Positions 1 through 32,228 of a stretch of DNA of 32,228 bases are shown piece by piece. The stretch lies in contig JAGTVG010000185.1 in assembly GCA_018224645.1 (NCBI GenBank), positions 1 through 32,228 on the forward strand, written 5' to 3'. Source of the stretch: Cyclobacteriaceae bacterium. GTDB taxonomy: Bacteria > Bacteroidota > Bacteroidia > Cytophagales > Cyclobacteriaceae. The notes under the pieces are model-generated. The model made no database searches, had not been told where the DNA came from, and was given only the letters and a program-made list of their open reading frames with translations. Both the position numbers and the translations under genes were made by a program. Position 1 is the stretch's first letter. Each line of letters begins with the position of its first letter.

Positions 1-99
1 AATTGATTATATTTTATAGTATGGGATGTGGCTATGACGCATTAAAAATCTTTATCGGAAAACAAATTTGTATAATTTATGAATTTTCCGGGGTTGATT

Positions 100-1476
100 T
101 CAGATGGTTTTTTCTATCACATAGGGGCTCCTGTATTTCCTCGTCAGCATCTTATCCGCTTCCGGATCATTTTCAAATTTTTCCTTGCTTCCGTCAAATT
201 TAAGGGTCCGGCCAAGCCTGTAGGAGATATTGGCAAGCAGGGGAAGGTCCGAAGAGATCACACCTTCCTCCACCGGACACGTCAGATCGGATTTATTTTT
301 CGAACGGACAGCTGAAATAAAATTACTGTAATGTCCACCACCACCCGGGGCTGCCAGGTATCCAACAACGTTATCAACTTCATCGCCTGAGGACTCACTG
401 CCCGGACCGGGTTCACCATCCCTTCCCATGTAGGTTTTCCATGTGGAACCGTCAATTTCCATCCATCCTTCCGTTCCATAGAACAGGTTCCCGATCTTTA
501 TGTTCAGACTGTCTTCGCCGGCTGTATATAATCCCCTTACCTCGAACTGTATCAGTTTTCCATCGGCATATTCGACCACCGCGGTCTGGGTATTCGCGGT
601 TTCCTGATCACAATCCTTCCATTTATAATATCCTCCGGAAGAGGAGATCTTCACCGGATGTTCGTTTGCATTCAATCCCCAGCGTGCAATGTCCCACTGG
701 TGAGGTCCCTGGTTACCGATATCCCCGTTTCCCGTATTCCAGAACCAGTGCCAGTTGTAATGAAATTTTTTCTCATTATATGGATACATTTCGGCAGGCC
801 CTATCCAGAGATCATAATGTACGCCCACAGGGATCTGGCCATCTGGTACTCGCCCGAACGAATCCCTGGGTTTAAAACAAAGCCCTCTGGCCATATATAC
901 CTCACCGATGCCTCCGTTATGAAGGAATTGCATCGCCATTCTGACATTTTCAATGGAACGGTTCTGGAATCCTACCTGTACGATCCGGTTGTATTTATTG
1001 GCGGCTTCAATCATTTTCCTTCCTTCCCACACATTATGATTGGAGGGCTTTTCCACAAACACATCCTTCCCGGCCTGCAGCGCCCAGATGGTGGCAAGCG
1101 CATGCCAGTGATTCGGGGTTGCAATGGAAACGGCGTCGATTTCTTTATCGTCGAATACCTTTCTCAGGTCATATTCGGTACCTGGTTTTACTCCCTGGAT
1201 ATCCTCGACTGTTTTTACCCTTTCATCCCACAAATTTTCATCGATATCGCAGATTGTTTTTATATAGACATTATCACTGGACGCCATTTCTGCCCATCTC
1301 CGCAGATGGCCGAAACCCTGCCCGCGTGTTCCGATCACGCTCATCTGAATGCGGTCGTTTGCACCTGGAATAGATTTGTAACTCCTGGCACTGAAAGCAA
1401 ACGGGCTTGCGGCCAGGGAAAGCCCGGCGGTACCCAGGGCTGTATTACGGATAAATTTTCTTCTGGAATTGTTCAT
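100..1476 (-). CDS. Tat-exported Gfo/Idh/MocA-family oxidoreductase
   Basis: This 458-residue protein is predicted to be a periplasmic NAD(P)-dependent sugar or glycoside oxidoreductase. The N-terminus carries a twin-arginine signal, NSRRKFIRN followed by a hydrophobic stretch ending near ASPFAFSA (about residue 30). The Rossmann domain follows, with a glycine-rich turn IGTRGQGFG near residue 50 and the family motif VEKPSNHN near residue 140. The C-terminal sheet domain contains the GDIGNQGPHQWDIARWGL segment, where the catalytic acid/histidine pair of the family lies. Tat export fits a protein that folds with tightly bound cofactor before secretion. It lies 114 bp downstream of the SDR gene on the same strand and may be co-transcribed with it. 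In Bacteroidota such enzymes have been linked to oxidation of glycosides at C3; the substrate here cannot be read from sequence. Confidence 0.93.
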   Translation of the reverse strand: MNNSRRKFIRNTALGTAGLSLAASPFAFSARSYKSIPGANDRIQMSVIGTRGQGFGHLRRWAEMASSDNVYIKTICDIDENLWDERVKTVEDIQGVKPGTEYDLRKVFDDKEIDAVSIATPNHWHALATIWALQAGKDVFVEKPSNHNVWEGRKMIEAANKYNRIVQVGFQNRSIENVRMAMQFLHNGGIGEVYMARGLCFKPRDSFGRVPDGQIPVGVHYDLWIGPAEMYPYNEKKFHYNWHWFWNTGNGDIGNQGPHQWDIARWGLNANEHPVKISSSGGYYKWKDCDQETANTQTAVVEYADGKLIQFEVRGLYTAGEDSLNIKIGNLFYGTEGWMEIDGSTWKTYMGRDGEPGPGSESSGDEVDNVVGYLAAPGGGGHYSNFISAVRSKNKSDLTCPVEEGVISSDLPLLANISYRLGRTLKFDGSKEKFENDPEADKMLTRKYRSPYVIEKTI

Positions 1477-1590
1477 GATACATATGAATTAGTTAAAAAA
1501 AATATTGTTATTTCCTGTTGTTAAACTCAATGATTTATGTATTTATCTTCATTTATAATTCAGGAGGCATAATGCCAAATATAAGCGGAA

Positions 1591-2358
1591 TTAAACAGCC
1601 GTCCAACCTCCATCGATTAATATTGTCTCACCGGTGATCATCGAAGCGGCAGAGGAAGCTAAAAATACTACCGTACTTGAAACCTCCTGAGGCATTCCAA
1701 TCCGCCCCAGCTGAATTTTAGAAAGTACATTGGCTTTGAATTCCGGGTCAGCCAGCCAGGGTTCGGTACCAGGTGTTTCGATAAAAGTGGGGGCGACCGC
1801 ATTTACATTGATGTTGTATTTAGCCCACTCAACAGCAAAACATCGCGTCAAATGACGGATCCCCGCCTTCGTCATACAATAAACCGATTCGGAAGGAAGG
1901 GCAATATAACCTGCCTGGGAACTCAGGTTGATGATTTTGCCGGATTTGTTCCGGATCATGTGTCTGCCGACCGCCTGGCTCATAAAGTAGGTGCCTTTAA
2001 GATTGACAGCAACGGTAAGGTCAAAATCCTCTTCGGTATAGTCTTCGATCAGGTTTGAAGGTGCGATGCCCGCATTGTTCACGAGGATGTCGATCCTTCC
2101 AAAAATTTCAATGGCTTTTTCAACAGCCTGGCGGATCTGACTGGTATCGGCCACATCCAGCTGCAATGGAAGCACCTCGCGACCAAGCATCCGGATCTCT
2201 TCGGAAACCCCATTATCCTGTTTTACATTCCTCAGGCCGAGAGCGATATCCGCACCCGCTTCGGCCAATGCCAGGGCACAGGATCTCCCGATTCCTCTTG
2301 CGGCACCCGTAACAAGCGCTGTTTTTCCTTTTACATAAAAATCAAGTAACTGTCCCAT
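1591..2358 (-). CDS. SDR-family NAD(P)-dependent oxidoreductase
   Basis: A 255-residue classical short-chain dehydrogenase, the usual length for the family. Visible motifs are the cofactor-binding TGAARGIG (about residues 17-24), the structural NNAG (about 93-96), a catalytic serine in INLSSQAG, and the YxxxK motif as YCMTK (about 159-163). The C-terminal ITGETILIDGGW motif is typical of sugar-acid and sugar dehydrogenases such as gluconate 5-dehydrogenase-like members. There is no signal peptide, so it should act in the cytoplasm, unlike the Tat-exported oxidoreductase encoded after it. The start is preceded by an A-rich leader without a clear Shine-Dalgarno, as is common in Bacteroidota. 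The exact sugar substrate is unknown. Confidence 0.93.
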   Translation of the reverse strand: MGQLLDFYVKGKTALVTGAARGIGRSCALALAEAGADIALGLRNVKQDNGVSEEIRMLGREVLPLQLDVADTSQIRQAVEKAIEIFGRIDILVNNAGIAPSNLIEDYTEEDFDLTVAVNLKGTYFMSQAVGRHMIRNKSGKIINLSSQAGYIALPSESVYCMTKAGIRHLTRCFAVEWAKYNINVNAVAPTFIETPGTEPWLADPEFKANVLSKIQLGRIGMPQEVSSTVVFLASSAASMITGETILIDGGWTAV

Positions 2359-2482
2359 TTTTTTTAGTTTTGGTTGTACTATATATTCTTGAAGTTAAAA
2401 AAAATTGAAATTGGAGAAATTAGTTAATAAATTAATGCGTTATTTTATATGGGTCTGGAAATAATATGATAGTCTAAATAAA
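2359..2482. promoter_or_regulatory. Divergent intergenic promoter region
   Basis: These 124 bases separate the SDR gene (minus) from the second Tat-exported oxidoreductase (plus), so both promoters should lie here. The stretch is very A+T rich. I could not identify a convincing Bacteroidota -33/-7 pair or an operator palindrome. The role is inferred from gene orientation only. Confidence 0.4.
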
Positions 2483-3787
2483 ATGAAAAACAAGGAAATC
2501 GTGAAAACAAGAAGGAATTTTTTAAAGACATCCGGGACAGCGGCGATTGGCTCAACAGTTGCACTTAATTTTTTGGTTCCGGGAACATCCTCTGCCATGA
2601 ATAATAATACCCTGAAGGTAGGCCTTATCGGCTGCGGGGGAAGGGGTACCGGTGCTGCAAATCAGGCCCTGAACGCTGATAATAATGTGATATTAACCGC
2701 GATGGCTGATGTATTTGAGGAGAGAATAGTGGAATCACTTTCGAACCTGAAGGAGTTGCATGATGACAAGGTGAAGGTAGAAAACAAGCAGAAATATGCT
2801 GGATTTGATGCTTACCAGAAAGTGATCGATTCGGATGTGGATGTCATTATCCTTGCCACACCCCCTGTTTTTCGGCCGTTGCAACTTGAAAAAGCCGTTG
2901 CTGCCGGTAAACACATCTTCTGTGAAAAACCTATGGCGGTGGATGCACCCGGAATACGGCGGGCCCTTGAGGCAGCCAAAAAAGCGAAGAAAAAAAATCT
3001 TTCACTAGTTTCGGGATTCTGCTGGAGGTTTCACAGCCCGAAACGGGAGACCTTCGGTAAAATACTCAACGGTGATATTGGTGAAGTCCATACCATCTAT
3101 AATACCTACAATACCGGAGAATTATGGTCAAAACCATGGCAACCAGAATGGTCCGATATGGAGAAAAAAATGAGGAACTGGCTTTATTACAACTGGATTT
3201 CCGGTGATCATATTGTTGAACAGGCCATTCACAGCATCGATATGGGCTCCTGGGCTTTGAATGACAGACAGCCAACATCGGTTACGGCCACTGGCGGAAG
3301 ACAGGTCAGGACAGAAGATGTCTTCGGGAATATTTTCGATCATTTTGCCGTTGTATTTGATTATGATAATGGAGCAAAATCATTCCATTTCAGCCGGCAG
3401 CAGAAAAACTGTTCCAGAAGTTACGCCGTTGAAATGTTGGGCAGCAAAGGCCGGTGTGTAGTGGACGTGATCAGGCGACAGCATGAAATCTTTGGCGAGA
3501 ATCCCTGGCGCTATCGTGGCGAAGGGAATGATATGTATCAGCAGGAGCATGATGATTTGTTTGCTTCCATCCGGAATAATAAACCTATTTATGACGGAGA
3601 TTGGATGTTGCAGAGCAATATGATGGCTATCATGGGCAGGATGGCAGCCTATTCGGGTCAGACCATAACCTGGGAGGAGGCCTGGAATTCGGATGAAAAC
3701 CTCGGACCCGATCCCGAAGATTATTCCTGGGAACTGGTATATGAAGGACCGCCTGTCGCTAAGCCAGGTATTACGAAATTCATTTAG
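2483..3787 (+). CDS. Tat-exported Gfo/Idh/MocA-family oxidoreductase
   Basis: A 434-residue periplasmic oxidoreductase of the Gfo/Idh/MocA family, from a different subgroup than the one at 100-1476. The Tat signal is KTRRNFLKTSG followed by a hydrophobic core to about residue 38. The Rossmann turn is GLIGCGGRGTG (about 47-57), and the family motif is CEKPMAVD (about 147-154). The segment GDHIVEQAIHSIDMGSWAL holds the likely catalytic histidine and aspartate. It is followed after 20 bp by a TIM-barrel isomerase/epimerase gene, so the two probably form an operon. Known Bacteroidota operons pair such an oxidoreductase with TIM-barrel proteins in 3-keto-glycoside chemistry; that role is an inference here. 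Confidence 0.93.
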   Translation: MKNKEIVKTRRNFLKTSGTAAIGSTVALNFLVPGTSSAMNNNTLKVGLIGCGGRGTGAANQALNADNNVILTAMADVFEERIVESLSNLKELHDDKVKVENKQKYAGFDAYQKVIDSDVDVIILATPPVFRPLQLEKAVAAGKHIFCEKPMAVDAPGIRRALEAAKKAKKKNLSLVSGFCWRFHSPKRETFGKILNGDIGEVHTIYNTYNTGELWSKPWQPEWSDMEKKMRNWLYYNWISGDHIVEQAIHSIDMGSWALNDRQPTSVTATGGRQVRTEDVFGNIFDHFAVVFDYDNGAKSFHFSRQQKNCSRSYAVEMLGSKGRCVVDVIRRQHEIFGENPWRYRGEGNDMYQQEHDDLFASIRNNKPIYDGDWMLQSNMMAIMGRMAAYSGQTITWEEAWNSDENLGPDPEDYSWELVYEGPPVAKPGITKFI

Positions 3788-3807
3788 TCTTTTAATTTTT
3801 TTAACCC

Positions 3808-4722
3808 ATGAACCGTAAAAAATTTATCCAGACCAGCCTTGGAATGGCAGGTGCAGGGATGGTTTCCCCATCATTATTCGCTTCGGGCCCGGAAATTACC
3901 GGAAAAAACATCATGAACCGGACTGAAATTAAAAAATCATTGAAATTCGGCATGGTACAGGAGGATATTTCCATCGAAGAAAAATTCAGGATGTTGAAGG
4001 ATCTTGGATTTGACGGAGTGGAAATGGACAGTCCCAATGAATTAAATAACAGGGATATCATTACCGCGAGGGATAGGACCGGACTTGAGATCCCGGGAGT
4101 TGTCAATTCAGTGCACTGGAAGTCTCCCTTATCCGATCCTGATGAACAGGTTCGCAGGGCTTGTTTCGATTCCATGATCACCGCTTTGGATGATTGTAAG
4201 GAATATGGAGGAACCACCGTATTACTGGTTCCCGGTGTTGTTAATGCCGATGTCTCCTATGAAGATGCGTATCTGCGTTCACAGCAGGAAATCAGAAAAC
4301 TTATTCCTCATGCCGAAGAGACAGGAGTCAAAATTGCCATTGAGAATGTCTGGAATAATTTCCTGATCAGTCGGCGGGAAGCTGCAAGGTATCTGGATGA
4401 GATCAACAGTCCGGTGGTTGGCTGGTATTTTGATGTCGGCAACATTGTCCGGTATGGTTGGCCCGAACACTGGATCAGGACATTGAACAGGCGGATATTG
4501 AAGCTCGATGTAAAGGAATACAGCAGGGAAAAACAGAGAAATGAAGGTATTTCGAAAGGATTTGATGTAGAACTCATGGAAGGTGACTGCAATTGGCCGG
4601 TGGTTAATAAGTCCCTTGAAGAGATCGGGTATAATGGCTGGGCTTCAGCTGAAGTACCCGGCGGTAACAGGAAAAGGATCGAGCAGATTTCCATGTTAAT
4701 GGATAAAATTTTTAAATCATAA
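3808..4722 (+). CDS. Xylose-isomerase-like TIM-barrel protein (sugar phosphate isomerase/epimerase family), exported
   Basis: A 304-residue AP-endonuclease-2/xylose-isomerase-like TIM barrel with an N-terminal export signal. The signal, MNRKKFIQTSLGMAGAG, looks like a Tat signal but has R-K in place of the usual R-R. Likely metal ligands are the glutamate in AIENVWN (about residue 177), the aspartate in YFDVGN (about 215) and the C-terminal glutamate in ASAEVPGG (about 283). The usual HIHLKD histidine segment is replaced by ILKLDVKEY, so the metal site may differ from that of the paralogue at 7423-8343. The gene sits 20 bp after the Tat-exported oxidoreductase. Family members include epimerases, isomerases and 3-keto-glycoside lyases; which activity applies is not known. 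Confidence 0.88.
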   Translation: MNRKKFIQTSLGMAGAGMVSPSLFASGPEITGKNIMNRTEIKKSLKFGMVQEDISIEEKFRMLKDLGFDGVEMDSPNELNNRDIITARDRTGLEIPGVVNSVHWKSPLSDPDEQVRRACFDSMITALDDCKEYGGTTVLLVPGVVNADVSYEDAYLRSQQEIRKLIPHAEETGVKIAIENVWNNFLISRREAARYLDEINSPVVGWYFDVGNIVRYGWPEHWIRTLNRRILKLDVKEYSREKQRNEGISKGFDVELMEGDCNWPVVNKSLEEIGYNGWASAEVPGGNRKRIEQISMLMDKIFKS

Positions 4723-4950
4723 ATTTCATTTAATCCAGGAAATAGGGCCGGGCAGGTATTCCGTATAGATATTCGTCGTGCCTGTTGTTTGATCCGGTCA
4801 ATGATACAGCAGATATAATCCTGAGCTATTAGATCGGACTATCATGCGGCCGTATTATCATCCATCCTCCCGTGGAAAATAATTTTTATCCGTTTAATCC
4901 GTAATTCCTGAACTTCAGTTAATTTCGCAGGGGTTTTTTTGAATTCTTAG

Positions 4951-5613
4951 ATGTCGATTCGCAGGAAGGTCAGATCCGTTGAAGTCATTTTCAGGGATCT
5001 GGAGCAGAAGATTGAGGCTTTTAAACAAGATACACAAATTCATTGTGTAGCTGGCTGTGGCTTTTGCTGTAAAAAACCTGACATTGAAGCGACCGTGATC
5101 GAATTTTTACCCCTTGCCTTTCATTATTTTCTCAATGACAAGGCTGAAGAAAGGTTAGCCTATCTCAAGAACAATCCGCAATCCGTGTGCCATTTATTTC
5201 ATGAAGGTTCCGTTCCCGGGGCAGGTTTCTGTACGCTATACCCATACAGGGGAGTGATTTGCCGTCTGTTTGGTTTTTCAGCAAGGAAGGACAAATATGA
5301 TAATCCCGAATATTCAACATGCCGGAAAATCAAGGAAACGATGCCGGAAAAATACATCGATGCCTACCTGGCAGTCAAAAGTGGTCTGAAAATCCCGTTA
5401 ATGACGGATTATTACCAGCGACTGAATCATGTTGATTTTGAGCTGGCCCGGAAGATGTATCCCGTCAACATTGCCATACAAAAGGCCATTGAAGTGGTAT
5501 TGTTCTACTATACCTACCGAAGATTCAGGACCATTTCGGCAAAAAAGTCTCAAAACAAAGGAACCATGCCCAATCCGGGATTTTCCCAGGACCTGATCTC
5601 TGATCCGCAATAA
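4951..5613 (+). CDS. YkgJ-family cysteine-cluster protein
   Basis: A 220-residue cytoplasmic protein of the YkgJ family, predicted to bind zinc or an iron-sulfur cluster. The cysteines are arranged as in the family: HCVAGCGFCCKKPDI (about residues 31-45), a GFCTLYPYRGVICRLFGF block (about 91-108) and a further CRKI cysteine. The tail beyond about residue 190 is basic and not conserved-looking. The 3' end overlaps the convergent epimerase gene by 64 bp. The ATG used has no clear Shine-Dalgarno. The biochemical role of the family is poorly known, and nothing here ties it to the neighbouring sugar genes. Confidence 0.88.
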   Translation: MSIRRKVRSVEVIFRDLEQKIEAFKQDTQIHCVAGCGFCCKKPDIEATVIEFLPLAFHYFLNDKAEERLAYLKNNPQSVCHLFHEGSVPGAGFCTLYPYRGVICRLFGFSARKDKYDNPEYSTCRKIKETMPEKYIDAYLAVKSGLKIPLMTDYYQRLNHVDFELARKMYPVNIAIQKAIEVVLFYYTYRRFRTISAKKSQNKGTMPNPGFSQDLISDPQ

Positions 5614-6626
5614 CTGTAACCCCCGAGCAGGGGATCTGACCTCATCAGCAGCGGCGTATCCAGGTCAATGTATTTGATGGGGCAATATCCCATGGCTATG
5701 GAGACAGAACAACCCATGGCCAGGCGGGTTTCCACCATGCCCCCGATCATCAGATCCAGGCCAAAGGCCAATGCGGTGGATGCAATCTGAAGCGCCTGGA
5801 AAATTCCCGTTTTCATAATTTTCAGGTTGACGACCCGGCCGGCTCCTGCCTTGATTACCTTCCGGAGATCCTGCAGGGAAAATACGGATTCATCCGCCGC
5901 CACCGGAATATTCAACACTTTGGTGATTTTAGCCATTGAATCGAGGTCATACCTGTTAACGGGTTGTTCGAACAGGATCACTTTACAACCGAAATGCAGT
6001 ACTTCACGGATAAATGAAAGGGCTGAATATTCGTCGAATCCCTGATTCGCATCAATGATAAATTTTACCTGGTTGTTTAACTGAAAGATCCCCCTGAGGA
6101 TCTTCAATTCATTATCAGAATCGGATCCTACCTTTACTTTGAGTGTATCGAATCCTTTTGCCAGCCAATGTTCAGCCAGCTGAATAGACCGCTCAAAAGG
6201 AAGGATGGGGATAGTGACATCCGTTATCAGGGTTTGATCAGACCTTCCACCCCAGTATGCCCAGAGCGGGATTTCGAGTTGCCGGGTCAGGGCATCGATC
6301 ATGCTCATTTCGAGTCCGCACCGGACTGCAGGGCTATCGGGTAGGGCTTCTTCCAGGAAATGACTGTGTTTCCGGATATTCAGCACCGAGGTTCCAATGA
6401 GGGAATCCCGAATTTCATTGAATTTCAGTATGCAGGTTTCCCTGTCTTCTCCCGCCAGTTCCTGGAAAGGGGTAATTTCGCCATACCCGTTGGTTCCGTC
6501 TGCAAGGGTAAGGCTGACCAGGAGATTGTTCACTTTTTTAACAGATCCCTGTGAAATGGTAAAATGATCTGTCAGCTCTACATCCAGATTTGACAGTCTG
6601 AGTTCCCGGATGATTTTATCTTGCAT
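5550..6626 (-). CDS. Dipeptide epimerase, L-Ala-D/L-Glu epimerase type (enolase superfamily)
   Basis: A 358-residue muconate-lactonizing-type enolase-superfamily enzyme that should epimerise dipeptides, most likely L-Ala-D-Glu released during peptidoglycan recycling. The catalytic lysine pair is in TLKVKVGSD (K163 and K165). The three magnesium ligands are D192 (IIDANQG), E220 (LFEQPV) and D245 (AADESV), and the second base is K269 in NLKIMKTG. The DxD motif in YIDLDTPLLM, near the C-terminus, is characteristic of the dipeptide epimerase group and separates it from mandelate racemases. No signal peptide is present. The reverse-complement start is preceded by a leader without a strong Shine-Dalgarno. 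Exact dipeptide specificity is uncertain. Confidence 0.9.
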   Translation of the reverse strand: MQDKIIRELRLSNLDVELTDHFTISQGSVKKVNNLLVSLTLADGTNGYGEITPFQELAGEDRETCILKFNEIRDSLIGTSVLNIRKHSHFLEEALPDSPAVRCGLEMSMIDALTRQLEIPLWAYWGGRSDQTLITDVTIPILPFERSIQLAEHWLAKGFDTLKVKVGSDSDNELKILRGIFQLNNQVKFIIDANQGFDEYSALSFIREVLHFGCKVILFEQPVNRYDLDSMAKITKVLNIPVAADESVFSLQDLRKVIKAGAGRVVNLKIMKTGIFQALQIASTALAFGLDLMIGGMVETRLAMGCSVSIAMGYCPIKYIDLDTPLLMRSDPLLGGYSYCGSEIRSWENPGLGMVPLF

Positions 6627-6974
6627 GGACCGAATATTTGGATTTAAAAAACCGGGTAAAGATAATCATATCCCGGTCTTTTTAATTGAATAATGAGGGT
6701 ATTGATTATATCGTTTAAAAATTGTTAAATTTTATAAGGATAAGATGGCTTGAAGACAGCCACTTGGATTGCTGCAAAAGGGGATAGAATAATTTTTATG
6801 AAAACTTTCAGACATAGGGCAGATAAGGGATGAAGTGTTTGTTTGATGGAACATCAACTAACAAGATTTTGGCCTTCAATTAGATTTTTTTAATTAGTTC
6901 AGATTTTTTAGCAGTGTTCAGGAAAGATTAATAAAATGTCAAAGGAGCCAAACGGCAAAAGTATTGGGCCTGCT
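6627..6974. other. AT-rich intergenic stretch without a gene
   Basis: No credible coding frame was found on either strand. The only structure noted is a weak hairpin, ACCGGG at 6651-6656 and CCCGGT at 6672-6677 flanked by A and T runs, close upstream of the epimerase start. The stretch continues into the OsmC remnant and repeat array, so it is best seen as part of a decayed segment. Confidence 0.4.
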
Positions 6975-7094
6975 TTAATGTTCTGGCATCATATGCATTT
7001 CTGATGATAGATCCGGATTCTCTTTAACCATGTCAATCGTTTCTGTTAATTGATTTACATTAACGCCATTGGTAACTTTTGTCTCAACTGCCAT
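6975..7094 (-). pseudogene. Truncated OsmC/Ohr-family gene, N-terminal remnant
   Basis: A 39-codon frame begins with ATG at 7094, preceded by a strong Shine-Dalgarno (AGGAGG, complement of 7099-7104, four bases from the start). The peptide starts MAVETKVTNGVNVNQLTETI and continues with an IKENPDL-like segment, read here as MVKENPDL. That matches the conserved first 28 or so residues of OsmC-family peroxiredoxin-like proteins of Bacteroidota. After NPDL the similarity stops, and the frame ends after SSEMHMMPEH. The remaining 100 or more residues of the family, including both catalytic cysteines, are absent downstream. The call rests on memory of the family's N-terminus rather than an alignment. 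It may still be translated as a short peptide. Confidence 0.6.
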
Positions 7095-7198
7095 AAATCC
7101 TCCTTTCAGTTTAATGTTAAATAATGCACATTTAATCATTATTTCCAGAAATTTTTCAACCCGTTTTAGCCGGTTAAAGCCAGTATCAGCTCCTCGTG

Positions 7199-7291
7199 TT
7201 TCGTGGTCAGACCAACCTCCATGGTCAGACCAGACATCATCGTCAGACCAGCCCCCGTGGTCAGACCAGACATCGTGGTCAGACCACGAAA
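7199..7291. repeat. Tandem array of a palindromic 18-bp unit (five copies)
   Basis: The 11-bp palindrome TGGTCAGACCA occurs at 7204, 7222, 7258 and 7276, with a one-base variant (TCGTCAGACCA) at 7240. The period is exactly 18 bp with 7-bp spacers. The spacers alternate in type (ACCTCCA, GACATCA, GCCCCCG, GACATCG), which gives a 36-bp higher-order period. The two ends are complementary: TTTCGTGGTC at 7199-7208 and GACCACGAAA at 7282-7291. The array therefore resembles a single 21-bp palindrome expanded from its centre. Because 18 is divisible by three, it stays open in several frames and creates spurious SDQ-rich reading frames. It is not a CRISPR: the repeat is too short and the spacers are only 7 bp. 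Confidence 0.9.
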
Positions 7292-7306
7292 GTACTTACC
7301 CTAATT

Positions 7307-7450
7307 CTAGGTGATCTCAGGAGCTTTTACAGGCAACACCTCGATCAACCGGATATCATCATTGACGGCAGCAGGTTCATGCCCTGCCGGAAAATGGATT
7401 CTTTTAAAACCATTAATGATGATTACAGGATAAAAAACTGATTCAGGTAA
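7307..7450 (-). pseudogene. 3' remnant of an unidentified gene
   Basis: A 47-codon open frame on the minus strand has no start codon and overlaps the last 28 bases of the TIM-barrel gene in another frame. Its translation looks protein-like, with PVIIINGFKRIHFPAGHEPA in the middle and a regular end at LPVKAPEIT before a TAG stop. I do not recognise the family. It reads in the same direction as the sulfatase-isomerase operon upstream, so it could be the truncated end of a former next gene. A chance open frame cannot be excluded. Confidence 0.35.
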
Positions 7451-8343
7451 TTACGACTCTGCAGCAGGGAAGTCTTAACCGATTCATCCGAACCTTCGAA
7501 CGAACGGTCCTCCACTTCAACACAACAGGGACCACGGTATCCAACATCTGTAAGTGCTGAGAAAAAATAACTCCAACGGACATCCCCGAGGCCGGGAATT
7601 TTGGGGGAATGGTATTGATTGGGGTAGCCCATAATCCCGAACCGGTTCAGCTTGTCCCTGTGGATCTTCACGTCCTTCAAATGGATATGATGGAGTCTGT
7701 CCTTAAAATCATAGATCGGCTGGACTTCGTCCATATGCTGCCAGATGAAATGGGATGGGTCATAGTTCAGGCCGAAATTTGCATTTGGAATGATGTTGAA
7801 CATTTTATCCCATATATCCGGCGTGGTAGCCAGGTTTTTACCGCCGGGCCATTCATCCCGGGTGAAGATCATCGGACAGTTCTCAATCCCGATATTGATA
7901 CCCATTTTTTCAGCATACGCGATCACCGGCGGCCACTTTTCCCTGAACATGGCCAGATTATCTTCAACTGTCCTTGAGGGATCCCTTCCGATAAAGGTGG
8001 TCATGGTCCCTATTTCCAGTTTTGCTGAAGCCTCGATCACCTTTCTGATATGTTCGAATGCTGTTTCCGCAGTTTTCAGATCAGGATCAAGGGCATTGGG
8101 ATAATATCCAAGACTTGAAATATAAACACCTTTTTCCCTGAGAAAATTTTTGATCTCCCCTGTTTTACGGTCGTCCAGCTCGTCAACATTGATATGGGTC
8201 ACGCCGGCATAACGGCGTTCGGCCTTTCCTCTCGGCCAGCACATGATCTCAACACATTTGAATCGGTTTTCGGAGGCAAAGGTGATCACTTCCTCAAAAC
8301 TTTTTTCGGCCATGACGGCACTGACAAATCCTAAATCAAGCAT
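7423..8343 (-). CDS. Sugar phosphate isomerase/epimerase, xylose-isomerase-like TIM barrel (cytosolic)
   Basis: A 306-residue TIM-barrel protein without a signal peptide. It keeps the full set of likely divalent-metal ligands: a glutamate in GIENCP (about residue 152), an aspartate in NYDPSHF (about 193), a histidine in HHIHLKDV (about 217) and a glutamate in CCVEVEDRSFEG (about 277). This is the active-site layout of family members that isomerise or epimerise sugars. Its start lies 13 bp after the stop of the sulfatase gene at 8357-9910, indicating an operon with the two sulfatases. The likely role is handling of the desulfated sugar or its oxidised derivative in the cytoplasm. The substrate is unknown. 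Confidence 0.9.
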   Translation of the reverse strand: MLDLGFVSAVMAEKSFEEVITFASENRFKCVEIMCWPRGKAERRYAGVTHINVDELDDRKTGEIKNFLREKGVYISSLGYYPNALDPDLKTAETAFEHIRKVIEASAKLEIGTMTTFIGRDPSRTVEDNLAMFREKWPPVIAYAEKMGINIGIENCPMIFTRDEWPGGKNLATTPDIWDKMFNIIPNANFGLNYDPSHFIWQHMDEVQPIYDFKDRLHHIHLKDVKIHRDKLNRFGIMGYPNQYHSPKIPGLGDVRWSYFFSALTDVGYRGPCCVEVEDRSFEGSDESVKTSLLQSRNYLNQFFIL

Positions 8344-8356
8344 ATTTTATTGTAGT

Positions 8357-9910
8357 TTAAAATTGAAACGTATCTTCCTGATAAAATTTATCATTTTCGA
8401 GCAGCTGCTGAAGCGAATCGATGATAACCCGGTAACGGGGTGAACCAATGGAATTTTTCATTTCACCCGGATCCTCTTCGAGGTCATAAAATTCCCACGC
8501 ATCGATATCATTGTAAAAATGGATCAGTTTATATCTGTCGGTCCGGAGGCCATAATGCCGTTTGACACTATGTGCCCCTGGATATTCATAATAATGGTAA
8601 TAAACATATTCTCTCCAGTCCTTCACCTTGCTATCGTTGAATAAGGGCATCAGCGAGCTGCCATGCCCGTATCCTTCGTCGACACCGGTGATATCGATAA
8701 AGGTAGCGGCAAAATCAAGGTTCTGTACCAGATTCTCATTAACCATTCCAGGCTCGATCCTACCAGGAAATCTCATCAAAAGCGGAGTTCTCAGTGATTC
8801 CTCATACATGAACCGTTTATCGAACCATCCATGTTCACCCAGGTAAAAACCCTGATCGGACGTATAGACTACGAGGGTATTTTCTGACAGACCAAGGACA
8901 TCCAGTTCATCCAGCACCCGGCCAACATTATCATCGACGGAAACGATACAACGCAGGTAATCCTTGATATAACGCTGATATTTCCAAAGTGCCCTTTCCT
9001 TATCAGTCATTTCTGCCTTGAGGTAGGATTCATTCAAAGGATCGTAATGGGCATCCCAGACTTTTTTCTGTTCCCCGGTCATTAATTTGCCATAATGCCA
9101 GGCATATCCCCTTTCGTCCCAGTTTTCCGGATCGGGGTCGTCCGGTCTGATCTTCAGGTCCCAGGCATCCGTCATATCGGCAGCAATTTCCATTTCCTGT
9201 TCCCGGGCGGCGGCAGACCGGCTTATATAATCATCGAAATAGTTATCTGGAACAGGAAGATCCCGGTCATTAAAAAGTGCGAGGTGTTGCAGGTTGGGCA
9301 TCCAGTTCCGGTGCGGGGCCTTATGATGAAGCAACAGGCAGAAGGGCTTTTCCCCCACCCGCATCCGGAGCCAGGATAAGGCAATGTCGGTTGTCAGGTC
9401 GGTTACATATCCTTTCATCTGGACTGTATCTTCCTCGGTGATGAAGAAAGGATTGTAATATTCTCCCTGATCGCGCAGGATCTGGTAATGGGAAAAACCT
9501 GCTGGCCGGGATTTCAGATGCCATTTACCGATTACGGCAGTTTCATAACCCGCTTCACCCAGCCTTTTGATAAACGTATCCTGTGCCCCGTCAAAGGGCA
9601 GGGCATTGTCAAACACTCCGTTTGCATAACTATGTTTGCCGGTGAGCAGAACAGCCCTGGAAGGGGCGCAGATCGAATTGGTCACAAATGCATTTTTAAA
9701 CAGGATCCCTTCATTCGCGAGGCGGTCGATATTGGGCGTCTTGATCAGGTGGTCACTATATGCACTGATGGCCTGATATGCATGATCGTCGGACATGATA
9801 AAAACAATATTGGGTTTTTCAGGAACATCATCATTATATGCAGCACAGCAGGTCAGAAATATTAGTGCCGGCAGTAACAGCAAGCAGATAAAAAATTGAT
9901 TATTTTTCAT
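8357..9910 (-). CDS. Type I sulfatase, predicted lipoprotein
   Basis: A sulfatase of about 517 residues that should remove sulfate esters from a sugar at the cell surface or in the periplasm. The start is placed at the ATG at 9910, because this gives a clean lipoprotein signal (MKNNQFFICLLLLPALIFLTCC); an in-frame ATG at 9976 would add 22 unlikely residues. The formylglycine motif is CAPSR at residues 81-85 and the metal-binding start is MSDDH (about 39-43). The conserved TSDQGFYLGEHGWFDKR block supports the calcium site and general acid/base region. This block recalls GlcNAc-6-sulfatase-like members of sulfatase family S1, but the subfamily is uncertain. It sits between a second sulfatase and the TIM-barrel isomerase in one minus-strand operon. 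Confidence 0.92.
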   Translation of the reverse strand: MKNNQFFICLLLLPALIFLTCCAAYNDDVPEKPNIVFIMSDDHAYQAISAYSDHLIKTPNIDRLANEGILFKNAFVTNSICAPSRAVLLTGKHSYANGVFDNALPFDGAQDTFIKRLGEAGYETAVIGKWHLKSRPAGFSHYQILRDQGEYYNPFFITEEDTVQMKGYVTDLTTDIALSWLRMRVGEKPFCLLLHHKAPHRNWMPNLQHLALFNDRDLPVPDNYFDDYISRSAAAREQEMEIAADMTDAWDLKIRPDDPDPENWDERGYAWHYGKLMTGEQKKVWDAHYDPLNESYLKAEMTDKERALWKYQRYIKDYLRCIVSVDDNVGRVLDELDVLGLSENTLVVYTSDQGFYLGEHGWFDKRFMYEESLRTPLLMRFPGRIEPGMVNENLVQNLDFAATFIDITGVDEGYGHGSSLMPLFNDSKVKDWREYVYYHYYEYPGAHSVKRHYGLRTDRYKLIHFYNDIDAWEFYDLEEDPGEMKNSIGSPRYRVIIDSLQQLLENDKFYQEDTFQF

Positions 9911-10012
9911 GTTTTTATCGATCCTCATTTCCCCCAATTTAAAATTTATTCGATACTTAATAAAAGCCTGAAGCATTTATTGATTCTATGGGAGAAAAAA
10001 TGTCAGGCTGAT

Positions 10013-11608
10013 TCAATCCAATTTTTCCTGTTCAAAATCGGTTTCGTTCACCCATCCTGCCTCGGCTCCTTCACCGGACATATACCGTTCGTAAAAATTC
10101 CTGTCCGATTCATTTGAATACAGATACTGGTCGAAAACGTCGCCGTCGCCGATGCTCCTCGGATCCTCCTGCTGTTCGAGCTTCCGGGCCAGTTCGAGTT
10201 TCATCTGGTCTTTTATTTCCGCATATCGCGACTGGGAAGCCAGGTTAACCATACATTCCGGATCTTCTTCAATATTGTATAACTCTTCTTCCGGATGTCT
10301 GCCGAAATTCAAATTCCAGTATTGGCTGCTGCCATGGAATCTTCGTTCATTGAGGATCCATGTTTTGGTTGGACTGCCGTCGGTGTTCAAATAGCCTGTT
10401 TCCGGATTCCCTGCCGGCCAGCGGTCCGGTTTAAAATTCATCAGGTAGAGGTAGCCGTCCCTGATGATCCCCCTGACCGGATACCCGGCATCTTCCGGAC
10501 GGCCCACGTCATGCCGTTCCTTCCCTACAAGTACAAAGTTTCTTTCAGAACAAACCATCCCGGTCTGATCGGCCCGGAAAATATCTGTGAAGCTCTTTCC
10601 GGTGATTGGCTGCATGCCGGACTCTTCCTGGTTTATTCCCGCCAGTTCGAGGAATGTGGGTGCAAAGTCAATAAAGCTGATGATATCTCTGATTTCTCTG
10701 CCTGGATTGTGAATGCCTTTCTCCCACATGATTGCCAGGGGAAGATGGTTTGAGTATTCATATACCTGCCCCTTTACCCGGGGAAAGGGCATTCCATTAT
10801 CAGCGGTTACCACCACAAGCGTATTGGCAAACTCACCCCGTTCTTCCAGCAACGTCAGCATTTTTTCAAGGTGCTTGTCAAACCATTCGATCTCGTAGGC
10901 ATAATCCAGCAGGTCTGTCCTTACCGTATCGTTGTCCGGCCAGAAATTAGGGACCCGGTCAATTTCATCCAGTCTTTTCCCTCCCTTACGGATGCCTGCC
11001 TGCCATTCATAGGAACGATGAGGTTCAGTAGATCCATACCAGAAACAGAAGGGAGTGTTTTCCGGTAAGCTGTCCAGGAATACCCTGAAATTTTCAGCAT
11101 AGTCTATGGTGTTGATGAAATCCGCGGGCGGATCCAGTTTTATCCCGTTGAAAGGAATTCCCGTCAGTTGTCTGCGGTTTCCCTGGCTGTCAAGGGCAAC
11201 GCCGGGTCCCCATCCTTTGGCCGTATAGCCCACGAAATATCCATTATCCGAGAGGGATTCGGCATAGGTCCTGAATTTCTGGGGGAAAAAAGGCCAGTGG
11301 TTGGCGGCCTCCTCGAGCTGCCAGGAATTCCGGCCGGTCAGGATGCAGGACCGGGAGGGGGCGCATTTAGCGTTCGGGGTATAACAATTCTTGAACAGCA
11401 GGCCTTCACGGGCAACCCGGTCAAAAGCAGGTGTCCTGATCCAGTCCGTTCCATAGGCACCCATATGGGGATAGGAAGCATCGTCTGCGATGGCGAATAG
11501 AATGTTGGGCCGATCCTCAGGGTTACCTGTTTCGGGTGAGCATGAAACCCATAAAAGAAAGAGAAATATGCAGATGAAGCGATTGAAAAATATTGATTTA
11601 TGGTTCAT
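10013..11608 (-). CDS. Type I sulfatase, N-sulfoglucosamine sulfohydrolase-like lipoprotein
   Basis: A 531-residue sulfatase with a lipoprotein signal ending in LLWVSC (cysteine at about residue 23). The formylglycine motif is CAPSR at residues 82-86, in the context [19 protein letters not shown], which resembles heparan N-sulfatase (sulfamidase)-like proteins. The metal-binding [15 protein letters not shown] segment is at about 39-53, and the late [15 protein letters not shown] block is conserved in that group. It is the first gene of a minus-strand operon, 102 bp upstream of the next sulfatase, and is divergent from the sugar permease. Its maturation needs a formylglycine-generating enzyme or anaerobic sulfatase maturase, neither of which is in this window. 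Confidence 0.92.
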
Positions 11609-11886
11609 GATTTATACGGTATATGATTAAGCTAAAAGATCGATGTTGCACGGAAGTTAAAAATACCCAAAATATGATTTCAGTTCAAAGATCAAGGTAG
11701 AAATTAGTCCCCGAACTCGAGGCTGCAGATGTCATCTATCCAAGGGATGACATCTGCAGTATGAGTTGGAGCCATCCCATGAGTTTGTTTAACGGCTTTT
11801 ATGAAAGTATTTCTAAAATAATTAAATTGCCTGGCGTTCCGGTAATTTTTTGATCCGGACCGGCAGATTTTTTTAACAGCCTTACA
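11609..11886. promoter_or_regulatory. Divergent promoter region between sulfatase operon and sugar permease
   Basis: This 278-base region must hold the promoters of both the sulfatase operon (minus) and the permease (plus). It contains a perfect 14-bp inverted repeat, annotated separately, and two direct copies of ATGAGTT at 11761 and 11779. I could not fix a -33/-7 promoter pair. The role is inferred from orientation. Confidence 0.45.
11723..11759. repeat. Perfect 14-bp inverted repeat with 9-base loop
   Basis: CTGCAGATGTCATC at 11723-11736 is exactly complementary to GATGACATCTGCAG at 11746-11759. The element lies in a divergent promoter region rather than between gene ends, and no T run follows it, so a terminator is unlikely. 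It could be an operator, an attenuator in a leader, or a copy of an interspersed REP-like palindrome. Confidence 0.85.
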
Positions 11887-13164
11887 ATGGAAAATATTAA
11901 AACCTCAAGAAGAAGTTATTATAAAGTAGGACTGGTGATCCTGATATTCTTTGTCATCTCCTTTTTCACCAATATCCTCGGAGCGCTCAATCCCAGCGTA
12001 TCCGAAAGTTACAATCTCACCAAGACCATGGCAGGATTTCTGCCTTTTTCATTTTTTATTGCCTATGGGGTGATGTCCATTCCATCGGGTTTCCTGGTGG
12101 AAAAATACAAGGAAAAAAAGATGCTGCTCCTGGCATTTCTGCTGAGTCTGATCGGGGCGCTTGTATTTGCCAGTTTCCCGGCCTTCCGGGTCTATATGAT
12201 CTCCCTGTTCACCATCGGGGCTGGTATGGCCATGCTGCAGGTGATCATCAATCCGCTGCTTAGGGTCGCGGGCGGGGAAGAAAATTTCGCCTTTTTTTCA
12301 GTGCTGGCCCAGCTTGTTTTCGGTTCGGCTTCCTTTGTCAGCCCTAAAATGTATTCCTGGGTGGTGTTGAATGTGCACGGGAAAAATGAAGGCAGTGGCG
12401 GGTTGGCTGGCCTGTTGAACAGCCTGACCCCTTCTGATTTATCCTGGGCGGCCGTTTACTGGATTTTTGCCATCATCAGCCTGGCGATGATCCTCCTGAT
12501 TGTGATGACGCGTTTCCCCAAGGTGGAACTCAGGGAAGACGAACGGGTAGGGACCAGGGCAAGTTATCTTGACCTTTTCAAAAACAAATTTGTGATCCTT
12601 TTTTTCCTGGGAATATTCGCTTATGTCGGGACCGAACAGGGAGTATCCTACTGGATGTCACGGTTTCTGGCCGACTATCATGGCTATGACTATGAGACAA
12701 CCGGTGCCAATGCGGTAGCCAATTTCTGGGGACTGATGACGATCGGGGGAATTCTTGGGCTTGTGTTGCTGAAACTTTTCGACAGCAAGGTGATCCTCCG
12801 CTGGTTCACCTTCATCAGCATGATCTGTCTCCTGCTGGGATTATTTGGTCCGCGAAATATTTCACTTTATGCTTTCCCGGCCGTCGGATTTTTCATGTCG
12901 GTGATGTATCCGATCATCATTTCCCTTGCCCTGAATTCGGTGGATAAACATCATGGCTCTTTTGCCGGTATCCTGATGACCGGGATCATGGGTGGAGCGG
13001 TTGTCCAGCTGTTGATCGGCGGCCTGGCTGACCTGATCTCCCTGAAAGTGGGAATGATGTTCAACCTGGTAACCATGGGTTATATTTTCAGCATTGGAAT
13101 CTGGGCAAAACCATTGATCCGGAATAAGGTAATCACGCTGGGGAAGAAAAAGTCAGTAGCGTAA
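11887..13164 (+). CDS. Sugar permease of the MFS, FucP-like family
   Basis: A 425-residue inner-membrane transporter with about 12 hydrophobic segments across its length, the expected size for a sugar:proton symporter of the major facilitator superfamily. The segment GAGMAMLQVIINPLLRVAGG (about residues 114-133) is characteristic of the FucP/galactose-glucose permease group. The first transmembrane helix begins near residue 17 after a short basic N-terminus. It is divergent from the sulfatase operon and converges on a cytosolic oxidoreductase gene. It probably imports the monosaccharide released by the neighbouring periplasmic enzymes. The start has no Shine-Dalgarno. Its specificity is not evident from sequence. 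Confidence 0.92.
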   Translation: MENIKTSRRSYYKVGLVILIFFVISFFTNILGALNPSVSESYNLTKTMAGFLPFSFFIAYGVMSIPSGFLVEKYKEKKMLLLAFLLSLIGALVFASFPAFRVYMISLFTIGAGMAMLQVIINPLLRVAGGEENFAFFSVLAQLVFGSASFVSPKMYSWVVLNVHGKNEGSGGLAGLLNSLTPSDLSWAAVYWIFAIISLAMILLIVMTRFPKVELREDERVGTRASYLDLFKNKFVILFFLGIFAYVGTEQGVSYWMSRFLADYHGYDYETTGANAVANFWGLMTIGGILGLVLLKLFDSKVILRWFTFISMICLLLGLFGPRNISLYAFPAVGFFMSVMYPIIISLALNSVDKHHGSFAGILMTGIMGGAVVQLLIGGLADLISLKVGMMFNLVTMGYIFSIGIWAKPLIRNKVITLGKKKSVA

Positions 13165-13202
13165 AACTCATACCATGACTCCAGGTCATGGCATGAGTTT
13201 TA
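13162..13202. terminator. Bidirectional intrinsic terminator
   Basis: An 18-bp stem with one mismatch is formed by 13162-13179 and 13185-13202 around a 5-base loop (TCCAG). The left arm starts TAAAACTCAT and the right arm ends ATGAGTTTTA, so each strand ends in a short T run. The first three bases are the permease stop codon, and the convergent oxidoreductase ends at 13206. Position and symmetry suit termination in both directions. Confidence 0.85.
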
Positions 13203-13205
13203 CCA

Positions 13206-14351
13206 TTAAACCCTCACCCAGGCCTGTTTTTTATTGCTTTCGATAATCCTTTCACAAAGGACCAGTTCCCTTAGGCCATCCAGGAAAGTCGGATAGGTGG
13301 GATTGGATAACGTCCCGTTACGGACATCGGTATAAATTTCCTTAAAGATCTGTTTAGAGGTATCGGGAAATCCTTCGTTATGGCCACCCGGGAAAGCGAT
13401 GATCTTCCGGCTTTCCGCATCCACCAGCGAAGGATCCCGCATCAGGACCTGGTTTGGCTGGTCCCTGTGGCCGATCCAGCACTCATTCGGATTTTCAGAA
13501 TTCCAGAAAAAGGTCTGACCCGAGCCGGCGATCTCGAGGCTCAGCCTGTTCTTCCTGCCTGCTGAAGCCTGGCTTACGGTTACCACCCCTTTATTACCGT
13601 TATCAAATCTCAGCAAAACAGAAGCATAATCCTCCGTATTGATAGGAACTTCCTGGTAATCCTCAGGTTTCAATAATTTCCCGGAGTAGGTTTCAATGGG
13701 CTTCAGCGGTTTTTTCCGGTTCCTGTGAATGGTGGCAAAATCGGCCATCACCTCCACGATCTTAAGGCCGGTGATGTATTCCAGCAGATCCATCAGGTGC
13801 GAACCGATATCGGCGATGGCTTTGGATTCGCCGGATTTATCGGCCTCCAGCCGCCAGTTATAATCCGTATCGTAAAAAAGCCAGTCCTGAAGGTAGGAGC
13901 CGATGACAGAATAGATCTCTCCCAGTTCGCCTTTTTCCCTGGATGCCTTCATGTGCCTGATAAGCGGATAATACCTGATATTAAAATGAACAGCGTTTAC
14001 AAGACCGGTGCGGTCAGCCAGCTTCACCAGTTCTTCCGCCTCCCCGATGGTCATGGCCAGCGGCTTCTCGCAGACCACATGGAGTCCCTTTTGCAGGGCC
14101 GCTTTTGCCATCGGAAAGTGCAGGTTGTTGGGGGTGCAGATATGGACACACTCCAGTCCTTTATGGTTGATCAGGCCATTGAAGTCGCTGTAATAGTGAT
14201 CGACACCCAGGTCATGGGACTTTTGCCGTGCCACTTCATCTGAAAAATCAGAGATGGCCACCACTTCGATCCCGGGGATCCTTCTGAGGGCCTCCACATG
14301 GGCAGGGCCGATGAAGCCGAGGCCCGCGACGGCTGTTTTGATGGTTTTCAT
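13206..14351 (-). CDS. Gfo/Idh/MocA-family oxidoreductase (cytosolic)
   Basis: A 381-residue NAD(P)-dependent oxidoreductase without a signal peptide, in contrast to the two Tat-exported paralogues at the left of the window. The Rossmann turn is AGLGFIGPAH (about residues 9-18) and the family motif is VCEKPLAM (about 93-100). The catalytic segment is IADIGSHLMDLLEYITG (about 178-194). The C-terminal region has the FPGGHNEGF stretch frequent in cytosolic Bacteroidota members of the family. It converges on the sugar permease and is isolated on its own strand, with a long noncoding region upstream. The likely substrate is an imported sugar or keto-sugar; no more can be said. Confidence 0.92.
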   Translation of the reverse strand: MKTIKTAVAGLGFIGPAHVEALRRIPGIEVVAISDFSDEVARQKSHDLGVDHYYSDFNGLINHKGLECVHICTPNNLHFPMAKAALQKGLHVVCEKPLAMTIGEAEELVKLADRTGLVNAVHFNIRYYPLIRHMKASREKGELGEIYSVIGSYLQDWLFYDTDYNWRLEADKSGESKAIADIGSHLMDLLEYITGLKIVEVMADFATIHRNRKKPLKPIETYSGKLLKPEDYQEVPINTEDYASVLLRFDNGNKGVVTVSQASAGRKNRLSLEIAGSGQTFFWNSENPNECWIGHRDQPNQVLMRDPSLVDAESRKIIAFPGGHNEGFPDTSKQIFKEIYTDVRNGTLSNPTYPTFLDGLRELVLCERIIESNKKQAWVRV

Positions 14352-14669
14352 AGGGGGTAAAAATTGATCAAATGAGAAATTATTACAGATAGGACATTGA
14401 AAATAAATGTATTAGTTAAAGTGAATGAATGTCGAATAACCAAGAGCGAATTCCGAACATCCTGTTTCATTCTTAAGTTTCTTTTTATGGTTTTATGGAT
14501 TTTACAAATATTGATATTAATTGATTTGTTTCATCCTCCGTTTTAATGAGGATTTCACTTTTATTAATAATGGTTTCTCCTGATAATTTTTAAAACAAAT
14601 GTAACTTTCTGGGTTTTTCTTTAAAATGATTTTTATCTTATAAATGAAATCATTTTTTGATGCTACACT
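14352..14669. other. AT-rich intergenic region, including upstream region of the oxidoreductase
   Basis: These 318 bases hold no coding frame that I can support. The part nearest 14351 must include the promoter of the minus-strand oxidoreductase. A five-unit heptamer array is annotated inside at 14428-14462. The rest is strongly A+T rich with several short T runs. Confidence 0.4.
14428..14462 (+). repeat. Heptamer repeat array, left copy (five units)
   Basis: Five consecutive 7-base units, GAATGTC, GAATAAC, CAAGAGC, GAATTCC and GAACATC, share the pattern CGAANNN when read with one base offset. The middle unit is degenerate. The same unit type occurs in the opposite orientation at 14894-14949. 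Confidence 0.7.
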
Positions 14670-14838
14670 TTAAGCTTCACAACAATTTAATGCAGGTGTG
14701 GTACCTGATTTAATAAGCTGATTACTTATTTGTACTCCCACTTCACTATTCGGAAGATTATCAACCATGTCGCTGATCAATATTGCATAAATCAACTAGC
14801 CGATCTTCCAGATCGAATTTTCGTTCCTTTTTTAGCGT
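14670..14838 (-). pseudogene. Four-helix-bundle (23S rRNA intervening-sequence/S23-type) protein remnant
   Basis: Two minus-strand frames together resemble the N-terminal half of a four-helix-bundle protein of the S23 family. The first frame reads KKERKFDLEDRLVDLCN. After a frameshift near 14780-14790, the second reads DMVDNLPNSEVGVQISNQLI, then KSGTTPALNCCEA and a TAA stop at 14670-14672. The blocks LPNS...ISNQL and KSGT.PALN are signature segments of the family (usually LPNT..G..IA.QLLRSGTSPAANYGEA). The intact family is about 115-130 residues, so roughly the second half is missing. The gene has at least one frameshift, a truncation and no start codon that I can find. The call is by eye. 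Confidence 0.62.
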
Positions 14839-14893
14839 TGGTTTGAAATTTTGTGTGTTAAAAATCAGTTAATTATCTGTCTTTCGTGTCAGG

Positions 14894-14949
14894 TTCGACC
14901 TTCGACCTTCGACATTCGATGTGGGTTATTCGATATTCGATGTTCGTTA
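14894..14949 (-). repeat. Heptamer repeat array, right copy (eight units)
   Basis: Eight consecutive 7-base units run TTCGACC, TTCGACC, TTCGACA, TTCGATG, TGGGTTA, TTCGATA, TTCGATG, TTCGTTA. The fifth is degenerate. Read on the minus strand they have the pattern CGAANNN, the inverse orientation of the array at 14428-14462. The array ends 8 bases before the stop codon of the DoxX fusion gene. Such heptamers produce spurious FDIRC-type reading frames. Confidence 0.85.
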
Positions 14950-14956
14950 TTCATTT

Positions 14957-16531
14957 TCAGGCTCTCCACCCCCTTTTCCTCCCATTCATCACCTCATAAC
15001 TTGCCAGGGCATCGAGGGCCAGGTTGGTGTCTTCCACCATCTGGAAATCATACATGCCGGCACAGATGAAATCGGCACCTTTTTCAAAAGCATACCGGAA
15101 AGCTTCATTCGGATGGATGGCACCGGCGGCCATAACCTTGAAGGCTATCCACGGTTGCGGTAAAGATTCCATGAATTCAATGGTCCGCTCAGGATTGAAG
15201 CAGTACATGTTATCATGCCATTCTTCGGCTTTGGCAGACCAATAATTATGATGATGAAGTGTTTTCATCCAGAAATCTGGTTCATAACCTTCTTCAACAC
15301 ATGCTTCAATGGTTTCAATATGATGAGAACCGATTCCCAGTACTACATTATTATCCCGGATCAATTGAAGAGCGCCTTCCAGTTCCTTTTTCATGCCGTT
15401 TTTCATATAATAATCGGCCGTTTCACCCTGTATATAGCAGGCTACGGCCCCGAAATCGATGGCCCGCCGTATCCGGTCCAGATATTTCTGGTAAGGGGTA
15501 GGGTAAATCCCTTTGTCATACTCCAAACCAGCACAATCCGAGATGAATTTGATCTTGCCAATTCCTCTTTTCCAGTATTCATCGATCATGGTTGCCATAA
15601 TGGGATTGGTCAGGAGCGTATCGACACCACATTTCTCAGCCAGCAGGAACGTGGCGAATATTTTATCCCTGTGATGATAGGCTTTAACCAGTTGGGATAC
15701 ATATATGAGGTCCCTTGAATGAGAATACCCTGATAAAAGATTCCCGCCAAGGATAAGACGGCTGAATTCCACATTCTTGATCTTGCCTTTCGGGATCAGT
15801 CCTTTGAGTTCATTCAATACCGTAACATTCAAATTCTTAACGGAAGCACCGGTTACGGCCTCAACCAGGTTTTGTTCTTCATAACTTTCCCATTTCATTC
15901 TTCGAAACAGGGCGACTCCGAAAATTCCTGCAACGGGTAAGGTGAGCGCCCCTTTCAGCCATTGTCTTCTTTTGAGTTGTTCCGTGGATACGATCTGACC
16001 TTCCTGCGATTCTATATTTACTTTCTCTTCCCTAACCCGGTCATCTTTTTTAAACAGGAATGCCAGGCTGTCCATTCCGAGAAATTTTCCTGTTGGAATA
16101 AAGGCAAGAACTCCCAGGGCCAGCATTTCGATCAGGTTTTTATTGATGATCATATAGTCTCCTTCGGCGGGAAAGCCGAATTGGATCCTGATAAAGGGAG
16201 GGTGTGCCACATAATAGAGGAAAAGTAGTACCATGCCTCCAACAGCCATTATACGGGAATAGAAACCGAGCATAAGTCCTAACCCGATGATGATCAATGC
16301 CCAGATATTTATAATATCTACGGCTGCCAGAACAGAAGGAGATTCAGCTATCCATTGAAATACCGGCGCAAATATCCAACGGGAAGTAGAAAGATATTCA
16401 GCTGCTGTCCATCCCGGGGTAAATAATTTGGAAAGCCCTTCAAATAAAAAATGCCAGCCAATGGCTACGCGTAAAAGGACCAGCATGATTTTCACATTCC
16501 TGTTGAGAATTGAGGCGCCTGGTTTTTCCAT
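14957..16531 (-). CDS. DoxX-like membrane domain fused to a Tat-type signal and a TIM-barrel domain
   Basis: A 524-residue fusion. Residues 1-150 form a DoxX-like domain with four hydrophobic helices (about 12-31, 70-90, 93-109, 131-146) and the FLFEGLSKLFTPGW segment typical of the family. A charged cytoplasmic linker (about 160-187) leads to KRRQWLKG with arginines at 188-189, then a hydrophobic helix at about 194-209. This reads as an internal twin-arginine signal. The remainder, from about 250, starts SRLILGGNLLSGYSHSRD and resembles an aldo/keto-reductase-like or related TIM barrel. With four helices before it, the RR motif would face the cytoplasm, and the C-terminal domain would end up in the periplasm. 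It may couple a periplasmic reaction to membrane redox; substrate unknown. Confidence 0.85.
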   Translation of the reverse strand: MEKPGASILNRNVKIMLVLLRVAIGWHFLFEGLSKLFTPGWTAAEYLSTSRWIFAPVFQWIAESPSVLAAVDIINIWALIIIGLGLMLGFYSRIMAVGGMVLLFLYYVAHPPFIRIQFGFPAEGDYMIINKNLIEMLALGVLAFIPTGKFLGMDSLAFLFKKDDRVREEKVNIESQEGQIVSTEQLKRRQWLKGALTLPVAGIFGVALFRRMKWESYEEQNLVEAVTGASVKNLNVTVLNELKGLIPKGKIKNVEFSRLILGGNLLSGYSHSRDLIYVSQLVKAYHHRDKIFATFLLAEKCGVDTLLTNPIMATMIDEYWKRGIGKIKFISDCAGLEYDKGIYPTPYQKYLDRIRRAIDFGAVACYIQGETADYYMKNGMKKELEGALQLIRDNNVVLGIGSHHIETIEACVEEGYEPDFWMKTLHHHNYWSAKAEEWHDNMYCFNPERTIEFMESLPQPWIAFKVMAAGAIHPNEAFRYAFEKGADFICAGMYDFQMVEDTNLALDALASYEVMNGRKRGWRA

Positions 16532-16706
16532 GATAAAAAAATTAAACGTAATAGATCTGTTCTTAAAAGTAGATAAATTTAATTAATAAAAACCTGATAT
16601 ATCTCAGTTTTGCCTTTCAATCATGATTCTGATTTGTTTTTTTCATTTTCTCTTTTATATACTAACTGCGTATTTTAAATTACATCCTCATAATTTTTAA
16701 ATTTCA
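16532..16706. promoter_or_regulatory. Divergent promoter region, DoxX fusion and sulfatase
   Basis: These 175 very A+T-rich bases separate the minus-strand DoxX fusion from the plus-strand sulfatase, so both promoters should be here. No clear operator or promoter pair could be assigned. The role is inferred from gene orientation. Confidence 0.4.
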
Positions 16707-18311
16707 ATGAAAACCGTCCTCATTTTTTTTAATAAAGTGTTCTTTCTTTTTCTTATTTCCTGTTCCATAGCCGGTCCGGAATATGAAAGATCACCTAACA
16801 TTATTTTTATCATAGTCGATGACCAGAATATGGAATTATCCTCGTTTAACAGGGAATATATCCAATCTCCAAACATGGACCGTCTGGCATCCCGGGGAAT
16901 TGTATTCACAAATGCATATGTACAACAGGCTGTCTGCGCAGCTTCAAGGGCAAGTTTTCTTACCGGCCTGCATCCTGAAAGCACAGGGGTGGAGTATCCT
17001 TATAGTTATTATTTTATTGAAGAAGTGATCCCGAAATACAATACCATTCCCGGGCATTTTTTCAGGAATGGGTATTATACAAGGCTTTTCGGAAAGATCC
17101 ATCATGGCTACAGCGAAACAGTTTCCGAAACTAATTATAGTCCCGGTGGAACAAGGTATGTCTCGCCTGAAAACATCAGGATCGATAAAGAACTGGGAAG
17201 CGAAGGTGTACCACCCTATGAAATGTATGACGGACCGGATAGTCTGTTTCGGGACTGCAGGACCGCGGATGCTGTAGTCAGGGCCATTGCCGGGGCAGCG
17301 GAAAAACATCAGCCATTCTTTTTTGCAGTAGGGTTTTCCAAACCTCATCTTCCTTTCAGTGCTCCAAAAAAATACTGGGATTTATACGAAAGGGAATCAA
17401 TACCATTAGCTCAAAACAATTACCGTCCTGAGGGATATCCTGATATTGCCATCAGCCGGTATAACCTGAATCAATATAAATGGGAGCATGATATCGCAGA
17501 TAGTGTATTTTCAGAGGATTATCAACGGCTTTTGAGGCATGCCTACTTTGCCTGTACAAGTTTTGTGGATGCGCAGATTGGGAAAATACTGGACCAGATC
17601 CGGGAATCCGGTATTGAAGAGGATACCTATATTGTTTATATATCGGATCATGGATTCCACCTCGGTGAGCAGATCCATTGGGGAAAAACGACGCTTTATG
17701 AATCTTCATTAAGATCTCCCGTGATTATAGCAGGGGAAAAACCCATAAACCAGAATAAGAGATGTAATGCACTGGTTGAATATGTCGATATTATGCCAAC
17801 ATTGATGGAGCTTGCCGGAGTAGAGGTTCCTGATCATGCGGAAGGAATAAGTCTGGTGCCTTTACTTCAAGATCCGGGAAGATCCTTTAAAAATGCCGTT
17901 TTCAGCAGGCAGGAAAAGGATGCCATTGGACGCAGGAAGGGATATTCTGTGAGAAATGATCGTTACCGGTATACGGAATATCACGATCATGTAAATAATA
18001 GGATCATGGCCAGGGAGCTTTATGATCTTGACAGTGATCCTCTTGAAACCTACAATATGGCCATCGATTCTGAAAATGAAAACCTGGTGAATGAACTCTC
18101 ACAGCTTCTTCAAAACGGATGGAAGAAAGCCCTGCCTGAGTGGGTAACAAAATTTCCTGATAATCCTGAAGCGCCTCCTGCATACAGCTGGGGCGCCGAA
18201 GGGATTCCAAGAAGGGAAATATGGCATGAAATATACGGTGGATCTGAAGAGGAGGGATGGAGGAAGGCGACGGAACGGAGACTGGAAAAGGGAGGAGATT
18301 TTAAATGGTGA
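16707..18311 (+). CDS. Type I sulfatase, iduronate-2-sulfatase-like lipoprotein
   Basis: A 534-residue sulfatase with a lipoprotein signal ending LFLISC (cysteine at about residue 19). The formylglycine motif is CAASR at residues 77-81, with alanine in place of the usual proline; the C-x-A-x-R form is known in active sulfatases. The metal-binding segment is IIVDDQNMELSS (about 35-46). The order CAASRASFLTGLHPESTGV, a later NTIPGHFFRNGYYT and FGKIHHG parallels iduronate-2-sulfatase, as does FSKPHLPFSAPKKYWDLY. The conserved ISDHGFHLGEQIHWGKTTLYE block supports the fold. It lies 129 bp upstream of the isomerase gene on the same strand and may precede it in a longer transcript. Confidence 0.92.
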   Translation: MKTVLIFFNKVFFLFLISCSIAGPEYERSPNIIFIIVDDQNMELSSFNREYIQSPNMDRLASRGIVFTNAYVQQAVCAASRASFLTGLHPESTGVEYPYSYYFIEEVIPKYNTIPGHFFRNGYYTRLFGKIHHGYSETVSETNYSPGGTRYVSPENIRIDKELGSEGVPPYEMYDGPDSLFRDCRTADAVVRAIAGAAEKHQPFFFAVGFSKPHLPFSAPKKYWDLYERESIPLAQNNYRPEGYPDIAISRYNLNQYKWEHDIADSVFSEDYQRLLRHAYFACTSFVDAQIGKILDQIRESGIEEDTYIVYISDHGFHLGEQIHWGKTTLYESSLRSPVIIAGEKPINQNKRCNALVEYVDIMPTLMELAGVEVPDHAEGISLVPLLQDPGRSFKNAVFSRQEKDAIGRRKGYSVRNDRYRYTEYHDHVNNRIMARELYDLDSDPLETYNMAIDSENENLVNELSQLLQNGWKKALPEWVTKFPDNPEAPPAYSWGAEGIPRREIWHEIYGGSEEEGWRKATERRLEKGGDFKW

Positions 18312-18327
18312 ACGGTGAACGGTGGAA
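18307..18327. repeat. Three-unit heptamer repeat after the sulfatase stop
   Basis: GGTGAAC at 18307 and 18314 is followed by GGTGGAA at 18321. The first unit includes the sulfatase stop codon. An 8-bp inverted repeat, AAGTTGGT at 18331-18338 and ACCAACTT at 18353-18360, lies just beyond; no T run follows it, so terminator function is doubtful. Confidence 0.7.
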
Positions 18328-18440
18328 GTTAAGTTGGTAAAAGTCGGCTGGCACCAACTTCTAAACCAAACATATCCCTTTCAGAACGGATAGGAATCTA
18401 AGGCACTTTTGGACTGTCATATTTTAAAATAAAATACATA

Positions 18441-19853
18441 ATGATGAAAAACGAATCTATTGGAGTGATCTTTGGGAACAGGGATTTCTTCCCTGATCAT
18501 CTGGTTACAGAAGCCAGAAAAGACATACAGAAACTGTTGAGTGAACTTAAAATCGAAGGCGTTATGCTTTCTGAGGATGAAACCAAGCTTGGCGGTGTTG
18601 AAATTTATAAAGAAGCTCAAATTTGTGCCGACCTTTTTAAATCAAACAGAGAAAAAATCCTGGGGATCCTGGTGGTATTGCCCAATTTTGGAGATGAAAA
18701 AGGAGTTGCCGATACGCTGAAACTGGCGGAATTAAACGTTCCCGTGCTTATCCAGGCCTATCCCGATAACCTGGATAAGCTGGATCCGGCAAGACGGCGG
18801 GACGGATACTGCGGAAAGATATCTGTCACCAATAACCTTTACCAGTATGGCATCCGGTATTCCCTGACCGGGAAACATGTGATTCATCCACTGGAGGAAG
18901 AATTTAAGGCGGATCTGAAAAAATTCGTTGCCGTATGCCGGGTCGTCAATGGCCTCAAAAAGGTACGTATCGGTGCAGTGGGTGCCAGGCCAGGTGCATT
19001 CAATACGGTCCGCTACAGTGAAAAGATACTGCAAAGGAACGGGATCACTGTGACCACGGTGGATCTATCGGAGATCCTGGGGCGTGCCAATAAGCTTACT
19101 GCACAGGACAAGTCGGTAAAGGAACATCTCGAGAAGATCAGGGCCTATGCATCGACGGGTAAAACCCCGGACGACCGGCTTATGCAAATCGCAAGACTGG
19201 ATGTTGTCCTTAAGGATTTTATGGAGGAAAATGCACTCGATGCAACGGCCATTCAGTGCTGGACATCCATTCAGCAGAATTATGGTTGTAATGTCTGTAC
19301 CAGCATGAGCATGATGAGTGAAAACATGCTTCCCAGCGCCTGCGAGGTGGATGTGACCGGTACCCTCACCATGTATGCCATGCAATTGGCCTCCGGTTCA
19401 CCCAGTGCGCTGGTCGACTGGAACAACAATTATGCAGATGAAGATAATAAGTGTGTGCTCTTCCATTGCGGGAACTGGGCCAAATCATTCCTCCCGGACA
19501 TTAAGATCAGTAATGCCCCGATCCTGGGAACGACCGTTGGGGTGGAAAATACCTATGGTGCCCTGGACGGAAGGACCCCGGCGGCCCCGTTGACCTTTGG
19601 AAGGATCAGTTCTGATGATACCCGGGGCGTGATGAAAGCATATGTAGGTGAAGGGGAACTGACGGATGACGAATTGAAAACCTTCGGAAACCGCGCCGTG
19701 GCCAGTATATCGAATCTCCAGGGTTTAATGCAGTTTGTCTGTAAAAATGGGTTTGAACATCATGTGGTCATGAATGCCTCCAGAACAGCGGATATCCTTG
19801 AAGAAGCATTTGGTAACTATATGGGATGGGAAGTATATAAACATCAATCCTGA
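18441..19853 (+). CDS. L-fucose/L-arabinose-isomerase-family sugar isomerase
   Basis: A 470-residue cytosolic protein with the architecture of the fucose/arabinose isomerase family, predicted to convert an aldose to its ketose. The expected metal ligands appear in order: a glutamate in SACEVDVTGTLTMY (about residue 299), an aspartate in LVDWNNNY (about 324) and a histidine in LFHCGNW (about 342). The preceding CWTSIQQNYGCNVCTSMSMM segment is typical of the family. It is shorter than E. coli FucI (about 590 residues). It starts a block with a split transketolase, a DUF1593 protein and an FGGY kinase; the transketolase N subunit follows after 14 bp. Neighbours suggest a pentose-type substrate, with D-apiose as one candidate. 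Sulfoquinovose isomerases also exist in related families, but a kinase is not part of the sulfo-transketolase route. Confidence 0.88.
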   Translation: MMKNESIGVIFGNRDFFPDHLVTEARKDIQKLLSELKIEGVMLSEDETKLGGVEIYKEAQICADLFKSNREKILGILVVLPNFGDEKGVADTLKLAELNVPVLIQAYPDNLDKLDPARRRDGYCGKISVTNNLYQYGIRYSLTGKHVIHPLEEEFKADLKKFVAVCRVVNGLKKVRIGAVGARPGAFNTVRYSEKILQRNGITVTTVDLSEILGRANKLTAQDKSVKEHLEKIRAYASTGKTPDDRLMQIARLDVVLKDFMEENALDATAIQCWTSIQQNYGCNVCTSMSMMSENMLPSACEVDVTGTLTMYAMQLASGSPSALVDWNNNYADEDNKCVLFHCGNWAKSFLPDIKISNAPILGTTVGVENTYGALDGRTPAAPLTFGRISSDDTRGVMKAYVGEGELTDDELKTFGNRAVASISNLQGLMQFVCKNGFEHHVVMNASRTADILEEAFGNYMGWEVYKHQS

Positions 19854-19867
19854 AACGGGCAAGGCAC

Positions 19868-20701
19868 ATGTCATTATCAATGGATGATCTGAGGATCAAA
19901 TCGGTAGAATACCGTAAAAAGCTGCTTAAATATATTAAACTTGCCGGCGCCGGCCATACGGGCGGAAGCCTGTCCTGTATCGACATCCTGAACGTTTTGT
20001 ATAATAATATTCTGAATATTTCCCCCGAACTTCCGGACAAACCGGACCGGGACCGGTATATTCAGAGCAAGGGTCATTCCGTGGAAGCGCTGTATGTTGT
20101 GCTGGCTGACCTGGGTTTTTTCCCCGAGCATGATCTTGAGACCCTGTGCAGGTATGGTTCGCATTATGTCGGTCATCCCACCCGAAAGGTAAAAGGGATC
20201 GAACATAATACAGGAGCCCTGGGACATGGTTTATCCGTCAGTACAGGGATCGCGATGGCGGCGAAAATGGATGGCAATAAATATAAAGTTTACACCCTGG
20301 TGGGAGACGGAGAATTGACAGAGGGATCGAACTGGGAAGCCGCCCTGACTGCCTCACATTATAAACTTGACAACCTGACAGCCATCGTGGATTATAATCA
20401 TTTGCAGATCACCGGATTAACCATGGAAGTCTGTAATACGGATCCGCTGGAGGATAAATTTCTGGCCTTTGGATGGCATGTGGAAAATATCAGCGGCCAT
20501 GACCTGGAGGAAATGAACCGTTTTTTCAGAGAGGTTCCTTTGTCCGTGGGAAAACCGACGTGTATTATCGCCCATACCGTTAAAGGGAAGGGTGTCAGTT
20601 ACATGGAGAATAAGAAAAGGTGGCATCACGGGGTACCTGACGATGAGCAGTTTAACATGGCCATGGAAGAACTGGACAGTTCATTAAAGTTTCCAGAATA
20701 G
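19868..20701 (+). CDS. Transketolase-like protein, N-terminal (thiamine diphosphate-binding) subunit
   Basis: A 277-residue protein covering only the first third of a transketolase. Diagnostic segments are AGAGHTGGSLSCIDIL (about residues 27-42), the GHSVEALY and HNTGALGHGLS histidine motifs, and the thiamine-diphosphate motif GDGELTEG...N (about 145-175). It ends naturally with a stop and the next gene supplies the rest, so this is a genuine split enzyme rather than a frameshift. The two subunits should form the active site together and transfer a two-carbon ketol unit from a ketose phosphate. It lies 14 bp after the isomerase gene. Two-subunit transketolases are known for apulose 4-phosphate as well as in other sugar routes. 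Confidence 0.93.
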   Translation: MSLSMDDLRIKSVEYRKKLLKYIKLAGAGHTGGSLSCIDILNVLYNNILNISPELPDKPDRDRYIQSKGHSVEALYVVLADLGFFPEHDLETLCRYGSHYVGHPTRKVKGIEHNTGALGHGLSVSTGIAMAAKMDGNKYKVYTLVGDGELTEGSNWEAALTASHYKLDNLTAIVDYNHLQITGLTMEVCNTDPLEDKFLAFGWHVENISGHDLEEMNRFFREVPLSVGKPTCIIAHTVKGKGVSYMENKKRWHHGVPDDEQFNMAMEELDSSLKFPE

Positions 20702-20728
20702 CAATCAAAGCAGTTTATTCTATTATGT

Positions 20729-21730
20729 TTGGCATTAAATGTTATTGTATTGGATATAAAAAATGAAGAACGGAGGATCACTGACCCGGTTATGGGAAAA
20801 CCTAACCTGGAAGTATTTGCGAAAACCCTGGAGGAATTAGCGGCTGCTGACCGTGATCTTGTGGTAGTGACAAGTGATTCGCGCGGTTCAGGCAAACTGG
20901 GGCCTTTTGGCGAAAATTTTCCGGCACAGATTGTGGAAACGGGCATTGCCGAACAAAACCTGGTGGGCATGTCCGCCGGGCTGGCTTCCTGCGGGAAAAA
21001 GGTATTTGCAGTCTCACCCGCCTGTTTTTTAACCGCCCGGGCCCTGGAGCAGATCAAGAACGATGTGGCGTACTCGGATCAACCTGTAAAATTAATAGGG
21101 ATCAGTGCAGGAGTAAGTTACGGGGCACTGGGAAGTACACATCACAGCCTCCATGATTTTGCCGTTTTGCGGACTATCCATAATTTAACCATCGTAGCCC
21201 CTGCCGATAAATTTGAGACTGAGGAATCGGTAAAATGGGCGTATGGTTACGAACATCCTGTTTACATCAGGTTCGGGAAAAAAGCCATGCCTGTGCTGCA
21301 TGATAACAACAGCGGGTTCGTTTATGGAAAAGGAATAGAGGTCAGGGGTGGAAACGACCTGGCCATTATTGCAACAGGTGAATGTGTTGCTCCTGCATTA
21401 GGGGCTTCCCTGAAACTCGAAAAGGAAAAAGGTATAAAAGCCAGGGTCATCAGTATGCATACCCTTAAACCCCTGGATATGAAGATCCTTTTCAGGGCGG
21501 CCAGGGAATGTGATGGAATGATTACAGTTGAAGAACATAGTGTCTATGGGGGGCTTGGTGAGGCCTGCGCATCAGGGTTACTGGCAAATGGGTACTCGTT
21601 GCCATTTAAAATCCTGGGCATTCCGGATGAATATACGGTCACCGGGTCTCAATCGGAAATTTTTACACATTACGGATTATCACCCGGTGGCATTGCCGCT
21701 GCAGCCATTAAACTTTTAAAAACAAATTAA
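20729..21730 (+). CDS. Transketolase-like protein, C-terminal subunit
   Basis: A protein of up to 333 residues with the pyrimidine-binding and C-terminal domains of transketolase. The glutamate needed for thiamine activation is in VETGIAEQNLVG (about residue 75), and the C-terminal domain shows ITVEEHSVYGGLGEA (about 266-280). The start is ambiguous. The first possible codon is TTG at 20729. A second TTG at 20750 would give a start just ahead of the conserved NEERRITDPVMGKPNLEV region. The first in-frame ATG, at 20792, would remove part of that region. No ATG precedes it in frame. The gap from the N subunit is only 27 bp. Confidence 0.92.
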   Translation: MALNVIVLDIKNEERRITDPVMGKPNLEVFAKTLEELAAADRDLVVVTSDSRGSGKLGPFGENFPAQIVETGIAEQNLVGMSAGLASCGKKVFAVSPACFLTARALEQIKNDVAYSDQPVKLIGISAGVSYGALGSTHHSLHDFAVLRTIHNLTIVAPADKFETEESVKWAYGYEHPVYIRFGKKAMPVLHDNNSGFVYGKGIEVRGGNDLAIIATGECVAPALGASLKLEKEKGIKARVISMHTLKPLDMKILFRAARECDGMITVEEHSVYGGLGEACASGLLANGYSLPFKILGIPDEYTVTGSQSEIFTHYGLSPGGIAAAAIKLLKTN

Positions 21731-21731
21731 T

Positions 21732-23153
21732 ATGATGAACTGGAAAATATTTAAAATTTTATTGGCAACCCTCTTTTTTTGCCACCAATTGGCAACTTCC
21801 CGGGATGTTGAAAAAACAAGGATCCTGATATTGACTGATATCGAAAACGAACCGGATGACGCCGAATCGCTTGTCCGGTTTTTAGTGTATGCCAATATGT
21901 TCGATGTAGAAGGGCTGGTGGCCACCACTTCCTGCTGGCAGCGGGATAAGATCGCCGACTGGCGGATCCATGAAATTGTGGATGCCTACGGAAAGGTGAG
22001 AGACAACCTTGAAAAACATGAACCAGGCTACCCGGAATATGCGCATTTAAAATCAGTGGTGAAAAAGGGATATCCTGATTTCGGAATGAAGGCAGTTGGG
22101 CCGGGCAGGGATTCAGAAGGGTCGGAGTGGATCATCGAAGTGGTGGATAAAGAGGATGCCCGTCCGGTCTGGATCCCGGTCTGGGGAGGGGCAAATTGCC
22201 TGGCCCAGGCACTTTGGAAGGTAAAAATGACCCGGTCCCCCGATGAACTGGATGAATTTATTTCAAAGATCCGGGTTTATACCATTTCCGACCAGGATGA
22301 TTCTGGTCCCTGGATGCGGAACTCCTTTCCGGACCTGTTCTATATATGCAGTCCGGGTTTTCATGAAAATGGCGGTAATTCCTATTTTTACGCCACCTGG
22401 ACAGGCATTTCGGGAGAAAGGCACTATCATTTCCCCTCGGGTGCCGATACCTATATCATTGATAACGAATGGGTGGATAAAAACATCCAGCAGGATCATG
22501 GTCCGCTTGGGGCTGAATATCCGGATATCGCTTACATCATGGAAGGAGATACCCCATCATTCCTCTTCCTGGTTCATAACGGTCTGAATGATCCGGAACA
22601 TCCGGATTACGGTTCCTGGGGCGGCAGATATGAGTTTTATACACCACGCAACCGGAAATTTTTTCATGTACCCGAAAAAAGGCCTTTCTGGACCAACACC
22701 GAAGACTGGGTGGAAGACGCGGATGGTACCATCCATATCAATACACAGGCCACCATCTGGCGCTGGCGGGAGGCTTACCAGAACGATTTTGCGGCCCGGA
22801 TGGACTGGACCATCACGAAATACGATGATGCTAACCATCCCCCGGTACCCAGGTTGACTCATGGGAATCAGCTGAAGGTCAGGTCAGGTGAAAAGGTTTT
22901 GCTGAATGCAGAGAGATCATCGGATCCAGACAAGGATAATCTTGACTTTAAATGGTTCCACTACCGCGAACCGGGTTCCTGTCTGGGTGATATAATCTTA
23001 GAAACACCGGGTGAATTATCATCTTCCTTTACTGCTCCCCAGGTAACCAGGCCGGAAACGATCCATGTCATCCTGGAGGTCACGGACAATGGGCAGCCGG
23101 CACTTACGCGTTATCAGCGGGTGATCGTTACTGTTTTACCTTCAGACATTTAA
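21732..23153 (+). CDS. Secreted DUF1593 protein, nucleoside-hydrolase-like domain plus Ig-like C-terminal domain
   Basis: A 473-residue protein with an N-terminal secretion signal (about residues 1-23). The main domain begins ILILTDIENEPDDAESLVRF, which keeps the aspartate cluster (D36, D42, D43) that binds calcium in nucleoside hydrolases (usual form DxDxxxDDxxA). This matches the Sde182/DUF1593 family, whose members have been called cellulose-binding. A C-terminal Ig/PKD-like domain spans about 385-470, with SSDPDKDNLDFKWFHY as its PKD-like core. It starts one base after the transketolase C-subunit stop, so translation is probably coupled. Placement inside a sugar-catabolic block suggests it releases a sugar, possibly a furanose, outside the cytoplasm. 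No activity is established for the family that I can cite. Confidence 0.9.
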   Translation: MMNWKIFKILLATLFFCHQLATSRDVEKTRILILTDIENEPDDAESLVRFLVYANMFDVEGLVATTSCWQRDKIADWRIHEIVDAYGKVRDNLEKHEPGYPEYAHLKSVVKKGYPDFGMKAVGPGRDSEGSEWIIEVVDKEDARPVWIPVWGGANCLAQALWKVKMTRSPDELDEFISKIRVYTISDQDDSGPWMRNSFPDLFYICSPGFHENGGNSYFYATWTGISGERHYHFPSGADTYIIDNEWVDKNIQQDHGPLGAEYPDIAYIMEGDTPSFLFLVHNGLNDPEHPDYGSWGGRYEFYTPRNRKFFHVPEKRPFWTNTEDWVEDADGTIHINTQATIWRWREAYQNDFAARMDWTITKYDDANHPPVPRLTHGNQLKVRSGEKVLLNAERSSDPDKDNLDFKWFHYREPGSCLGDIILETPGELSSSFTAPQVTRPETIHVILEVTDNGQPALTRYQRVIVTVLPSDI

Positions 23154-23270
23154 AAAAAATCATTATGATGTTCATGTATTCAGTAAGGATTCAATTTTCA
23201 TCTTACGTTCCATGTCCTTTCCTGTTGGCCGGGTTGAATATGGTTTTTTTAACTCGTTTAATTCACATTA

Positions 23271-24764
23271 ATGAATAGCGAAAAATTGCTTCTAGCCATC
23301 GACCAGGGAACAAGTGGCACCAAATCATTGATATTCGATGAGACCGGGAAGATACATGCAAAAGGTTCCGAACCGTTAAGATCATATTATCCACAGCCGG
23401 GTTATGTGGAACAGAACCCTGAAGAAATATTTCAGAATGTGCTTGCCTCGGTAAAATTATGTCTGGACCAGTTTATTGAAAAAGGAGGAAATACAGGGAA
23501 AATTATCGCTTGCGGCATCTCCAACCAGCGGGAAACGTTTGTGGTCTGGGATGAACATGGCAAAGCCCTCTATCCTGCAGTTGTCTGGCAATGTAAACGG
23601 TCGGTCGGGATATGTGAAAGGTTGGAAAAGGAAGAGTTGGGTAATGAGATCAATCAAAAAACAGGTTTAATCATCGATCCGTATTTTTCTGGGACCAAGA
23701 TGATCTGGCTGTACGAAAATGTGGACAGGGTGAAGAAAGCCGTGGATGAAGGGAAGGCTTACTTTGGAACCATTGACAGCTGGCTGCTGTATAAGCTGAC
23801 CCAGGGTGAAAAATACTATACAGATTACACGAACGCCTCGAGAACCCTGTTTTTTGGACTTGAAACCCTCAGATGGGACAGGACATTGCTGGAAAAAATT
23901 GGTTTGGGAAGATTAAACCTGCCAGAGCCAAAACCCTCTTCCTTTACTTTCGGCCAAACGGATTTTGCTGGACTGATGGCACGTCCGGTCCAGGTAACAG
24001 GAATGCTGGGGGATTCACATGCAGCCGCTTTCGGGGAAGGATGCCACCAGCCGGGTTCGGCAAAGGCTACGCTGGGAACCGGATCATCCATTTTATGGAA
24101 TGTTGGAGCAAAACCTGTTTTTTCCAGGAGCGGAATGGTTTCCACGGTATGCTGGAGCACAGCCGGCAGGGTGGATTATGCGCTTGAAGGAATCATTGTG
24201 TCTTGCGGGGCGACCATCGAATGGCTGAGAAATCAGCTCGGGATTCTTACGGACAGTAAGGAAACAGAAAAGATGGCTGAATCCGTGAAGGATAATCATG
24301 GGGTTTACCTGATCCCTGCGTTCAGTGGATTGGGGGCACCGCATTGGAAAATGGATGCCAGGGCGATGATAACGGGTCTCACTTTTGGAGCGGATAAAAA
24401 TCATGTGGTAAGGGCTGCACTTGAATCGATACCTTACCAGATCAGGGATGTGGTGGATGCCATGGAGGAAGAAAGTGGCATAGCGTTGAAGGAGATAAAT
24501 GTGGATGGGGGGATCAGTGTTAACCGCTTCGTGGTTCAGTTTTTAGCAGATCTGCTTAAAACGAGGGTGATCAATATTGGCATTCCGGATGTATCTGCAC
24601 TTGGGGCTGCCTTGATGGCCGGTCTGGGAGCCGGAATTTATGCATCACCTGAACAAATTAAGCTAAGTCTTCCGGATACAAAATCATATGTTCCGGGAGC
24701 TGATCAGGACCTGGTGGAAAGGAATTATCAAGGATGGAAAAAGATGATAAAACGATTGGTATAG
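23271..24764 (+). CDS. FGGY carbohydrate kinase, glycerol-kinase-like
   Basis: A 497-residue cytosolic kinase, the usual FGGY length. It follows the glycerol kinase pattern closely: AIDQGTSGTKSL (about residues 9-20), NQRETFVVWD with R87 and E88, WQCKRS with W106, DPYFSGTK with Y138, TDYTNASRT and GLGAPHW. The catalytic aspartate is D248 in GDSHAAAFG, where true glycerol kinases have GDQQAA. The nucleotide-binding region shows ATLGTGSSILWNVG instead of the glycerol kinase NTYGTGCFMLMNTG. So it keeps a glycerol-recognition shell but diverges around the base and phosphate sites. It follows the DUF1593 gene by 117 bp. A ketose with a glycerol-like end, such as D-apulose, would fit; plain glycerol kinase is the main alternative. 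Confidence 0.9.
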   Translation: MNSEKLLLAIDQGTSGTKSLIFDETGKIHAKGSEPLRSYYPQPGYVEQNPEEIFQNVLASVKLCLDQFIEKGGNTGKIIACGISNQRETFVVWDEHGKALYPAVVWQCKRSVGICERLEKEELGNEINQKTGLIIDPYFSGTKMIWLYENVDRVKKAVDEGKAYFGTIDSWLLYKLTQGEKYYTDYTNASRTLFFGLETLRWDRTLLEKIGLGRLNLPEPKPSSFTFGQTDFAGLMARPVQVTGMLGDSHAAAFGEGCHQPGSAKATLGTGSSILWNVGAKPVFSRSGMVSTVCWSTAGRVDYALEGIIVSCGATIEWLRNQLGILTDSKETEKMAESVKDNHGVYLIPAFSGLGAPHWKMDARAMITGLTFGADKNHVVRAALESIPYQIRDVVDAMEEESGIALKEINVDGGISVNRFVVQFLADLLKTRVINIGIPDVSALGAALMAGLGAGIYASPEQIKLSLPDTKSYVPGADQDLVERNYQGWKKMIKRLV

Positions 24765-24815
24765 CAGGACCGGTGGTGAACCACAAAACCGGGGTTGATA
24801 TCGGCAAAAAGCCGG

Positions 24816-25865
24816 TCAATCAATAATCCCGTAAATACCCTCTGCCAATTCCTCCAATTTTTCACTGGAGTTATTTGATAACAGGATGATGACAATCCCC
24901 TGATCGAGGTACCTGTCAAAAAAGGTCCTGAATCCCTCCAGGCTACCGTCATGAAAAACATGATTGGGATCCGAAGGATCGATTTTCCAACCTGATCCAT
25001 AATAAATGATGCTGTCGTTGTTGAGTATGGTGGGTTCAAAGGCCAGCTTCTGGATTTCCGGTTCCAGTATTTTACCAGAAGACAGGGCCATGTGCCACCG
25101 GTAAAGATCCTCCGCATTTGAAAAAATACCACCGCCACCCGTGGTCCGGTAGCGGTAATCCGTGATCGTGCTATCCGGGGCATAGCCGACAACACGGTTT
25201 TCCAATGGACCCGCATTTTCGTCGAAAACAATGGTCTGTTGCAGGCCGGCCTTCCGGAAAGCATGTTCATTTAAAAATTCCGTAAAACTGGTTCCGGAAA
25301 TTCTGCTAACCAGGACCGATAGTAGAACGTACCCGGAATTACTGTACCTGTACCGGTCTCCGGGGGCAAATTCAAGGTTGTCGATTTGCATCAATACTTC
25401 CAATACATCCTGGTTGGTAAATCCTTCTGATGGCTCTAAGAATTCATAATAATCAGGGATACCGCTTGTATGGTTCAGCAGGTTCCGGATGGTAATTTCC
25501 TGGTAAATAGCAGGTAATTCCGGGAGATGCTTTATAATTTTATCGGTGAGGGTTGTTTTCCCTTCCTGTACGAGCATAAGAATGGCTGTGGCTGTGAATT
25601 GTTTGCTGACGGAAGCGAGGTAGAAGAGAGATCCCGGGTTGAGAGGGATTCTTTTTTCCCGGTTGGCAAGGCCGAAAGCTCCCTTGTAGATGATCCCGCT
25701 TGAATCCGCAACAAGCGCCGAGCCATCGAATGAGCCTGAGATGTGGAAGTTTTGTATAAACCGGTGGATGGTATGTGACCGTTGATCCGATACCTGTTTA
25801 TCAGTTTTTTGCAGGCATGAAAAGGCAGATAAGATTAAAAGTAAGGCATAAACCAGATGATACAT
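24816..25865 (-). CDS. Serine hydrolase of the class C beta-lactamase family, predicted lipoprotein
   Basis: A 349-residue periplasmic or outer-membrane-anchored serine hydrolase. The signal ends LSAFSC (cysteine at about residue 17). The nucleophile motif SxxK is SVSK at residues 85-88, and the Y-x-N motif is YSN at 174-176. The usual KTG is replaced by HDG in VFHDGSLEGFRT, a substitution common in esterase and peptidase members. The TTGGGGIFSNAEDLYRW segment is also typical. Members act as D-alanyl peptidases, esterases or lactamases, so substrate cannot be assigned and resistance should not be assumed. It converges on the FGGY kinase gene and has 292 bp of noncoding sequence upstream. Confidence 0.92.
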   Translation of the reverse strand: MYHLVYALLLILSAFSCLQKTDKQVSDQRSHTIHRFIQNFHISGSFDGSALVADSSGIIYKGAFGLANREKRIPLNPGSLFYLASVSKQFTATAILMLVQEGKTTLTDKIIKHLPELPAIYQEITIRNLLNHTSGIPDYYEFLEPSEGFTNQDVLEVLMQIDNLEFAPGDRYRYSNSGYVLLSVLVSRISGTSFTEFLNEHAFRKAGLQQTIVFDENAGPLENRVVGYAPDSTITDYRYRTTGGGGIFSNAEDLYRWHMALSSGKILEPEIQKLAFEPTILNNDSIIYYGSGWKIDPSDPNHVFHDGSLEGFRTFFDRYLDQGIVIILLSNNSSEKLEELAEGIYGIID

Positions 25866-26157
25866 TTCTATAAATAATATTAAATAAACCTGAGTTCGAT
25901 ATAACTACAAAGGTAAATATAATTGCTTGATACCTTCAAACTGCATATTCAATGATGGTTTATTGCGTATTTTCTTTTCCCCAATAAGGTGAGATTCAGA
26001 ATTTGGAGTAAATTCTTTACAAAAATCATCAAAAGAACAAAAATTTCCGTAATTTTAGATATAGAAATCATAAGCAGATCGTTTAGTTATGTTATTGGTT
26101 ATCAACACTTTAATATACTAAATGTTCTGCTTTTTTCTATGCTTTTTTTATGGTTTT

Positions 26158-26993
26158 TTATGTCGAACTGACGTTAAAATATGATGAATCCCTGAAACCG
26201 GTTCCAAACCCGATTTCCTTCACTGATTTGGTGCTGTAAAACAAAAGCCTCTTCACCTCGTGGTCAATTCGCTTCTGGATAAGCAGGCTTGCCGTCTGGC
26301 CGGTGATCGCCTTGCATGCCCTGTTGAGCCTTTTTTCTGTAGCATTCAGCCGGTCCGTATAATCTGTCACATAATGATCCGACTTAAAATTTTGTTCAAG
26401 TTCATATATGAACTGCCGGTAAAGGTTTATATATCCCTGGTTGATTCCGGTTATCGTTTCCACCCGGTTTTTCATCCTGAAAAGAAATATCAACAACGAT
26501 TTGGCAAGGCCGGCAAGAATTCTTTCGGAATATAATCCATCCTCTTTTTTATATTCCAGGATCATCAATTCCAGGATCTGACGAAGGAATACCTGATCAT
26601 CCTTATCCGGATAGGCGATCAGATTATCAGTCAGATTGTCCAGAAAAGCAAAGGCATCCCTTCAAAGTTCATCAGGGTGATGAGATTTTGATTGAAGGCC
26701 AGGATATAAACCTCCAGATCGCTGTTCCCTGGGAAATCATAGCGGGATATCTGCCTGGGTGCGCCCACGATCAGGAGGTTTGGCTTGATTTCGATCGGGA
26801 TATAATCGATATAAGCTGTTCCTTTTCCTTTGATCACCCAACTAATCCCATAAAAATTTATCCGGTGGGGATCCATGATGATCTGCTCCATCTCCGGTTT
26901 AAGGTCCACTTTTTCCACGTGGATGTTTTTATCCATCCTCAGATCCCGGAAGTTATGGCTCGCTATTTTATCGGTTTTTAGAGAGCTTCGCAT
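26158..26993 (-). pseudogene. AraC-family transcriptional regulator, frameshifted
   Basis: Two minus-strand frames join into one AraC-type regulator. The N-terminal part (26993 to about 26660) is a cupin-like sensor with a FYGISWVIKGKGTAYIDYIP core. The C-terminal part (about 26657 to 26158) has the AraC helix-turn-helix pattern LNRACKAITGQTASLLIQKR, followed by SVKEIGFGTGFRDSSYFN. The break lies at a GGG run (complement of 26658-26660). One added G would restore ...NFEGDAFAFLDNLTDNL... across the junction. The frame also ends right after YFN, where the family normally continues for 15-30 residues. This could be a real inactivation or a homopolymer base-call error. If functional, it would be the only regulator in the window. 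Confidence 0.82.
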
Positions 26994-27171
26994 TTCGATG
27001 GTCCGATTGTCCGGAAGTATGGTTGTACGCCTTTCGGTGATAACTTGATGTTTTTATCCTAAAAATAACAGATCATTCCCGGATATCCACCGGGAGGTGA
27101 AGTATTCTGTTTTTAATCCTTAATATTCACGATGACAGGTTTTCCCCAGCCTTTGCCGGTCCACCTGAAGA

Positions 27172-27924
27172 TCAATGGTCCGCCTGGACTATTTTTCCAT
27201 TTTGAAGGACCGGGACTACCGGAGATGTGTCCGGAGTAATCGTGTAGAGAAAATCTTCTTCCGACACCAGGTGTTTCAGGCGGTTTCTATGGGATGATTT
27301 AGCCAGGTATTCACCCAGATCATTCCTGGCAATCGACCAAAGATCAAGGCTGGCTTTAGCAGAATCACAGACGGTTTCGAAACAGGGGTGTGCCAGCAAT
27401 TTATCAGCCAATGCACCTGCATAAACGCTGTCTTCTAGGTTGAAGAGATTTTTCCAGGCTGCGCAGAGAATGACTACATTTTTATGCTGTTTTAACAGCC
27501 AATCCGCCAGCGAGCTGAGATTGGAGAATGATCCGATCACTATTTTGTCGGCATCCGAAGCAAGCTGCATGGTTCGGGTACCATTGGTTGTGGAATAAGC
27601 GATCGTGGCATACCTGAAGGAACTGTGCAGGAAATCAGAGGGAGAATTACCGATATCGGCAAAATCAAGGATTTTACCATCGCGTTCACAGGCTACGATG
27701 TACCCTTTCTTTTTGTATTCCCTGGCCTCTTCCACCCCGGCGACCGGGATTATTTCCTTTACCCCATGGTCAAGCGCTGCACATATGGAAGTAGATGCCC
27801 TTAAAATGTCAACGACTACGGTAATGAAATTATTTTTTAGAAGTTTATGCTGATAAAGAACGGGAGAAAAACAGGCTTCCACAAAAAATTTTCCACTGGA
27901 TGAAATTGCGGGTGATTCTTTCAT
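27172..27924 (-). CDS. comB: 2-phosphosulfolactate phosphatase family protein (ComB)
   Basis: A 250-residue protein of the ComB family, which hydrolyses 2-phosphosulfolactate to sulfolactate in coenzyme M biosynthesis. Family motifs appear in order: VVVDILRAST (about residues 36-45), CERDGKI (79-85), IGNSP (91-95), AYSTTNGTR (109-117) and LCAAWKN (about 152-158). No signal peptide is seen, so it should be cytosolic. ComB homologues are widespread in Bacteroidota that make no coenzyme M, so the physiological substrate here may differ. It begins 46 bp after the TonB-dependent receptor stop on the same strand. The frameshifted AraC gene lies downstream. Confidence 0.88.
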   Translation of the reverse strand: MKESPAISSSGKFFVEACFSPVLYQHKLLKNNFITVVVDILRASTSICAALDHGVKEIIPVAGVEEAREYKKKGYIVACERDGKILDFADIGNSPSDFLHSSFRYATIAYSTTNGTRTMQLASDADKIVIGSFSNLSSLADWLLKQHKNVVILCAAWKNLFNLEDSVYAGALADKLLAHPCFETVCDSAKASLDLWSIARNDLGEYLAKSSHRNRLKHLVSEEDFLYTITPDTSPVVPVLQNGKIVQADH

Positions 27925-27970
27925 GGATCAAAATAAGGGATAATCAATAAAATTTACAACAGTGAACAGA

Positions 27971-30226
27971 TCAGAGACAGTTGAATTTAACGCCGATAAA
28001 TAAAGTACCTGGTTGGGAGGGGCCATAAACATAGTTGGAATCTCGGTATTTGCCCAGATCAAAATCCTCCTGGTAGGCATTCCACAGGTTCCGCATTCCG
28101 GCGTAAACTTCAAAGTTCTGTTTTCCCTTGTTCAGGATGATATCCTGGCTGATTTTTAGATTACCGTTCCAGAAAGGAGGGCTTGTCTCAAGCCGGTCAC
28201 CGTCCACTCCCGGCGCCCCGCCAAAATGAGGTACCTTCATGGGACCGGTAAAGGTGCCGGAAAAATTGATGTGTAATGATTTAAACGGATTGTACTGAAT
28301 TGTAAAGAAGCCATAGGCATCAGGCGTTCGGAGGTATTCTTTTATCCCCGGTACGTTTTCTGACCAGAAAACCGGCCGGTCGTATTCGCTTTTCTGAAAC
28401 GTAAATCCGAAACTGGATTCGATTTTATAGCGGTAGTTCAACCGGCCTTCCAGGGAGAGACCGTATACCCTGGAATTGCCACCATTGCGTTTTTCAAGGA
28501 TCAGGTTGCCCTGATCATCCGTGGCGGTTTGTTCAAGAACGAATGAATCAAACAACTGGGTATAAAAACCATCCACCGTAAAACCGAAAATATAATCTTC
28601 ATGGGGCTTATCAAAGGAAAGGGAGGAGGTAAAACTTTGTGACCGTTCCTTCTGAAGATCCTCCGAAAGCCGGATGAATGATATGCCCCCACCGGCAAAG
28701 GCGATGTGAAGATCAGTATCAAAGGCCTGGGGAGCCCTGAATCCCGTCGAATATCCACCCCTGACCCGGAGGTTTTCATTGATCTTATACAATAAATTTA
28801 TCCTGGGATTGATGATGGGTCCGTCGACAAAATTATGGCGATCGATTCTGAACCCGCCCAATGCCGTCAGCTGACCCGTGATGTCCCAGTCGGTCTGTGC
28901 AAAAAAACCAAACAGATGGGCAGTCTGGTTGATTATATATTTATAGAACGGGATTAGATCATTCACATACTCCTGCTGATAATCCACCCCGGCACTCAGG
29001 GTGTTTCCAGGCAGATAAAGATTCCATTGAAACCCTGAATTGATGGAATAATTATCGGTCGTCCCATACGCGTCCACACCATCGATCCCGGTATAATGTT
29101 TTCTGTCTGTATGCTGTCCGGCCAGATAAATATTCAGGTTGCTGTTGAGTGAGGTAAATGCCTGGTTATAATCCAATCCACCCAGGTAGGTGTTCTGATC
29201 CCTTTCTTCAGCCTGGTCTGTCTGATGGGCAGGTTCTTCGATCCGGTTGCCTCCCCTGCGGTATTCATGGATCCTGTAAAAATCGACAATTAATCTTGAA
29301 TAGGGGGAAGCTTTGTAAAACCCCCTGAGTCCTGCTGTCAGATTATTCAGACTGGGAATCTCTGAGAAACCATCACCATTATGGTCGTAGGCATCACGGG
29401 TCCTTCCCGCTGAAAATATGGATATTCCGCCATGCTGGAAAACTTTGGAAATATTGCCATTGAAATTAAAGTCAGAAGCTTCGCCTCCAATTACCGCCGC
29501 CTGTGTTTCCAGGGATAATTGATCCTGTTCGGGATCTTTTGTAATGATGTTTACCGTACCGCCAATGGCGCTTGATCCATACAATGCCGACCCGCCTCCC
29601 TTGATAACTTCTATTTTATCCACCATGGAAGTTGGAAATTGTTCCAAACCATAGAGGCCCATCAGGGAACTGAAGATAGGGCGGTTATTGATCAGCAGCT
29701 GGGAATAGGATCCGCTGAGGCCATTAATCCTTAACTGGGTGTAATTGCATGTCTGGCAATCCACTTCCACCCGTAATCCGGGCTGAAAGTTCAATCCTTC
29801 AGCCAGGGAAACAGACTGTGTGTTTTCCAGGGTTTTGTTATCCAGTACAGAAACTGAGACGGCTGATAAGGATTTTTCCTTCTCCGTACGGCTGCCGGTA
29901 ATCACCATTTCTTCAAGATATGCAAAATCCGGTAACAGGTTTACCGGGATCTCAACATCCTTTGGTACTTTTATTTCCACAGGTATTCTCTGTTCCCTGT
30001 AGCCCAGGTGGGAAATAATCAGTTGATGTTGCCCGGCAGGTACTTCGGTCAGTTCAAAAAATCCTTTTTCATCACTGACGGTTCCAAGGCTTGTTCCTTC
30101 CAGGGCAACGGAAGCCAGCGTCACTGGCCCGTCACTGTCCCGAATCGTGCCCCGGATCACCGCGGATTGCCCCATCATCAGATGTGAAAGGAGGATAAAA
30201 TAGACCAGAGAAAGGGCGAATTTCAT
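27971..30226 (-). CDS. TonB-dependent outer-membrane receptor with carboxypeptidase-regulatory-like N-domain
   Basis: A 751-residue outer-membrane receptor. Residues 1-20 are a signal peptide, and about 22-107 form a carboxypeptidase-D regulatory-like beta-sandwich (VIRGTIRDSDGPVTLASV, ISHLGYREQ). The plug domain covers about 110-235, with the conserved IEVIKGGGSALYGSSAIGGT segment; the beta-barrel fills the rest. The plug contains a CxxC pair, C157 and C160, in VEVDCQTCNYTQLRINGLSG. The size and lack of a SusD partner fit a siderophore, heme, metal or cofactor receptor more than a SusC-type glycan importer. It lies 108 bp after the PhoD-like gene and 46 bp before comB. The ligand is unknown. 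Confidence 0.93.
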   Translation of the reverse strand: MKFALSLVYFILLSHLMMGQSAVIRGTIRDSDGPVTLASVALEGTSLGTVSDEKGFFELTEVPAGQHQLIISHLGYREQRIPVEIKVPKDVEIPVNLLPDFAYLEEMVITGSRTEKEKSLSAVSVSVLDNKTLENTQSVSLAEGLNFQPGLRVEVDCQTCNYTQLRINGLSGSYSQLLINNRPIFSSLMGLYGLEQFPTSMVDKIEVIKGGGSALYGSSAIGGTVNIITKDPEQDQLSLETQAAVIGGEASDFNFNGNISKVFQHGGISIFSAGRTRDAYDHNGDGFSEIPSLNNLTAGLRGFYKASPYSRLIVDFYRIHEYRRGGNRIEEPAHQTDQAEERDQNTYLGGLDYNQAFTSLNSNLNIYLAGQHTDRKHYTGIDGVDAYGTTDNYSINSGFQWNLYLPGNTLSAGVDYQQEYVNDLIPFYKYIINQTAHLFGFFAQTDWDITGQLTALGGFRIDRHNFVDGPIINPRINLLYKINENLRVRGGYSTGFRAPQAFDTDLHIAFAGGGISFIRLSEDLQKERSQSFTSSLSFDKPHEDYIFGFTVDGFYTQLFDSFVLEQTATDDQGNLILEKRNGGNSRVYGLSLEGRLNYRYKIESSFGFTFQKSEYDRPVFWSENVPGIKEYLRTPDAYGFFTIQYNPFKSLHINFSGTFTGPMKVPHFGGAPGVDGDRLETSPPFWNGNLKISQDIILNKGKQNFEVYAGMRNLWNAYQEDFDLGKYRDSNYVYGPSQPGTLFIGVKFNCL

Positions 30227-30334
30227 GATTGAAAGTTTTTCAATCAGTAAAAATAATAATTATGATCAACAATAAAAAATTTTTAGGCAAATCTAAATAA
30301 TGGGTCCCGGATTATGCCCGGATATTGGGGAGGA

Positions 30335-32228
30335 TCAGAAGGATATATCCAGTGTATCGGGCTTGTTGGTGGAAAGGGGTCGTATCCCATTCAATTCCCT
30401 GATCTTAAGGGTTCCTGGTTCGCCGACACGCAGGGTATACAGACCATAACGGAATACGCTGGGTGTATAAAGGTGACTGCCGACCCTGAGCGTATAGATA
30501 ATTTCTCCGGATCCCTCATCGATCACCTGGATGACAGGGGGATTCTCCAGATTCTTTATATCAAGTGTGGGAAGATTTAAAGACGCTTCCCTGGCATAAT
30601 TGTCCTCCATGTGGAATTTTATGGGCCATCCGGGATATTGCTGCCCATCCTGTGGTACCGGATCGACATGCCGGGGCCAGCACTCAACGGTGATCGCCTG
30701 GTCTTTTTTATTCAGTCTGACGATACCGTAACCAGGAGCCCGGTCATGGAGTTCCTCAGGATATAACCCGGATTTATACGGGTTTGAAACCGCATGAACG
30801 GTAATACGATTCCCGAAACCATCCAGGTATCTGCCGGTATATGCAGGTTTTTCAGGATCATGATTCTGTCCAGGCCTGGGAGGGAACCACCTTCGCGGCC
30901 AGACATTGGCGACGGAAGGTACACAGAAGGAGATCCCGGCATCCTCCCAGTTTTCGACGCCATGATGGACCACACTGCCCAGGTGCTGATCGCCGGCAAT
31001 CATGAAGGCGAAACCTTTCCGCAATTCCTTCAATGCCCGGTTCCTTCCGGATTGTGGCCAGCCGTTCGAATCCATATCCCTTGCAAGGGAATAATCTTTT
31101 GGAATAACCCCCCGGGGCAACGGCAGCAAACGTGGCGTTCCGGCATCGGTCTTAAAGGAATCCGGGTAAGTGGAAACATTGGCAAAGATCGTTTGTGAAA
31201 GGGCAACCTTCATAAAGGTATCCTTCCAGTCAGCCGCCCAGTCGCTGATAAATTTTAATTGTCTCTCTCCCAGCAAAACGGCTTCCGGCCTGTCGGCCCG
31301 GGTGCCATCATAATGATCGAGTTGTGAAAAACCGTTGACAATTTTGTCCCGGGGTAATATTACCGCAGGGGCCGATTTGAACTTTCTGTCCTCGAGAACG
31401 GCAAAATCTATTCCGCCATACAGGATTGAGGTATAATAAACACCGATATTATTTTTAACAGGGGTCGGATCGTAGGGTTTCGGAAGATGGCTGGTCTGTG
31501 TCCGTTCCACCATATTGACAAATTCCGCCCCCATACGGTAACCGCCCAGGTCCTGGATCCAATGGCTTTCCAATCCTCCCCGGTAATGGGCAGGATAATC
31601 ACCACCCTGTGGTTCCTGCTGCGGTATGGAACCCCCATCTCCCCACAGGTTGCCATGAAAAACGTCATGATCGTCAGGAATGGATACTGAAGGGGTGTTC
31701 CGTGTCAGGTCTCTGTGAGCCCAGCACCAGAGATACCATTTATAAAGGTAGTCAAGCATGGAAGACTCCCCACCCGACCGGTCAGGAGGGGATGGGCTCC
31801 CTTCATATAATTGATCACCGGAATAGAAAAGGAAATCCGGTTCATGCATGGCTACCCTTGCCGTAAGATCCTCATGAGGGAAAAATATACTTTTCCTGTC
31901 AAATGTATTGCTCTGCCAGCTAGTGTTGTTATTCCCTGTAAATGCAGCTACGATAATTTCATCCTTTCCGACGGGATTTTTCCTGATTGTTCCACCATAA
32001 ACATACTGTTGTTCATCTCCCCGGTTATTTTTCATCCGGTAAACCACCCGGTAGTCGAAATCCCTTGAGTCGTCCCATGGATCCACCTCGAATCCTGCAA
32101 CGTATCCTGAAGGATTGATTTCGGTGGTTGTTTCATTTTCCCAATCGGATTGATCCTTTAATTTATATTCTAGGGTAATTTCCAGCGGATCGGATTTGCC
32201 GAACGGCATCATCTGTGCCGACATGTTC
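30335..32228 (-). CDS. PhoD-like metallophosphatase, partial at right edge
   Basis: At least 630 residues of a PhoD-like alkaline phosphatase/phosphodiesterase superfamily protein, open to the right end of the window; the true start lies outside it, because no stop precedes the first in-window ATG and the sequence looks mid-domain. Metal-binding motifs are FLFYSGDQLYEG, SIPDDHDVFHGN and MIAGDQHLGSVVHHG, giving the expected Asp/His/Asn ligands of the binuclear site. An Ig-like domain appears near the visible N-terminus (about residues 10-75). The C-terminal part after about 500 looks like an added beta-sandwich. It likely hydrolyses phosphate esters outside the cytoplasm. Members of this family with such extensions are common in Bacteroidota and Planctomycetes. 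Confidence 0.88.
   Translation of the reverse strand, partial: NMSAQMMPFGKSDPLEITLEYKLKDQSDWENETTTEINPSGYVAGFEVDPWDDSRDFDYRVVYRMKNNRGDEQQYVYGGTIRKNPVGKDEIIVAAFTGNNNTSWQSNTFDRKSIFFPHEDLTARVAMHEPDFLFYSGDQLYEGSPSPPDRSGGESSMLDYLYKWYLWCWAHRDLTRNTPSVSIPDDHDVFHGNLWGDGGSIPQQEPQGGDYPAHYRGGLESHWIQDLGGYRMGAEFVNMVERTQTSHLPKPYDPTPVKNNIGVYYTSILYGGIDFAVLEDRKFKSAPAVILPRDKIVNGFSQLDHYDGTRADRPEAVLLGERQLKFISDWAADWKDTFMKVALSQTIFANVSTYPDSFKTDAGTPRLLPLPRGVIPKDYSLARDMDSNGWPQSGRNRALKELRKGFAFMIAGDQHLGSVVHHGVENWEDAGISFCVPSVANVWPRRWFPPRPGQNHDPEKPAYTGRYLDGFGNRITVHAVSNPYKSGLYPEELHDRAPGYGIVRLNKKDQAITVECWPRHVDPVPQDGQQYPGWPIKFHMEDNYAREASLNLPTLDIKNLENPPVIQVIDEGSGEIIYTLRVGSHLYTPSVFRYGLYTLRVGEPGTLKIRELNGIRPLSTNKPDTLDISF

Follow-up and report, generated by a model that had tools for sequence, protein, structure and literature searches.

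Dual Sec-Tat proteins, among them actinobacterial Rieske proteins, Sco3746 and a polyferredoxin, have an even number of N-in helices, a conserved twin-arginine (RR) pair right before the last helix, which is weakly hydrophobic and followed by basic residues, and a soluble extracytoplasmic domain; in Sco3746 and the polyferredoxin there are four helices and then TMD5 (PMC5449189, in the parts available). According to Tooke et al. 2017 (the same paper), it is low hydrophobicity together with C-terminal positive charges that lets Tat take over the last helix from Sec. A second relevant group comprises carriers flavinylated by ApbE – FMN_bind/NqrC/RnfG, DUF2271, DUF3570 and the fumarate and urocanate reductases – which have an extracytosolic D-x-x-[ST]-G-A-[ST]-like site tied to redox machinery in the membrane and, in certain genomes, to a neighboring apbE (portions of PMC8238504 and PMC11334425). 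The ApbE site reads D-x-x-[S/T]-G-A-[S/T], FMN is attached to the last residue, and seven residues suffice as a tag (PMC12052999, in part). Thirdly, thiosulfate:quinone oxidoreductase (TQO, DoxDA), whose DoxD is a bundle of the DoxX/DoxD type, passes electrons to caldariella quinone (PMC8551704, in part). Periplasmic 3-keto sugar oxidation is described without DoxX in the available portion of PMC9007349. Literature searches on DoxX with flavinylation, flavin, Tat signal and Gfo/Idh/MocA found no description of a protein such as the one reported here; the word DoxX is absent from the main texts of PMC5449189, PMC8238504 and PMC11334425, and in the part of PMC13104607 seen DoxX proteins are merely listed in a proteome table.

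The window (the whole analyzed stretch of 32,228 nucleotides from a Cyclobacteriaceae bacterium, contig JAGTVG010000185.1) contains a gene whose product bears likenesses to all three groups (Table 1). An earlier note on this DNA had described a DoxX domain, a cytoplasmic linker, an RR pair with a fifth helix and a soluble, TIM-barrel-like domain. The open reading frame, Pfam and an AlphaFold model bear out this order, and the C-terminal part does adopt a barrel, of the aldo-keto-reductase (AKR) fold (Z 21.2); the flavinylation-like motif had been overlooked. The model (mean pLDDT 85.6; alignment of 83 sequences) runs from the DoxX helices through the RR/TM5 helix and a disordered stretch (221-233) to a beta/alpha barrel (~245-517), and the hydrophobic stretch after KRRQWLKG peaks at aa 191-209.

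Table 1. Position of the fusion gene and its features in the window.
Feature	Residues (aa)	Position	Strand	Basis or remark
Whole gene: DoxX, RR helix, flavinylation-like motif, AKR-fold barrel	524 in all	14957..16531	(-)	ATG start
DoxX four-helix membrane domain, predicted N-in/C-in	11-162	16046..16501	(-)	Pfam PF07681, separate model
Internal twin-arginine motif KRRQWLKG	187-194	15950..15973	(-)	RR = aa 188-189, codons 15965-15970
Fifth helix, weakly hydrophobic by a rough score	191-210	15902..15961	(-)	R210, R211 and K213 at or just past its end
Flavinylation-like motif EAVTGAS	224-230	15842..15862	(-)	Alignment and regex counts; definition from PMC12052999 (in part)
Candidate FMN-carrying residue	S230	15842-15844	(-)	Last position of EAVTGAS
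Aldo-keto-reductase-fold TIM barrel	245-518	14978..15799	(-)	Predicted structure; no Pfam family

The reading that we favor, and whose probability as a whole we place a little above even, is that of a protein built by Sec and then Tat in which a covalent FMN links a periplasmic oxidoreductase to DoxX and quinone. The four-helix DoxX bundle would be inserted by Sec, which would then let go of the apparently weakly hydrophobic, RR-preceded helix 5; the barrel would fold in the cytoplasm and be exported by Tat to the periplasm, helix 5 staying behind as an anchor. A periplasmic ApbE would place FMN on S230, within the flexible tag that separates the barrel from the membrane, and the tethered FMN would move electrons between the active site of the barrel and a quinone handled by DoxX, the likeliest direction being oxidation of a periplasmic sugar-like substrate and reduction of the quinone. 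It appears to be an electron-transfer protein of a kind not described so far: it would join three themes unlinked in the papers searched (DoxX, whose role is unclear, ApbE flavinylation, and proteins built by both Sec and Tat), would allow a direct test of the role of DoxX and of how exported periplasmic oxidoreductases dispose of electrons, and would represent a flavinylation site of a kind that profile searches for FMN-binding domains would overlook.

The fusion is not a chance event: there are four full copies of it in the source genome and at least 537 confirmed relatives in the genome collection, and the RR pair is kept throughout the readable rows. The source genome also carries one barrel lacking DoxX (L005) and one doxX beside a Tat-signal Gfo/Idh/MocA gene. 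Eighty loci were kept (all but one labeled as metagenome-assembled genomes, MAGs): 42 from Bacteroidota, 12 from Planctomycetota, 7 from Acidobacteriota, and smaller numbers from KSB1, Hydrogenedentota, Calditrichota and Kiritimatiellota. The barrel is present in 2 of 395 genomes drawn from the class, one being the source genome, and its distribution is therefore patchy. Counts below refer to 88 readable aligned rows, that is, 87 fusions plus L005, with L076 left out throughout; removal of near-copies at 90% identity reduces the fusions from 87 to 83. Rows at least 90% identical, and L065, were left out of alignment A2. One pair among the 87 is identical in sequence (own_L008 and L063), and two genome handles (G001 and G506) are apparently one genome.

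If the last domain is handed from Sec to Tat, then the RR pair and the helix behind it matter. Both arginines are invariant in 88/88 rows (87/87 fusions; 83/83 without near-copies), as is the proline ten residues past the second arginine in the 88 rows. In the models the RR pair follows the four DoxX helices – an even number, as in the dual Sec-Tat proteins, and the same four-then-TMD5 layout as in Sco3746 and the polyferredoxin – after a linker, counted from G152, of 22-46 residues in the 87 fusions. By a rough score (approximate hydropathy values, our own weighting; TM1 is weak too) helix 5 has the lowest hydrophobicity of all five helices in 65 of 87 fusions, and just past it (aa 206-222) stand a median of 4 lysines or arginines (range 1-6; n=87 fusions). 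Dual targeting by Sec and Tat, as the earlier note had proposed, is thus well supported at the level of sequence; the class of redox substrate that it had attached to the proposal remains a guess. The families of PMC5449189, so far as that paper was available, have neither a DoxX membrane part nor an AKR-fold barrel, and the Tat route is in the present case a prediction.

The RR pair could be incidental, with Sec inserting the whole protein or the barrel remaining in the cytoplasm. The basic residues after helix 5 leave topology ambiguous by the positive-inside rule alone, and an RR signal is absent altogether from a few barrels without DoxX. Against this stand the invariance of the pair, the presence of an RR in the first 110 residues of 21 of 25 usable DoxX-less homologues, and the signature known for Sec-to-Tat hand-over, in which a weak last helix is followed by basic residues (PMC5449189, in part): we regard an incidental pair as very improbable. 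Among the 87 readable fusions none was found that keeps the fusion and lacks the RR pair, and nothing indicates a cytoplasmic barrel. Since the DoxX-less barrels mostly carry an RR near the N-terminus, Tat export seems to belong to the barrel as such. The Pfam model TAT_signal matched 1/83 family members (0.03) and was set aside.

Between helix 5 and the barrel lies the putative tag. Across the 88 rows its first position is D in 82, the second A in 69, the fourth S/T in 84, the fifth G/S in 81 (S or T replaces G in 34), the sixth A in 79 and the seventh – the position that would accept FMN – S/T in all 88. The strict pattern D..[ST]GA[ST] occurs in 43/87 fusions (40/83 without near-copies), the relaxed pattern [DEN]..[ST][GSA]A[ST] in 73/87 (69/83) and near-variants in 84/87 (80/83); the relaxed motif is thus missing in 14/87, and even a near-variant in 3/87. 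The relaxed pattern was found nowhere outside the tag site in these proteins (45,846 residues). In the AlphaFold model the tag falls in the disordered stretch (pLDDT<50), and such predicted disorder suits a tether. The Bacteroidota O-glycosylation motif was considered as another reading of the tag and ruled out, position 2 being mostly A.

The tag of the window protein departs from the consensus in its E for D and its S as acceptor, and because of the E it matches only the relaxed form. Changing D to A in an ApbE site had a minor effect only, in one target, and S is used less well than T as acceptor by ApbE (PMC12052999, in part). FMN_bind motifs in these genomes vary as well (DAITAAT, NGLSGAT, EAITGAT, DGISGAT), so that both an initial E and a fifth residue other than G occur in FMN_bind proteins; S at the fifth position, common in the fusion tags, was found in none of the FMN_bind motifs read in these genomes, and two residues past the acceptor FMN_bind motifs mostly have S/T and fusion tags mostly K. 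We consider a covalent flavin tag on the fusion likely. The fusion resembles known ApbE-flavinylated carriers in the pattern of its putative site, in its apparent tie to a redox apparatus of the membrane and, in a few genomes, in its apbE neighbor, and differs from them in that its tag is bare and short, with no match to FMN_bind, DUF2271 or DUF3570.

The DoxX part matches PF07681 over aa 17-106 (E 2.7e-7; 31.6 bits against a Pfam cut-off of 23.6), as do 82/83 family members at E<=0.1; Pfam HTTM is weakly matched by 7/83. H27, E31, R93 and E135 are among the residues conserved in the DoxX part. Modeled alone (pLDDT 89.6), the domain has as its best structural match the assembly factor NACHO/TMEM35A (Z 11.0) and also resembles the vitamin-K-binding membrane helices of GGCX, the vitamin-K-dependent carboxylase (Z 9.1), values that, for helical bundles, may reflect merely a shared arrangement of helices; Foldseek with the same model gave no match below E 0.4. 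The bundle type is common to DoxX and the DoxD of TQO, an enzyme that delivers electrons to quinone (PMC8551704, in part); on the NCBIfam DoxD model (NF041179), however, the window protein scores 15 bits against a cut-off of 300. The GGCX-like helices, a weak hint, and the TQO precedent make use of a quinone by DoxX suggestive only. The earlier note had linked the protein to membrane quinone or DoxX chemistry: the flavin tag adds a plausible route for such a link, and the quinone is what we infer.

A further question concerns barrels that lack DoxX. The relaxed motif occurs in 0 of 26 usable DoxX-less barrels (25 plus L005, the set being without L156, with a run of N at the tag position, and the frameshifted L160), and 3 of the 25 have a loose near-variant ahead of the barrel. 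In a quick tree L005, which has neither DoxX nor tag, falls within the clade of the fusions (SH-aLRT 97); its contig ends 291 bases upstream. Tag and DoxX thus co-occur in the barrel family. Most standalone barrels are related to one another, which leaves few phylogenetically independent contrasts: five changes of state in all, two of them on supported branches (sign test p 0.5). A Fisher test of the association takes no account of kinship and is given no weight. No doxX was found beside the DoxX-less barrels by blastp in the stretches examined.

These barrels bear on the idea that a covalent FMN is the barrel's own catalytic cofactor and DoxX a mere anchor or assembly factor. TIM barrels frequently bind FMN, the tag stands just ahead of the barrel, a conserved loop (~261-280) is modeled with low confidence, and the top structural match of DoxX is to an assembly factor. 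Yet related barrels without DoxX lack the tag, and so the barrel seems not to need it for its own chemistry; moreover, such a tag is seen again in Gfo enzymes linked to DoxX, and these have a Rossmann fold of their own. A cofactor serving the barrel alone is therefore, in our judgment, decidedly unlikely, and we return to the relay.

The earlier note had suggested looking for the two halves encoded separately side by side. What was found is not a doxX beside a DoxX-less barrel but a doxX followed by a gene for a Tat-signal Gfo/Idh/MocA protein. At 13 of 17 separate-doxX loci in relatives of the source genome an RR-bearing gene directly follows doxX, and 12 of these 13 carry D[AG][VI][TS]SAT near residue 440, the thirteenth being cut off; one further pair of doxX and tagged gene occurs at L023. 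The one gene of this set tested with Pfam (L019) is a Gfo/Idh/MocA protein. These proteins have in common with the fusion the type of DoxX, an RR-x-h-h-K-G...P-x-x-G-like signal and the kind of motif; they differ in being separate genes with an unrelated catalytic fold (by Pfam, for L019), and in the placing of the motif, which in the fusion stands ahead of the enzyme domain.

A search with L019 separated a close subfamily (at least 394 bits) from paralogues (at most 181 bits). The motif is present in 7/7 of the close subfamily, three of which are loci of the doxX-adjacent set, and in 0/21 paralogues without DoxX nearby (two of 23 picks were excluded). In a wider set it occurs in 14/20 Gfo ORFs of at least 35% identity, the other six being degenerate or truncated, and in 0/19 below 35%, of which 16 lie in loci holding a DoxX. 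These motif-free genes include some upstream of doxX and two ApbE-DoxX-Gfo clusters; from their sequences DoxX can evidently work, in some loci, without a tag on its neighbor.

Several loci deserve separate mention. In L179-L181, L185, L186 and L189 an RR-bearing Gfo gene lies upstream of doxX, neither protein has the relaxed motif, and the DoxX shares 48-54% identity with the one in the window. One member of the tagged subfamily (L123, G001:C246) is an exception to the pairing: it keeps DGLTSAT, has no DoxX within 1.36 kb and has a different signal sequence. In the source genome (L006/L007; G000:C268, about 7836-9833) doxX is broken into two frames, by frameshift or assembly error, next to an intact reading frame for a Tat-signal Gfo protein with DAITSAT.

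If the tag is flavinylated, ApbE should be at hand. The source genome has 3 ApbE matches, one partial at a contig end, and ApbE was matched in 47 of 49 fusion-bearing genomes, the other two being MAGs (6.2 and 2.0 Mb); set against the presence of ApbE in about half of bacteria (PMC8238504, in part) this is a raw comparison across lineages, ApbE being common anyway. In three genomes an apbE ORF adjoins the fusion: at L154 it lies 7 bp downstream, at L153 it lies 121 bp upstream, and at L152 its 3' end overlaps that of a shortened fusion. In two more it adjoins a lone doxX (L148 and L149, the latter by blastp only). The number of apbE genes expected by chance within 300 bp of any DoxX match is ~0.03, estimated roughly with a Poisson model from rounded sizes of the genomes and from numbers of matches that include split ones. 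ApbE also lies within 2.4 kb at two places (G530:C202, G520:C142), which are not adjacent and were left out of the adjacency count. Near most fusion loci no ApbE was found; among the 80 loci an apbE masked by antisense ORFs came to light at L051. L148 and L149 (G489:C1, G509:C488) are three-gene clusters in which an ApbE with an N-terminal RR is joined by a DoxX encoded separately and by a Gfo/Idh/MocA protein that has no flavinylation-like motif.

FMN_bind is matched under 13 of 16 genome handles; as the places under G001 and G506 are identical, this amounts to 12 of 15 distinct genomes. The remaining three are exactly the genomes with apbE beside the fusion, which had been put into the sample on purpose. 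These three have no DUF2271 or DUF3570 match, and two of them have no match to NqrB/RnfD (G497 has one); judged by these four families, the tagged fusion is a leading candidate for the ApbE substrate in two genomes.

It is against these results that a dual Sec-Tat protein without covalent flavin has to be weighed: the tag would then be a structural or docking element, and another barrel cofactor, for example tightly bound NAD(P), would react with DoxX directly. Some exported Gfo-type enzymes hold NADP tightly, many DoxX-linked Gfo proteins have no such motif, and the motif of the window protein is imperfect. A structural element, on the other hand, is not expected to fit the constrained positions of an ApbE site, to end in S/T in every row and to be disordered in the model, nor does this explanation sit well with recurrence of the motif in an unrelated enzyme family beside DoxX and with motif proteins beside apbE in genomes lacking an FMN_bind match. 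We hold the flavin-free explanation to be unlikely, while giving it the most weight among the alternatives, and continue with the flavin relay.

Fusion and Gfo pairs may be two forms of one arrangement. On this wider reading, which is tentative and falls somewhat short of even probability, DoxX would serve glycan-degrading bacteria as the membrane subunit of a respiratory system not described so far, with a quinone at DoxX, the bare ApbE tag as the wire, and exchangeable Tat-exported oxidoreductases – a fused AKR-fold barrel or a separate Gfo/Idh/MocA protein – feeding in electrons from periplasmic carbohydrates. If true, this would add one more membrane apparatus for flavinylation and one more class of dual Sec-Tat protein.

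The barrel itself aligns best with PA4992 (4exa_D; VIA-align Z 21.2, rmsd 2.8, 234 residues) and also with L-galactose dehydrogenase (Z 19.8; Foldseek and VIA-align). Ten of its residues are invariant – N264, H271, R273, D274, H403, K423, H426, K465, D495 and Q497 – and seven of these (N264, H403, K423, H426, K465, D495, Q497) lie at or just past predicted strands, as in the active site of a TIM barrel. The catalytic tetrad of classical AKRs is Asp-Tyr-Lys-His; its positions appear variable when column conservation and predicted strands are compared by eye. The likeness to AKRs is thus one of fold (Z 19-21), whereas the invariant residues are others, export is predicted, and there is no sequence match. 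Pfam and NCBIfam place the window barrel in no family, and Pfam gives no AKR match at E<=1; no AKR family is among the 13 Pfam families matched by the 83 members at E<=0.1, a search in which HMMER filters may drop weak matches; and a profile search of the PDB returned four matches, all weak, with a best E of 0.12 and most of them to IMP dehydrogenases over 27 residues. BKACE, matched by 1/83 members (0.003), was rejected as the family. The earlier description of the barrel as a possible sugar or aldehyde oxidoreductase is a guess, given an AKR-like fold in which the classical AKR catalytic residues are apparently not conserved.

Among ten proteins of the window that were scanned, three are Gfo proteins and two are sulfatases; the others include an MFS transporter, a xylose-isomerase-like barrel and a fucose-isomerase-like protein, and this company suggests a setting in carbohydrate metabolism. 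Elsewhere in the source genome a partial ApbE gene adjoins a DUF3570 match (G000:C501), a pair known as a flavinylation system (PMC8238504, in part), and at L036 (G000:C155) an ApbE lies between an RR-signal Gfo-like gene and an N-terminal-RR gene resembling a sugar isomerase. Within the window, RR signals begin two Gfo/Idh/MocA proteins and one xylose-isomerase-like barrel (100-1476, 2483-3787 and 3808-4722), and the sulfatases near these genes suggest a locus for a sulfated glycan.
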